DNA of 58,985 bases from Candidatus Gemmiger excrementipullorum (lineage in GTDB: Bacteria > Bacillota > Clostridia > Oscillospirales > Ruminococcaceae), in the NCBI GenBank assembly GCA_019115045.1, contig DXEI01000029.1, positions 1-58,985 of the forward strand, in the 5' to 3' direction. Below are positions 1-58,985 of this stretch, one piece after another. Positions within the stretch are counted from its first letter, which is position 1; each line of letters begins with the position of its first letter. The translations under genes and the position numbers were made by a program. Under the pieces are notes generated by a model. The model was not told the origin of the DNA. It saw nothing but the letters and a program-made list of their open reading frames with translations, and did no database searches.

Positions 1-898
1 CGGCGCTCATGGCGCGCAGCGCGGCCACGACCTCGGGCTTGTCCTCCCGGTAGGTGATGCCGTACCACTTGTCGGGGCTGGTCAGCACGTGGACGTTGGC
101 GTCGCCCCGTTCCAGCGCCGCCGTGACGACGGCGGGCAGGTAGTATTCACATTTGAGGGGGTTCACCGGCAGGTTCTGCTGCAAAAAGGCGGTAAACCCG
201 GCCTTGGCCTCGGCGATATAACCGGGCGTAAAGCCCCACAGGTTCATGGATACGACGGTGTCCGCCGGCAGGTCGGCCCAGGTCTGGCCGCCGTCCTCGC
301 TGTAATGGATGCCGCCGGCATACGGCTCGATGCAGGTGCGCTCGGTCACGCTGACGAGGTCGTGGTGTTCGTCGGTCACACAGACGCCGCGGCTGACGCT
401 GCCGTTGGCGCTGACCGTGTTGCCCAGCAAAAAGCCGACCATCGTCCAGGCGTAGCGGTCGCCGTCCGGGTGGGTGCTGAGGTAGTCGTACACGAGTTGG
501 AAGCCCTGCGGGCCGTAGTAGTCGTCGGCGTTGATGACGGCAAACGGCGCGTCGCCAATGGCCTCCTCTGCCGAAAGGATGGCGTGCGCCGTGCCCCAGG
601 GTTTGACACGGCCCTCCGGCACCGTGAAGCCCTCGGGCAGGTTTTCCAGCTGCTGGTAGGCGTAGCGCACCTCCAGCCCGGCGCGCAGCGCACGCGCGCC
701 GACAGCCTCTTTGAAAGGCTGCTCGATCTCATGCTTGATGATAAAAACGACCGTCTCAAACCCGGCGCGGCGCGCGTCGTACAGGCTGTAGTCGAGGATC
801 GCCTCGCCCGACGGGCCTACGGGGTCGATCTGCTTGAGCCCGCCGTAGCGGCTGCCCATGCCGGCGGCCATGATGACCAGGATCGGTTTTTTTGCCAT
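1..898 (-). CDS. Nucleotidyltransferase family protein (sugar-1-phosphate nucleotidylyltransferase-like), 3' part truncated by window edge
   Basis: Minus-strand translation from ATG at 896-898: MAKKPILVIMAAGMGSRYGGLKQIDPVGPSGEAILDYSLYDARRAG...; MAAGMGSRYGG is a nucleotidyltransferase signature. Not in the ORF track, probably because it runs off the edge. Confidence 0.85.
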   Translation of the reverse strand, partial: MAKKPILVIMAAGMGSRYGGLKQIDPVGPSGEAILDYSLYDARRAGFETVVFIIKHEIEQPFKEAVGARALRAGLEVRYAYQQLENLPEGFTVPEGRVKPWGTAHAILSAEEAIGDAPFAVINADDYYGPQGFQLVYDYLSTHPDGDRYAWTMVGFLLGNTVSANGSVSRGVCVTDEHHDLVSVTERTCIEPYAGGIHYSEDGGQTWADLPADTVVSMNLWGFTPGYIAEAKAGFTAFLQQNLPVNPLKCEYYLPAVVTAALERGDANVHVLTSPDKWYGITYREDKPEVVAALRAMSA

Positions 899-1103
899 AG
901 AACTGCTCCTCTCTGCGCGGCGGGCGGCAAAGCGCCGCGCGGCCGCGCGCTGGCTTACCCCTATGATACACGTTCGCGGCGTTTGTTGCAACCCCGCGCC
1001 CCAAAGCGCCCAAAAATGTCACACAAATTGCGGTAGCATTGTGGCCGCAATAATGGTATACTATTAACAAAGTAATGTCTTGCACAGTATAAGGAGGTGC
1101 GCT

Positions 1104-2291
1104 ATGCCCAACGAAACGCCCGTGCGCGCGCTGGTACTGGCCGGCGGCGGCGCCAAAGGCAGCTACCAGGTCGGCGTCTGGCGCGCCTTGCAGGAGCTGG
1201 AGTGGACGCCGGCCATCATCACGGGGGCCAGCGTCGGCACGCTGAACGGCTGCATGTTCGCCAGCGGCAAGGCCGACGAGGTGGAACAGCTGTGGCGCAC
1301 GATGGAAAACCACGACGTGCTGGACGTGCCCGCCACCCGCGACGCCGACGAGCTGCGCGCGTTTTTCCTGGATGTGATCCGCAGCGGCGGGCTGGATGTG
1401 CAGCCGCTGGCCGAGCAGATCGACGCGCTGATCGACGAGGAGGCCGTGCGGCGCTCGCCGATCCGGTTTGGGCTGGTGATGACCGAGATGGCCACCATGC
1501 GCAGCGTGCAGTGCCAAATCGAGGATATCCCCAGCGGGCAGCTGAAAGAATACCTGCTGGCGTCCAGCGCCTGTTTCCCGGCGCTGCGCCCGCGGGAGAT
1601 CGACGGCGTCAAATACATCGACGGCGGCTGGCGCGACAATATGCCGCTGCGCCTGGCCGCCGCCATGGGCGCGACCGAACTGCTGGGCGTCGACATCGAC
1701 GGCATCGGCATCATACCGCCCAACAACACCGGCCTGCCCACGCGCATCGTGCGCAGCCACTGGAACCTGGGCCCGACGCTGGACTTTGACCCGGCGCGCG
1801 CGGCGCGCAACATCGCGCTGGGGTACCTGGACACGATGCGGCTGTTTGGCCGCTTTGGCGGCACGGCGTATGCGATCTTGCCGTCGGACGATGATTTTCT
1901 GGCACGGTTTGCCGCGCAGTACCAGCGCCTGCTGGCCGAAGCCGAAGCCCGCAGCCCCGGCCTGGACCGCCTGGAAAAACTGGCCCGGCAGCGCGCCGGC
2001 TACCCGCCGCCGTTTGCCCCCAACGCCAGCGCCCCCACGCGCGGCGCGCTGGCCCCGCTGGAACTGGCGGCCGAGCGCCTGCACGTGCCGGAGGACCTGC
2101 CCTACACCCCCAAACTGCTGGCGGCCACCTTTATGGGCAGCTTTGACAAAGACCCGGCCGACCGTTTCCCCGCTTTGCTGGGCGGCAAGGATGGCAGCGC
2201 CGTGGCCGAGCGCGCGGTGGCGGCCGCCGTGCCGGAGGAGTTTGTGACCGCCCTGGTCAGCCGTGCGCTGGCCGAGACCCCTTTGCTGTAA
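1104..2291 (+). CDS. Patatin-like phospholipase family protein
   Basis: RBS aaggaggt before ATG; GGGAKGSYQVGVWRAL oxyanion motif, GASVG nucleophile motif, IDGGWRDN catalytic DGG. Confidence 0.9.
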   Translation: MPNETPVRALVLAGGGAKGSYQVGVWRALQELEWTPAIITGASVGTLNGCMFASGKADEVEQLWRTMENHDVLDVPATRDADELRAFFLDVIRSGGLDVQPLAEQIDALIDEEAVRRSPIRFGLVMTEMATMRSVQCQIEDIPSGQLKEYLLASSACFPALRPREIDGVKYIDGGWRDNMPLRLAAAMGATELLGVDIDGIGIIPPNNTGLPTRIVRSHWNLGPTLDFDPARAARNIALGYLDTMRLFGRFGGTAYAILPSDDDFLARFAAQYQRLLAEAEARSPGLDRLEKLARQRAGYPPPFAPNASAPTRGALAPLELAAERLHVPEDLPYTPKLLAATFMGSFDKDPADRFPALLGGKDGSAVAERAVAAAVPEEFVTALVSRALAETPLL

Positions 2292-2313
2292 CTTCCGAAC
2301 AGGAGGCCTGCCT

Positions 2314-3900
2314 ATGTATACGTTTTCCGGTGTGACGGCTTCCAAGGGCATCGTGATCGGCCCGGTGGAGCAGATCGACCATGGCACCGCCGGGCTGCAC
2401 CGCATCGTGTGCGACCCGTTCCGCGAGCGCGCGCTGTATGACGTGGCCGTGGTGCTGGCCAAGGACGAGCTGCGCCGCCTGAGCCAGCGCGCCAAAGGCC
2501 CTGACGCCGACATTTTGCTGTTCCAGATCGCGCTGCTGGAGGACGAGTCCTTTACCAACGAGATCGGCGATTACATAGCCGCCGGGGCCGGCGGCGCCGC
2601 CGCGGTGGAGCGCGCCGGGCAGATCTTTGCCGGGCGGCTGAGCAACGTCGACGACGAGTATATCCGTGAGCGCAGCGTCGACGTGCAGGACGTCTGCCGC
2701 CGTGTGGTGGATATCCTGGACGGCCGCCCGCGCCGCCGCCTGCACCTGCAGCGGCCCAGCATTTTGGTGGCGGACCGGTTTTTCCCCAGCGACCTGTTCA
2801 GTTTGGACCGCCGCATGATTCTGGGCCTGGCCAGCGACCAGGACAGCACGGTGAGCCACGCCGCCATTATGGCGCGCAGCATGGGCATCCCGGCGGTGGT
2901 GCAGCTGGGCGACGGCGTGGCGGCCCAGGCCGCCGGGCACCGCGCCATTTTGGACGCCACGGGCGGGGACGCCGCGACGCTGACGGTGGAGCCGACCGGC
3001 GTGCACATGGCGCAGGCGGACTGCAAGATCGCCATCACCCGCCTGCACGGGCGCACGCCCGACCCCGTGGCCGCGCTGCCCTGCCTGACCAAAGACGGCA
3101 CGGCGTTCCGCCTGCTGACGGCCATCAACACGACCGCTGACCCGGCCGACCCGCTGCCGCAGGGCGCGGCCGGCACCGGGCTGCTGCGCACCGAGTCTGT
3201 GATTTTGGACGACCTGCCTGAGGACGTGCAGTTTGCCAACCTGCGCAACCGGCTGCAGCACGCCGACGGGGCGATGATCGCCGTGCGCACCTGCGATACC
3301 AACGCCGACGACGATTCGCCCTGGACGGCCGAGATCCGCAGCCGGCTGAACGGCCACCGGCTGTTCTGGCCGCAGATCAAAGCGCTGCTGCGCGCGGCGC
3401 GCTACGGCGACCTGCATGTGCTGTTCCCCATGATCGCGGGCGTAGAGGACTGGCAGACCTGCCTGCGCGAGGTGGAGACCTGCCGCACCGAGCTGCACAA
3501 AGCCGGGCAGGAAGTCTCGCCGCCGCCGTTCGGCTGCATCGTGGACACGCCCTCGGCCGCGCTGCTGGCCGGGGAGCTGATCGACCACGGCGCGCAGACG
3601 CTGGCCATCGACCTGGAGGACCTGACCCGCTATACGCTGGGCCTGGTGCACGACCCGCTGGCCGCCGTGAACCGGGTGGACAACCCCGCCGTGCAGCGCC
3701 TGGTCAAAGAGGCGCTGGAACAGGCCAAAGCCCGCGGCGCTGAGGTCTACCTGTGCGGCCTCACGGTGGACTGCCTGGACCGCATCCCCACCTACCTGCG
3801 GCTGGGCGTGCGGACCTTCAGCGTGGAGCCCGCCGCACTGCTGCCGCTGAAAAAACGCCTGCTGGAGATGGACCTGCGCGAACCGCCGGAAAAAGCGTGA
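2314..3900 (+). CDS. PTS Enzyme I-like protein (PEP-utilizing enzyme), divergent
   Basis: MYTFSGVTASKGIVIGPV N-terminus, TVSHAAIMARSMGIPAVV (phospho-His motif), GTGLLRTE, IDLEDLTRYTLG, YLCG; RBS aggagg. Confidence 0.85.
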   Translation: MYTFSGVTASKGIVIGPVEQIDHGTAGLHRIVCDPFRERALYDVAVVLAKDELRRLSQRAKGPDADILLFQIALLEDESFTNEIGDYIAAGAGGAAAVERAGQIFAGRLSNVDDEYIRERSVDVQDVCRRVVDILDGRPRRRLHLQRPSILVADRFFPSDLFSLDRRMILGLASDQDSTVSHAAIMARSMGIPAVVQLGDGVAAQAAGHRAILDATGGDAATLTVEPTGVHMAQADCKIAITRLHGRTPDPVAALPCLTKDGTAFRLLTAINTTADPADPLPQGAAGTGLLRTESVILDDLPEDVQFANLRNRLQHADGAMIAVRTCDTNADDDSPWTAEIRSRLNGHRLFWPQIKALLRAARYGDLHVLFPMIAGVEDWQTCLREVETCRTELHKAGQEVSPPPFGCIVDTPSAALLAGELIDHGAQTLAIDLEDLTRYTLGLVHDPLAAVNRVDNPAVQRLVKEALEQAKARGAEVYLCGLTVDCLDRIPTYLRLGVRTFSVEPAALLPLKKRLLEMDLREPPEKA

Positions 3901-3917
3901 CCCCTTCTTGAAAAACC

Positions 3918-3952
3918 AAGACCCGTTCCCCTGCCGGGGAACGGGTCTTTTT
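3918..3952 (+). terminator. Rho-independent terminator
   Basis: AAGACCCGTTCCCctgccGGGGAACGGGTCTTTTT directly after the Enzyme I-like stop. Confidence 0.85.
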
Positions 3953-3967
3953 GCGTGGCACCGCGCG

Positions 3968-5635
3968 TCAGCCTTCACTTTCGGCCGGCGTGGCGGGGTC
4001 TGTTGTCGGTTCCGCCGCGCTCTGCGCCTCGCTGCCTGCGCCGGATCCGGTCTCGGCCACCAGGGTGTCGTCGCGCTCGCCGGCGATAAAGACGCTGACG
4101 ACGGTCTTGCCCGCGTCAAAGCGGGTGCCGGCCAGCACGTCGGTCTTGGCGACGCAGCCCTCGGCCATCGTGCCGTCGTTTTCCACGATCTGCATCTTGT
4201 ACTGGATGCCGCGCTCGTCGAGCTGTTTGCTGGCATTGGCCTGCGTAAAGCCGATGATGTCGGGCATTTCGACCAGGTTGGGGCCCTTGCTGACCACGAT
4301 CTGCAAGATCTGCCCGTCGCCGGTAGCCAGCGACCCGGCGGCCGGGTCCTGGCGGATGACGATGCCGGCCGCGATGTCGGAGCTGTTTTCCTCGGTCATG
4401 ACGATGCGGAACGAGGCATACAGGTCGTTGTCCTTGATCTCGCTGGCGTAGCGCTTGCCCACAAGGTCCGGCACGACTGCCTGCTCACTGTCCTGCGCGG
4501 GCAGCGTTTCGCTGGCGGCCGCCGGCGTGGGCGTGGGCGCCGGCGTCTGCGCGCCGTCGCTGTCCAGCAGGCTCCAGACCAGCAGGATGGCCAGCACGGC
4601 GATGACGATGAGCGAGACGCCCATGATCTTGCGGGTGCTGATCTGGTTGTCGCCGCGCTCAAACATGGCGTTGGCCACGTTGGGGTCGGTCAGGGCGCTC
4701 ATCAGTTCCGGCACGGTCTGCATGCGGCGGGCCGGGTCCAGCCGCAGCGCGCAGGCCAACACCTGCGAAAACCAGGTCGGCACGCCGGCCTCCAGGCTGT
4801 GGGCGGACTCCAGGCTGTCGCGCACTTTGCGCTGCGGCGCGGCCACCGGCGTCTGGCCGGTGACCAGGCGGTAGCAGACCGCCCCCAGGGCGTACACGTC
4901 GGTGTAGCGGCCGCTGAACTCCGCCGCCGAATACTGTTCCGGCGCGGCATAGCCGGGGTAAAGCTGGCTTTTGAGCTCGCTGCCGCCGGTGCGCAGCGCC
5001 AGCGTGCCGTAGCCGGTCAGGCGGGCGGTGCCGTCGATGGGCAGCAGGATGTTGTCCGGGCAGATGCCGCGGTGGATCAGCCCCGATTTGTGCAGCTGGG
5101 CCACGCCTTCCATGACCGGCTGCAGCAGCGTGCGGGCTTCGGCCGGGGTCAGCGTGCGGCTGCGCAGGCTGAGGTAATGCGTCAGCGTCATGCCTTTTTC
5201 GCTTTCCTCAATGCCGTAGACGGTGTTATTTTCTTCCACCACGTCCAGGATGGTGTTCAGCCCCGTGGACGGCGTCAGGCCGCGCAGGTCGTCGTACAGG
5301 TCCTTAAAGTCCATGCGGCTGGTCTTGAACAGCACTTCTTTGCCCTCTTTGGGCATCAGCATACCGTCCGCATTGCGCCCGTTGCACAGCGTGACGGGGA
5401 AATACTCTTTGATGCGCACGAACTTTCTTTCTTCGTTGAGCACGCCGCGGTAGCAAAGGCCGTCGCCGTCGGCGCTGAGGTAGCTGCCCACCGTGTAGCG
5501 GCCCGCCAGCTGGGTGCCCAGCGGCAGCGCGCCCTCGGGGTTTTGGTTTTGCAGCGGGCGCCCGCAGTGCGGGCAGGTCCCGGCGTAGCCGCCGGACAGC
5601 GGCTGCAGGCAGTGGGGGCAAAGCAGTTCAGGCAT
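3968..5635 (-). CDS. Zinc-ribbon / protein kinase-like domain / TM / PASTA-domain protein (predicted pseudokinase)
   Basis: MPELLCPHCLQPLSGGYAGTCPHCGRPL zinc ribbon; kinase-like fold with IHRGICPDNILL and GYAAPEQYS; TM segment IMGVSLIVIAVLAILLVWSLL; PASTA-like repeats VPDLVGKRYASEI..., MPDIIGFTQANASKQL.... Confidence 0.85.
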   Translation of the reverse strand: MPELLCPHCLQPLSGGYAGTCPHCGRPLQNQNPEGALPLGTQLAGRYTVGSYLSADGDGLCYRGVLNEERKFVRIKEYFPVTLCNGRNADGMLMPKEGKEVLFKTSRMDFKDLYDDLRGLTPSTGLNTILDVVEENNTVYGIEESEKGMTLTHYLSLRSRTLTPAEARTLLQPVMEGVAQLHKSGLIHRGICPDNILLPIDGTARLTGYGTLALRTGGSELKSQLYPGYAAPEQYSAAEFSGRYTDVYALGAVCYRLVTGQTPVAAPQRKVRDSLESAHSLEAGVPTWFSQVLACALRLDPARRMQTVPELMSALTDPNVANAMFERGDNQISTRKIMGVSLIVIAVLAILLVWSLLDSDGAQTPAPTPTPAAASETLPAQDSEQAVVPDLVGKRYASEIKDNDLYASFRIVMTEENSSDIAAGIVIRQDPAAGSLATGDGQILQIVVSKGPNLVEMPDIIGFTQANASKQLDERGIQYKMQIVENDGTMAEGCVAKTDVLAGTRFDAGKTVVSVFIAGERDDTLVAETGSGAGSEAQSAAEPTTDPATPAESEG

Positions 5636-5705
5636 ACAGGGTTCCTTTCCCGGTATAAAAAACGGAGAGCAAGGCATGCCTTCACTCTCCTGTTTGCGGT
5701 CGGTA

Positions 5706-6443
5706 TCAGCGGTCGAGGTCTTCCTCGTTTTCCAGGCTGTGCCAGGCGTTCTGCACGTCGTCATCGTCGTCCAGCGCGTCCAGCAGCTTGCCCATCTGCG
5801 CCAGCTGGTCGGGGTCGGTCAGCGTCGTGGTGGTGGCGGGCACCTGGGCCACGTCGGCCGAGATAAAGCTGTAGCCCTTGTTTTGCAGCGCGTCGCAGAC
5901 GGCGGTGAAGTTTTCCGGCGTGGTGGTGACCTGGGCGGCCTCCTCGCCGGCGTCAAAGTCCTCGGCCCCGGCGTCGAGGGCGTCCATCATCAGCTCGTCG
6001 GGGTCTTTATCTTCCAGATCGACGACGATGACGCCCTTTTGGGTGAACATAAAGCTGACGCAGCCCATCTGGCCCAGGTTGCCGCCGAACTTGTCAAAGT
6101 AGTGGCGCATGTTGGCGGCGGTGCGGTTGCGGTTGTCGGTCAGCGTTTCGACCATGACCGCCACGCCGCCGGGGCCGTAGCCCTCGTAGGTCATGGCTTC
6201 ATACTCGGCCTTGTCGCCGCCCTCGGCGCGCTTGATGATGCGCTGGATGTTGTCGTTGGGCACGCTGTTGGCCTTGGCTTTGGTGATGAGCGCCGCCAGC
6301 TTGGAGTTGGACGCCGGGTTGGCGCCGCCCTCCTTGACGGCGACGGCGATCTCGCGGCCGATCTTGGTAAAGACCTTGGCGCGGGCGCCGTCGGTTTTCT
6401 CTTTCTTACGTTTGATATTGTTCCATTTGCTATGTCCGGACAT
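5706..6443 (-). CDS. yebC: YebC/PmpR family regulator (TACO1-like)
   Basis: MSGHSKWNNIKRKKEKTDGARAKVFTKIGREI, GPGGVAVMVETLTDNRNRT. Confidence 0.95.
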   Translation of the reverse strand: MSGHSKWNNIKRKKEKTDGARAKVFTKIGREIAVAVKEGGANPASNSKLAALITKAKANSVPNDNIQRIIKRAEGGDKAEYEAMTYEGYGPGGVAVMVETLTDNRNRTAANMRHYFDKFGGNLGQMGCVSFMFTQKGVIVVDLEDKDPDELMMDALDAGAEDFDAGEEAAQVTTTPENFTAVCDALQNKGYSFISADVAQVPATTTTLTDPDQLAQMGKLLDALDDDDDVQNAWHSLENEEDLDR

Positions 6444-6600
6444 GCGGTTGGTCCCCCTCATATTTTTGTATTCGTTCAGGCTTTTGGGCAAAAGCCGGCA
6501 AGTACCAGTTAAGTATTATAGCACAACCGCACGTCCTTTTCAAGCCCCGGAGGGGCGCGCCGCGGCGCAGGCAGTAAAAAGGCCCCGCCGGGCGGGGGCC

Positions 6601-6815
6601 GCATCGTGCCGAGAGACTCGTCACGATGCAAAGGGGGGCAACAGCCGCGCACGGCAATTGCCTAACGCGGCCATTTCCCCCTTTGGAGTCCCCTTCGACA
6701 AAATTGCGCGGCAAACCGCGCACTCGTCGCTAACGCTCCTCGCACACAATTTGCCGCACAATTTCCCTGTATGTGTCGCCGCCGCCGGCACATGTCCGCC
6801 GGCGGCGACGAATTT
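6601..6815 (-). repeat. Dispersed multi-hairpin repeat, copy A (minus-strand orientation)
   Basis: Reverse complement matches 42470-42793, e.g. ACACATACAGGGAAATT, TGTGTGCGAGGAGCGTTAGCGACGAGTGCGCGGTTTGCCG, AATTTTGTCGAAGG, CCAAAGGGGGAAAT. Confidence 0.9.
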
Positions 6816-6829
6816 TGACCTTGTAAACA

Positions 6830-7915
6830 TCAATACTTGGCGGGGTTGGCGGACAGGTACTTTTTGACCATGAGCGCCACTTTAAAGACGATGGCGTCGT
6901 CAAAGTTGCGCAGGTCAAGGCCGGTCAGCTTGCGGATCTTCTCCAGCCGGTAGACCAGCGTGTTGCGGTGCACGAACAGGCCGCGGCTGGTCTCGGAGAC
7001 ATTGAGGTTGTTCTCAAAGAAGCGCTGGATGGTGAACAGCGTCTCGGCGTCGAGGGAGTCGATGCTCTCCTGCTTGAACACCTCGCGCAGGAACGCTTCG
7101 CACAGCGTCGTGGGCAGCTGGTAGATCAGGCGGGCGATGCCCAGGTGGTCGTAGCTGATGACCTGGCGCTCGGTGTCGAACACCTTGCCGACTTCCATGG
7201 CGATCTGCGCCTCTTTAAAGCTGGCGGCCAGATCCTTGATGTTGTTGATGGGGGTGCCGATGCCAACGACCGCTTTGATGTAGTGGTCGCCCTGCAGCGT
7301 ATCGACGATGGAGGCGGCCAGTTTTTCCATATCTCGGGTGGTGTTTTCGGGCTTGATCTCTTTGACGAGGACGGTATCGCTCTCGCTGATATTAAAGACA
7401 AAGTCCTTCTGCTTGTCGGGGAACAGCCCGCTGACGACGTCGTAGGCCGAGATGTCGTTGCCGGAGGTCACGCGGATGAGCAGCACGACGCGCTCTACAT
7501 CCGAGATGAAGTGCAGCTCGCGCGCTTTGGCATAGATATCGCCGGGCAGGATGTTGTCGAGCACGACGTTTTTGATGAAGTTGGTCTTGTCGAACTTTTC
7601 GTCGTGGTACTGCTTGATGCACTGCAAGCTGACCGAGAGCATGGCGGCGAACTGCTCGGCCGTGGGGTCGGTGCCCTCGACAAAGGCGGCGTAGTCGTTG
7701 TGCTTGGTGTTGGAGAACTGGTGGTAGGAATACCCGTCCCGCACAAAGGCTTCGCCGCCGGCCTGGCGCGCAGCCGCCACGCCGTCGCGCACTTCGCCGA
7801 TCTGCCCGAGTTCCGAGCAGGAGATGACGGTACCGGTCTCGTCCACAACGCCAAGCACGCGGTCCACTGCCTCTTTCATCTGGTAGACCACATTCTGGAA
7901 TACCCTGTTCGCCAT
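6830..7915 (-). CDS. PucR/CdaR-type helix-turn-helix transcriptional regulator
   Basis: C-terminal TIQRFFENNLNVSETSRGLFVHRNTLVYRLEKIRKLTGLDLRNFDDAIVFKVALMV is a typical PucR HTH. Confidence 0.85.
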   Translation of the reverse strand: MANRVFQNVVYQMKEAVDRVLGVVDETGTVISCSELGQIGEVRDGVAAARQAGGEAFVRDGYSYHQFSNTKHNDYAAFVEGTDPTAEQFAAMLSVSLQCIKQYHDEKFDKTNFIKNVVLDNILPGDIYAKARELHFISDVERVVLLIRVTSGNDISAYDVVSGLFPDKQKDFVFNISESDTVLVKEIKPENTTRDMEKLAASIVDTLQGDHYIKAVVGIGTPINNIKDLAASFKEAQIAMEVGKVFDTERQVISYDHLGIARLIYQLPTTLCEAFLREVFKQESIDSLDAETLFTIQRFFENNLNVSETSRGLFVHRNTLVYRLEKIRKLTGLDLRNFDDAIVFKVALMVKKYLSANPAKY

Positions 7916-8084
7916 ATACAATGACTCCCCTTTTTGTTCATTTGGGCCTTTGGCAAACTGCCGTATGGTAAACTGCCCGAAAACAGAAAGCTCTTGATGT
8001 ATATTTTACACAATCAACTTGGCTTTTGCAACATATTTTAACGAAAAAAGAAAGATTTTCTTGTACAATTTTGTTTTTGTGTGC

Positions 8085-8118
8085 AAAAACCCCCGCCGGG
8101 AGCGCATCCGGCGGGGGT
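8085..8118 (-). terminator. Rho-independent terminator for the sugar transferase gene
   Basis: On minus: GACCCCCGCCGGatgcgctCCCGGCGGGGGTTTTT. Confidence 0.8.
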
Positions 8119-8127
8119 CGGCTTCCG

Positions 8128-8754
8128 TCATTTTGACGGGTCGCGGTCGGCGGGGTCCTGCAAAGCGCCGGTGCCCCCCTCAACGACGCCGCGGCGCTGG
8201 AACACGTAGGCAAAGCTGCGGAAAAAGATCCTGCAGTCCATGCCAAAGGTCACGTGGGCGGCGTACTCGCCGTCGTAGCGCGCCTTGACGTCGATGGGCA
8301 GTTCGTCCCGGCCGTTGACCTGCGCCAGGCCGGTCAGCCCGGGGCGGATGTCGTTGGCGTGGACGCGGTCGCGCGCCTCGATGAGATCGTACTGGTTGTA
8401 CAGCGCCGGCCGCGGGCCGATGATGCTCATCTGCCCGGCCAGGATGTTGTAGATCTGGGGCAGCTCATCCAGGCTGGTCTTGCGCAAAAACGCGCCGCTT
8501 TTGGTGATGTAGCTGTCGGGGTTCTGCAAAAGGTGGGTGGGCACGTCGTGCGGGGTGTCGCCGCGCATCGTGCGGAACTTGAGGATGTTGAAATGTACTT
8601 TGCCCCGGCCCACACGGCGCTGGCGGAAAAACACCGGCCCGGGCGAGTCGCATTTGACCCACACGGCGATGGCCGCCATGGGGATGGCCAGCACGACGGC
8701 CGCCGCCAGCGAGAGCACAAAGTCCAGGATGCGTTTGAAACAGCGCTGGTACAT
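8128..8754 (-). CDS. Bacterial sugar transferase (undecaprenyl-phosphate sugar phosphotransferase, PglC/WcaJ type)
   Basis: KRILDFVLSLAAAVVLAIPM, CDSPGPVFFRQRRVGRGKVHFNILKFRTM, SLDELPQIYNILAGQMSIIGPRPAL, RPGLTGLAQVNGRD. Confidence 0.93.
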   Translation of the reverse strand: MYQRCFKRILDFVLSLAAAVVLAIPMAAIAVWVKCDSPGPVFFRQRRVGRGKVHFNILKFRTMRGDTPHDVPTHLLQNPDSYITKSGAFLRKTSLDELPQIYNILAGQMSIIGPRPALYNQYDLIEARDRVHANDIRPGLTGLAQVNGRDELPIDVKARYDGEYAAHVTFGMDCRIFFRSFAYVFQRRGVVEGGTGALQDPADRDPSK

Positions 8755-8758
8755 GGCG

Positions 8759-10786
8759 TCAATCCTCCTTGCCCGGCTGAGGGGCCGGGCTTTGCTGCGC
8801 GCCGGCGTCCGCGCCGGCCGTGTGCAGCTCCAGCTGGCGGGCCAGTTCTTCTTTGGAGAAAAGCTCGGTGTTGCCGGTCACCGCCACGACGGTATGGTCG
8901 CTGCGCACTTTGCGGTTGGGGTGGTAGCCGGGCACCATCTTTTGCAGGCACTCCACCACGGCGTCGTCGTTGTGGTGGGCCGCCGCGCCCAGCGCCTGCA
9001 GGTCGGTGTAAAACTCGGCCAGATCGATCTGCATCGGCGGGGCGATGAAGATCTTGTCGTGCGCGGTCTTGCGCATCTTGTCCTGCTCGGTATCCATGAG
9101 CAGTTCCTCGTACAGTTTTTCGCCGGGGCGCAGGCCGGTGATCTTGACTTCCATGTTGACGCCCGGCTCATACCCGTAAAAGCGGATCAGCCGGTTGGCC
9201 AGGTCCATGATCTTGACCGGCTCGCCCATATCCAGCACATAGATGCTGCCGCCCTTGGCCAGGCCGCCGGCCTGCAGCACCAGCTGCGCGGCCTCGGTAA
9301 TGGTCATAAAATAGCGCACGATCTCGGGGTGGGTGATGGTGACGGGGCCGCCGCGCTTGATCTGCTCCTCAAACAGCGGGATGACGCTGCCGTGGCTGCC
9401 CAGCACGTTGCCGAACCGCACGGCCATGCACTTCATCTCGGTGCCGCTGGCAAAGGTCTGGATGAGCATCTCGCACAGGCGCTTGGTGCAGCCCATGACG
9501 TTGGTGGGGTTGACGGCTTTGTCGGTAGAGAGCTGCACAAAACGCTCGACGCCGTGCTCGGCCGCCGAGGTGAGCAGGTTTTTGGTGCCAAAGACGTTGT
9601 TTTTGACGGCCTCGGCGGGGCTGATCTCCATCAGCGGCACATGCTTATGCGCTGCGGCGTGGAAGACGACCGACGGGTGGTAGGTCTCGAACACTTCGTC
9701 CAGGCGCTCGATGTCGCGGATGGAGCCCACCAGCGTGATGACCGGCGCGTCGGGGCCGTACTTGTTGCGCAGCTCGGTCTCCAGCTCATAGGCGCAGTTT
9801 TCGTAGATGTCGAAGATCAGCAGCCGGCGCGGCTGGTAGCGCATGATCTGGCGGCACAGCTCGCTGCCGATGGACCCGCCGCCGCCGGTGACCAGCACGA
9901 CTTTGTCGTGCAGATACTCCGAGATCTGGGCGTTGTTGAGCTGGATCTCATCGCGCGAGAGAAAGTCGGCGGTGTTCAGCTCGCGGAAGCCGGGCGCGAC
10001 CGGGTTGCCGTTGTCGTCCACCGCCTGCGGGTCGGACAGCATGCGCACGCGGCAGTGGGTGGAGTTGCAGAGGTTGATGACCTCGCTGAGGCGGTCGCCC
10101 TTGAGCGTGGTGATGGCGATGACGATCTCCATGATATGGTACTTGCGCACCAGTTCCGGTATGTCGGAGATGGTGCCGCGCACCGGCACGCCCTGCACGC
10201 GCAGGTCTTTTTTGGTCAGGTCGTCGTCCACCATGCAGACGGGGTCGCCAAAGCTCTGGTTTTTGTTTTTGCACAGGTTGACCGCCCAGGCGCCGGCGTT
10301 GCCGGCGCCGACGATGAGCAGCGGCGGGCGGTTTTCGTCTTTATGGGCGCGCACGCCGCGCACCGTTTTGATGAGCCGCCACAAAAAGCGCACGCCGGCA
10401 ATGGCCGCCGTGTTGAACACCGCGCCCAGCGCCATCACCGCGCCGCTGATGGGCGGCTGCTGGCGGTAAATAAGGTCAAACAGCATGATGATGCCGGTGG
10501 CCAGCCCCGAAAGGCAGGTCAGGCGGGCCAGGTCCCGCATGCCGGCATACTCCCACATGATCTCATACAGGCCGCCGAACCAGAACACGATCATATAGAT
10601 CGGCAGCGCATAGTACAGCATGGGCGCCATGGCGCGCAGGATCTCGACCCGGCGGTAGGCGTCGCCGCTGTCAAAGCGCAGCATCACGGCCAGCCAATAG
10701 CAAAATACGATGAGCCCGCAGTCCAGCAGCATCAAAAGGATGCGGCGCGGCAGACCCTTGACGATTTGTTTAGAATCCTGTTGCAT
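8759..10786 (-). CDS. Membrane nucleoside-diphosphate-sugar epimerase/4,6-dehydratase (PglF/CapD type)
   Basis: N-terminal TM helices; VVLVTGGGGSIGSELCRQIMRYQPRRLLIFDIYENCAYELETELR; VFHAAAHKHVPLME; STDKAVNPTNVMGCTKRLCE. Confidence 0.93.
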   Translation of the reverse strand: MQQDSKQIVKGLPRRILLMLLDCGLIVFCYWLAVMLRFDSGDAYRRVEILRAMAPMLYYALPIYMIVFWFGGLYEIMWEYAGMRDLARLTCLSGLATGIIMLFDLIYRQQPPISGAVMALGAVFNTAAIAGVRFLWRLIKTVRGVRAHKDENRPPLLIVGAGNAGAWAVNLCKNKNQSFGDPVCMVDDDLTKKDLRVQGVPVRGTISDIPELVRKYHIMEIVIAITTLKGDRLSEVINLCNSTHCRVRMLSDPQAVDDNGNPVAPGFRELNTADFLSRDEIQLNNAQISEYLHDKVVLVTGGGGSIGSELCRQIMRYQPRRLLIFDIYENCAYELETELRNKYGPDAPVITLVGSIRDIERLDEVFETYHPSVVFHAAAHKHVPLMEISPAEAVKNNVFGTKNLLTSAAEHGVERFVQLSTDKAVNPTNVMGCTKRLCEMLIQTFASGTEMKCMAVRFGNVLGSHGSVIPLFEEQIKRGGPVTITHPEIVRYFMTITEAAQLVLQAGGLAKGGSIYVLDMGEPVKIMDLANRLIRFYGYEPGVNMEVKITGLRPGEKLYEELLMDTEQDKMRKTAHDKIFIAPPMQIDLAEFYTDLQALGAAAHHNDDAVVECLQKMVPGYHPNRKVRSDHTVVAVTGNTELFSKEELARQLELHTAGADAGAQQSPAPQPGKED

Positions 10787-10952
10787 GAATGTGTCGTCCT
10801 TTTATCTTGACCGCCCGGCAGCGGGGCGGGTGAAATTCTTTACAGGGGTATTATAACACAAAGGGGCCCCGTTTGTCTTGCGGCAGGGCCGGCAAACGGG
10901 GCGCAGCCTGCCCAAAATTGGGCAGTAAATTTTGGTAAACCCTACGAAAACC

Positions 10953-12794
<1,842 letters not shown>

Positions 12795-12926
12795 TGTCTT
12801 TCCCTCCCGATCCGTTGATCCCAAAGGCGCAGCGCCCTGTGCCCTGCGCGCAGCGGCCGGCGCCCGGCCGCTGTAACTGTGTACCAGTATATTCGATTGA
12901 GCGGCAAATGTCCACCCTGAATTTAC

Positions 12927-12960
12927 AAAAACCGGGCGGCTGTATAAACAGCCGCCCGGC
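12927..12960 (-). terminator. Rho-independent terminator for the sortase gene
   Basis: GCCGGGCGGCTGtttataCAGCCGCCCGGTTTTT on minus strand. Confidence 0.8.
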
Positions 12961-12964
12961 CCGT

Positions 12965-13924
12965 TCATTCGTGGATGCGGCGCGCTACCACGACGTAGCG
13001 GCCGTTTTCGCTGGAATATTCGCAGGTGGAAAGCGTCAGCAGCTGCTCGCCATACACCGGGCGGATGCCGCTGTCGACGTCGCTGCGGCGGATGACCTCG
13101 TCGACGTAGGCGTTGTAGGCTTCCTCGTCCAGGTCGATGTACTGGTTGTACACGAAACTGGTATCGGCCGCCACGTCGATGGAGAACGCCGCAAACACTT
13201 CGTAGCTGGCGTCGCCATAGACAGTGTCAAAGTCGATGCGCGGATGTTCGGCGTAGTACGCGGCCTCTTTGTAGTTGGTCAGGCAGCCAAAGATAGTGCC
13301 GGTCTTCATATTATGGCCGTAGATGACCAGATTGTCGCTTTGGCCGTTGGCACCCAGCGTCGTCTTTTCGTCCAGGTAGGGCACGCCGTAGATGCTGTAC
13401 TCTTTGTAAAAGTCGTGGCGCAGGTAGAAGTCTTTGTTATTGGGCGCAAACATGACCGGGAAATCCAGCGGCGTATCCTCGATGGAGATCCAGCCGATGA
13501 AGTCGCTGTTGCGCTCGCGCAGCGCGGCAAAACGGGCGCTGTTGGACTCCTCACCGCCCGTCTCCGCCTGCGGTTCGATCAGCGCCTGCAGGTCGGCGAA
13601 CTCGCTCTCGGTACGGCGGTCGTCAACATAGCGCTTGGCCAGCAGCCCGCCGCTGACCAGAAAAATGGCCAGGCAGGCAAAGATCGCGATGTCATAAACA
13701 AGGCTGCCCTTGCGCTTGGCCTTGTGCGCTTTGCCTTTCTTGCGCGGCGGCGTGCCCGGTTTTGGCGGCGCAGCCGGACGCTGCGCCTTTGGGCGCGGTG
13801 TGTCCTGCGGCGCTTGCTGGCGCGGTGCGTCCTGACGCGGCGTGTCCGCCTCCACTTTGGGCAGCGCCGCGGTCCGCTGCCGCTGCACGGCATACGGGTC
13901 GTCGCTGCGGTGGATCTTTGCCAT
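12965..13924 (-). CDS. Class B sortase
   Basis: TM near N-terminus; FIGWISIEDTPLDFPVM, YGHNMKTGTIFG, TLSTCEYSSENGRYVVVARR (catalytic Cys and Arg). Confidence 0.9.
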   Translation of the reverse strand: MAKIHRSDDPYAVQRQRTAALPKVEADTPRQDAPRQQAPQDTPRPKAQRPAAPPKPGTPPRKKGKAHKAKRKGSLVYDIAIFACLAIFLVSGGLLAKRYVDDRRTESEFADLQALIEPQAETGGEESNSARFAALRERNSDFIGWISIEDTPLDFPVMFAPNNKDFYLRHDFYKEYSIYGVPYLDEKTTLGANGQSDNLVIYGHNMKTGTIFGCLTNYKEAAYYAEHPRIDFDTVYGDASYEVFAAFSIDVAADTSFVYNQYIDLDEEAYNAYVDEVIRRSDVDSGIRPVYGEQLLTLSTCEYSSENGRYVVVARRIHE

Positions 13925-13995
13925 AGGTGTGTCCCCTCCCCTGCAAATGTAGTTCTACTATACGCCGTTTTGTCACATAATGCAAGCGAACGCGC

Positions 13996-14030
13996 AAAAA
14001 ACCCGCCGCGCGGGCTGGCGCGCGGCGGGT
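13996..14030 (-). terminator. Rho-independent terminator for pheST
   Basis: ACCCGCCGCGCGccagcCCGCGCGGCGGGTTTTTT on minus strand. Confidence 0.8.
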
Positions 14031-14042
14031 CTGGCGACGGGA

Positions 14043-16466
14043 TCAGTCGCGGATCTCGACGCCGAGTTTGAATTTGAGGTTGCCCAGGATCTTTTTGAGG
14101 AAGCGGTCGACTTCCTCGGCGGCAAAGGGCTGCGCCCCCGGCTGGAAGGACAGGCGGAACGCCATGCTCTTTTTGCCGGCGCCGAGTTTATCGCCGCGGT
14201 AGATGTCGAACAGCTCGACGTGGGTCAGCTGCTGGCAGGCGTGGCGCATCTCGTCCATCAGCGCGCCGCACTCGGCTTCCTCGGGCACGACGAGCGCCAG
14301 GTCGCGCTCGACGGGCGGCAGCTCGGGGATGGGCACATAGCGCAGCGTTTTGGGCGTGCGGGCGTAGAAGTCCGGCCAGTCGATCTCGCCCAGGTAGATG
14401 TTCTGGCGGCCGCGGCTGTCCTTGGGCAGCTTGAGCTCCGCCGTGATGTCGTTGGCCAGCTTGCCGAACACGCCGACGCGCACGCCGCCGCACAGGATGT
14501 ACGCCGCGATGCCGGGGTGCAGCCAGGGCAGGTCCGCCGCGCGTTCCACCGTCAGCTGCGTGCCGAACGCATCCCCCAGCGCCTCGACCGCGCCTTTGAG
14601 GGTGAAGAAATCCTCGCCGTCGCCCCAGGCGGCAAAGCCCAGGTGCAGGCGTTCCTCGGGCAGCTCGGTGACGGGCTGCTGTTTGGGGCGGTAGATGTTG
14701 GAAAGCTCGAACAGGCGCCCCTCGGCGTTGCCTTTTTTGAGGTTGCCGACAACGACGTTGAGCAGCGACGGCGCCAGCAGCGTGCGCATGATCGTCAGGT
14801 TGGAGGAAATGGGGTTGAGGATGCGCACGGCGTCGCGCTCCGGCGCGTCGGGGGCAAGGTGCAGCATGTCGAGGTCAGCGTCGGCGTAGAACGCCAGCGT
14901 CTCAGCCTCATAGAAGCCCTGGGCGCACAGCGCGCGCTTGGCTTTGGCGCGGGCTTTCTGGTCGGTGGTCAGGCCGCCGGTGGTGACCTGCGCCGCCTTG
15001 AGGAAGGTGGGCTTGATATGCTCGTAGCCGTATTCGCGGATGACTTCCTCGGCCAGGTCGGGCTCGCCGACCTCGATGTCCTCGCGCCAGCGGGGCGCGG
15101 TGACCTGCATGGTGTCGCCGTCGGCGTCCAGCGCGACCTCAAACTGCAGGCGGCGCAGGATGTCCAGCACGGCGTCCGCCGGCACCGTGATGCCCAAGAT
15201 GGCGTTGATGCCGCTGAGGGTGGCCGTGAACTGCTTGCCCACGCGCGGCGCGCCGGCCGAGCAGTCAAAGTGGCTGGCCGTGACCTCGCCGCAGCCGAGC
15301 TCCTGGATCAGGTGCAGCGCGCGCGCCATACCGAGCTCGGTCGTATACTCCGAGATGCCTTTTTCGTAATGGCTGGAAGCGTCGGTGTTCTGGCCCAGGC
15401 CGCGCGCGGTCTTGCGGACGTTGTCGCGCGCGAACTTGGCGGACTCAAACAGCAGCTGGGTGGTATCGTCTTTGATTTCGCTGTTCAGGCCGCCCATAAC
15501 GCCCGCCAGCGCGACCGGCTTGCTGCCGTCGCAGATGACGAGGTTTTCGGGCGTCAGGGTGAACTCCTTGCCGTCCAGCGTCGTGATCTGCTCGCCCTCT
15601 TTGGCGCGGCGCACCAGGATCTGGCAGCTTTCCAGCGTGTCCATGTCAAAGGCGTGCATCGGCTGGCCGATCTCCAGCATGACGTAGTTGGTGATGTCGA
15701 CGACGTTGGAGATGCTGCGCAGCCCGCACAGCGCCAGGCGGCGTTTCATCCAGCGCGGCGAAGGGCCGGGCGTGATGTTGCGCACATAGTGGCCGATGTA
15801 GCGCGGGCAGAGGTCGGGCGCTTCCACCGCGATGGACAGGCGCGGGTCCTGGTAGTCGCTGGTGGTATAGCCGGCCGCGGGCATTTTGAGCGGCTTGCCC
15901 AGCACGGCCGCGACTTCGCGCGCGATGCCGAGCACGCTCTGGCAGTCGGCGCGGTTGGCCGTGATGGAGATGTCGAAGATAAAGTCATCCAGCCCGACGA
16001 CCTGCTGGATCGGCGTGCCGGGCACGGTATCCTTGGGCAGGTCCAGCAGGCCGTAGACCTCGGCGCCGGGGTAGAGGTCGTCGTTGAGGCCGAGCTCCTC
16101 GCCGCTGCACAGCATGCCGTTGGACTCGACGCCCATGAGCGGTTTGGCCTTGATGTGGATGCCGCCGGGCAGCGTGGCGCCGTCCAGCGCCGCCGGGGTG
16201 TGCATGCCGGCGTAGACGTTGGGCGCGCCGGTAGAAATTTGGATCGCATGGCCGTAGTCGCCGCAATCCACCTTGCAGATGTGCAGGTGGGTGCCCTCCT
16301 GCGGGACGCACTCGGTCACGACGCCGACGACGACTTTGTCGATGCCGGCGGAAAGGTCGACGAGTTCCTCGACCTCAAAGCCGCAGCCAAAGAGTTTGGC
16401 TTCCAGCTCCTGTGCGGTGACGTCGATGTCGACGTACTCTTTCAACCAACTGAACGGTACTTTCAT
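14043..16466 (-). CDS. pheT: Phenylalanine--tRNA ligase subunit beta
   Basis: MKVPFSWLKEYVDIDVTAQELEAKLF; B3/B4 and FDX-ACB domain motifs. Confidence 0.97.
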   Translation of the reverse strand: MKVPFSWLKEYVDIDVTAQELEAKLFGCGFEVEELVDLSAGIDKVVVGVVTECVPQEGTHLHICKVDCGDYGHAIQISTGAPNVYAGMHTPAALDGATLPGGIHIKAKPLMGVESNGMLCSGEELGLNDDLYPGAEVYGLLDLPKDTVPGTPIQQVVGLDDFIFDISITANRADCQSVLGIAREVAAVLGKPLKMPAAGYTTSDYQDPRLSIAVEAPDLCPRYIGHYVRNITPGPSPRWMKRRLALCGLRSISNVVDITNYVMLEIGQPMHAFDMDTLESCQILVRRAKEGEQITTLDGKEFTLTPENLVICDGSKPVALAGVMGGLNSEIKDDTTQLLFESAKFARDNVRKTARGLGQNTDASSHYEKGISEYTTELGMARALHLIQELGCGEVTASHFDCSAGAPRVGKQFTATLSGINAILGITVPADAVLDILRRLQFEVALDADGDTMQVTAPRWREDIEVGEPDLAEEVIREYGYEHIKPTFLKAAQVTTGGLTTDQKARAKAKRALCAQGFYEAETLAFYADADLDMLHLAPDAPERDAVRILNPISSNLTIMRTLLAPSLLNVVVGNLKKGNAEGRLFELSNIYRPKQQPVTELPEERLHLGFAAWGDGEDFFTLKGAVEALGDAFGTQLTVERAADLPWLHPGIAAYILCGGVRVGVFGKLANDITAELKLPKDSRGRQNIYLGEIDWPDFYARTPKTLRYVPIPELPPVERDLALVVPEEAECGALMDEMRHACQQLTHVELFDIYRGDKLGAGKKSMAFRLSFQPGAQPFAAEEVDRFLKKILGNLKFKLGVEIRD

Positions 16467-16482
16467 GGCAGACTTCCCCCTC

Positions 16483-17505
16483 TCAACCTTTGAACTGCTG
16501 CAGGAACCGCAGGTCGTTCTCAAACATCAGGCCGATGTTGTTGATGCCGTATTTGAGCATGGCGATGCGCTCGATGCCGATGCCGAACGCCAGGCCCGAG
16601 TAGACCTTGGGGTCGATGCCGCAGTTTTGCAGCACGCTGTGGTGCACGATGCCGGCGCCGAGGACTTCGATCCAACCGGTATGCTTGCACAGCGGGCAGC
16701 CCTTGCCGCCGCAGGCAAAGCAGGAGACGTCGACCTCAACGCTGGGCTCGGTGAACGGGAAGTAGGACGGGCGCAGGCGGGTCTTGACGCCCGCGCCGAA
16801 CAGCGCCTGCACGAACTGGTCCAGCATGCCCTGCAGGTCGCACAGCGTGATGCCTTTGTCGACGACAAGGCCTTCCATCTGGTGGAACATGGGGCTGTGG
16901 GTGGCGTCGGAGTCCGAGCGGAAGACGCGGCCCGGCACCAGCACCTTGATGGGCGGTTTTTCCAGGTCCATCACGCGGATCTGCCCGCCGCTGGTCTGGG
17001 TGCGCAGCACGATGTCCTCGGCCACATAAAACGTATCCTGCATATCGCGCGCCGGGTGGTTTTTCGGCACATTGAGGCGGGTGAAGTTGTGGTCGTCGTC
17101 CTCGATCTCGGGGCCTTCGTAAATTTCAAAGCCCATGCCGGCGAACGCGTCGACGATCTCATTTTTGACAAGGGTGATGGGGTGCAGGCTGCCAGTGGCG
17201 CGCGTCTTGGCCGGCAGCGTGATGTCCACCGTCTCGGCCGCGTTGCGGGCGGCCAGGGCGGCGCGTTCGACCTGCTGCGCCAGCGCCTGGTACTGCGCCT
17301 CGGCCCAGGATTTGAACTCGTTGATGGTCTTGCCGACGGCGGGGCGGTCCTCTTTGGGGACGTCGCGCAGCGACTTGGTCAGCCCGGCCACCGCGCCGTT
17401 TTTGCTGAGGAATTGCTGCCAGAACGCCGACAGCTCCGCCTCGTTGGTGACAGCCGCGCCCGCCTGTTCGAGGGCGGCGCGCAGCGCTTGGATCTTTTCT
17501 TCCAT
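16483..17505 (-). CDS. pheS: Phenylalanine--tRNA ligase subunit alpha
   Basis: [16 protein letters not shown]...; [48 protein letters not shown]. Confidence 0.97.
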
Positions 17506-17544
17506 AAATACACCTCCGCGTAACGTTGGGGCGGGGCAGCAAAT

Positions 17545-17830
17545 AAAAAGGCCTCGTCCCTGGAAAGTTCAGGGACGAAGCCTTGGCAAAGCAAAACTCC
17601 GCGGTACCACCCGTGTTCCGCATGCGCAAAGCGGCGATGCGGCGCTCGTTGTCTGCCGGTAACGGTGCAGGGCCGTTGCGCGCTACTGAGCCGGCGTGTG
17701 GCCGGCGGTTCCCGCGCACCGCTCGGGAGCGAACTTCGGCGCGGGGTCTTTGCAGGCGGCTTACAGCCGGTGACCGCCCTCTCTGGCCCAAAGGGCCCGC
17801 GCGTACTTTCTCCGTCAGTGCGTTTTTCTC
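17545..17830 (-). ncRNA. T-box leader upstream of pheST
   Basis: Minus-strand T-box core GGGTGGTACCGCGG (17599-17612) followed by terminator GGCTTCGTCCCTgaactttccAGGGACGAGGCCTTTTTA; structured roughly 200-nt Stem I region upstream. Confidence 0.9.
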
Positions 17831-17894
17831 GATACAGTCAACAGTATAGCCAGTCCGGCGCGGTTTGTCAAGCAAAACGGCGCCGGCAAGGCGC

Positions 17895-17930
17895 AAAAAA
17901 GGGAGAAGGGCGAAGCCCCTCTCCCTTTTT
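17895..17930. terminator. Bidirectional Rho-independent terminator
   Basis: AAAAAAGGGAGAAGGGcgaagCCCCTCTCCCTTTTT. Confidence 0.8.
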
Positions 17931-17947
17931 GGTTTTCGGTTTGGCGG

Positions 17948-18664
17948 TCAGTTGTCGCGGCGGCCGAGTATGCGCACGATATACAGGAAGATGTTGATGA
18001 AGTCGAGATAGAGGTTGAGCGCGCCGATGATGGACGCCTTGTGCAGCATGGCCGCGTCGCCGCCAAAGTAGGCGTAGTGATGCTTGAGCATCTGGGTGTC
18101 ATACGCCGTCAGGCCCATGAACAGCAGCAGGCCGACCGCGCACAGCACCAGGTCCATAAAGCCGAAGCGCAGCCCAAACAGGCTGAGCAGGCCGCCGACC
18201 AGCGAGCAGACGATCATAGCCACAAGGCCGCCCAGCAGCTTGGGGCCCCAGCCGGTGAGGTCGCGGCGGGTCACAGCGCCGTAGACGGCCATGACGCCGA
18301 AGTAGACCGCGCCGACCAGGAACGCCAAAATCAGCGTGCCGAGGTCATACACCAGAAAGATCGTGGCCAGGTTGAGGCCGTTGAGCACCGCGTACAGGAA
18401 AAAGAACGCCGTCGCGGTGCCGGGCTGGATCTTGGTGATGCGCGCCGACAACACGAACACGAGCACCAGCTCACCGATGAGGGTGGCCCAGATCAGGCCG
18501 CTGTTGACCAGCGGCAGGATCAGGCCGCTGCGCACCGTGCCGATGCCGGCACCGAAGGTGACCAGCAGGCCGGCGAACATCCAGCCGAAGGTTTTGGTCA
18601 TATATTGCGTAAGCGTGCCAAACGGGCTTTGCGCGTAGGAAATGTCATGATAATCGTTGTACAT
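17948..18664 (-). CDS. Bax inhibitor-1/YccA family membrane protein
   Basis: Multiple TM helices; MTKTFGWMFAGLLVTFGAG, GLTAYDTQMLKHHY, GALNLYLDFINIFLYIVRILG. Confidence 0.93.
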   Translation of the reverse strand: MYNDYHDISYAQSPFGTLTQYMTKTFGWMFAGLLVTFGAGIGTVRSGLILPLVNSGLIWATLIGELVLVFVLSARITKIQPGTATAFFFLYAVLNGLNLATIFLVYDLGTLILAFLVGAVYFGVMAVYGAVTRRDLTGWGPKLLGGLVAMIVCSLVGGLLSLFGLRFGFMDLVLCAVGLLLFMGLTAYDTQMLKHHYAYFGGDAAMLHKASIIGALNLYLDFINIFLYIVRILGRRDN

Positions 18665-18767
18665 GGTTGATTCCCCTTTCTTTGTAGGGTATTATAGCCA
18701 TAAAAGATGTGAAAACCATCACAAATTTATGAAGTACCTGTAAACAGTATGGTATAAAGAGGACAAA

Positions 18768-19847
18768 ATGTCAAGAATCGATCGTTTTGGCATCTACCTG
18801 CACATCCCCTACTGCCGGGCCAAGTGCCGGTACTGCGACTTTTATTCGGCCCCCGGGGCGCGGGGCGTGCCGCAGGCTTATGTGGACGCACTGCTGCGCG
18901 AATTGAAAAAGAACCCCCGCCGCCCCGACACGCTGTACTTTGGCGGCGGCACTCCGTCGCTGCTGACACCCGGGCAGGCCGCTGCGCTCATTGAGGCCGC
19001 CGCCCCGCTGCCGGGGGCCGAGATCACGCTGGAAGCCAACCCCGACACCGTCACGGCGGCGGCGCTGCAAGGGTTCCGCGCAGCCGGGGTGACCCGCATC
19101 AGCTTTGGCGTGCAGAGCGCCGACGACGCCCAGCTGCGCCGCCTGGGGCGCACCCACACCGCCGCGGCCGCCGCGCAGGCGCTGGCCTGGGCGCGGGAGG
19201 CCGGGTTCCCGGAAATTTGCGGCGACATCATGCTGGCGCTGCCGCAGTACGCGAACGCCGAATTTGACGCCACGCTGGATCTTTTGCAGCGCGGCGGCTG
19301 CACGCACATTTCGGCCTACCTGCTCAAAGTGGAACCCGGCACCGCCTTTGCCCACTACCCGCCCGCGGGGCTGCCCGGCCCCGACGAAGCCGCCGGGTTT
19401 TACCTGTACGCCGTGCAGCGGCTGGAACAGACGGGCTACCGCCAGTATGAGATCAGCAACTTTGCCCGCCCCGGGCACGAGGGCCGCCACAACCTGCTGT
19501 ACTGGAACTGCCGCGACTATTGGGGCGTCGGCCCGGCAGCGCACAGCTGCCTGAATGGCGTGCGCCGCTTTTGGCCAAACGACGTGCGGGGGTTTATCGA
19601 CGGCAGCGCCGCCGAACAGGCGGAGGGCGTCTGCGACGCCGAGGACTTTTTGCTGATGCAGCTGCGGCTGAACGCCGGGCTGGACCTGGACGAATACGCG
19701 CGCCGGGGCGGGCATTTCACCCCGGCACAGATGGCGTTTTTGCGCCAGTGCGCCGCCCACGGCTACGCCGTGCTGGAGCCCGGCCGCGTGCGGCTGACCC
19801 CGGCCGGCATGATCGTACAAAACGCCATTTTGGAAGAACTGCTGTAG
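18768..19847 (+). CDS. hemW: Radical SAM family heme chaperone HemW
   Basis: GIYLHIPYCRAKCRYCDFYS; YFGGGTPSLL; SFGVQSADDAQLRRLGRTH. Confidence 0.95.
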   Translation: MSRIDRFGIYLHIPYCRAKCRYCDFYSAPGARGVPQAYVDALLRELKKNPRRPDTLYFGGGTPSLLTPGQAAALIEAAAPLPGAEITLEANPDTVTAAALQGFRAAGVTRISFGVQSADDAQLRRLGRTHTAAAAAQALAWAREAGFPEICGDIMLALPQYANAEFDATLDLLQRGGCTHISAYLLKVEPGTAFAHYPPAGLPGPDEAAGFYLYAVQRLEQTGYRQYEISNFARPGHEGRHNLLYWNCRDYWGVGPAAHSCLNGVRRFWPNDVRGFIDGSAAEQAEGVCDAEDFLLMQLRLNAGLDLDEYARRGGHFTPAQMAFLRQCAAHGYAVLEPGRVRLTPAGMIVQNAILEELL

Positions 19848-19869
19848 GGCACGTTTGCCGCACGGCAGC

Positions 19870-19903
19870 AAAAACCGGCAGGCCCCACCCGGGGCCTGCC
19901 GGT
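19870..19903. terminator. Rho-independent terminator between convergent genes
   Basis: AAAAACCGGCAGGCCCCacccGGGGCCTGCCGGTCTT. Confidence 0.75.
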
Positions 19904-19922
19904 CTTGCATTTTGTATGCGGT

Positions 19923-20501
19923 TCAGGTCTGCGCCGGGGTCAGCTGCCGCACCGGCCAGCCCAGCAGCTGCGCGGCGGCGCTGTCGTGCGTGACGAGGAT
20001 GGCCGGCCGGCTGCCCGTCAGCCGCACGGCAGCGGCCGCCGCCTGGGCCACCAGCTCGGCGTCCATGCCGGTGAACGGTTCGTCCAGCAGCAGCGTCTGC
20101 GCGTCCCGGCACAACAGCGCCCGCAACAGCGCCGCGCGGCGTTTCTGCCCGCCCGAGAGCCGGGCCGCCGGCAGCGCCAGTTCCGCCCCGGTAAAGCCCA
20201 GCGCGCGCAGTTCGCGCTCGGCCTCCTCACGGGGCAGGCCGTGGCCGGTCAGCACCAGGTTGTCCGCTGCGGTCAGCTGCGGGCAGAGGCGGTCCTCCTG
20301 AAAAACGGCCGCCGGGGTCACCACCCCGGTGACGGTGCCGGTGTCCGGCGTTTCCAGCCCCAGCAGGATGCGCAGCAGCGTGGTTTTGCCGCAGCCGGAA
20401 GCCCCCATGAGCACCTGCGGGCCGTCCACCGTCCAGCTGAAATTCTGCAAAACCACCTTGCCGCCAAAACGCTTGCTCAAATTTTGGATCACGATGCTCA
20501 T
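19923..20501 (-). CDS. ABC transporter ATP-binding protein
   Basis: MGASGCGKTTLLRILLGL Walker A; LSGGQKRRAALLRALL signature; TLLLDEPFTGMD Walker B. Confidence 0.93.
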   Translation of the reverse strand: MSIVIQNLSKRFGGKVVLQNFSWTVDGPQVLMGASGCGKTTLLRILLGLETPDTGTVTGVVTPAAVFQEDRLCPQLTAADNLVLTGHGLPREEAERELRALGFTGAELALPAARLSGGQKRRAALLRALLCRDAQTLLLDEPFTGMDAELVAQAAAAAVRLTGSRPAILVTHDSAAAQLLGWPVRQLTPAQT

Positions 20502-21271
20502 GCCCGCACCTCCCCGCACAGGCGGCGTTTGGCCGCGCGCAAGCCCCGCGCCGCCGCTACCGACAGCAGCGCCGAAAGCAGCACGATCACCAGCGTCCAG
20601 GCAAAGACGTCGGGCGTCGAGAGCGTGATCTTGGCGCGGTAGAGCGCGTCGCCGACGCTGTGGTCGGGCAGGCCGATGACCTCGGCCGAGACGCCGCTTT
20701 TCCAGCACATGCCCATGGCGGCGATGCAGCTTTCGCAAAACGCCGGGAAGATGCCCGGCAGCCAGATATAGCGCAGCCGCGCCGCCAGCGGCAGGCGGTA
20801 GACGCGCGCCATCTCCAGCAGCTGGGCGTCAGTGTCGGCAATGCCGGCCAGCACGCCCGCATAGACGACGGGCAGCACATGGGTGAAGCTGACGACGACC
20901 GAAAGGTTGGCCCCGCGCACCCACAGCAGCGCCAGAATGACAAAGCTGGCCACCGGCATGGCGCGGATGAGCTGCATGAGCGGTTCCAGCAGCAGGCGCA
21001 GGCCCTGCCAGCGCGCGCTGCCCGCGCCCAGCAGCAGCCCGCCCGCCACGGCCAGCGCAAACCCGGCCAAAATGCGCAGCGCGCTGAACGCGATGCGCTG
21101 CCAGAACTCCGCCGTGGGCAGCAGCCGGGCCAGCGCCTGCAACGCCTGCCAGGGCGTAGCCAGAAACAGGCCGCCGTGGCCCAGCGTCATGGCGGCCAGC
21201 TGCCAGACGGCCAGCCAGAACGCCAGCACCGCCAGCCGCTGCCAGCCCTTAGGCGCCGTAGTAGAAGTCAT
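20498..21271 (-). CDS. ABC transporter permease (SsuC/TauC-like)
   Basis: MTSTTAPKGWQRLAVLAFWLAVWQLAA...; LLLEPLMQLIRAMPVASFVILALLWV; overlaps neighbours on both sides. Confidence 0.88.
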   Translation of the reverse strand: MTSTTAPKGWQRLAVLAFWLAVWQLAAMTLGHGGLFLATPWQALQALARLLPTAEFWQRIAFSALRILAGFALAVAGGLLLGAGSARWQGLRLLLEPLMQLIRAMPVASFVILALLWVRGANLSVVVSFTHVLPVVYAGVLAGIADTDAQLLEMARVYRLPLAARLRYIWLPGIFPAFCESCIAAMGMCWKSGVSAEVIGLPDHSVGDALYRAKITLSTPDVFAWTLVIVLLSALLSVAAARGLRAAKRRLCGEVRA

Positions 21272-22310
21272 CGGCCGGCAGCGCGCCGCCCACACTGGCG
21301 GGGTCGGCGTCAAACAGCACCTGGAAGTAGTTGACGAGGTCGGTCTTCATCTGATCGCCGGTCTCAAACACGATGTTGCAGGCGGGCAGCGCCTTTTGGG
21401 CCAGCGCCGCCTTGGCGACGATGCCGTACTGCTCGCACAAGGCGGCGGTGCCTTCCAGGTCGGTGTTGGCGGCCTCGACGCTGGCGGCGTAGCCGTCCAG
21501 GAAGGCCTCAAACGCGGCGGGGTCGGCCTCGACGGCGTCCTTGCGCGCCACCAGCACGCCGGTGACCAGCTGGGAACCGGCCACGGCCTCCCACTCCTCG
21601 TTCATGTCCAGCGCGACGCGCAGCCCCTCGACCTGGGACAGCGCGCTGGTCACGAACGGCTGCGGCAGCATGGCGATGCTGGCCATGCCGGCCTGCACCT
21701 GGCTGAGCGCCTCGGTCGCCTCGCTGCAATACTCGATGGTGACGTCGGCGTCGGGGTCGATGCCGTTCTGGCTGAGCACGTAGCGCAGCACATACTCCGG
21801 CGTGGTGCCCTTGCCCGTCGTGACGATGGTCTGGCCTTTGAGGTCGGCCACGCTCTGGATGGTCTCGCCGTTTTCCAGGATGTACAGCACGCCCAGCGTG
21901 TTGACGCAGGCGACCTCGACGGCGCCCTCGGTCTTTTGGTACAGCGTGGCGGCCAGGTTGGCGGGCACCGCCGCGGCGTCCAGCTCGCCTTTTACCAGCA
22001 GCGGCACGATCTCATCGGCCGCGCCGTACATCGTAAACTCGTAGTTGGCGCCGTCCGCGCTGCTCATCAGGTTGACAAGGCCCATCGTCGTGGGGCCCTT
22101 GAGCCCGGCGATGCGCAGCGCCGCCCCCGCCGTCTCGGGGCTGGCGGGCGTTTCCTCTTGCGGCGCAGCGGCTTCCGGGGACGCCGCCGCGGAGGAGGCA
22201 GCCTCCGGCGCAGCGTCCGCCGCAGAAGAAGCTGCCGTAGTGCCGCAGGCCGCCAGCGAGACGCACAGCGCCAGCGCGGTAAAAACAGAAATGATGCGTT
22301 TGATGACCAT
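21249..22310 (-). CDS. ABC transporter substrate-binding lipoprotein (SsuA/NMT1-like)
   Basis: Signal with lipobox-like SLAACGTT; AALRIAGLKGPTTMGLVNLMSSADG; LKGQTIVTTGKGTTPEYVLRYVLSQNGID. Confidence 0.88.
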   Translation of the reverse strand: MVIKRIISVFTALALCVSLAACGTTAASSAADAAPEAASSAAASPEAAAPQEETPASPETAGAALRIAGLKGPTTMGLVNLMSSADGANYEFTMYGAADEIVPLLVKGELDAAAVPANLAATLYQKTEGAVEVACVNTLGVLYILENGETIQSVADLKGQTIVTTGKGTTPEYVLRYVLSQNGIDPDADVTIEYCSEATEALSQVQAGMASIAMLPQPFVTSALSQVEGLRVALDMNEEWEAVAGSQLVTGVLVARKDAVEADPAAFEAFLDGYAASVEAANTDLEGTAALCEQYGIVAKAALAQKALPACNIVFETGDQMKTDLVNYFQVLFDADPASVGGALPADDFYYGA

Positions 22311-22372
22311 GACAGGAAAACCCTCCTTGTTGCATTTGCGGCCTTACTATACTATACTAAGGGGGAATTGTC

Positions 22373-22388
22373 TGTTGCCTGCGCAACA
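22373..22388. promoter_or_regulatory. Candidate CRP/FNR-family operator in the divergent promoter region
   Basis: Perfect palindrome TGTTGC-CTGC-GCAACA between an ABC operon (minus) and a CRP/FNR gene (plus). Confidence 0.5.
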
Positions 22389-22410
22389 TTTTTTTAGGAG
22401 GCCCCCCCCT

Positions 22411-23103
22411 ATGGACTACACGCCCTATTACGACACGCTGCGCCGCACGCCGCTGTTTTGCGGTATGCCCGACGCCGACCTCAACACGCTGATGCACTGT
22501 TTTGCGCCGCATATACGGCGGTATGCGCGCGGCGAACTGCTGCTGCTGGCCGGGTACGAGATGCACGAAGTGGGCGTTGTGCTGTGCGGCGAGATCGTGG
22601 CCGCCAAGCCGATGCCCGACGGCACCGCCGTGGTGATGGCGCACATGGGCCCCGGCGGCGTGTTTGCCGACGTGCTGGCCGGCAGCCGCGACAAAAGCCC
22701 CGTGAACGTGACGGCCGCCGCCCCCTGCGAAGTGCTGTACCTGCCGTGTGAGGCGCTGCTGCGCCCCTGCGGCGCGCTGCACCCGGCGCATTTGCAGCTG
22801 CTGCACAACTGGCTGCAGACGGTCAGCGGCAAATACTTTGCGCTGGATCGCCGCCTGGAGCTGCTGTGCTGCCGCAGCCTGCGCGGGCGCATCTGCCTGT
22901 GGCTGCTGGAGCAGCGCGAGCAGGCCGGCGCCGACACCTTTACCACGCCGCTGACGCGGGCGGAGCTGGCGTCCTACCTGAACTGCGACCGCAGCGCGCT
23001 GTGCCGCGAGCTGGGCCGCATGCAGGCCGAGGGGCTGGTGGCGCTGTACCGGCGCAGCTTTAAGCTGCCGGACCCCGAGCGCCTGCGCGCGGCCTGGCAG
23101 TGA
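22411..23103 (+). CDS. Crp/Fnr family transcriptional regulator
   Basis: cNMP-binding fold (YARGELLLLAGYEMHEVGVVLCGEI); HTH TPLTRAELASYLNCDRSALCRELGRMQAEGLV. Confidence 0.9.
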   Translation: MDYTPYYDTLRRTPLFCGMPDADLNTLMHCFAPHIRRYARGELLLLAGYEMHEVGVVLCGEIVAAKPMPDGTAVVMAHMGPGGVFADVLAGSRDKSPVNVTAAAPCEVLYLPCEALLRPCGALHPAHLQLLHNWLQTVSGKYFALDRRLELLCCRSLRGRICLWLLEQREQAGADTFTTPLTRAELASYLNCDRSALCRELGRMQAEGLVALYRRSFKLPDPERLRAAWQ

Positions 23104-23205
23104 TTGCAGCCGCTGCCGCCGTATGCTATAATGCTGGTATCGTTGGCAGCGCCCCGCCGCGCGCGGCGCTGCGCCCTGCCGTTTCCCAAAGAAAAAGGAG
23201 TTTTT

Positions 23206-24849
23206 ATGCCTTCCCTGACCTGTTTACGGCCGCCGCTTTCGCTGCTGCGGCCGGCGCTGCGCCCCGAAAAACGCTGGCACACCCTTTGGCTGGTGTTTTC
23301 CTGGGCGTGCCTGTTGTTTGTGTGCATCCGCGGCTGGCTGGTGATCCAGGGGCGGATGTATTATCTGCTGGACTCTGACATGAGCAGCGACCTGGTGCTG
23401 AGTTATGTTTTGCGCCAGGAGCATGCGCTGCTGACGCAGAACTGGTACTACTCGACCGAATTGCGCGTGTTCCACAACCACCTGGTGTTTGCGCCGCTGT
23501 TTTTGTTTATGGACAACTGGCTGCAGGTGCGCACCGTCGGCACGGCGATCCTGCTGCTGGGCATGCTGGCGTCCTGCTGGTATTTCTGCCGGCAGGCGGG
23601 CATCGGGCATCTGTTCCCCGCCGTCGGCACGCTGCTGGTCGCGCCGATGTCCGAGGTATATTTCCGCATCACGCTGCTGACGGTCAGCTACCCGCCGCAC
23701 CTGTTCGCCGCGTTTTTGAGCCTGGGGCTGCTGCTGCACTTTATCCGCAGCGAGCGGCGGCGCACGCGGGGCATCCTGTTGGCGGTGCAGGTCGTGTTTT
23801 CCTTTGTCATTGGCCTGGGCGGCCTGCGCCAGGTGCTGACCTTTTACCTGCCGCTGGCGCTTACGGCGCTGGTGCTGGCGTTTTTGGCCTCGGCCCCGCG
23901 CGCCGGCGCCACGCTGCCCTGCCTGCCTGTGCCGGAACGCCGCCTGCTGGGCGGCAGCCTGCTGGCCTTTGCGGCCACGATGGCCGGCTGGCTGGTGAAC
24001 ACCCGCGTGCTGCGCTACCAATACCACTATACCAGCCAGGAAGGTATCCACTTTGCCGCCTTTGACGGCGAACGGCTGGAGCAGCTGTTCTGGGGCTGGC
24101 TGGAAAGTTTCGGGTTCCGCACCGGGGCGTATGTGACCTCGCCCCAGCTGCTGTACAATGCGTTCTGCTTTTTGGCGCTGGCGGTCATTGTATGCGCGTA
24201 CATTTCGCTGGCGCGCAGCCCGCAGCGCTACACCCTGGCCGAGCGGGTGTTCTACCTGCTTTCCTTCTTTGCGTTTTTGGCGTATGAGGGGCTGTACCTG
24301 TTTACCGATATGGTCTACTACACGCGCTACAACATCCCTGTCGTGGTGCTGATGATGCCGGTGGCGGTGGATTTTCTCTACCGGCTGCCGCGCCCGCGGG
24401 TATGGCGCGGCGCATTGCTGGGCGGCATGGCGGCGCTGCTGCTGTGGTGCGTCAACGACTACTACACCGAGCTTTGGCCCAAAAACATGACGGCCAGCCA
24501 GGAAGCCGCCGTGACCGCCCTGCGCGTGGCCGGTTATACCGAAGGGTACGCCACGTTCTGGAACGCCAACGTGATGGTGGAGATCTCCAACGGCGCGTTT
24601 GACATCCGCGTGTGGAAGGGCGGCGAGGAGATCACCGACCCCGACGCGCTGTACCCCTGGCTGCAGGAGGCTGACCACTTTACCACCACCCCCGAGGGGC
24701 CGGTGTTCCTGTTCTTTAACAAGGCGGAGGGCGAGTATACTACCGCCGCCCGCCTGCTGGACCAGGGCACGGTGGAATACGAGGACGAAAACTACATCGC
24801 CGTCGGCTACCCGAGCTATGAGGCGATGAAAGCCGACTTTGCCGGCTGA
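23206..24849 (+). CDS. Polytopic membrane protein, GT-C glycosyltransferase-like (function not recognised)
   Basis: Long ORF with RBS aaaaaggag; many hydrophobic segments; directly followed by a GT2 gene. Confidence 0.75.
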   Translation: MPSLTCLRPPLSLLRPALRPEKRWHTLWLVFSWACLLFVCIRGWLVIQGRMYYLLDSDMSSDLVLSYVLRQEHALLTQNWYYSTELRVFHNHLVFAPLFLFMDNWLQVRTVGTAILLLGMLASCWYFCRQAGIGHLFPAVGTLLVAPMSEVYFRITLLTVSYPPHLFAAFLSLGLLLHFIRSERRRTRGILLAVQVVFSFVIGLGGLRQVLTFYLPLALTALVLAFLASAPRAGATLPCLPVPERRLLGGSLLAFAATMAGWLVNTRVLRYQYHYTSQEGIHFAAFDGERLEQLFWGWLESFGFRTGAYVTSPQLLYNAFCFLALAVIVCAYISLARSPQRYTLAERVFYLLSFFAFLAYEGLYLFTDMVYYTRYNIPVVVLMMPVAVDFLYRLPRPRVWRGALLGGMAALLLWCVNDYYTELWPKNMTASQEAAVTALRVAGYTEGYATFWNANVMVEISNGAFDIRVWKGGEEITDPDALYPWLQEADHFTTTPEGPVFLFFNKAEGEYTTAARLLDQGTVEYEDENYIAVGYPSYEAMKADFAG

Positions 24850-24862
24850 TCGAGGTACCGCT

Positions 24863-25849
24863 ATGGAAAACCGCAACAACCCTGTTTTGTACATCATCAT
24901 CCCCTGCTATAACGAGCAGGATGTCCTGCCCATCACGGCGCCGCAGTTCCTGCAAAAGATCCGGGACCTGGCCGGCGCCGGCAAGATCAGCCCCGACAGC
25001 CGGGTGCTGTTCGTCAACGACGGGTCCAAAGACCGCACCTGGGCCATCATCAACGAACTGGCGGCCGCCGACCCGCACTATGCCGGCATCTGCCAGAGCC
25101 GCAACCGCGGCCACCAGAACGCCGTGCTGGCCGGGCTGATGGAAGCCAAAGACCGCTGTGACATCACGATCTCCATCGACTGCGACGGGCAGGATGACAT
25201 CAACGCCATGGACGGCATGGTGGACGCCTACCGCGACGGCTGCGACGTGGTGTACGGCGTGCGCAGCAAGCGCGACACCGATACGTTTTTTAAGCGCTTT
25301 ACGGCCGAAGCCTTTTACAAGCTGCTGAACGCCATGGGGGCCGAGGTCGTGTTCAACCACGCCGACTACCGCCTGATGAGCGCGCGCGTGCTGCAGGAAT
25401 TTGCCAAATTTGAGGAAGTCAACCTGTTTTTGCGCGGCATGGTGCCGCTGGTAGGGTTCAAGTCCACCACCGTGCTGTATGAGCGCCACGAGCGCCTGGC
25501 CGGCAAGAGCCACTACCCGCTCTCTAAAATGCTGTCGCTGGCGTTTGACGGCATCACGAGCCTTTCGACCCGGCCGATCCGTTTTATCACGGGCTTTGGC
25601 ATCTTGGTGGCGCTGGTCAGCTTTATCGGCGTATTGTGGGCGGTCATCGAGGCCGCGCTGGGCATGACGGTCTCGGGCTGGGCCAGCACGACGAGCATCA
25701 TCTGCTTTGTCTCGGGCGTGCAGCTGATCTGCCTGGGCGTCATCGGCGAGTATATCGGCAAGATCTACCTCGAGACCAAACGCCGCCCGCGCTATATCAT
25801 CAGCGAGACGACGCCCAACTTTGCCCCCGATAAGGAGGAGGACGCATGA
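24863..25849 (+). CDS. Glycosyltransferase family 2 (dolichyl/undecaprenyl-phosphate glycosyltransferase-like)
   Basis: LYIIIPCYNEQDVLPIT, LFVNDGSKDRTWAII, ISIDCDGQDDINAM, two C-terminal TM helices. Confidence 0.92.
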   Translation: MENRNNPVLYIIIPCYNEQDVLPITAPQFLQKIRDLAGAGKISPDSRVLFVNDGSKDRTWAIINELAAADPHYAGICQSRNRGHQNAVLAGLMEAKDRCDITISIDCDGQDDINAMDGMVDAYRDGCDVVYGVRSKRDTDTFFKRFTAEAFYKLLNAMGAEVVFNHADYRLMSARVLQEFAKFEEVNLFLRGMVPLVGFKSTTVLYERHERLAGKSHYPLSKMLSLAFDGITSLSTRPIRFITGFGILVALVSFIGVLWAVIEAALGMTVSGWASTTSIICFVSGVQLICLGVIGEYIGKIYLETKRRPRYIISETTPNFAPDKEEDA

Positions 25850-26418
25850 GCCGCCAGGTATGGAAGGGTTCCACCCTGCTCAACCCCGAACCGCCGGTGC
25901 TGGTGAGCTGCGGCAGCCCCGAACGCCCCAACCTGATCACCGTGGGCTGGTGCGGCACCATCTGCACCCAGCCGCCGATGCTGTCCATCAGCGTCCGGCC
26001 CGAGCGGTACAGCCACCGCCTGATCCGCGAAAGCGGCGCGTTCGTCGTCAACCTGCCCACCGAAGCGCTGGTGCGCGCGGTAGACTGGTGCGGCGTCAAA
26101 AGCGGCCGCGATGTGGACAAGTTTGCGGCCCTGGGCCTGACGGCGGAACCGGCCGCCAAGGTGGACACCGTGCTGCTGGCCGAAAGCCCTGTCAACCTGG
26201 AATGCAAGGTCACCCAGGTGATCCCGCTGGGCAGCCACGACCTGTTTTTGGCTGAGTGCGTCGCCGTCGACGTCGACGAACGGCTGCTGAACGACGACGG
26301 AAAACTCTGCCTGGAGCGCGCCAAACTGATCGTCTACTCCCACGGCGACTACCTGGCGCTGGGGCGGCGGCTGGGCACTTTTGGCTACAGCGTGCGCAAG
26401 CGCCGGCCGCGGCGGTAA
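25846..26418 (+). CDS. Flavin reductase family protein
   Basis: NLITVGWCGTICTQPPMLSISVRPERYSHRLIRESGAFVVNLPTE; ATGA overlap with the upstream gene. Confidence 0.88.
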   Translation: MSRQVWKGSTLLNPEPPVLVSCGSPERPNLITVGWCGTICTQPPMLSISVRPERYSHRLIRESGAFVVNLPTEALVRAVDWCGVKSGRDVDKFAALGLTAEPAAKVDTVLLAESPVNLECKVTQVIPLGSHDLFLAECVAVDVDERLLNDDGKLCLERAKLIVYSHGDYLALGRRLGTFGYSVRKRRPRR

Positions 26419-26430
26419 AACAGCCCCCAC

Positions 26431-26483
26431 ACAACAAAGCAGCGCCCTTTCGCGTCTTACGCGAAAGGGCGCTGCTCTGTTGT
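26431..26483. terminator. Long bidirectional terminator hairpin
   Basis: AGCAGCGCCCTTTCGCGtcttaCGCGAAAGGGCGCTGCT between convergent genes. Confidence 0.8.
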
Positions 26484-26488
26484 GCCGT

Positions 26489-27460
26489 TTACGAGACCGG
26501 GAACAGGACTTTCTGGCTGTCCAGCGCAAAAAGATTGTCCCGGTTGATGATGCGGGTGGCGGTGTCGACGTGGCGCTCCACCTCGCTGCGCTGCCCGGCC
26601 AGCAGCTTATATGCGCTCTGCACGCCAAAATACCCCATCTCGTAGGTGTTTTGCAGCACCAGCGCGTCGACGATGCCGGTCTGCAAGGCGTCGATGGTGA
26701 CGAGGTTGGAGTCAAAGCCCACCATCCACAGCGCGTCCCCCAGCTGCAGTTCCTCCACAGCCTGGGCCGCGCCGACGCTCGTCGGTTCGTTGAACGCCAG
26801 CAGCACGTTGATCTCGGGGTGGGCGCGCAGCATGTCCAGCGTATCGCGCCGGGCGCTCTCGGCCTCGGCCAGCGTGTGGATCGTGGCCACGACCTCGCTG
26901 CGGCCGCTGGCGGTAAAGGTATCCACGGCGCCGCGCTCGCGCGCCTGGCCGTTGGCGCTGTTGATGTCGTAGTTGACGATGCCGACTTTCAGCGCGCCTT
27001 CCGGCACGCCCTCCAGCGCGGCTTCGGCGGCCATCCGCCCGGCCAGGTAGTTGTCGGTGCCGATGTAGGTGGCCACGCTGGCGGCGTTGACGTCGGAGTC
27101 GATGACGACGATGTGCACGCCCTGCGCCGCGGCCGCCTCGATGGCTGGGGCGTTGGCGTCGTAGTCGATGGCGGAAAACACCAGCGCCTGCGCGCCGTCC
27201 TGCACGGCCTGGGCGATCATGGCGTTCTGGGCCTCGTAGTCCTCCTCGGTATCGGGGCCGGTGATGCTCAGGTCCAGGTTATACTCTGTCGCGGCGGCCT
27301 CGGCCCCGACGAAGACGGCTTTCCAGAAATCGGTCTCGGTCGATTTGGCCACCATCGCCACCTGGTAGCGCGCCGGGCCGTCGCCGGCGGCGGCGCAGCC
27401 GCCCAGCAGGCAGGCGGCCGCCAGCGCCAGCGCGCCCAGGCATTTAACGGGTCTTGTCAT
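26489..27460 (-). CDS. Sugar-binding periplasmic-type lipoprotein (ribose/LacI-type fold)
   Basis: Lipobox LLGGC; YQVAMVAKSTETDFWKAVFVGAEAAATEYNLDLSITGPDTEEDYEAQNAMIAQAVQDGAQALVFSAIDYDA. Confidence 0.88.
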   Translation of the reverse strand: MTRPVKCLGALALAAACLLGGCAAAGDGPARYQVAMVAKSTETDFWKAVFVGAEAAATEYNLDLSITGPDTEEDYEAQNAMIAQAVQDGAQALVFSAIDYDANAPAIEAAAAQGVHIVVIDSDVNAASVATYIGTDNYLAGRMAAEAALEGVPEGALKVGIVNYDINSANGQARERGAVDTFTASGRSEVVATIHTLAEAESARRDTLDMLRAHPEINVLLAFNEPTSVGAAQAVEELQLGDALWMVGFDSNLVTIDALQTGIVDALVLQNTYEMGYFGVQSAYKLLAGQRSEVERHVDTATRIINRDNLFALDSQKVLFPVS

Positions 27461-29162
27461 AGTCGCCCTCCCTGTCTTCCGGCACGCGCGGCATGCGGAT
27501 GGTCACCGTCGTGCCCTCGTCGGGCACGCTCTCGATGGAAAGGCCGTACTGCGGCCCAAAATAGATGCGCAGGCGGTCGTTGACGTTCTTGATGCCGATG
27601 CCGGTGCGGTCGCCCGGTTCGCTGTGCAGCAGCTGGGCGACCTGCTCGGGCGCCATGCCGATGCCGTCGTCGCTGACTTTGAACAGGATGTCGCTGCCGT
27701 CGGCGCAGACTTCGATCTCGATGTGCCCGGGCTCAACGAGCAGGTCCAGCCCGTGGGTGATGGCGTTTTCGATGATGGGCTGCAGGGTGATCTTGTTGCA
27801 CAGGCAGTGCAGGCAGCCTTCGTCGACGGTGAAGTGGTAGGTGAACTGGTTTTTGTAGCGGAATTTCTGGATCAGCAGGTAGGCCTCGGCATGCTGGAGC
27901 TCTTTTTCGATGGGGATCAGCTCATGGCCGCGGCTGATGCTGATGCGGAACAGCTTGGCCAGCGCATGCACCATCTTGACGGCGTCGGCGTTTTTGCCGC
28001 GCTCGCACATCCAGGCGATGGAGTCCAGCGTGTTGTACAAAAAGTGCGGGTTGATCTGCGCCTGCAGCGCTTTGAGCTCGGTCTTGCGCAGGTTGACTTC
28101 CTCCTCGCGCACGGTGGTCATCAGCGCCTGGATGCGCCCGACCATGTGCCCGAAGGAATCGGAGAGTTCCTGCACCTCCCGCGTGCCGGCCACCGGCTGG
28201 AACGCAAAGCCGTCGGCGTCCTGCTCAAAGGCCTCCATGGCGTTTTCCAGCCGCTGCAGCGGGCGGCTGAGCATGTGCGAGATGACCCACCCCACCAGCA
28301 GCGCCGCCGCCAGGATCAACGCGGCGGTGGCCAGCGCGATGCGCGCCATCTGCCAAAAGCTCTCGTTGACGGTCTCGTCGATAAAGCTGACACCGACGAC
28401 CCGCCAGGCGCTGTCGGGCACGTCCTGGATGCTGCAGATGATGGTATCCTCGACGTAGGTGCCCTCGGCCAGGGTGGCCAGGCGGGCGGTATCCTCCTGC
28501 TTGATGCCGGCGTACAGCAGCTGCTGCTGCGGGTGGTAGACCATGTTGCCCTGGTCGTCCATCAAAAAGCAGTAGCCGTGCTGGCCGATGCCGACGCCGC
28601 TGATGCTGGCGCCGATGTTGGAAAACCGCACATCCACCGCCACCCAGCGGAAGGACGCGCCGGCGGGCATGGGCCGCACGACGGTGACGACCCAGGGGTA
28701 GTACCCGGCAAAGATGGACTCGACATGCGGGGCGCTGATATACCCGTCGGGGGAGTTTTGCGCGGCCGCCAGGTCAAAGGAAAGATTTTGCAGCACCTGC
28801 CGGCGGGGGGTGTGGTCCAGCGCCCAGCAGTTTTGCAGCGCGCCGGCCTCGGTATAGGTCGTGACGGCCACGACCTCGCTGCGGGCGTTGAGCCAGGCTT
28901 CGAGGTACTCGTCGCGGTCCCCGGGCGCGGCGTACATCTCCCCCATGACGTCGGAGATGGTGTCGTCGAGGTTCTGCACATAGTTGCTGACGGTACCCAC
29001 GACCTGGCTGACGGCCTGGGCGCTGCTGGTGCGCGCGTTCTGCACGGCGACCGTGCGGTACCCGCGCAGAAACGCCGTCACGCAGACGGCCAGCGTCACG
29101 GCGGCCACCGAGGTGATGAGCGCGACGATGAGCGGCGCGGTGCGCGGCGCGCGGCGGCTCAT
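27444..29162 (-). CDS. Sensor histidine kinase, YesM family
   Basis: N-terminal TM, extracellular Cache-like region, HAMP, LKALQAQINPHFLYNTLDSIAWM, TGIGIKNVNDRLRIYFG. Confidence 0.94.
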   Translation of the reverse strand: MSRRAPRTAPLIVALITSVAAVTLAVCVTAFLRGYRTVAVQNARTSSAQAVSQVVGTVSNYVQNLDDTISDVMGEMYAAPGDRDEYLEAWLNARSEVVAVTTYTEAGALQNCWALDHTPRRQVLQNLSFDLAAAQNSPDGYISAPHVESIFAGYYPWVVTVVRPMPAGASFRWVAVDVRFSNIGASISGVGIGQHGYCFLMDDQGNMVYHPQQQLLYAGIKQEDTARLATLAEGTYVEDTIICSIQDVPDSAWRVVGVSFIDETVNESFWQMARIALATAALILAAALLVGWVISHMLSRPLQRLENAMEAFEQDADGFAFQPVAGTREVQELSDSFGHMVGRIQALMTTVREEEVNLRKTELKALQAQINPHFLYNTLDSIAWMCERGKNADAVKMVHALAKLFRISISRGHELIPIEKELQHAEAYLLIQKFRYKNQFTYHFTVDEGCLHCLCNKITLQPIIENAITHGLDLLVEPGHIEIEVCADGSDILFKVSDDGIGMAPEQVAQLLHSEPGDRTGIGIKNVNDRLRIYFGPQYGLSIESVPDEGTTVTIRMPRVPEDREGDYDKTR

Positions 29163-30418
29163 GCCGGGGCCTCCTGGTTAGCGCGGGCCGCCTGGCGGCG
29201 CAGCGCCCCCGGCGACGTGCCGCTGTATTTTTTAAAGCAGTAGCTGAAATAGTGCTGGTCGGTGTAGCCGCAGCGGCGCGCGATCTCCTGCACCTGCAGA
29301 TCGGTGGTCAGCAGCAGCTGCTGCGCGGCCTCCATGCGGCGGCGGATGAGGATGTTGATGAAGGTCTCCCCCGCCGTTTTTTTGATGCAGGCGCTGAGGT
29401 GGTTGGGGCTGACGTTGAGCAGCGCGCTGAGCGACGCCAGCGAAAGGCTTTCGTCCATATAGCGCTGGCCGATGATCTCCAGCGCGCGCTGGCACAGGGT
29501 GCTGCCCTTGCGGGTATCGGCCGTAAAGCTGACGCCGCCCTCGCTTTCCTGCGCGGCGCGCAGCGCGTCCAGCGCCTGGCGGTAGGCGGCGTTGAGCGCG
29601 CCGAACGCCCCCGTTGTGCGGCTGACGCCCACCAGCGCGCGCTTGCCCAGCGCGCGCTCGGTCAGCTGGCAGATCTCGTCGGCCAAAATGTGCAGGTACT
29701 CCTCAAAATCCGAGGGGTTGCCCCAAAGCACCGCCACCACGCGCCCGCTGGAGGCAAACACGAAATGGCGCAGGTACTTGTTGGCCAGCTGCTCGGCCAG
29801 GTGCACGAAGCCCGGCGCACAGGGCGCGCCGTCCGCCATGGAGGACACCAGCACGACCATCTGGCTGGCGTCGTCCGCCCCGCGCAGCAGGCCGCACTCG
29901 GCCGCCGTCTGGCGCAGGGCCTGTTCCTGCCCGGCGGGCATATCGGCGTAGGGTTCCAGCACCAGCGGGATCAAAAACGCCGCGCGCCCGCCCTCGGCCT
30001 GGGCCGACTGGCGCAGCCCGGCGTAGCGGCGGTCGATCTTTTCGTGGATGGCTTTGAGCTCGGCCGCCAGGCCGTCCATCGTCAGCGGTTTGAGCATGTA
30101 GCTGATGATGTTGTACTGGATGGCCTGCTTGGCGTACTCAAAATCGTCGTAGCCGCTTAAAAACGCGATGTGCATGGCGGGGCGGATCTCCCGCACCTGG
30201 CGCGCCAGCTCGATGCCCGAGATGAACGGCATGCGGATGTCGGTCAGCAGCAGGTCGGGTTCCAGCCGCTCGACGAGTTCCAGCGCGTCCAGGCCGTTGC
30301 TGGCGCTGCCCACCAGGTGGAAGCCCAGCGCCTCCCACGGGGTGGTGGCGCAGACGGCCTCGCGCAGTTCGTCCTCATCGTCAGCCACGACGACGGTGTA
30401 GATGTTTTTTTCTGCCAT
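29159..30418 (-). CDS. Response regulator with AraC-type DNA-binding domain, YesN family
   Basis: VVVADDEDELREAV..., PDLLLTDIRMPFISGIEL; C-terminal AraC HTH EIARRCGYTDQHYFSYCFKKYSGTSPGALRR. Confidence 0.95.
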   Translation of the reverse strand: MAEKNIYTVVVADDEDELREAVCATTPWEALGFHLVGSASNGLDALELVERLEPDLLLTDIRMPFISGIELARQVREIRPAMHIAFLSGYDDFEYAKQAIQYNIISYMLKPLTMDGLAAELKAIHEKIDRRYAGLRQSAQAEGGRAAFLIPLVLEPYADMPAGQEQALRQTAAECGLLRGADDASQMVVLVSSMADGAPCAPGFVHLAEQLANKYLRHFVFASSGRVVAVLWGNPSDFEEYLHILADEICQLTERALGKRALVGVSRTTGAFGALNAAYRQALDALRAAQESEGGVSFTADTRKGSTLCQRALEIIGQRYMDESLSLASLSALLNVSPNHLSACIKKTAGETFINILIRRRMEAAQQLLLTTDLQVQEIARRCGYTDQHYFSYCFKKYSGTSPGALRRQAARANQEAPA

Positions 30419-30480
30419 GGGGTGCTCCTTGTTGGGTATTGGGTGGCTTTATTATAAAACGTTTGGCCCCGTTGTGCAAC

Positions 30481-30512
30481 AAAAGCCTTTTCTTGTACAA
30501 GAAAAGGCTTTT
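30481..30512. terminator. Perfectly palindromic terminator hairpin
   Basis: AAAAGCCTTTTCTTGTACAAGAAAAGGCTTTT. Confidence 0.7.
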
Positions 30513-30524
30513 GGTTTTGCCGCT

Positions 30525-32945
30525 TTACAGCCAGAACTGCACCAGGCGGCTGACATTTTGGTACAGCGCCGGGGCCTGGCCAAGCAGGCCCGGCTCCGCC
30601 GCAAAATAGACGCAGACATTGTACGCCGCGCCTGCCAGCACCGCCAGCGGCAGCGCCGTGCGCAGCGCCGCTTGCAGCCGCGCCATGCCGGGCTGCCCGG
30701 CGTGGTTTTGCAGGGTCTGCTCTGCCATCAGCCACAGCAGCGCCGCCGCCCACAGCAGCGGGCACAGCCAGTCGCTCTGGTAACGGTAGAGCACGCCGGC
30801 CATCTGGCAGTCCAGCACCGCCAGCCCCACGGCCAGCGCCAGCGGCAGCAGCACCAGGGCGCGCAGGTCCCGTTTGGCGCGCAGGCGGCCACGCAGCAGC
30901 GGCGCGCCCGCAAAGGCCCACAGCAGCGGCAGGCAGGCGAATACCCCGCCGTAGAACAGCTCGGTGATGGTAAGGCCCATATAATGGGTGGCCATGCGCG
31001 CAGCGCCCAGGTACGGGAACACCGTGCTGAGCGCCGGCACGCCGAAGAAGAACGTGACGAGCGCCGGGGCGATGCGCCCGGCGGCAAAGCCGCGGCGGGT
31101 CATATCGTTGCTGGTCAGGTTATAGTTGGCGCCAAAGTCAAACGGCGAGCCAAAGCGCGCGGCGTTATACCACATCAGCCCGGCCGCCACCAGCACAAAC
31201 GGCAGCGCAAAGGCCAGCGCCTCCCCCGCCCCGGCGCGGCTGCGCAGGCGTTTTTCGGCCACGCAGCGCTGCCAGAAGATGGGCAGCGCCAATACAGCGA
31301 ACAGTTCCATCTGCGGGCGGCAGCCGGCCACCAGCGCCATGCACACGCTGCCCAGCGCCAGGTGCGCCAGCAGCGGCGCGCGGCGCTGTACCGGCGTGTT
31401 GGCCGCCGCCAGCCACTGCCACAGCCCCGCCATGGCCAGCGCCATGCCGCAGAGGATGGCGTACTCATAGGTCGAAGGGCGCAGCAGCAGGTAAAACACC
31501 TGGCTGCCCGCGGCGATGCCGGCGCCCGCCAGCAGGTAGGCCGCCGTGCTGGCGCGCGGGAACCACCGGCGCAGCGCCTGCTTGACGCAGCCAAAAGAAG
31601 CCAGGATCAGCAGCCAGCCCAGCGCGATCATCGGCAAACTGGGCGGCAGGTCGGGCACGCCGGTCAATGCCTCGAACGGGAGCTGGAACAGCAGGCAGGG
31701 CACCACGCCAAAGTAGACATAGTACCGCCCCTGGTAGTAGGCGACGTCCCACAGCGCGTCGGGCGCGGCGGCCTGGCGGGCGGCGGTGTCATAGGGGTTT
31801 GCCATCTGCTGCATGGCGGCGGGCGGGTCCTTTACAAGGTCCAGCCTCCCCTGCAGCAGGCTGTGCGCCAGCGCGCCGTACTGGGCGGCGGTGTCGCTGG
31901 CGGCTTCGTCGATGTGCTTGGTGAACGTCAAACGGCTGACGCCGTCCCAGTCGGCGGTGTTATAAAAAGACGTCGCCACGCCGGCGTTGAAACGGTCGGC
32001 AAACGGCGCGCAGAACACAAACCCCGCCAGCACGGCCATGACCAGCGCCACCGCCGGGCGGTAACGGCGCGCGTGCTCAAGGTAGGCGTCCCGCCACAGC
32101 GCGCCCGACGGGCGCAGCGCGAACGCCGCCCCCAGCAGCGCGAACAGCGCCGCGCACCGCACGAGCGAGAAGTCCAGCGGGCGCGGCACGTTGGCCCAGA
32201 CCGTTTGCAGCGTATAGCACAGCGGGTACTGCCGGTACTCGCCCTGGTAGGCGGCGGCCGTCAGCGTCAGCGTCGACGCCTTGCCCGAGAGATCGAGGCT
32301 GCGCACCAAGCTGCGGGCGCTGCGCACCGCCACCTGCCACGGCCAGCTCTGACGCGAGACGCTGCTGGCCTCGTCGGTGGCGGCCACCGTCAGCGTAAAC
32401 AGCGGGTCCTGCACCTCGGGGTGGGGGCCGTCGTACTGGTAGGTCAGGCCGTCCAGCCGCAGGTTGTACAGTTCCTGGTCAAGCCCGGCAAAGGTCAGCG
32501 CCGTGTGTTCCCCGTCCAGCGTCAGCGGCGCGTCGGGGTCGGCGTCCTGCGTCAGGTAGGGGCGCAGGTCCACCGGCGTGTAGTTGTGGGTGGCCCAGAA
32601 ATTGAGGTTGCACACAAACACTTCCAGCCCCAGTGCGGCGGTCAGCAGCACCCCGGCCGCCGCCAGGCCGCGCCCGCGCGGCAGCCGCCCGTGCAGCCGC
32701 AGCCCCAGCACGACGGCGCAGCCCCACAGCGCCATGCCGGCGATGCCCAGCAGGCGGAAGGCGTCAAACCCGGCCGTAAGGCCCGGTTTTTGGTAGATGC
32801 ACGCGGCCCAGGCCCAGACGCCCAGCACGACGCCCGGCCCGGCCCACAGGTCGGCACGGGTGGGCCTGCGGCGGCACAGCCGCCCCGGCAGCCAGGCAGA
32901 CAGCGCCGCGATGAGCAGCGTAAGCAAAATGGTAACGATGAGCAT
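30525..32945 (-). CDS. Large polytopic membrane protein, unknown function
   Basis: 806-aa ORF from MLIVTILLTLLIAALSAWLPGRL with many TM segments and an extracytoplasmic region (LNFWATHNYTPVDLRPYLTQDADPDAPLTLDGEHTALTFAGLDQELYNLRLDGLTYQYDG). Confidence 0.7.
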   Translation of the reverse strand: MLIVTILLTLLIAALSAWLPGRLCRRRPTRADLWAGPGVVLGVWAWAACIYQKPGLTAGFDAFRLLGIAGMALWGCAVVLGLRLHGRLPRGRGLAAAGVLLTAALGLEVFVCNLNFWATHNYTPVDLRPYLTQDADPDAPLTLDGEHTALTFAGLDQELYNLRLDGLTYQYDGPHPEVQDPLFTLTVAATDEASSVSRQSWPWQVAVRSARSLVRSLDLSGKASTLTLTAAAYQGEYRQYPLCYTLQTVWANVPRPLDFSLVRCAALFALLGAAFALRPSGALWRDAYLEHARRYRPAVALVMAVLAGFVFCAPFADRFNAGVATSFYNTADWDGVSRLTFTKHIDEAASDTAAQYGALAHSLLQGRLDLVKDPPAAMQQMANPYDTAARQAAAPDALWDVAYYQGRYYVYFGVVPCLLFQLPFEALTGVPDLPPSLPMIALGWLLILASFGCVKQALRRWFPRASTAAYLLAGAGIAAGSQVFYLLLRPSTYEYAILCGMALAMAGLWQWLAAANTPVQRRAPLLAHLALGSVCMALVAGCRPQMELFAVLALPIFWQRCVAEKRLRSRAGAGEALAFALPFVLVAAGLMWYNAARFGSPFDFGANYNLTSNDMTRRGFAAGRIAPALVTFFFGVPALSTVFPYLGAARMATHYMGLTITELFYGGVFACLPLLWAFAGAPLLRGRLRAKRDLRALVLLPLALAVGLAVLDCQMAGVLYRYQSDWLCPLLWAAALLWLMAEQTLQNHAGQPGMARLQAALRTALPLAVLAGAAYNVCVYFAAEPGLLGQAPALYQNVSRLVQFWL

Positions 32946-32994
32946 TCCAACGCCCCTTTGTTTTGGTTGGTGCGGCGGCAGGCCGCCGGTTGGA

Positions 32995-34845
32995 TCATAC
33001 GCCCTGGCGCAGGGCGTTGTAGATTGTTTCGGCCTTGGCGTGGCTGATGCCTTTGACTTCCTCAAGGTCCGAGATACTGGCCGCGCGCACGGCCGCCACC
33101 GTTTTAAAGTGCGCCAGCAGCGCGGCGCTGGTCTTTTCGCCCACGCCGGGCAGCGCCGTCAGCGTCGCCGCATAGGCGCGCTTTTTCATGGCACGTTTGC
33201 GGTAGTCGTTGGCGTAGCGGTGGGTCTCGTCCTGGATGTTGGTGACAAAGGTAAAGATATTGCGGTTGCGGTTGATGGCGATCTCGCCGCCGGCGTCGTC
33301 GACGATGGCGCGGGTGCGGTGGCGGTCGTCCTTGACCATGCCGAACGTCGGCACATGTTCCAGCGCCGTGCCACGCAGCGCAGCCTTGACCGCCCCCACC
33401 TGCCCGCGGCCGCCGTCGATGAGCAGCAGGTCGGGCAGGGTGGCGAACTGGTTCTGCGGGCCGTCGGGCTTTTCGCCGCGGCGCGCAGCCTCGTATTCGG
33501 CCGCACGGCGGGAGAGCGTCTCGGCCAGCGAGGCATAGTCGTCGGTGCCGGCGACGGTTTTCATCTGGAAGCGGCGGTACCCGGCGCGGTAGGGCTTGCC
33601 GTCCTTGAACACGACCATGCCGCAGACGCTGGACCCGTCGCCCCAGTTGGAGATGTCGTAGCTTTCAATGACGCGCGGCGGGGCTTTGAGGCCCAGAAGC
33701 TGGGCGGCTTCCTCGAGCAGTTTTTCCTCCCGCGTGTAGCGGCCGCTCTCGCGGCCGAGGCGCTCGACGGCGTTGGTGTAGGCCATCGTGACGAGCTTGG
33801 CCACGTCGCCGCGCTGCGGCACATACAGTTCCACCTTACTGCCACGCGTTTGGTTCAGCGCCTCGTTCAGCGCGTCGGCGTCGGCGGGCAGCGCGTCGAC
33901 GGCGATGACCTTGGGCACCGTCTCGCCGCCGAGGTAATACTGCGGCAGAAACGCCTCGCGCACGGCCTCGGTGTCGGTGGTGTCGTGGAACAAAAACTCG
34001 CGTTTGTCGGTCAGGCGGCCTTCGCGGTAGCGCAGCACGGCGGCGCAGACCGCGCGCGTGGTGCCGGCCAGCGCGATGACGTCCATCTCGGTAGCGTCGT
34101 CCATGACGACCTTTTGCCCGGCGGCCACCCGCTCGATGGCCTGGATCTGGTCGCGCAGCAGCGCGGCGGTCTCAAAATCCAACCGGTCGGAGGCAGCTTC
34201 CATCTTTTCGCGCAGCTGCTTGACGATGTCTTTTTTGCCGTAGCGGATCATGTGCAGCGCGCCCTGCACGGCCTCGTTGTAGGCCTGGCAGCTGATCTTG
34301 CCGCTGCACACGGCCATGCACTTGCCGATGTGGGCGTTCAGGCAGGGGCGCGCCTTGCCGAAATCTCGCGGGAAGACGCGGTTGCAGCGCGGCAGCAAAA
34401 AACAGTCCTGCGCCAGTTCCACCATCTCGCGCACGGCAAAGGAGGAGGTGAACGGGCCGATGTAGTCGGCATCGTCGTCGTCCTTTTGCAGCGCGGCCGA
34501 GATGCGCGGCCACGGCCCTTTGGTCACCTTGACATAGCTGTAGCCCTTGTCGTCCTTGAGCAGGATGTTGTACTTGGGGGTGTGTGCTTTGATCTGGCTG
34601 GCTTCCAGCACAAGGGCCTCGAACTCCGACTGGCAGACGATGACGTCGAAGCTGAAGGCGTGGGCGATCATCTGGGTGACTTTGGCGTCGTGGGGCACGC
34701 CCTCGCGGAAATACTGCGATACGCGCGTTTTGAGGCGCTTAGCCTTGCCGATATAGATGATGGTATCGGTTTTGTCGCGGATGATATACACGCCCGGCAA
34801 AAGGGGCAGCATACAGGCTTTTTGGTAGAGTTCGGCTTTGGTCAT
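32995..34845 (-). CDS. uvrC: Excinuclease ABC subunit C
   Basis: LPLLPGVYIIRDKTDTIIYIGKAKRLKTRVSQYF GIY-YIG domain; LLLIDGGRGQVGAVKAAL; C-terminal HhH LPGVGEKTSAALLAHF. Confidence 0.96.
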   Translation of the reverse strand: MTKAELYQKACMLPLLPGVYIIRDKTDTIIYIGKAKRLKTRVSQYFREGVPHDAKVTQMIAHAFSFDVIVCQSEFEALVLEASQIKAHTPKYNILLKDDKGYSYVKVTKGPWPRISAALQKDDDDADYIGPFTSSFAVREMVELAQDCFLLPRCNRVFPRDFGKARPCLNAHIGKCMAVCSGKISCQAYNEAVQGALHMIRYGKKDIVKQLREKMEAASDRLDFETAALLRDQIQAIERVAAGQKVVMDDATEMDVIALAGTTRAVCAAVLRYREGRLTDKREFLFHDTTDTEAVREAFLPQYYLGGETVPKVIAVDALPADADALNEALNQTRGSKVELYVPQRGDVAKLVTMAYTNAVERLGRESGRYTREEKLLEEAAQLLGLKAPPRVIESYDISNWGDGSSVCGMVVFKDGKPYRAGYRRFQMKTVAGTDDYASLAETLSRRAAEYEAARRGEKPDGPQNQFATLPDLLLIDGGRGQVGAVKAALRGTALEHVPTFGMVKDDRHRTRAIVDDAGGEIAINRNRNIFTFVTNIQDETHRYANDYRKRAMKKRAYAATLTALPGVGEKTSAALLAHFKTVAAVRAASISDLEEVKGISHAKAETIYNALRQGV

Positions 34846-34880
34846 GGAACACCTGGAAGTTCAAAAAAGAGCATGTGACG

Positions 34881-34909
34881 AAAAAAGCGGCGGGGATGCC
34901 CCGCCGCTG
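34881..34909 (-). terminator. Rho-independent terminator for the HPr gene
   Basis: AGCGGCGGGGcatCCCCGCCGCTTTTTT on minus strand. Confidence 0.8.
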
Positions 34910-34924
34910 ACATAGTTGCAGAAA

Positions 34925-35188
34925 TTACTCGGCAAAGCCGGAGCTGACCAGCTTGACCAGGCCGTCGACCGCCGCCTGCTCGTCGGCGCCGTCGGCAATG
35001 ATGCGGATCGTGGTGCCGCCGACGATGCCCAGGCTCAACACGCCCAGCAGGCTCTTGGCGTTGACGCGGCGCTCCTCTTTCTCGACCCAGATGGAGGACT
35101 TGTACTCATTCGCCTTCTGGATGAAGAAGGTCGCCGGACGGGCGTGCAGACCAACCTGATTCTCAACGGTAACTTCTTTCACGTACAT
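34925..35188 (-). CDS. HPr family phosphocarrier protein
   Basis: MYVKEVTVENQVGLHARPATFFIQKAN (His site) ... NAKSLLGVLSLGIVGGTTIRI (Ser site). Confidence 0.95.
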   Translation of the reverse strand: MYVKEVTVENQVGLHARPATFFIQKANEYKSSIWVEKEERRVNAKSLLGVLSLGIVGGTTIRIIADGADEQAAVDGLVKLVSSGFAE

Positions 35189-35441
35189 AGTTATTCTCTC
35201 CTACTTTTGAAAATAATATGCCCTTGCGTTTCTACCGTGGGCTTGGTATCAGGCGGTCTATTGCGTATGGATACGCCGCCTTGATTGTTTCTATTTTATC
35301 CTATCCAGTCGATTTTGTACAGTAGAATTTTGCAAATTTGGCAGGATTCTGTAATTCTGCCAAATCTCAGCTTTTTGCTTTGTGCATCTTTACCAGTTTC
35401 TTTTCAACATTGTTGTGGATTGAACACAAAACCCTATAAAT

Positions 35442-36668
35442 TCAGCCCTCGTAGCGCAGGCGCAGTTCCTGGGTGTAGACGGCGGCCGTGGGGTCGCTGG
35501 CCGGGTCGTACACGGCGGCCACGCCCGCCGGGCGCCAGCCCATGCGGCGGTACAGCGCCAGCGCGCGGGTGTTGGCGTCCAGTACGGTGAGCGTCGGGTG
35601 GGGGTGTTCGGCCAGCTTTTTGCGGGCGAAGTCCAGCATTTTGGCGCCGATGCCTTTGCCGCGCGCCGGCTCCGCCACAAACAGGTGCGCGATCTCCCCC
35701 GTTTTGTGGCAGACGCCTACCATGCCGTCGGCCGCGCCGCCGGTGTAGTGCAGGTAGAACGCCCAGCCGCCGCGGCGCTCGGCGTCGAGCTTTTCGCGGC
35801 AGGCCTGCGGCGTCAGCGTCTCAAGATACGCCACCGTGCAAACGTCGGCGCAGACGGTGCGCAGCCCCTCGGCATACAGTGCGGCGGCCGCCTGCCACTG
35901 GTCGTCGTTCTTGACAAGGCGGGCGTTTTCGCCGCGCTTCCACTTGGGCAGGGGGGTCAGGGGGTGGGTCTCGCACCAGCGCGCGTAGAGGTCGGGGCGG
36001 CGCAGGCGGGTGCGCGTGCGGCTTTGTGCCGCGCGCCAGGCGTCGATCTTCTGGTGGTCGCCGGTCAGCAGCACGGGGGGCACGGCGCGGCCCTCCCACA
36101 CTTCGGGGCGGGTGTACTGCGGGTATTCCAGCAGGCCGTCCCAGTAGCTTTCGTCCTGGTAGCCTTTTTCCTCGGCCAGCACGCCGGGCTGCAGGCGCAG
36201 CACGCTGTCGGCCACCACCAGGCTGGCCAGCTCGCCGCCGGTGAGCACATAGTCCCCGATGGAGATTTCCTCGTCGCCAAACGCTTCGATGACGCGCTCG
36301 TCGATGCCCTCATAGTGGCCGCAGACCAGCGTCACGGCGTCGTACTGCGCCAGGCGGCGGGCGTCGGCCTCGGTATAGGGGCGGCCGGCGGCCGTCAAAA
36401 AGACGACGTGCGGTTTGGCGCGCCCCTGCGCCGCGCACTGGGCCTGCACGGCGCGCAGGCAGTCGGCGATGGGCTGCGCGTACAGCACCATGCCGCAGCC
36501 GCCGCCGTAGGGGTAGTCGTCGGTCTGCTTTTGCTTGTTCTGCGTGTAGTCGCGGATCTGGTGGCAGTGCGCCTCAAACAGGTTTTTGGCGCGCGCACGG
36601 CCCAAAATGCTGGCCGAGAGGAAACTGTCGCACAGTTCCGGGAACAGCGTCACGATGTCGATGCGCAT
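35442..36668 (-). CDS. trmD: tRNA (guanosine(37)-N1)-methyltransferase fused to a C-terminal GNAT acetyltransferase domain
   Basis: MRIDIVTLFPELCDSFLSASILGRA, YGGGCGMVLYAQPI, CGHYEGIDERVIEAFGDEEISIGDYVLTGGELA; then, in the same frame, GEIAHLFVAEPARGKGIGAKMLDFARKKLAEHPHPTLTVLDANTRALALYRRMGW (GNAT). Confidence 0.93.
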   Translation of the reverse strand: MRIDIVTLFPELCDSFLSASILGRARAKNLFEAHCHQIRDYTQNKQKQTDDYPYGGGCGMVLYAQPIADCLRAVQAQCAAQGRAKPHVVFLTAAGRPYTEADARRLAQYDAVTLVCGHYEGIDERVIEAFGDEEISIGDYVLTGGELASLVVADSVLRLQPGVLAEEKGYQDESYWDGLLEYPQYTRPEVWEGRAVPPVLLTGDHQKIDAWRAAQSRTRTRLRRPDLYARWCETHPLTPLPKWKRGENARLVKNDDQWQAAAALYAEGLRTVCADVCTVAYLETLTPQACREKLDAERRGGWAFYLHYTGGAADGMVGVCHKTGEIAHLFVAEPARGKGIGAKMLDFARKKLAEHPHPTLTVLDANTRALALYRRMGWRPAGVAAVYDPASDPTAAVYTQELRLRYEG

Positions 36669-36671
36669 GGC

Positions 36672-37202
36672 TTACTCCTGGTCGCCGTTGACGGCCTCGG
36701 TAAACATGCCGTCGATGGGCGTGATGGTGATGGTGCGGGCGTCGGGGTCGATGTCCCGCACAAACTCCGGCACGGCGGGCAGCATATGCGTGCCGCCCTG
36801 CGCGTCGGTGACGGTGTAGATGTCCTGCGCGGCCGGGTGGTCGATGGCCGTCAGCGTGCCGTAGTCCCGCCCGGTGACGGCGTCCACGACGCGGCAGCCC
36901 AGCAGGTCGTCGATGAAATAGCGCCCTTTGGGCAGGCGGACGTCGGCCTTGGCGAAGTAGTAGGTGCGGCCCACCCGGGCGCGCGCGGCGTCCATATCGG
37001 CGACGCCCTCCAGCTTGATGAGCAGCATATTGCCCTGCGCGCGCACCCCCAGCAGGCGGACTTCGCCGCTGCCGTCGGGCGCAGCGAACAGGCGCTTGCA
37101 GCGGCCCAGAAACGCCGGGCCGTCGCACAGCGGCAGGGCTTTCATTTCGCCGCGCACGCCGTGGGTGGTGACGATCTTGCAGGCGGGCAGATAGTTTTGC
37201 AT
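36672..37202 (-). CDS. rimM: Ribosome maturation factor RimM
   Basis: IVTTHGVRGEMKALPLCDGP; YYFAKADVRLPKGRYFIDDLLGCRV; VPEFVRDIDPDARTITI. Confidence 0.93.
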   Translation of the reverse strand: MQNYLPACKIVTTHGVRGEMKALPLCDGPAFLGRCKRLFAAPDGSGEVRLLGVRAQGNMLLIKLEGVADMDAARARVGRTYYFAKADVRLPKGRYFIDDLLGCRVVDAVTGRDYGTLTAIDHPAAQDIYTVTDAQGGTHMLPAVPEFVRDIDPDARTITITPIDGMFTEAVNGDQE

Positions 37203-37312
37203 AGGGTTTTTTCCAGCCTTTCCTGTTGGGATTTGCGCGCACGGCACCCGGCGCACGGATACAAAAAAGCACCCTGTTATACGGTACATACAACAGGATG
37301 CTGGGGGCTTTG

Positions 37313-37546
37313 TCAGTCGATCTCGACGATGACTTTTTCGCCCTGGCGGACCGCCGCGGCGCGCATGACGACGCGGATCGCCTTGGCGATGCGGCCCTGC
37401 TTGCCGATGACGCGGCCCATATCGGCCTCGGCCACCTTGAGGTGGTAGACGACGGTGCCGTCCTCACGCGCGGGGTCAACGGTCACCTGCACGGCGTCCT
37501 TATCCTCGACCAGGCCGCGGGCGACGGCTGCTAAGAGTTCCTGCAT
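37313..37546 (-). CDS. khpA: KH domain RNA-binding protein
   Basis: VVYHLKVAEADMGRVIGKQGRIAKAIRVVMRAAA (GxxG KH loop), between rpsP and rimM. Confidence 0.93.
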   Translation of the reverse strand: MQELLAAVARGLVEDKDAVQVTVDPAREDGTVVYHLKVAEADMGRVIGKQGRIAKAIRVVMRAAAVRQGEKVIVEID

Positions 37547-37579
37547 GGGGCGTTCCCTCCCTGAAAAACGGACGTTGGC

Positions 37580-37819
37580 TTACAGCACGGAAGCCTTTTT
37601 CAGCAGCGCACGGACAGTGTCGGTGGGCTGGGCGCCGTTGGCCAGCCACTGCTTGGCCTTGTCGGCGTCGATCTTAACGATGCTGGGCTCCTTGGTGGGG
37701 TCGTAGTAGCCGATCTCCTCGATGAAGCGGCCGTCGCGGGCAAAGCGGCTGTCGGCAACAACAACGCGGTAGAAGGGGGCTTTCTTGGCGCCCATGCGGC
37801 GCAGACGGATCTTGACCAT
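37580..37819 (-). CDS. rpsP: 30S ribosomal protein S16
   Basis: [41 protein letters not shown]. Confidence 0.98.
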
Positions 37820-37915
37820 GGTAAATTCCTCCAAAACATTTGTGTACGGTCCCGGCAAACGCCGGGGACAATTTTTATATCGTATATCCCGCCAGGCGGG
37901 TCATACCAAAATGAT

Positions 37916-39271
37916 TCAGCGGCCGAAGCCTTTGAAGCCGCCCATGCCGCCCATACTGCCCAGGCTGCGCATGAACCCTTTGGGGTTGCGGCGGACTTTT
38001 TTCATCATTTTCTGGATCATCTCATACTGGCGCAGCAGCTTGTTGACGGCCTCGACGGTCTGGCCGGAGCCCGCCGCGATGCGGCGCTTGCGCTTGGGGT
38101 TGATGATCTCGGGCTTGGCGCGTTCTGCCGGCGTCATCGAGTAGATGATCGCCTCGATATGCGGCAGGGCTTTCTCGTCCAGCTGGTCGGCGTCGATCTG
38201 GCTGCCGCCGGGCATCATGGCCAGCAGCGCCGACGCGCCGCCCATCTTTTTTACCTGCTGGAACTGCGCGAGCAGGTCGTTCATATCGAACTTGTTCTCC
38301 ATCATGCGGCGGGCGGCCTGTTCGGCCTCCTTGTCGCTCTGGATGCTCTGCGCTTTTTCGATCAGCGAGAGCACGTCACCCATGCCCAGGATGCGGCTGG
38401 CCATGCGCGCGGGGTAGAACGGCTCAAGGTCAGCGAGCTTTTCGCCGGTGCCCTGGAAGTAGATGGGCTTGCCGGTGACCGCCAGCACCGAGAGCGCCGC
38501 GCCGCCGCGGGTGTCGCCGTCGGTCTTGGTCAGCACCACGCCGGTGATGCCGATCTTCTCGTTGAAGGTCTTGGCGACGTTGACGGCTTCCTGGCCGGAC
38601 ATTGCATCGACGACGAGCAGCGTCTCGTCCACTTCGACGGCCTGCTTGATGCGCACGAGCTCTTCCATCAGCGCATCGTCGATCTGCAGACGGCCGGCGG
38701 TGTCGAGGATGACGATGTCGTTGCCGTGGTCCCGCGCGTGGGCCATCGCCTTTTGGGCGATGTGCTCGGGCACTTCGGTACCCAGGGTAAAGACGGGCAC
38801 GCCGGCCTGCTCGCCGACGATCTGCAGCTGCTGGATGGCCGCCGGGCGGTAGACGTCGCAGGCGACCAGCAGCGGGCGGCGGCCCTGGCTGCGGTAGAAC
38901 TGCCCCAGCTTGGCGGCGTGGGTGGTTTTACCGTTGCCCTGCAGGCCGCACATCATCAATACGGTCTGGCCCTTGTTTTTGATGCGCAGCGTCTGCGGTT
39001 CCTCGCCGCCCATCAGTTTGGTCAGTTCCTCGTTGACGATCTTGACGACCTGCTGGGCGGGGGTCAGGCTTTCCATGACCTCCTGGCCCATGGCGCGCTC
39101 CGAGACCTGGGCGCAGAAATCTTTGGCGACTTTGTAGTTGACGTCGGCTTCCAGCAGCGCCATGCGCACCTCGCGCATCGCCGCTTTGATGTCGGCCTCG
39201 TTCAGCTTGCCTTTGCCGCGCAGCTTTTTGAACACGCCGTTGAGGCGTTCTGTCAGGGATTCAAAGGCCAT
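37916..39271 (-). CDS. ffh: Signal recognition particle protein Ffh
   Basis: MAFESLTERLNGVFKKLRGKGKLNEADI; CGLQGNGKTTHAAKL; LDTAGRLQIDDALMEEL; M-domain RIAAGSGQTVEAVNKLLRQYEMIQKMMKK. Confidence 0.98.
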   Translation of the reverse strand: MAFESLTERLNGVFKKLRGKGKLNEADIKAAMREVRMALLEADVNYKVAKDFCAQVSERAMGQEVMESLTPAQQVVKIVNEELTKLMGGEEPQTLRIKNKGQTVLMMCGLQGNGKTTHAAKLGQFYRSQGRRPLLVACDVYRPAAIQQLQIVGEQAGVPVFTLGTEVPEHIAQKAMAHARDHGNDIVILDTAGRLQIDDALMEELVRIKQAVEVDETLLVVDAMSGQEAVNVAKTFNEKIGITGVVLTKTDGDTRGGAALSVLAVTGKPIYFQGTGEKLADLEPFYPARMASRILGMGDVLSLIEKAQSIQSDKEAEQAARRMMENKFDMNDLLAQFQQVKKMGGASALLAMMPGGSQIDADQLDEKALPHIEAIIYSMTPAERAKPEIINPKRKRRIAAGSGQTVEAVNKLLRQYEMIQKMMKKVRRNPKGFMRSLGSMGGMGGFKGFGR

Positions 39272-39659
39272 CGGGTTCCTCCTGCGTGTCAAGGCGCGCC
39301 ACGATCTGCAGCATCTCGTCGGTGTCGGTATGGATGCGCGGCACCGGGGTGAACAGCCCCGAGTTGCAGCAGCGGATCTCCATGATCAGCTGGCGCAGCC
39401 GCGTCAGGTCCGCCTGGGCGGCGGTGTGGCGGCGGGCGTTGCCCAGCTTGGCTTCCAGGTCGTCGAGCGCGGCCTCGCCATGTTTGATGGCGTCGCGCAC
39501 GCCCTGGCGCGTGATGCCGAAATTTTCGGCGATCTCGGCCAGCGAGAGATCCTCGTCGTAATACTCCGTCAGGATCGCGCGCTGTTTTTCGGTCAAGACC
39601 GGGCCGTAAAAGTCCAACAGGATGGAGTAGCCCAGGTTTTTTTGCGGTTTGCCCGCCAT
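39261..39659 (-). CDS. ylxM: YlxM family DNA-binding protein
   Basis: GYSILLDFYGPVLTEKQRAILTEYYDEDLSLAEIAENFGITRQGVRDAIKHGE; overlaps ffh start. Confidence 0.93.
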   Translation of the reverse strand: MAGKPQKNLGYSILLDFYGPVLTEKQRAILTEYYDEDLSLAEIAENFGITRQGVRDAIKHGEAALDDLEAKLGNARRHTAAQADLTRLRQLIMEIRCCNSGLFTPVPRIHTDTDEMLQIVARLDTQEEPDGL

Positions 39660-39909
39660 AGCCCGCGCTCCTTCCGCTGTGTTCGCCGTTCATTTGCATG
39701 CCGTGTAAAGTTTTTTTCTTTACAGCCTAGCCATTATAGCAGGGCTTGGGGCCAAAGTCAAGGCCCGGACGTCATTTTTTTGCACATTGCCCCGCCTTGC
39801 GCCCGCCGCACAAAAAAATGCGCCGAAACCGCCCGGGCAGGTGCAAACGACGCAGACTTATGCTATAATAGAGCGTACGACGATTTTACCGGGAAGGAGG
39901 GGCTGTGCC

Positions 39910-40803
39910 GTGGCGATCTTGAAAAGCTATTACCAGGAAGTATACCGCTCGCCCGTGGTGCGGCTGGACGGATATTCCGGCCGGCACGGCCTGCCCGCCA
40001 GCATTTTGGCCTACCTGGACTTTGGCGGCGCGACCGGCACCAGCAAGGACGGCCTGGCCGAGACGATGCTGGCCTTTGCCACCGAGCGCGGCGCCCTGAA
40101 ACCCGGCATGCCGGTGGTGGAAGCCAGTTCCGGCAGTTTTGGCGCGGCGCTGGCGGTCAGCTGCGCCACCACCGGGCACCCCTGCATCCTGGTGGTGCCC
40201 AGCAGCCTGCCCATTGCGCGCCGCCAGCGCCTGCAGGAGCTGGGCGCACGCATCGTGGTGTGCAGCAGCGGCGGCCGCCGGGCCATGGACCGCATTGCCG
40301 AGGATACCGCCCGCCGCTACGGCGGGTATTTCACCCACTATTTTTCCAACGACGACAACCCCGAGTACCACCGCCGCGTGACAGGCCCGCAGATCTTGAA
40401 AGCGGCGGGCGAAACCATCGACGCCATCGTCATCGGCGTGGGCAGCGGCGGCACGGTGACCGGCGTGGCCGAGTACATCAAAGCCTGGAACAGTATGATC
40501 CGCATCGTGGCGGTGGAGCCTGCCGAGTGCGCCGCCATCTCGGGCGGGATGATCGGCCAGCACGGCATTGCGGGCATCGGCCCCGGTTTTGTGCCGGAAA
40601 ACTATAACCCCTACGTGGTGGACACCGTATTGACGGTGACCACCGCCGACGCTGAGCGCGCGGCGCGCGAAGTGCTGTTTTTTGACGGCGTGCCCGCCTG
40701 CACCAGCGCCGGGGCCACGCTGGCCGCCGCCGTGCAGCTGGTGGGCGCCGGTAAGGCCAAACGCCCGCTGTGCGTGTTTGCCGGGCGCAAAATGTACGAA
40801 TAA
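39910..40803 (+). CDS. PLP-dependent cysteine synthase-family enzyme
   Basis: GTG start after ggaaggagg; GTSKDGLAETML, VEASSGSFGAALAVSCATTGHPCILVVPSSLP, IGVGSGGTVTGVAEYIK. Confidence 0.85.
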   Translation: MAILKSYYQEVYRSPVVRLDGYSGRHGLPASILAYLDFGGATGTSKDGLAETMLAFATERGALKPGMPVVEASSGSFGAALAVSCATTGHPCILVVPSSLPIARRQRLQELGARIVVCSSGGRRAMDRIAEDTARRYGGYFTHYFSNDDNPEYHRRVTGPQILKAAGETIDAIVIGVGSGGTVTGVAEYIKAWNSMIRIVAVEPAECAAISGGMIGQHGIAGIGPGFVPENYNPYVVDTVLTVTTADAERAAREVLFFDGVPACTSAGATLAAAVQLVGAGKAKRPLCVFAGRKMYE

Positions 40804-40851
40804 GCGCGGCTGCGCAGGCGCTTCTTTAGGCGTAGCGCGCCGCACAAGGGC

Positions 40852-40882
40852 ACCGCCCCGTTCCTGCGAACGGGGCGGTTTT
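40852..40882 (+). terminator. Rho-independent terminator
   Basis: ACCGCCCCGTTCctgcGAACGGGGCGGTTTT. Confidence 0.8.
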
Positions 40883-40949
40883 GTATGGCATGCCGCCGCC
40901 CTTTTTTGCATAGGATTTGGCAGACATCCTATGGGAAGGGGTTGGCGGT

Positions 40950-41225
40950 ATGAAAGGTGACCCGGAAGAGCGGGCCGTGGCGGTAGGCAGGTACATCGTG
41001 CGCAGCGGCGCGACGGTGCGCGCGGCGGCCGCCGTGTTTGGGGTGAGCAAAAGCACGATCTGGAAAGACCAGGGCCGGCTGCGGCGCACCCACCCCGGCC
41101 TGTGGGCCGAGGTGCAGACCGTGGTGCAGCGCAACAAGGCCGAGCGCCACCTGCGCGGCGGCGAGGCGACGCGCCGCAAATATTTGCGCCGGGCCGCTTG
41201 CGCCGGGCCGCGCCGCACAGTATAA
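40950..41225 (+). CDS. spoIIID: Sporulation transcriptional regulator SpoIIID
   Basis: [79 protein letters not shown] matches SpoIIID end to end by recall. Confidence 0.93.
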
Positions 41226-41262
41226 TAAAGGTAAAATCACCCGGAAAAGGACGGCGAACACG

Positions 41263-41742
41263 ATGAAGCGGACGGATTACATCAGCTGGGACGAATATTT
41301 CATGGGCATTGCCCTGCTTTCGGCCATGCGCTCCAAAGACAACAACAGCCAGGTGGGCGCCTGCATCGTAAGCCCCGAGAACAAGATCCTCTCGCTGGGG
41401 TACAACGGCATGCCCATCGGCTGCAACGACGACGATATGCCGTGGGAGCGCGAGGGCGACGACCTGGACACGAAGTACATGTACGTCTGCCACTCGGAGC
41501 TCAACGCGATCTTGAACAGCCCGCACAACGACCTGCACGGCGCGCGCATGTATGTGACGCTGTTCCCCTGCAATGAGTGCGCCAAGGCCATTATCCAGAG
41601 CGGCATCAAGGAACTGATCTATCTTTCGGACAAATACCACGACAGCCATGCCAGCATTGCCAGCCGCCGCATGTTCAACATGACCGGCGTGAAATACCGC
41701 GCCTATGAACCGACCGGGCGCGAGATCCGCCTGGATGTGTAA
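41263..41742 (+). CDS. dCMP deaminase family protein
   Basis: CHSELNAI and [12 protein letters not shown] zinc motifs; [21 protein letters not shown]. Confidence 0.93.
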
Positions 41743-41758
41743 CGCGGGAGGGCAAAGC

Positions 41759-42382
41759 ATGGATACCATCATCATTGGCATTGCGGGCGGCACCGGCAGC
41801 GGCAAAACGACGCTGACCGAGCGCCTGCGCGAGCATTTTGGCGCCAACGAAGTCAGCGTGCTGAACCACGACAGCTACTACAAACGCCACGACGAACTGC
41901 CGTATGAGGAGCGCTGCAAGCTCAACTACGACCACCCCGACAGCTTCGACACCCCGCTGATGGCCGCCCACCTGCGCGAACTGCGCGCCGGGCACGCCGT
42001 GCAGGTGCCGGTCTACGACTATACCATCCACAACCGCAGCGACGAGACGGTGCTGGTGAAGCCCGCGCCGGTCATCATTGTGGAGGGCATCCTGATTTTT
42101 GACGCGCCGGAGCTGTGCGAGCTGATGGACATGAAAGTCTTTGTGGACACCGACGCTGACGTGCGCATTCTGCGGCGCATCGTGCGCGACGTCAAGGAGC
42201 GCGGCCGCACGCTGGACAGCGTGGTGACGCAGTACCTGACGACGGTCAAACCGATGCACGAACAGTTTGTGGAACCCAGCAAGCGCAAAGCCGACCTGAT
42301 CGTGCCCGAGGGCGGGCGCAACCTGGTGGCGCTGGAGCTGCTGATCAAGTGGATCGCAGACCACCTGCGCGCGGCCGAGTGA
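41759..42382 (+). CDS. udk: Uridine kinase
   Basis: IGIAGGTGSGKTTLTERL; LNHDSYYKRHDELPYEERCKLNYDHPDSFD; VEGILIF. Confidence 0.95.
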   Translation: MDTIIIGIAGGTGSGKTTLTERLREHFGANEVSVLNHDSYYKRHDELPYEERCKLNYDHPDSFDTPLMAAHLRELRAGHAVQVPVYDYTIHNRSDETVLVKPAPVIIVEGILIFDAPELCELMDMKVFVDTDADVRILRRIVRDVKERGRTLDSVVTQYLTTVKPMHEQFVEPSKRKADLIVPEGGRNLVALELLIKWIADHLRAAE

Positions 42383-42469
42383 ACGCCGCCGCACAGACGG
42401 CCTGCAAAAATGAAAAACCACACAAAAGAAATCCGGCAGGGTCTCCCCTGGCGGATTCATACTGTTTAA

Positions 42470-42793
42470 AAACGTCGCCATCGGCGGACATGCGCCGACG
42501 ACGGCGACACATACAGGGAAATTTTGCGGCAAACTGTGTGCGAGGAGCGTTAGCGACGAGTGCGCGGTTTGCCGTAAAATTTTGTCGAAGGCTGCAAAGC
42601 TGAGCGCCGCCTGCGGCGGATGCAGCGAGGCGGAGCAGGGGCAGCGGTCGCAGAGCGCAAGCGCCATACTTGGCGCGCCGCGCGATGCGGGCACCGCAAC
42701 CCGGCCTCTCCAAAGGGGGAAATAGACGCGTTAGGCGCGGCCGTACGCGGCTGTTGCCCCCTTTGCAGCGGTGTCGAGTTTCTCGACACGCTG
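42470..42793 (+). repeat. Dispersed multi-hairpin repeat, copy B (plus orientation, with an internal insert of about 120 bp)
   Basis: Matches the reverse complement of 6601-6815 in blocks; the insert lies between GTCGAAGG (42584-42591) and CCAAAGGGGG. Confidence 0.9.
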
Positions 42794-42844
42794 AATCCGG
42801 CAGGGTCTCCCCTGCCGGATTTTTTGCTGCGTTGTGCGGGCGGT

Positions 42845-44263
42845 TTACCAGAGGTTGACGACCTCGTTGTACAGGCCCTCGTAGCTCTTGGCGGAGTTGG
42901 CCCAGCTGAAGTCGCACTCCATGGCGCGGCGGACCAGGATCGGCCAGCCATCCTTCTGCCAGTAGCCCTCCTTGGCGCGCCAGCAGGCCTCGTACAGCTC
43001 GTGGGCGTTGTAGTTGGCGAAGGTGAAGCCGTTGCCGTAGCCGTCGCCGGAGTCGTGGATGGAGTCGCGCAGGCCGCCGGTCTCGCGCACGACGGGGATG
43101 GTGCCGTAGCGGCAGGCCACCATCTGGGACAGGCCGCAGGGCTCAGAGCGCGAAGGCATCAGGAAGATGTCGGCGCCGGCGTAGATGCGCTGCGCCAATG
43201 CGGCGTTGAAGCCGATGTAGACGCCCACGCGGCCGGGGTTGCGCGCGCAGAGCTCGTTGAAGAAGTTCTCGTACTGCGCTTCGCCGGAGCCGAGGATGAC
43301 CAGCTCGATGCCCTGCTGCAGCAGGCCCTCGGCAATGGCGCGCACGAGGTCCAGACCTTTGTGGCCGACCAGGCGGGTGACCATGGCCATGACGGGGCTG
43401 CCGTCCTTATGCAGGCCGAACTCATCCTGCAGGGCGGCCTTGCAGACCGCCTTGCCGTCCTGGAAGGTGTCGGCGTCGTAGTTTTTGGCGATGTCGGGGT
43501 CGGTGGCCGGGTCAAACACATCGACGTCGATGCCGTTGAGGATGCCGCAGGTCTTGTACTGTTTCTGGCGCAGCAGGCCGTCCAGGCCGTGGCTGAACCA
43601 GGGGTCCAAAATTTCCTGCGCGTAGGTGGGGCTGACCGTCGTGACCTTGTCGGCAGTCTCGATGGCGCCTTTCATAAAGTTGGCGCAGCCGTCGTACTCG
43701 ACGATATGGGCGTCGCGCGCGCCGATGCCGCAGGTATCCTCGAGTATGTCGAGTCCGTACTTGCCCTGGTAGGCGATGTTGTGGATGGTGAACACCGTCT
43801 TGATGCGGTTGAACTTGTCCAGGTGGCGGTAGTACAAGTTCAGGTAGACGGGCGTCAGCGCGGTCTCCCAGTCGTTGCAGTTGATGATGTCTGGCTCGAA
43901 ATCGGTATAGAACAGCATTTCGAGGATGGCGCGGGAGAAGAAGGCGAAGCGCTCGCCGTCGTCGTAGAAGCCGTACAGGCCGCTGCGCTTGAAGTAATAC
44001 TCGTTGTCGATAAAGTAGTAGGTGACGCCGTCGTTCTCGGCCTTGAACAGGCCGCAGTACTGGCTGCGCCAGCCGACCGGCACGCTGAAGTTGGTGACGT
44101 AGGTCAGCGTGTCTTTAAACTTTAAGTCGCCGTACAGCGGCATGACGACGCGGCAGTCGACGCCGTCTTTGACGAGCGCCTTGGGCAGCGCGCCCGCCAC
44201 GTCGGCCAGGCCGCCGGATTTGGCGTAAGGGGCAGCCTCGCTGGCTGCGTACAGAATTTTCAT
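42845..44263 (-). CDS. glgA: Glycogen synthase
   Basis: MKILYAASEAAPYAKSGGLADVAGALPKAL; MPSRSEPCGLSQMVACRYGTIPVVRETGGLRDSI. Confidence 0.97.
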   Translation of the reverse strand: MKILYAASEAAPYAKSGGLADVAGALPKALVKDGVDCRVVMPLYGDLKFKDTLTYVTNFSVPVGWRSQYCGLFKAENDGVTYYFIDNEYYFKRSGLYGFYDDGERFAFFSRAILEMLFYTDFEPDIINCNDWETALTPVYLNLYYRHLDKFNRIKTVFTIHNIAYQGKYGLDILEDTCGIGARDAHIVEYDGCANFMKGAIETADKVTTVSPTYAQEILDPWFSHGLDGLLRQKQYKTCGILNGIDVDVFDPATDPDIAKNYDADTFQDGKAVCKAALQDEFGLHKDGSPVMAMVTRLVGHKGLDLVRAIAEGLLQQGIELVILGSGEAQYENFFNELCARNPGRVGVYIGFNAALAQRIYAGADIFLMPSRSEPCGLSQMVACRYGTIPVVRETGGLRDSIHDSGDGYGNGFTFANYNAHELYEACWRAKEGYWQKDGWPILVRRAMECDFSWANSAKSYEGLYNEVVNLW

Positions 44264-44290
44264 AAGTGCCTCCATACAGATGGTGGTTGT

Positions 44291-44334
44291 AAAAAGCAGA
44301 AGGACGGGGCGGCCTGCGGTCTCCCCGTCCTTCT
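44291..44334 (-). terminator. Rho-independent terminator between glgD and glgA
   Basis: GAAGGACGGGGagaccgcaggccgCCCCGTCCTTCtgcTTTTT on minus strand. Confidence 0.75.
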
Positions 44335-44384
44335 CATGTACACCGCCCCGCGGGGAGAAGGCGGGCGGCTACGATGAGCTTGCG

Positions 44385-45509
44385 TTAGACGCTGTGGCCC
44401 TTGGCGATGAACACCGGGAAGGTGTCGGTGCCGGAGAGTTTCTTGCCCTCGGTGATGTGGACGTTCTTATCGGTGACCACATACTCGACCTGGCAGTCCG
44501 GCTCGACGACGGTGTCCTGCATAAGCACACAGTTTTTGACAACGGCGCCCTTTTTGACCTGGCAGCCGCGGAACAGCACGCAATTCTCCACCGTGCCTTC
44601 GATCACGCAGCCGTCGGCCAGCAGGCTGTTCTTGACAGAGCTGCCTTCCAGGTAGCGGGTGGGGTTGTCGTCGCGGATCTTGGTGTAGATCGGCGCGCCG
44701 CCAAACAGCGCTTCCATGCTGCCGGGCTCCAGCAGGCGCATGTTCTCGTCGAAGTAGCTCTTCATGTCCGAGATGCGCGCCGCATAGCCCTTGAACTCAT
44801 ACGCCTGCACGTTGAGCAGCTTGAGGTTGCGGGCCAGGATGTCGCGCTCGAAGTAGATCAGGCCGCGCACCGCCGCGTCATGCACGAGGTGGATGAGGGT
44901 CTCGCGCTCAATGACGTAGATGTTCATCGAGAGGTTCTGCTCGCCCAGGCGGTAGTCGTTGGAGAGGATCTCGGTCACACGGCCGCTTTCGTCGATGCGG
45001 ACGGTGTAGTTGTCGCTGCGCGCACCCTCGGGAATGGAGGCGCGGTTGTAGACCATCGTGACGTCGGCGCCGCTGGCGACATGCGCCTCGATCAGCTTGC
45101 CGAAGTCAAAGTTGACGGCAATGTAGGAGTCCGAGAGGATGACGTAGCGCTCTTTCTGCGCTTCGAGCCAGGAGAGGATGCTCTCCAGCGCGTCGACGCG
45201 GCCGGAGTACATCTTGACGCCGCGCTCCGCAAAGGGCGGCACGATGTTGAGGCCGCCGCGCTTGCGGGTGAGGTCCCATTCACGGCCGGCGCCGAGGTGG
45301 TCCATCAGCGAGTGATAGTTGCGGCGCACGATGATGGAGACGTTGTCGATGCCGTTGTTGGCCATGCTGGACAGCATGAAGTCGATCAGACGGTAGCGGC
45401 CGCCGAACGGGATGGAGGCCATCGAGCGCTCCGCCACCAGTTCGGGAACAAGATTATCGTAGGTGTTGGCGAAAATGACGCCGAGAGCGTTGACGTTGCT
45501 GTTTACCAT
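44385..45509 (-). CDS. glgD: Glucose-1-phosphate adenylyltransferase subunit GlgD
   Basis: [54 protein letters not shown]. Confidence 0.95.
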
Positions 45510-46726
45510 TGTTCCTCACCATCCTTTACATTGGTAGATACCATTGCCTTGGGGCCGACCGTGGCGCCCTTGCCGACGACGACGCCGGAACCGACCGTGG
45601 CAACGTCGCCGGGCTCGGCGATGTTGAGCGCGCCTTCCGGCATGGCGCCGACCGTGGCGCCCTCCTCGATCGTGACGTTCTCGGCCACGATGCAGTGCTT
45701 GACCGACGCGCCCGCCTTGATGACGGTGCCGCCCATGACGACGGCCGCTTCCACCGTAGCACCCTTTTCGACGGTAACGCCGGGGAACAGGATGGAGTGG
45801 GTGACCGTGCCGTCAATGCGGCAGCCCTCGGACACCATCGAGTTGACGATGGTGGCGTCGGAGCCGATCTTCTGGCAGGGCTGGCCGGAGTTGCGGGAGT
45901 AGATCTTCCAGTTCTCGTCAAACAGGTTGATGCCGGAGTGTTTGGGGTCCAGCACCTCCATGTTGGCCTGCCACAGGCTGGAGATGGTGCCGACGTCTTT
46001 CCAGTAGCCGCTGAAATGGTAGGCGTACATGCGGCGGCCGTCCTTGAGCAGGTTGGGGATGACGTTTTTGCCAAAGTCGTTTTCGGAGTTGGGGTCGGCC
46101 TCGTCCTCGGTGAGGTATTTCTTGAGGATGTCCCAGTTGAAGATGTAGATACCCATCGAGGCCAGGTTGCTCTTGGGCTCTTTGGGTTTTTCCTGGAACT
46201 CGTTGATGCGGTCGTTTTCGTCGGTGACCATCAGGCCGAAGCGGGACGCCTCGCTCCAGGGCACTTCCATGACGGCGACGCTGAACTCGGCGTCTTTTTC
46301 TTTGTGGAAGCGCAGGAAGTCCGAATAATCCTGCTTGCAGATCTGGTCGCCGGAAAGGATAATGACATATTTGGGGTCGTAGCGGTCAATGAAGGAAATG
46401 TTCTGGTAGATCGCGTTGGCAGTGCCCTTGTACCAGTCGGACCCGGTGGCCTGCTGGTAGGGCGGCAGCACATGGACGCCGCCGTGCAGGCGGTCAAGGT
46501 CCCACGGCTGGCCATTGCCGATGTACTCGTTGAGGACCAGCGGCTGGTACTGGGTCAGGATGCCGACGGTGTCGATATCCGAGTTGACGCAGTTGGACAG
46601 CGGAAAGTCGATGATACGGTACTTTCCGCCAAACGGAACTGCGGGCTTGGCGAGCTTTTGGGTCAGCGCATACAGGCGCGAGCCTTGGCCGCCGGCCAGG
46701 ATCATTGCGATCATTTCTTTTGCCAT
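45503..46726 (-). CDS. glgC: Glucose-1-phosphate adenylyltransferase
   Basis: [62 protein letters not shown]. Confidence 0.97.
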
Positions 46727-46803
46727 AAGATTTCTCCCCTTAATTTACTGGCGTATGCCATTACTAACAAGTGGTCTATCCATCCACGCAGAGGTAAGCG
46801 GGC

Positions 46804-48813
46804 TTACGCCTGCGGTTTGGCGGTGGTGCGGCGCTTGGCCGGTTTTTTGGCAGCCGGCTTTTTGGCTGCGGGTTTTGCCTCGTCCGCCGCGGCTTTGGCG
46901 CGCGGTTTGCGGGCGGCCGGCACCTGGAAATACAGCGTCGACAGCGGCGGCAGCGTCAGCGAGACATGCTGGGCAAAGCCGTGCATCTCGCCCTTTTTGC
47001 TGCGCACGGTGCCGTTGGTCACGCCCGCGCCGCCATACTTGGGATCGTCCGAGTTGAGGATCTCTTTGTAGCTGCCGGGGTTGGGCACGCCCATCTCGTA
47101 ATTTTCGCGCAGAACGGGGTTGAAGTTGCACACGACCAGCAGCATCTTGCCGGCGGCGTCGCGCCGCAGGAAGGCGATGACGCTCTGCTGGTTGTCGTCG
47201 GGCACGATCCACTGGAAGCCTTCCCAGCTGTAGTCGACCTGCCAGAGGGCCGGCGTGTCGCGGTACAGGCGGTTGAGGTCCTTGACGTAGCTTTGCAGCT
47301 GGCGGTGTTTGTCGTAGCCCAGCAGCATCCAGTCCAGCTGCTTTTTCTCGTCCCACTCGATAAACTGGCCGAACTCCTGCCCCATGAACAGCAGCTTTTT
47401 GCCGGGGTGGGCCATCATGTAGCCGTAGAAGGTGCGCAGGTTGGCGAACTTTTCCTCATAGTCGCCGGGCATCTTGTTGATAAGGCTGCACTTGCCGTGC
47501 ACGACCTCGTCGTGGCTGATGGGCAGCACGAAATTCTCGCTGAACGCATAGAAGAAGCTGAAGGTGACCTTGCCATGGTTGCCGGAGCGGAACAGCGGAT
47601 CGGTCTTCATGTAGCTGAGCATGTCGTTCATCCAGCCCATGTTCCACTTGAAGTTGAAGCCCAGGCCGCCGTCCGACGCCGGTTTGGTGACCAGCGGCCA
47701 GGCGGTGGACTCCTCGGCGATCATCATCTTGTGCGGGTAACGGCCCAGAATGGCCGAGTTGAGCTTTTGCAGGAAGGCGATGGCCTCGAGGTTCTCTTTG
47801 CCGCCCTTGCTGTTCTGCTCCCACTCGCCGTCGCGGCGGTTGTAGTCGAGGTAGAGCATGCTGGCCACGGCGTCGACGCGCAAGCCGTCGATGTGGTACT
47901 TCTCGATCCAGAACATCGCGCTGGAGATCAGGAAGCTGGCGACCTCGTTCATGCCATAGTTAAAGACCATGGTCCCCCACTCTTTGTGCTCGCCGCGGCG
48001 TGGGTTGGGGTCCTCATAGCAGGGGGCGCCGTCGAACATGTACAGCCCGTAGCCGTCCTTGGGGAAGTGCGCGGGCACCCAGTCCAGAATGACGCCGATG
48101 CCGGCCTGGTGCAGCTTGTCCACAAAGGCCATAAAGTCCTTGGGGGTACCGTAGCGGCTGGTGGGCGCAAAGTACCCGGTGACCTGGTAGCCCCAGCTGC
48201 CGTCAAACGGGTATTCGGTCACGGGCAGCAGCTCCACATGGGTGTAGCCCATCTCTTTTATGTAGGGGATCAGCTCGTCGGCCAGCTCCGAGTAGTTGTA
48301 GGGCACGCCGTTCTCGGGGTCCTTCATCTTCCAGCTGCCGGCATGCATCTCGTAGATGGACATGGGGCTGTTGATGATGTCGCGGCTCTGCTCGGCCTTG
48401 TTCCAGGCGTCGTCGCCCCAGGGGTAGCCCTCAATGTCATAGACCTTGCTGCCGTTGGAGGGGCGGGTCTCGGTATGGAAGGCGTAGGGGTCGGCTTTGT
48501 AGATGCGCTCGTCTGCGGCCGTGGTGATGCAGTATTTATAGACGTCATACTCCCGGATGCCGGGGATGAACAACTCCCAGATGCCTTCGGCCACCTTCTG
48601 CATGGGGTGGTCCTCCGGCGCCCAGTTGTTGAAATCGCCGACGACGGTCACGGCGCGCGCGTGGGGGGCCCACACGCGGAACATCGCGCCGGGCTGGCCG
48701 TCCTGCTCACACAGGTGCGCGCCGAAATAGCTGTACGCCTCCTGATTGTTGCCCTGGTGGAAGAGGTAAAGGGGCAGATCAGAACTTTGGGGCGTCTGGT
48801 TGCCTTGCTTCAA
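46804..48813 (-). CDS. glgB: 1,4-alpha-glucan branching enzyme with an Ala/Lys/Pro-rich C-terminal tail
   Basis: FRVWAPHARAVTVVGDFNNW; GYTHVELLPVTEYPFDGSWGYQVTGYFAPTSRYGTPKDF; DGLRVDAVASMLYLDY; TTG start inferred after RBS aaaggaga. Confidence 0.95.
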   Translation of the reverse strand: MKQGNQTPQSSDLPLYLFHQGNNQEAYSYFGAHLCEQDGQPGAMFRVWAPHARAVTVVGDFNNWAPEDHPMQKVAEGIWELFIPGIREYDVYKYCITTAADERIYKADPYAFHTETRPSNGSKVYDIEGYPWGDDAWNKAEQSRDIINSPMSIYEMHAGSWKMKDPENGVPYNYSELADELIPYIKEMGYTHVELLPVTEYPFDGSWGYQVTGYFAPTSRYGTPKDFMAFVDKLHQAGIGVILDWVPAHFPKDGYGLYMFDGAPCYEDPNPRRGEHKEWGTMVFNYGMNEVASFLISSAMFWIEKYHIDGLRVDAVASMLYLDYNRRDGEWEQNSKGGKENLEAIAFLQKLNSAILGRYPHKMMIAEESTAWPLVTKPASDGGLGFNFKWNMGWMNDMLSYMKTDPLFRSGNHGKVTFSFFYAFSENFVLPISHDEVVHGKCSLINKMPGDYEEKFANLRTFYGYMMAHPGKKLLFMGQEFGQFIEWDEKKQLDWMLLGYDKHRQLQSYVKDLNRLYRDTPALWQVDYSWEGFQWIVPDDNQQSVIAFLRRDAAGKMLLVVCNFNPVLRENYEMGVPNPGSYKEILNSDDPKYGGAGVTNGTVRSKKGEMHGFAQHVSLTLPPLSTLYFQVPAARKPRAKAAADEAKPAAKKPAAKKPAKRRTTAKPQA

Positions 48814-48948
48814 AACGATCTCTCCTTTGGGGGGCCGGCGCAGGGTCGGCCCGGTGTATTTGGCTATTTCTATATTACCCGTTTCGCACAGGAATTTCAA
48901 GGTTTTTCTGTAATAATCCGCTAAAATTTTGGGGGCACCTTTTTGCGA

Positions 48949-48998
48949 TTTGTGCAACTTTTACACAAAGTGCCTCGCATTGTTGTATTCTTATACAA
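48949..48998. promoter_or_regulatory. Two palindromic candidate operators upstream of glgB
   Basis: TTTGTG-N9-CACAAA (48949-48969) and TTGTAT-TCTT-ATACAA (48983-48998). Confidence 0.4.
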
Positions 48999-49040
48999 AA
49001 AAGCCCCGCACAAGGTTTTTACACCTTATGCAGGGTTGTG
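48997..49040 (-). terminator. Rho-independent terminator for the SGNH hydrolase gene
   Basis: Minus: CACAACCCTGCATAAGGTGTAAAAACCTTGTGCGGGGCTTTTTTG. Confidence 0.6.
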
Positions 49041-49046
49041 CAATAT

Positions 49047-50048
49047 TTATGCGCCGTAGATATAGTAGGGGTTCTGCCCGCTGTACAGGCTGCGGCGGTT
49101 CCACACCGTGTGGGTGGCCAGATACTCGGCCCAGGCGCGATAGCCCGAGGGGGTAAAATGCACGCCGTCGGTCTCGTACTCGTCGATCTGGCTGCCGTCC
49201 GAGGGGTAGGTCAGTACCTCACGGATGTTGACAAAGTAGCACCCCTTGCGCAGCGCCAGGTTGGCCAGCAGGTCGTTGACGGTATAGATGCGCGCATTGT
49301 CCAGCCCGGGCTTGGACTCGATGACGGTCTCCTGCACGCCGGGGATCGCCTGGATGTAGAAGATGACGCCGGGGTTGAGCTGCTCGCGCAACATGTCGAT
49401 CATGCGCTCATAATACGCCAGGAAGCTGTCCTCATTGCCCTGGGTGACCAGATTGTTGGTGCCCACCAGGATGTAGACGTAGTCCGGCTGGCTGGCCACG
49501 ATGGCCTCCATCGGCGTCTCGCTGGCGCCGGTGACGGCGTTGTTCATCGTCGTATTGTTGACGAAGCTGTTGACGCCGGCACTGATATAGGTGGCGTAAT
49601 GCGCGTTGGGGTAGCCGGTCTCATAGATGCCCAGGCCCGAGGCGATGCTGTCGCCCACAAAGGTGACGGTGTCGAAATACTGGCTGGTGACGGTGCCCAG
49701 CATCGGCACGCCGATCATGCGGTGGTCGGTGTTGAGGTATTCGGTGTCGATGGTCTGCGCCACCGGGGTCGAGGTGTTCCACGCCGCCGTGTCCACCGCC
49801 TGCACGATGCGCTGCGGTTCTTCACCCGCGGCGGGCGTCGGGGTGGGGGTGGGCGCGGCGCTCGCTTCGGGCGCCGGCGTGGGCTCCGCCGTGGCTTCCG
49901 GCGCAGCCTGCGGCGCCTTGCCGCCGTGCTGCCAGTACAGCCCTGCGGCGACGCAGACCGCGGCCAGCAGCACCAGCACGACCACGACCAGGCGGCGGCG
50001 ACGGCGGCTTTTTGCGTATTCGTTGCGGTAGGTATAAAAATCAGCCAT
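49047..50048 (-). CDS. Membrane-anchored SGNH/GDSL hydrolase family protein
   Basis: N-terminal TM (RRRRRLVVVVLVLLAAVCVAAGLYW), Pro/Ala-rich linker, VTFVGDSIASGLGIYE (GDS block), VYILVGTNNLV, DGVHFTPSGY (DxxH block). Confidence 0.88.
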   Translation of the reverse strand: MADFYTYRNEYAKSRRRRRLVVVVLVLLAAVCVAAGLYWQHGGKAPQAAPEATAEPTPAPEASAAPTPTPTPAAGEEPQRIVQAVDTAAWNTSTPVAQTIDTEYLNTDHRMIGVPMLGTVTSQYFDTVTFVGDSIASGLGIYETGYPNAHYATYISAGVNSFVNNTTMNNAVTGASETPMEAIVASQPDYVYILVGTNNLVTQGNEDSFLAYYERMIDMLREQLNPGVIFYIQAIPGVQETVIESKPGLDNARIYTVNDLLANLALRKGCYFVNIREVLTYPSDGSQIDEYETDGVHFTPSGYRAWAEYLATHTVWNRRSLYSGQNPYYIYGA

Positions 50049-50245
50049 AGAAGATCTCCTGACAGGGTTCGATTTGCGATACACAGTTATTATACCGCGT
50101 TTGGCGGGCAGTGGCAAGGGGCGGCGGCATCTTTTACAAGCGCGCTTTGCCGCGCGCCGGGATTTTCACTTGACGCAGCCGCCCCCGCCCCCTATAATAA
50201 TGGTAAGAAACCGGTAAAAAGCCGGAGAGAAGGAGGCACTGCCCT

Positions 50246-51085
50246 ATGTCTTGGATGATCGTATGCGATACTTCCTGCGAGATCCGGGCTTTGGAACACC
50301 CCGCACCGGGGGTGCAGTTTGCCCTGGCCCCGTTCAAGATCCGCATCGGCACGCGCGAATATGTAGACCTGCCGACGCTGAACGTGCCGCAGATGCTGCA
50401 GGCCATGACCGATTACAACGGCGCCAGCACCAGCGCCTGCCCCAGCCCCGAAGAATGGGCCGAATACTTTTTGCAGGCCGACCAGGTCATTGCGATCACG
50501 ATCAGCAGCAATCTTTCGGGCAGCTACAACGCGGCGCTCTCGGCCCGGCAGATGGTGCTGGAAGAACACCCCGAAAAGAAGATCTTTATTTTGGACACGC
50601 TGAGCTGCGGCGGCGCGCTGGGCGATGCCGCCGAGCTGGCCAACAAGCTGATCGGCGAAGGGCTCGACTTTGACGACGTCTGCTTTGCGCTGCAAAAATT
50701 TGCCGAGACGACGCATATCCTGTTTGCGCTGGCCAGCTTTGACAACCTGGCCAAAAACGGCCGCGTGAGCAAGGTCGTAGGCTTTATTGCCGGGCGGCTG
50801 AACATGCGCGTGCTGGGCCGCCGCACCCACGACGGGCGCATCGACTTTTTCTACAAGACGCGCGGCGAGACCCGCGTGCTGGCCAAAATTCTGGAACAGA
50901 TGGACGCCGACAAGTACGACGGCGTGCACCCGGTGTTCATCAGCGAGTGCAACAACCAGAACGCCGCCAGCCTGCTGGAGCACGGCATCCACGCCAAATG
51001 GCCGGAGGCCAAGGTGCGCATTTTGCCCTGCGCCGGGCTGTGCAGCTTTTACGCGCAGGACCAGGGCATCATCATCACCTACTGA
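50246..51085 (+). CDS. DegV family protein
   Basis: MSWMIVCDTSCEI; TSACPSPEEWAEYF; AITISSNLSGSYNAALSARQ; ILDTLSCGGALG. Confidence 0.92.
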   Translation: MSWMIVCDTSCEIRALEHPAPGVQFALAPFKIRIGTREYVDLPTLNVPQMLQAMTDYNGASTSACPSPEEWAEYFLQADQVIAITISSNLSGSYNAALSARQMVLEEHPEKKIFILDTLSCGGALGDAAELANKLIGEGLDFDDVCFALQKFAETTHILFALASFDNLAKNGRVSKVVGFIAGRLNMRVLGRRTHDGRIDFFYKTRGETRVLAKILEQMDADKYDGVHPVFISECNNQNAASLLEHGIHAKWPEAKVRILPCAGLCSFYAQDQGIIITY

Positions 51086-51116
51086 GAGTTCGCTGCTCCC
51101 CTGCCCGCATACGCAG

Positions 51117-51149
51117 CGCCCCGCAGCCGTTTGGCTGCGGGGCGTTTTT
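51117..51149. terminator. Rho-independent terminator
   Basis: CGCCCCGCAGCCgtttGGCTGCGGGGCGTTTTT. Confidence 0.85.
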
Positions 51150-51150
51150 G

Positions 51151-52125
51151 TTATGCTTCGTCTGCGGGTCCCTGGGCGTCGCGCGCCTGCCGGCGGCGCA
51201 GGCGCTCCACAAAGGCGGCGCGCTGCTTTTTCCAGCGGGCGTCGGCTTCCGGCGTGGGCGGGCAGGTGCAGCGGGCAAAACTCCAGTGCAGCCCGTCGCG
51301 CCGGCTGAGCTTGAACCGCACGTACCAGTGCCCGCAATACGGGCAGGTGCTGCGGGTATAGTAGCCGGTGTTGCCACGCTTGAGCCAGACTTCGTCATGC
51401 GTCAGGCGCGCGCCGCACTCGGGGCAGAAAACCGCGTTGAGTTCCTCGGCATTGCGGTAGTCGTCGTGGTCCAGGCGGTCCATGAACACCCGGACGTCCC
51501 GCGCCGCGGCGTCGGCGTCCAGCAGCGCTTCGCGCAGCTGTTCTTCCTCCGTCGGGTAGGCGGCCAGGCCCTCGGCCAGCGGCAGTTTGCGGCAGATCTT
51601 TGCGGTGTACAGCGCGTCGTCCAGCGCGTGGTGGAACGGTTCCTCCTTGGGGATGCCCAGGCGGTCGACGACGCTTTCCAGCGTCATGCCCTCGCCCTCT
51701 TTGCGCGGGTAGGCCTGCAAAAAGAGCCGCTGCAGGTCATACCAGTGCGCGGGCCAGCGCTCGTCCAGCCCGACAAGGAAGAGGTTCTGTTTGAGCACTG
51801 GCACGTCGTCGAGGCCCCACTCGGCCAGTTCGGCGTCGGGGCCGGCCCAGTCGATGAATTTTTGCAGCCCTTCGCGCATCGGCAGGCCGCTGTCCAGGTC
51901 GCCCTGCGACAGGCCGGTGACCTTGGCAATGTGGTGCTGCAATTTGCGGAAGATGCGCGGGCGCAGGTTGACTTCAAAGGTATCCAGCACGTCGCCGCGC
52001 GCGTTGATGCGCACCGCGCCGATCTGGATGATCTCGCCGCGCAGCGTCAGTTCGGCGCCGTGGTAAGTAAAGGTCTTGGGCTTATAGCCGATGTTCCATT
52101 CCAAGTCAAATACGATCAGGTTCAC
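51151..52125 (-). CDS. DEDD-family 3'-5' exonuclease-domain protein with C-terminal zinc-ribbon
   Basis: MNLIVFDLEWN, EIIQIGAVRI, FHHALDDALYTAKI; FCPECGARLTHDEVWLKRGNTGYYTRSTCPYCGHWYVRF. Confidence 0.85.
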   Translation of the reverse strand: MNLIVFDLEWNIGYKPKTFTYHGAELTLRGEIIQIGAVRINARGDVLDTFEVNLRPRIFRKLQHHIAKVTGLSQGDLDSGLPMREGLQKFIDWAGPDAELAEWGLDDVPVLKQNLFLVGLDERWPAHWYDLQRLFLQAYPRKEGEGMTLESVVDRLGIPKEEPFHHALDDALYTAKICRKLPLAEGLAAYPTEEEQLREALLDADAAARDVRVFMDRLDHDDYRNAEELNAVFCPECGARLTHDEVWLKRGNTGYYTRSTCPYCGHWYVRFKLSRRDGLHWSFARCTCPPTPEADARWKKQRAAFVERLRRRQARDAQGPADEA

Positions 52126-52129
52126 GGGT

Positions 52130-52948
52130 TCAGCGCTCCTCCTGCAAAATATAGCGTTCCACGGCCAGGCCGACGCCGTCGTGGTCGTTGTCGGCGGTCA
52201 CGAACGCCGCGGCCGCTTTCACCGGCGGCTGGGCGTTGCCCATCGCCACACCCAGGCCCGCATAGCGGATCATCGGCAAGTCGTTCCAGCCGTCGCCGCA
52301 GGCCATCAGGTTTTGCGCCGTCAGGCCCTTGCGGCGCAGCAGCAGTTCCAGCGCGGCGGCCTTCTCCACATGCAGGGGCATCGTCTCGATAAAAAACGGC
52401 TGCGAGCGGTAGATGGAAAGCCGGCCGGCAAATTCCTGCTGCATCAGTTCCTCCACGTGCGGCATATCCACCGGGTCGCCGGTCAGCAGCAGTTTGTGGA
52501 TGGGCCAGCGGATCTCGCCCGACAGGTCGGGGACTTCGCGCACCGGGATCTTGTTGATGCGCGCTTCCTCCTGCACATAGGGGCTGGCGGCGTGCTCGGT
52601 CACGATGCCTCCGGCGTCGTAGGTCAGCGCCACGGTGTTCCAGTAACGGCTGAAGGTACATACCGGTTCGATGAGTTCGGGCGGGAACGCCCGGCTGACC
52701 AGCGTCTCGCCGGTGCGGCAGTCGATGACTTTGCCGCCGTTGTAGCTTAAAATGCAGCCGCCGGTCTTTTCCAGTTCCAGCTCGCGCGCCAGCGGCCAGA
52801 TGCCCACCGTCGGCCGGCCGCTGGCCAGCACGATGCAGACGCCGCGACGCGCCGCCTGCTGCAGCGCCGCTTTGGTGCGCGGCGTGATGATCTTGTCGCG
52901 GTTGGTCAGCGTGCCGTCCAGGTCCAGTGCCAGCACTTGGTATTGCAT
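52130..52948 (-). CDS. Cof-type HAD-IIB family hydrolase
   Basis: LALDLDGTLTNRDKIITPRTKAAL; VLASGRP; LMACGDGWNDLPMIRYAGLGVAMGNAQPPVKAAAAFVTADNDHDGVG. Confidence 0.94.
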   Translation of the reverse strand: MQYQVLALDLDGTLTNRDKIITPRTKAALQQAARRGVCIVLASGRPTVGIWPLARELELEKTGGCILSYNGGKVIDCRTGETLVSRAFPPELIEPVCTFSRYWNTVALTYDAGGIVTEHAASPYVQEEARINKIPVREVPDLSGEIRWPIHKLLLTGDPVDMPHVEELMQQEFAGRLSIYRSQPFFIETMPLHVEKAAALELLLRRKGLTAQNLMACGDGWNDLPMIRYAGLGVAMGNAQPPVKAAAAFVTADNDHDGVGLAVERYILQEER

Positions 52949-53057
52949 ACAGTCGCCCCCGGGTGCATAGTTTGCCTTTATTGTACCGTAAACGCGCCGA
53001 ATGTGCAAGATGCGCGCTTGACAACGCCGCGCCCCCATGGTAAGATACCCCCAGAGT

Positions 53058-53200
53058 AAGGGAGTAGTCGGCGCCGCGTGGAGCAGACACGGCGCAGTTC
53101 TGCCAACACATTGGGCCGCACGGCCCTGGCTCGACTTGAAATGACGAGACTTACCTGTTCCGCCAACTGCGGGGCAGGTAGGTCTTTTTTGTTTCGGGCC
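53058..53200 (+). ncRNA. yybP-ykoY-type (Mn2+) riboswitch leader of mntP
   Basis: AAGGGAGTAGTCGGCGCC 5' core, then CGAGACTTACCTG...CAGGTAGGTCTTTTTT overlapping a terminator; located directly upstream of mntP. Confidence 0.8.
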
Positions 53201-53230
53201 GCGCCGTCACACAAAACGGAGGAATTTTCT

Positions 53231-53788
53231 ATGTCGTTGCTCGATCTTATCCTGATCGCGGTCAGCCTCTCGATGGATGCGTTCGCGGTCTCCATCTGCA
53301 AAGGGCTTTCGGTGCGCAGCGTCAGCGCCCGCCACGCGCTGGCCTGCGGGCTGTGGTTCGGCGGGTTTCAGGCGTTGATGCCGGCGCTGGGGTACTTCCT
53401 CGGCGGGCAGTTCTCGGCCTGGCTGACCCGGTTTGGCCCATGGGTGGCGTTTTTGCTGCTGAGCATCATCGGCGCGAACATGGTCAAGGAGAGCTTTGGC
53501 GCGGACGAAGCGCTCAACGACGACTTCTCGCCCGCCGCGATGCTGCCGCTGGCCATCGCCACCAGCATCGACGCGTTTGCCATCGGCGTCAGCTTTGCCG
53601 CCATGCAGGTGCGCATCGTACCGGCTGTGGCGCTCATCGGCTGCATCACCTGCGCGCTGTCGGCGCTGGGCGTCAAGGTGGGCGCAGTGTTCGGCGCCAA
53701 ATACCGCGCCCTGGCCGAGCGTGTGGGCGGCGCGGTGCTGATCGCCATCGGCCTGAAAACGCTGATGAGCGGTATGGGCATGCTGTAA
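53231..53788 (+). CDS. mntP: Manganese efflux pump MntP
   Basis: SLSMDAFAVSICKGLSVRSV...; LAIATSIDAFAIGVSFA; GLKTLMSGMGML. Confidence 0.95.
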   Translation: MSLLDLILIAVSLSMDAFAVSICKGLSVRSVSARHALACGLWFGGFQALMPALGYFLGGQFSAWLTRFGPWVAFLLLSIIGANMVKESFGADEALNDDFSPAAMLPLAIATSIDAFAIGVSFAAMQVRIVPAVALIGCITCALSALGVKVGAVFGAKYRALAERVGGAVLIAIGLKTLMSGMGML

Positions 53789-53797
53789 AATGCAAAG

Positions 53798-53836
53798 GGG
53801 CCGGGGCGTGCAGACTTGCGCGCCCCCGGCTTTTTT
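53798..53836 (+). terminator. Rho-independent terminator for mntP
   Basis: GGGGCCGGGGCGtgcagacttgCGCGCCCCCGGCTTTTTT. Confidence 0.75.
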
Positions 53837-53914
53837 GGCGGCACACCGCCTGTAAACGGAACGTCGGTTGCCATTTTGTGCATTCGTGCTATACTGTGGG
53901 CAAGGAGGTGGCCC

Positions 53915-54550
53915 ATGATGGATGCCCCTACGTTTGGCGCCTTTTTGGCCGAGACCCGCCGCGCCCGCGGCCTGACCCAGCGCGACCTGGCCGAACGGCT
54001 GCATGTGACCGACAAAGCCGTCAGCCGCTGGGAGCGCGGCGTCGGCCTGCCCGACATCAACACACTGGAACCGCTGTCCGACGCGCTGGGCCTGACGCTG
54101 AGCCAGCTCATGCACGCCGACCACGGCGGCGCCGCCGCACAGCCCGCGCAGACGCTGGCCGAGTTTTTTGCCCTGATGACGCCCGCGCAGATCGCCTGGG
54201 CCGATGTGCGCCGGGCGATCTTTTGGCTGACGATCGGGTTGGCGGTGTGGGCGCAGTGCACGCTGCCGTGGCAGGTCGCCATCCACTGGCATTGGGCAGA
54301 CGGGGCCTGGCACCCCGACGGCGCCGCCCCCGGCTTGTTGGCGTACCTGGGCTGTATTGCCCTGTGCGCCATGCTGCTGTGGTTTTGGCAGGGGTGGCAG
54401 CGCAATGTCATGGGCGCGGCGGCCCTGGTGTGGCTGCGGACTTTCCACCCGCGGCTGGGCGCGGCCGTGCAGCTTGCCTTGCAGATGTTTTGGATGGGCT
54501 GGGCGCTGGCCCCGGCGCTGTGCGTGGCGATGATCTTGCTGTTGAACTAG
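53915..54550 (+). CDS. XRE-family helix-turn-helix protein with C-terminal TM segments
   Basis: FGAFLAETRRARGLTQRDLAERLHVTDKAVSRWERGVGLPDINTLEPLSDALGLTLSQLM; hydrophobic C-terminus; RBS aaggaggtg. Confidence 0.9.
   Translation: MMDAPTFGAFLAETRRARGLTQRDLAERLHVTDKAVSRWERGVGLPDINTLEPLSDALGLTLSQLMHADHGGAAAQPAQTLAEFFALMTPAQIAWADVRRAIFWLTIGLAVWAQCTLPWQVAIHWHWADGAWHPDGAAPGLLAYLGCIALCAMLLWFWQGWQRNVMGAAALVWLRTFHPRLGAAVQLALQMFWMGWALAPALCVAMILLLN
54459..54549 (+). repeat. Direct repeat, copy 1 (3' end of the XRE-family gene)
   Basis: GCGCGGCCGTGCAGCTTGCCTTGCAGATGTTTTGGATGGGCTGGGCGCTGGCCCCGGCGCTGTGCGTGGCGATGATCTTGCTGTTGAACTA; identical to 57829-57919 except T/C at one position. Confidence 0.95.
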
Positions 54551-54677
54551 TTTGTTTCCCCTGCCGCCGGGCGGCCTGCCATGTCGATGCGGGCTGCCCG
54601 GCCTTGTTTTTTGGGGCGTTTCCTTCTATAATAAACAAATAACGCTGCTTACACCCTAGGGTCAGGAGGATTCCGCG

Positions 54678-56126
54678 ATGCAAAAAGCCATCTCTGTTTT
54701 GTGTGCGGCCGTTTTGCTGGCCGCCGTGACGACGTCCTGTGCAGCCACCGCCGGTACGGGCGGCAGCGCCGGCTCCGCCGCCAGCACGCCTGCCCCGGCC
54801 GCGCAGACGGAAGCGGTCACGTTGACGGTCTACTTGGAAGCCCCTTACACACAAGAAGGCGTACACTACCCTGTATATGAAGCGCTGAAAGCTTATGACG
54901 AAGCGCACCCGGAGATCGAACTGGAATTTGTTTCGCCGGTAGGTGGCGCCAACGACCCCGCCAAGCGGGAAGAACAGATCCACCAGCTCAACACCGAGAT
55001 CATTACCGGCGGCGGCCCCGACGTTTTTGTTATGGGAACGTTCCGGTATACAGACAGCAATCTCTTTCCCGATGTTGTAAAAGCGATGGGCAACCATGCG
55101 TTTCTGCCGTTGAGCGCCTATGCGCAGGCGGCGGGGTTCCAGCGCGATGCGTATATCCAGCCCGCCCTGGAAGCCGGGCAGATGGACGGGGAACAGTATA
55201 TCCTGCCATTGAGCGTTTCGGTGCCGTTGTTCGTCGGCGGAAAAGACGCGGTGGAGCAGTCTGGATTTGCTACCGAGGCTGCGGCAAAAAACCAGGCCGC
55301 TTTTTTTGAAGAATTGTACCGCACCCTGGAGGGAAACGGGGCGCAGGTCCTGTATGCGTTGAGCCTGACCAACCTTTTGCAGCAGCCATTGATCGACTAT
55401 GCGGCGGCGGAGGTATGCCTGGATACCGAGCCGGTCCGCCAGGCGTTGGAAACAGAAAAGACCTTTGCCACAAGCCAGCTCAACTTTTTCGGCAGTTATG
55501 ACCCGGCACAGATCCAGGCGATGGCAGCCGGGACCCCGCTGGGGACCGTAGAAATGTCGGACTGTGCGCTGAGCATTCTGCGGCCCTTTGCCGCACAAGG
55601 GGTGAAGGCTTTCGTCCAGGCGGTCCCCAATGAGGATGGGGGCATCACGGCGCAGATCAGTTCCTATGCGATGGCCAATGCCAATACCGCCTACCCGGAA
55701 CAAGCGGCGGCTTTGCTGTATTACCTGATGAGCGCAGAATGCCAGGATGCAGCAGCCTACCCCTCTACTACCGAACAACTCCCGGTGCGGGTAGCAAGCC
55801 TGGGAAATGCGCTGCAAAGCTTTCACCAGTTTATCGTCTACGATGCTTCCCATGAGACGGTGAGCGCGGAGGATATCGCGTTCCGCGAAAGCGTGTTTGG
55901 GGCCGATCTGAGCGATGACATGGTCCAGGCATTGCAGAACGCCTGCGAGAGGGTAAGCGCGGCACATTTCCATTCGGTTTGGGAGCACGCGCTCCAGCTG
56001 GGGCAGAGCGAGACCGGGGACGACCTGCTGACGGAAGCAATGAATGAATATCTGTATGGCGACAAACCCCTGGACCAGTTGATCGAAGAATTGACGCCGC
56101 GGCTGCAGATGTACCTGGATGAATAA
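54678..56126 (+). CDS. Sugar ABC transporter extracellular solute-binding lipoprotein
   Basis: Lipobox AVTTSC; YEALKAYDEAHPEIELEFVSPVGG...EIITGGGPDVFVMG; followed by two permease genes. Confidence 0.88.
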   Translation: MQKAISVLCAAVLLAAVTTSCAATAGTGGSAGSAASTPAPAAQTEAVTLTVYLEAPYTQEGVHYPVYEALKAYDEAHPEIELEFVSPVGGANDPAKREEQIHQLNTEIITGGGPDVFVMGTFRYTDSNLFPDVVKAMGNHAFLPLSAYAQAAGFQRDAYIQPALEAGQMDGEQYILPLSVSVPLFVGGKDAVEQSGFATEAAAKNQAAFFEELYRTLEGNGAQVLYALSLTNLLQQPLIDYAAAEVCLDTEPVRQALETEKTFATSQLNFFGSYDPAQIQAMAAGTPLGTVEMSDCALSILRPFAAQGVKAFVQAVPNEDGGITAQISSYAMANANTAYPEQAAALLYYLMSAECQDAAAYPSTTEQLPVRVASLGNALQSFHQFIVYDASHETVSAEDIAFRESVFGADLSDDMVQALQNACERVSAAHFHSVWEHALQLGQSETGDDLLTEAMNEYLYGDKPLDQLIEELTPRLQMYLDE

Positions 56127-56136
56127 CGAGGCTGCC

Positions 56137-57003
56137 ATGCACAAAATCTGCAAAAAGATTGGGATCGCCCAGCGAAACCGCCGCTTGGGCTGGCTGCTGC
56201 TGGCGCCGGCGCTGCTGGCGTTTGGGGTCAGCTATCTGCTGCCGTTTGCCATCGCATTGGTCCGCAGTTTTTTCCGCGGCATGGGCGGTGAGTTCGCCGG
56301 GTTGGAAAATTACGCGGACCTGCTGCGCAACCAAACCTTCCAGCTGGCGCTGCGCAACCTGCTCTTGCTGTGGTGCTTTGTTTTGCCGCTGAACCTTGTG
56401 GCGGGCTTTCTGCTGGCGCTGCTCTGCCACCGGTCCCCCTGGCAAAAACACCGTCTGCTGTTTTTCCTGCCGGCTGTGCTGCCGGCCGCCGCAACGGTCT
56501 CGATCGTATACGACTGTCTGGGCAGTTTTTCGGCAGAAGGCTGGCTTCCCTTTGGGGGCGCCGGCTGGGCAAACGGCCCGGCGGCCGGTTTCGTGTTTGC
56601 TTTGCTGGTCCTGTGGAAAGGGTTGGGGTATACCGTACTGGTCCTCACCGCAGCGCTGTCCTCCCTCCCGGTGGAATATACGCAGGCCGCCCAGGTGGAA
56701 GGCGCTGCATTTGGCGCCATAGTGCGCCGCATCTACCTGCCGCTGCTGCGCCCCGCTTTTGCCCTGTGCGCCCTGCTGGCCGTATACAATGCGTTCCGCT
56801 GTTTCCGTGAAGCGCTGATGCTGGGCGGCACACACCCGACGGGATCCCTGTACAGTTTACAGCACTTTCTACAAAACAACTTCACCAACATGAATTTTGC
56901 CCGCCTGGAAGCCGCCTGCGTATTGCTGATTGCTGTGCCTGCGCTGGCCGGCGTGGCGCTGCTGGCCCAGATGACGCGGCAGCGCCGCAGGAAGGAAGGG
57001 TGA
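56137..57003 (+). CDS. Sugar ABC transporter permease (MalF type)
   Basis: TM helices; QAAQVEGAAFGAIVRRIYLPLLRPAF (EAA-like loop). Start at 56119 also possible. Confidence 0.9.
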   Translation: MHKICKKIGIAQRNRRLGWLLLAPALLAFGVSYLLPFAIALVRSFFRGMGGEFAGLENYADLLRNQTFQLALRNLLLLWCFVLPLNLVAGFLLALLCHRSPWQKHRLLFFLPAVLPAAATVSIVYDCLGSFSAEGWLPFGGAGWANGPAAGFVFALLVLWKGLGYTVLVLTAALSSLPVEYTQAAQVEGAAFGAIVRRIYLPLLRPAFALCALLAVYNAFRCFREALMLGGTHPTGSLYSLQHFLQNNFTNMNFARLEAACVLLIAVPALAGVALLAQMTRQRRRKEG

Positions 57004-57761
57004 CCGCCATGCGCCGGAGTTCTTGCAAAAAAGCGCTGTTTTTTTTGCTGTTAGCGCTTTACCTGCTCCCCTGCCTTGCGCAGTTTTCTTTTCTTTGGGA
57101 AGCCGCGCCCGCGCCTGCAGACGCAGAAAGCGGCCCCTTGACGGCCGCATTTGGCCTGGCGTACCGCAACAGCTGCCTGCTGGCCGCCGCCAATTTGTTT
57201 TTGCAGTGGCTTGTAAACCTCCCGGCCGGGCTGGCCCTCGCCAAACTGTTGCCGCAGCGCACCGCAAACAAGGGTTTGGCGCTGTGCCTGCTGCTGATGC
57301 TGCTGCCACAGCAGGCGCTGCTTCTGCCGCAGTACCTGGTTCTGGATGCGCTGCATCTGCTGGACCGCCTGGGCGGGCTGGTGCTTCTTTCTGCGTTCCA
57401 GCCGTTTCTTGTGCTGCTGTATTGGGCCGGTTTCCGCCAGATCGAGACCAGCCTGTTGGAAGCCGCCGCTTGCGAAGGCGCGACCGGCCCGCAAACGTTT
57501 TGGCATATCTGCCTGCCTTTGCTGACGCCGTACCTGCTGGCCGGCAGTTTGTTGTCCTTTGCCGAAAGCTGGGCCATGCTGGAACAGCCCATGACCTTTT
57601 TGCGGGACGGCGCCTGCCCCCTGCTGAGCACCTACTTCCTGCAAACTTCCCGTGTCTCGGGCGGTGCCGTGCAGGTGCTTTTGAGCGTTCTGCCGCTGCT
57701 GGCCCTGTTTTTCTGGGCCGCGGCTGCCCAGCGGCGCACGGACAAAGGCGCCCTTATGTAA
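57000..57761 (+). CDS. Sugar ABC transporter permease (MalG type)
   Basis: LLEAAACEGATGPQTFWHICLPLLTPYLLAG (EAA loop); overlaps previous stop. Confidence 0.9.
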   Translation: MTAMRRSSCKKALFFLLLALYLLPCLAQFSFLWEAAPAPADAESGPLTAAFGLAYRNSCLLAAANLFLQWLVNLPAGLALAKLLPQRTANKGLALCLLLMLLPQQALLLPQYLVLDALHLLDRLGGLVLLSAFQPFLVLLYWAGFRQIETSLLEAAACEGATGPQTFWHICLPLLTPYLLAGSLLSFAESWAMLEQPMTFLRDGACPLLSTYFLQTSRVSGGAVQVLLSVLPLLALFFWAAAAQRRTDKGALM

Positions 57762-57828
57762 GGCGATGTCCCGGCCTGCCCTGCTGATCTCGCCACGCGA
57801 AGTCCTGTGAAAGCCCCTGTCTGCGCCT

Positions 57829-57919
57829 GCGCGGCCGTGCAGCTTGCCTTGCAGATGTTTTGGATGGGCTGGGCGCTGGCCCCGGCGCTGTGCGTGGCGA
57901 TGATCCTGCTGTTGAACTA
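57829..57919 (+). repeat. Direct repeat, copy 2 (orphan copy of the XRE-gene 3' end)
   Basis: Same sequence as 54459-54549, ending in TAA where copy 1 ends in TAG; no upstream XRE coding sequence here. Confidence 0.95.
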
Positions 57920-57967
57920 AGGCCGCCTTGGGCAGGCCGAACGCGTGTATGAATATACCCGCATACC

Positions 57968-58003
57968 AACAGCCCCGGCACTGAAAACAGTGCCGGGGCT
58001 GTT
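57968..58003. terminator. Strong hairpin (16-bp perfect stem), no clear U-tract
   Basis: AACAGCCCCGGCACTGaaaaCAGTGCCGGGGCTGTT. Confidence 0.55.
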
Positions 58004-58059
58004 ACCTATACCGTTCAAAAATTCCTGCTGCCATTTTTCATCGGCTTGCCCGACGCCCG

Positions 58060-58455
58060 TTAGCGAAAGAAGAGGATCCCTCCCCCTTGTGAAAACTGAT
58101 AAAAGAGTTCGCCATCTTGTTGAAAGGCACCTTTCGGGCCGTACCAATCCGTAGTCTGGAAGAGATAAGAATACGCTTTACTGAAATCAAGAAGTGCGCC
58201 CTGGAGCCCGTTAAAGTAAACAATCGTGATCGGAACAGTTGTTCCATCGCGTTCGATTTCCCCATAAGAGTAGGCCCGAGATTCCCGCTCTGTTACAGCT
58301 ATACAAGCATGTGCTTCTTCACACACCCAAACACTATTCAGAAAATTATAGGGCTTATTCCGATCTGGATTGCACCCGCCGAGCAACAACATAACCGCAA
58401 CGCCAAGAACAATTGACAATAACAAGCGACACTTCTTATTTGACAATGATCCCAT
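58060..58455 (-). CDS. Hypothetical lipoprotein
   Basis: MGSLSNKKCRLLLSIVLGVAVMLLLGGCNPD: signal peptide with lipobox LLGGC; lower GC than surroundings. Confidence 0.65.
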   Translation of the reverse strand: MGSLSNKKCRLLLSIVLGVAVMLLLGGCNPDRNKPYNFLNSVWVCEEAHACIAVTERESRAYSYGEIERDGTTVPITIVYFNGLQGALLDFSKAYSYLFQTTDWYGPKGAFQQDGELFYQFSQGGGILFFR

Positions 58456-58733
58456 ATACAAATTCTGCCCCTCCCATTGTTCCAATCAAATCAGTTGCGT
58501 TTTCCGATGCGTTGTGATTCTATGTAACGTACTGATTTTCTTTTTTCTGCGTAAGAAACGGTTATCGTTAGGGCGAATCAATTCAGAGCGCCAGGGCTCA
58601 CACTACTCATAGTCTACACTTCTGTTCTTGACGGTTTCAAGTACCAAATTGCCCAAAGAATCGCAGCTATAATTGGTCAGTTCTTTGGCCTGCCAGCGGG
58701 CAAGTATGGCGGATCATCCTGTTTTTGCATGCA

Positions 58734-58771
58734 AAAAAGCACCCGCTCCTTTACAGAGCAGGCGCTTTTTG
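58734..58771 (-). terminator. Terminator downstream of tRNA-Glu
   Basis: Minus: AAAAAGCGCCTGCTCtgtaaagGAGCGGGTGCTTTTTTGC. Confidence 0.75.
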
Positions 58772-58773
58772 CT

Positions 58774-58848
58774 TGGTGACCCGTGCGGGAATCGAACCCA
58801 CGTTAACGGCGTGAGAGGCCGCTGTCTTAACCGCTTGACCAACGGGCC
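58774..58848 (-). tRNA. tRNA-Glu (anticodon CUC)
   Basis: Minus: GGCCCGTTGGTCAAGCGGTTAAGACAGCGGCCTCTCACGCCGTTAACGTGGGTTCGATTCCCGCACGGGTCACCA; cloverleaf stems pair, encoded CCA. Confidence 0.95.
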
Positions 58849-58862
58849 ATATAAAAGAGAAG

Positions 58863-58979
<117 letters not shown>

Positions 58980-58985
58980 TGCAAG

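Follow-up and report, generated by a model that had tools for sequence, protein, structure and literature searches.

Copies A and B, two structured intergenic elements in a 58,985-nt stretch of Candidatus Gemmiger excrementipullorum contig DXEI01000029.1 (hereafter, the window), are very probably non-autonomous, IS1182-type mini-transposons (MITEs) that insert at gene-ending hairpins. Their reading as IS1182-type MITEs targeting stem-loops follows from the combination of IS1182-like ends, duplicated host hairpins and an empty site; together with presence/absence differences between species, the same observations favour the structured miniature mobile element that the preliminary description of this DNA had offered as one of two possibilities.

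Organization of copies A and B

Hairpins i to iv of both copies were recovered at the positions first noted, and their components are as follows.

6601-6829, minus strand: copy A, type 1 element; its degenerate IS1182-like left end occupies 6811-6829
6774-6810, minus strand: copy A hairpin i, with the GGCGGACATG loop, which is the section of the element conserved across genera
6696-6769, minus strand: copy A long stem ii, with a covarying outer part and an invariant, G.U-rich inner part
6629-6685, minus strand: copy A hairpin iii (CAAAGGGGG..CCCCCTTTG)
6601-6629, minus strand: copy A hairpin iv, the IS1182-like right end
6576-6600, minus strand: host terminator adjoining copy A, present also at the element-free site of the sister species G014
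42458-42793, plus strand: copy B, type 1 element, with left end CATACTGTTTAAAAAC; its empty site is locus L185
42473-42509, plus strand: copy B hairpin i
42514-42587, plus strand: copy B stem ii
42592-42707, plus strand: nested 116-nt repeat (insert C) in copy B, with 11 copies in the genome
42710-42765, plus strand: copy B hairpin iii
42766-42793, plus strand: copy B hairpin iv, the IS1182-like right end
42430-42457, plus strand: udk terminator hairpin, upstream copy of the target duplication
42794-42821, plus strand: udk terminator hairpin, downstream copy, with its T run retained

The inverted match between the two copies, reported previously, consists of one block of 124 nt with 90% identity (6692-6815 and 42468-42591) and a second of 54 nt with 78% identity (6602-6655 and 42740-42793), and the double change from G-C to T-A in stem ii was confirmed. 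Both copies are far more stable than their shuffled versions (folding z-scores of -9.05 and -9.45). Copy B is longer than copy A because insert C is nested between its hairpins ii and iii. Nine of the 11 genomic copies of this repeat (L302-L312) lie inside elements of this family, all in the same orientation, and two (L311 and L312) are found elsewhere; L006, which contains the repeat, showed no Rfam match above the gathering threshold. At L008, L018 and L254, the loops of hairpins i and iii harbour another small nested repeat (CTCCGGCCTAAGAGCCGGGCC...), as if hairpin loops were its targets. Two further repeats were observed in the window: a 91-bp direct repeat with 99% identity (54459-54549 and 57829-57919), which is probably a truncated gene-end duplication, and, where two genes converge, a strong inverted repeat of 26 bp (26430-26484), probably a bidirectional terminator.

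Ends of the type 1 elements and their relationship with IS1182

The elements are roughly 200-340 bp long, about 230-340 bp end to end in the window, and contain hairpins and the nested repeat, without a transposase gene. A core of three hairpins is enclosed by the ends. Many type 1 copies start with CAGACTGTCGAAAAAGT and finish with CAGCGTGTCGAGnnnCTCGACACGCTG. The consensus left end, CAGACTGTCGAAAAAG, and the reverse complement of the consensus right end, CAGCGTGTCGAGAAAC, are each identical at 14 of 16 positions to a Gemmiger IS terminus, CAGACTGTCGAGAAAC. This terminus bounds a transposase of Gemmiger genome G011 that has IS1182 (NF033551) as its best NCBIfam match, the protein being a fragment cut by a contig end that scores below the curated cut-off; the full-length transposase of G008 passes the curated IS1182 cut-off. 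One end per Gemmiger IS1182 copy could be read, since contig ends truncate the copies that bear this terminus. A PF13751 transposase is present in the congeners G006, G008, G011, G015 and G017. No IS1182 transposase was found in the genome of copies A and B (G000) or in several type-1-rich genomes such as G002, G003 and G007, all of them drafts, in which multi-copy IS are often lost. With regard to a possible match to an IS-derived family, raised in the preliminary description, what emerged is a link to a known IS family through ends and target duplications.

Target duplications and empty sites

On either side of copy B lies the udk terminator, as a 28-bp direct repeat with 27 of 28 positions identical, which had escaped earlier notice. 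Among the 48 type 1 copies with hairpin iv and sufficient flanking sequence, 24 showed flanking direct repeats scoring at least 12, a score reached by none of 720 mismatched flank pairings. These repeats are 13-40 nt long, directly adjoin both ends of the element in most cases and fold better than shuffled sequences in 21 of 24; what is duplicated is a hairpin of the host, in most cases an intrinsic terminator. Hairpin duplications were also observed at 19 of 25 copies in three other genera, represented by G157, G108 and G083 (versus 12 of 600 mismatched pairings), whose cores have greatly diverged from those of Gemmiger. The other half of the type 1 copies, copy A among them, has no detectable duplication; such copies may have lost one of the two hairpins or may have inserted by a replacing route.

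In the sister species G014, the empty site corresponding to copy B (L185) consists of udk with a single terminator. At the site of copy A in the same genome (L288), the stop codon is followed by the terminator only, and the element is absent.

Based on these observations, we propose that an IS1182-family transposase, supplied in trans, would bind the element ends of roughly 16 bp and connect them to both feet of a host stem-loop, which would be recognised through its structure rather than its sequence. Repair would then copy the host hairpin onto both sides of the element. Since insertion often results in two complete copies of the hairpin, a terminator for the gene is retained on the downstream side of the element.

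The preliminary description had placed both copies immediately 3' of a codirectional CDS. This holds for copies A and B and does not extend to the family, in which type 1 copies are found in either orientation relative to genes and the core-only type 2 copies, described below, are antisense to the gene that ends next to them.

The core-only form, type 2

Type 2 copies consist of the core only and lack hairpin iv. In 50 of 51 type 2 copies, the gene located 3' of the element is oriented towards it; after removal of L059, a misclassified type 1 copy, the stop codon of this gene lies at most 18 nt away in 42 of 46. In a second set, which includes some orthologous duplicates, the stop codon is within the same distance in 10 of 13, so that about 52 of the 59 copies of both sets are located no more than 18 nt past a stop codon, in one orientation. 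At L044, L056, L087 and L124, for instance, the type 2 element is 1-18 nt past the stop and antisense to the host gene. Target duplications were not detected for type 2, short duplications being no more frequent than in shuffled sequences. The presence of type 2 copies varies among species at fixed junctions. Apparent empty sites in G014 for three type 2 copies were rejected, because they are partial remnants of the element.

The strand-specific core might conceivably spread in two ways: as type 1, within IS1182-type ends, into terminators; and as type 2, alone, past stop codons, in a fixed orientation and without duplication. We put this forward tentatively. Type 2 copies could also be type 1 copies whose ends have decayed away. 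The core is common to both forms, degraded copies do exist (L249 and L254), and a small hairpin between the stop codon and some type 2 copies could be a leftover copy of the target. Nevertheless, type 2 ends at nearly constant points and clusters on the tree, where the two forms separate with 8 label changes versus 22 expected, and, in contrast to type 1, it mostly follows stop codons closely and in a single orientation; we thus consider decay a rather unlikely origin.

Covariation and strand specificity of the core

On 67 aligned cores, 60 pairs were counted; two of these pairs, drawn wrongly in the string for helix 2, are never formed. In this alignment, 95.4% of the cells are paired and 25 pairs show double changes. 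The selection on structure suggested from copies A and B is upheld at the level of the family, with 323 double-change cells compared with 81 in shuffled and 23-51 in slid controls. Leaving out invariant wobble pairs, G.U combinations outnumber A.C combinations by 156 to 19 (83 to 12 in type 1 and 73 to 6 in type 2), and consensus folding yields -92 kcal/mol for the sense strand and -47 kcal/mol for the other strand. The G.U/A.C bias and the folding energies of the strands identify the sense strand as the one that folds, either as RNA or as ssDNA. The core fold is maintained on one strand only, with G.U tolerated and A.C not.

Ortholog pairs were compared at several shared type 2 loci, where compensated and one-sided changes make up most of the differences. 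The differences in L039/L044 comprise 7 compensated, 1 one-sided and 0 broken changes, and those in L104/L124 comprise 4, 3 and 0, respectively. The corresponding numbers are 2, 3 and 1 in L126/L129 and 1, 4 and 2 in L047/L107. The compensated changes at these loci suggest selection in place. The L405/L374 pair, with 8 compensated and 1 broken change, differs by 17% beside a neighbouring protein that is nearly identical; replacement or gene conversion is thus a live alternative explanation for some of the compensated changes.

Selection on the stems, the compensated differences in ortholog pairs such as L039/L044, and the location of type 1 copies like A and B between stop codon and terminator would all be expected if the core were a host-beneficial 3'-UTR RNA element, acting in mRNA stability or 3'-end processing, with mobility being incidental. 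This possibility, the other one raised in the preliminary description, appears improbable to us, and a dedicated host 3'-UTR element finds no support in the data: a given junction (speA-speE and parB-serS) carries a copy in some species and none in others, type 1 has no fixed orientation to genes, type 2 keeps the sense-strand pairing bias although it lies antisense to the adjoining gene, and replacement or gene conversion, as considered for L405/L374, can explain some of the compensated changes. Tentatively, as the same strand bias is found in type 2, where the host mRNA is the other strand, the fold may matter while the sense strand is single-stranded (RNA or ssDNA) during the propagation of the element itself, and not as a signal in host mRNA.

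A palindromic, dispersed element with a strand-specific fold and, in type 2, no target duplication also recalls REP/BIME-like or IS200/IS605-like elements, which would be moved by a Y1 (HUH) transposase. We consider this highly improbable; the inverted IS1182-like ends and hairpin duplications disfavour it for type 1, and no Y1 transposase was found in the copy-rich drafts G000, G013 and G022.

Distribution of the family

Copies A and B are not a two-copy case, as about 20 copies exist in the 2.2-Mb draft genome. A covariance model built from the 67 cores matched 29 of 35 Gemmiger genomes, with a maximum of 68 matches in G007 and 13 and 10 in two single-contig genomes, counts that take in some fragments and opposite-strand matches. 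G011, G018 and G044 gave 20-39 low-scoring matches each; at L210 in G011, a diverged subfamily with a different stem ii is located immediately 3' of the udk stop codon. In a sample of the wider taxonomic family, diverged relatives were identified in 4 of about 118 other genera (17 in G157, 6 in G108, 2 in G083 and 1 in G133). Named records with the stem ii pattern are mostly from Gemmiger, largely poultry-gut MAGs. Searches of phage and plasmid collections found no match to the element; three IMG/VR contigs that match the stem ii pattern (L168-L170) may be host sequence. The element has no Rfam match, at gathering or at permissive thresholds, and no description of the family was found in the open-access literature.

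Comparison with known systems

BOX and RUP are modular repeats or MITEs of Firmicutes (pneumococcus) that are short, dispersed, intergenic and hairpin-forming, and RUP is presumed to move through an IS transposase acting in trans. Compared by description alone, the Gemmiger element is alike in its short, dispersed, intergenic hairpins and differs in its ends, in terminator duplication and in its nested secondary repeats. Group IIC introns are ribozymes that insert through RNA and exploit terminators as safe sites; the Gemmiger element shares the terminator sites but has DNA ends and target duplication, and has no Rfam match. With REP/BIME it has in common the dispersed palindromic repeats close to gene ends, but it carries IS1182-type ends, and the copy-rich genomes named above yielded no Y1 transposase. 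It constitutes a large, deeply covarying structural family in which G.U is tolerated and A.C is avoided; a specialist would not expect a core with such strand specificity, nor a type 2 form linked to stop codons.

The closest parallel is IS1272, a member of the IS1182 family that recognises stem-loops by their structure (PMC5678879). IS1272 itself replaces stem-loops and does not duplicate them, although one route in its published model yields a duplicate of the complete stem-loop (PMC5678879); type 1 copies resemble what this route would produce. The family would thus provide many natural cases of whole-terminator-hairpin duplication, one proposed branch of the IS1272 model, by a mode of insertion after which the host gene still has a terminator. 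In common with IS1272 and the IS1182 family, the Gemmiger element has stem-loops as targets, and its ends match those of a Gemmiger IS1182; it differs from IS1272 in being non-autonomous, in its structured core, and in the duplication of the hairpin in half of its copies.

Follow-up and report, generated by a model that had tools for sequence, protein, structure and literature searches.

The locus examined here raises the question of how a small sugar ABC transporter operon came to lie between an intact gene and a second copy of that gene's 3' end. The window, by which we mean the whole 58,985-nucleotide stretch of Candidatus Gemmiger excrementipullorum DNA that was analysed, contains a gene for an XRE-type HTH protein with a hydrophobic C-terminal half (53918..54550, + strand; HTH_3 9e-14). 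This gene is intact, and its product is 94% identical in amino acid sequence to the ortholog in a sister species. Its conserved left neighbour is mntP, encoding a putative Mn efflux pump (53231..53788, + strand; Pfam Mntp 3e-44). Copy 1 of a direct repeat (54459..54549, + strand) covers the XRE C terminus together with the TA of the stop codon, and copy 2 (57829..57919, + strand) carries the native downstream flank of the gene. The copies are identical at 90 of 91 positions, the sole mismatch being a T/C difference at 54536/57906, 14 bases before the end of the block. The first base after the block also differs, so that copy 1 ends in a TAG stop and copy 2 in TAA, and the last base of the XRE stop TAG is supplied by the first base of the insert. 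The original prediction had described a repeat of 89-91 bp at these positions with one internal mismatch and the TAG/TAA difference, and both its coordinates and its mismatch were reproduced.

The repeat is specific to this locus. About 3e-35 chance pairs of its 77-bp exact core are expected in the window, and a search of the whole genome with the 91-mer recovered only the two full copies and otherwise a 23-bp chance match. The first 53 bases of the 91-mer had no match in viral contigs. Identity between the copies breaks off abruptly at both ends, and, as had been claimed for copy 2, no XRE sequence lies upstream of it (57762-57828).

We compared the locus with that of the sister species Gemmiger BRZ_NS__bin84 (CALXHR01; here G014), an uncultured MAG that is approximately 96% identical and is represented by a 68% complete draft. 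The predicted counterpart of the occupied site, an empty site with a single repeat copy, was looked for in relatives and found in this genome: G014 has the locus without the ABC operon and with a single 91-mer that ends in TAA and is followed by the flank seen at copy 2 of the window. Window positions 50163-54549 align to G014 at 95.7% and are contiguous there with the match of 57829-58163, which corresponds to L024 6359-6693 of G014 at 92.5%; the sequence at 57920..58163 (+ strand) is thus native to the region downstream of XRE, being contiguous with XRE in G014. A close relative of the operon was not detected in the 68% complete G014 draft. In at least seven further Gemmiger species no operon was found behind XRE in the downstream sequence examined, so that the operon is not, as might have been the case, carried by all relatives at this position without a repeat. 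At least seven Gemmiger species besides G014 have mntP upstream of XRE, and the complete genome of G048 has the order mntP, XRE, cupin gene, tRNA-Glu, with no operon. No other cargo was seen at the XRE-end site in the relatives examined. XRE itself is poorly conserved in the genus, orthologs being present in 12 Gemmiger genomes including that of the window, or about one-third of the genus.

By this comparison, positions 54550-57828 are an insertion at the 3' end of XRE that leaves XRE whole. The empty site in G014, together with the lack of the operon behind XRE in other species, assigns the insertion to this species' own branch or, at the earliest, to the stem that it shares with G014. The insertion is probably recent. 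The occupied junction is carried by one draft genome only.

The inserted islet (54550..57828, + strand) has a length of 3279 bp, and neither the orthologous site in G014 nor the region behind XRE in other relatives contains it. Immediately following the XRE stop lies a stable GC-rich hairpin with a U-rich stretch (54558..54616, + strand; -37 kcal/mol, z -2.6), a probable terminator brought by the islet. An equally stable structure arose in 2 of 200 shuffles, and a strict consensus terminator scan did not rise above background. A derivation of the left end of the islet from the XRE terminator of a relative was considered and rejected, the 14-bp match to the XRE terminator of G020 being too short and GC-rich. 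The hairpin is followed by genes for an ABC extracellular solute-binding protein of 482 aa (54678..56126, + strand; SBP_bac_1 2.5e-7), a UgpA-like ABC permease (56119..57003, + strand; BPD_transp_1 1.4e-6, with UgpA/GlcT models at about 9e-11, far under their cut-offs), and a second ABC permease (57000..57761, + strand; BPD_transp_1 4.7e-11). The profile of the binding protein matches the solved binding proteins 7x0o (CbpC) and 6lce, and no NCBIfam model matched an islet gene at its cut-off. A family 1 binding protein with two BPD_transp_1 permeases is the gene set of a CUT1-type carbohydrate ABC importer, and such an importer would borrow an ATPase encoded elsewhere. The islet contains these three ABC genes only, with no gene for an ATPase, integrase, transposase or transfer function between its ends, which bears out the earlier statement that no integrase is present. 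The operon had also been described as lower in GC than its neighbours. This is correct but modest, the islet having a GC content of 0.606 compared to 0.625 for the 10 kb to its left and 0.639 for the whole window; the contrast is clearer in GC3, which is 0.70-0.76 for the operon vs 0.84-0.89 for its neighbours in the window.

Related operons were found in other Gemmiger genomes, and their location differs in every relative that carries one. The operon of G003 is 88% identical to that of the window at the DNA level over 2.8 kb and starts 20 bp behind aguB, where G007 and G023 show no interruption. For comparison, the window and G003 have mostly 72-85% identity across homologous stretches of the 7.8-kb block to the left of XRE. 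G015 has an HTH gene and the operon behind tRNA-Lys; the 3' end of this tRNA is where a block common to G015 and G048 begins, with a sharp limit on the block's other side, and the G048 operon adjoins the same tRNA-Lys 3'-end sequence. G044 and G023 have the operon at further, different sites. The GC3 of the operon in G048, G015 and G044 is 0.35-0.54 vs 0.82-0.87 for its surroundings. Flanking direct repeats were not found at the operon's other locations in these relatives, and a search of plasmids, phages and viral contigs found nothing close to the operon, the one match being to a phage record at 26% identity. Taken together, the differing locations, the 88% vs 72-85% identity, and the low GC3 indicate a patchily distributed, horizontally spread islet, which appears to be partly host-adjusted in the species of the window.

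Two candidates suggested by these other locations were rejected. The aguB locus was considered as the home site of the operon, and no close aguB ortholog was found in the window's genome or in G014. A serine recombinase beside the operon in G048, with a relative near tRNA-Glu in G014, was considered as a mobiliser. We rejected a direct link because the HTH-operon unit of G015 lies directly behind an intact tRNA-Lys at the same junction with no recombinase between, and because the G014 recombinase is several kb from XRE; the recombinases are apparently separate insertions at tRNA ends.

The origin of the duplicated tail can be approached from the few differences between its copies. Copy 1 and copy 2 differ at 1 of 91 positions, copy 1 and the G014 sequence at 4 of 91, and copy 2 and the G014 sequence at 5 of 91, with the two copies of the window having the same base at each of the four positions that set them both apart from G014. 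Since the copies share four bases against G014 and copy 2 sits on the native flank, the duplicated tail is the recipient's own or that of a conspecific, a strain closer than the sister species, and copy 2 is the native XRE end. The original prediction had derived copy 2 from a functional homologue in another genome. This is not supported, as is argued by the junction of copy 2 to a native flank shared with G014 and by the agreement of the copies at the four positions.

From these data we favor, with about even confidence, a model in which a 3.28-kb horizontally spread sugar-ABC operon inserted behind XRE in the lineage of this species and duplicated the last 91 bp of XRE. The islet would be a passenger without mobility genes, and its entry would most likely have been a recombination event, homology-assisted or an illegitimate join with a 91-bp overlap, that made use of the XRE tail of the recipient itself. 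The result would be an XRE kept whole to the left of the islet and a superfluous copy of its tail to the right, and recombination between the 91-bp repeats would now be able to remove the islet precisely and bring back an arrangement like that of G014. In a survey of approximately 1.0 Mb of the same genome, the hits were for the most part REP-like repeats between genes, copies of tRNAs, and paralogues. The surveyed sequence held no second case of a gene tail duplicated around cargo, which suggests a one-off event.

Several points count against this model. Transposons and IS composites carry a transposase and terminal inverted repeats and generate target duplications of 2-14 bp. The islet has no transposase gene, no pair of inverted repeats bounding it, and a duplication of 91 bp. 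Transposases are not known to yield a duplication of this length, which far exceeds those they leave at their targets, so the structure has no simple explanation in a standard insertion mechanism. The position of the junction inside the stop codon fits the expectation for a gene-end attachment site and counts against a homology-assisted or illegitimate join. In addition, a conspecific element bearing an attP would leave the same pattern of identity as the recipient's own tail.

These last points lead to site-specific integration, which we consider possible though on the unlikely side. According to this explanation, the 91-bp XRE tail represents the attL and attR of a non-autonomous or decayed CIME-like element whose integrase acted in trans. 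The identity block ends within the stop codon so that XRE stays whole, the empty site has a single att-like copy, and the T/C difference at 54536/57906 together with the third base of the stop would be consistent with a crossover within the final 13 bp. Tyrosine integrases encoded on contigs C63 and C60 and serine recombinases on C61, C118 and C153 could act in trans. Against this, 54550-57828 contains no integrase gene, no other such cargo occupies the site in the relatives examined, the target gene is found in only about one-third of the genus, and the operon's other locations in relatives lack flanking direct repeats. The absence of other elements at the site, the poorly conserved target, and the lack of repeats elsewhere are better fitted by a homology-assisted or illegitimate join. 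The earlier proposal of a gene-3'-end integration that keeps the frame therefore stands in its first part, there being an insertion at the XRE 3' end, an intact XRE and an empty site, whereas a site-specific mechanism draws no positive support beyond that position.

A potential concern with the empty site is whether it is original. If the islet predated the split between this species and G014, and recombination between the 91-bp repeats then removed it from G014, the empty site would be secondary. Deletion between the repeats gives exactly the structure found in G014, and one sister species cannot set the direction. An older duplication, however, should have diverged more than the observed 1 of 91 positions, compared to 4-5 of 91 to G014. 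A duplication predating the split would be expected to show approximately four differences between the copies, and the probability of one or none is about 0.09, a value that argues weakly; gene conversion could also hide older divergence. The comparison thus weakly suggests that the duplication is younger than the split. More distant species also have no operon behind XRE, which places the insertion on the stem of the two species or later. We consider loss in G014 improbable.

A more general possibility, to which we give little credence, is that the operon belongs to a lineage of recombinase-less islets that repeatedly enter Gemmiger gene 3' ends (XRE here, aguB in G003, tRNA-Lys in G015) by host or trans-acting recombination able to duplicate a gene tail. 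An artefact of assembly or strain mixing is very unlikely: although the window comes from a draft genome of 157 contigs, the islet lies inside a 59-kb contig, the copies have a distinguishing base and four distinct flanks, and the native flank of copy 2 is independently confirmed by G014. Tandem duplication of XRE followed by decay of the second copy would explain the existence of a second tail but is scarcely credible, since copy 2 does not extend into a remnant of a second full-length XRE: identity breaks off sharply at 57829, nothing of XRE precedes that point, and each copy has a downstream flank of its own.

Among known systems, the best functional analogue is the H47 island of E. coli, which encodes no recombinase, lies between imperfect direct repeats, is matched by empty sites in other strains, and undergoes RecA-independent excision (PMC5426353). 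H47 is 13 kb in size with repeats of 146/148 bp at 77% identity, and its excision was detected by PCR, for which its authors did not fully exclude an artefact (PMC5426353). Like H47 and similar recombinase-less islands (PMC5426353), the islet is repeat-flanked chromosomal cargo with no recombinase and with an empty site in a relative, the single-repeat site of G014; it differs in having repeats of 91 bp at 99% identity and an ABC operon as cargo, and its mobility is hypothetical. The islet also resembles a cis-mobilizable element, or CIME (defined in PMC5704250), in that its cargo lies between att-like direct repeats without integration or transfer genes, a resemblance of structure only. No sign of descent from an ICE or IME and no related integrase were seen, and no element with an XRE-tail att site was seen in XRE-bearing genomes, plasmids or viral contigs. 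Integrase-encoding islands, ICEs and IMEs encode a site-specific recombinase, which the islet does not, while the direct repeats at a gene end and the single copy in the empty site agree, in structure only, with the attL/attR and attB of such elements. SGI1 at trmE (PMC8409611) likewise inserts at the 3' end of a protein gene and leaves the gene whole, but compared to SGI1-type islands (PMC8409611) the islet has no integrase, is only 3.3 kb, and targets a patchily present XRE gene. Homology-facilitated illegitimate recombination captures foreign DNA through a homologous junction paired with an illegitimate one and does not depend on a recombinase encoded by the cargo; it had been described for three species with natural competence, and the cited study reports it for conjugation in E. 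coli (PMC3240628), and we infer that it may apply to the islet.

By structure, then, the islet can be called H47-like or CIME-like. The insertion is real, tidy, and a fairly ordinary gene acquisition of a known kind, of value for its pairing of an occupied with an empty site and for an operon that changes location, rather than for a new mechanism. A clean insertion with an orthologous empty site allows one to ask how small metabolic operons enter the chromosomes of gut bacteria without a recombinase of their own, and the case also bears on whether long flanking repeats make such a gain reversible.

Several minor observations were made on the sequence to the right of the islet and on the recombinases. 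An ORF of 141 aa (58060-58485, - strand) is a chimera relative to G014, with a break at 58163/58166. Its N-terminal part matches a lipoprotein-like gene of G014 (L024 9136-9840) and its C-terminal end matches a second G014 gene (L024 6590-7852); the 2.8 kb between the G014 matches (L024 6693-9518) is either missing from the window or inserted in G014. A serine recombinase of 539 aa in G014 (L024 9964-11583, - strand) occupies the place of the 3' end of the window's tRNA-Glu (ctc) (58700-58790), and its C-terminal codons are sequence common to the trailer of that tRNA-Glu, as if the attachment site were inside its own reading frame. The related G048 serine recombinase (L063 5981-7543, + strand) adjoins the tRNA-Lys 3'-end sequence and has the tRNA end inside its C-terminal codons; G015 has an intact tRNA-Lys at the same junction (L064 1-260) and is missing the recombinase. 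On the opposite strand of the DNA next to the G015 operon (L064 about 4100-4450) is what appears, as judged by eye, to be a MobC-like mobilization protein.

Dispersed repeats were also noted. A sequence of approximately 80-95 bp, possibly coding for the C termini of a family of short proteins, is repeated in the window's genome (window 58600-58740), in G014 (L024 8598-8692 and 9954-10051), and several times in G048 (C1, at about 228806, 230240 and 235256). The window's genome (G000) contains many GC-rich, REP-like intergenic dispersed repeats of 60-150 bp, on contigs C4, C14, C21, C50, C55 and C57 (L129, L137, L144, L195, L200 and L201), and the same repeat test in a sampled 400 kb of G048 found one repeat pair only.
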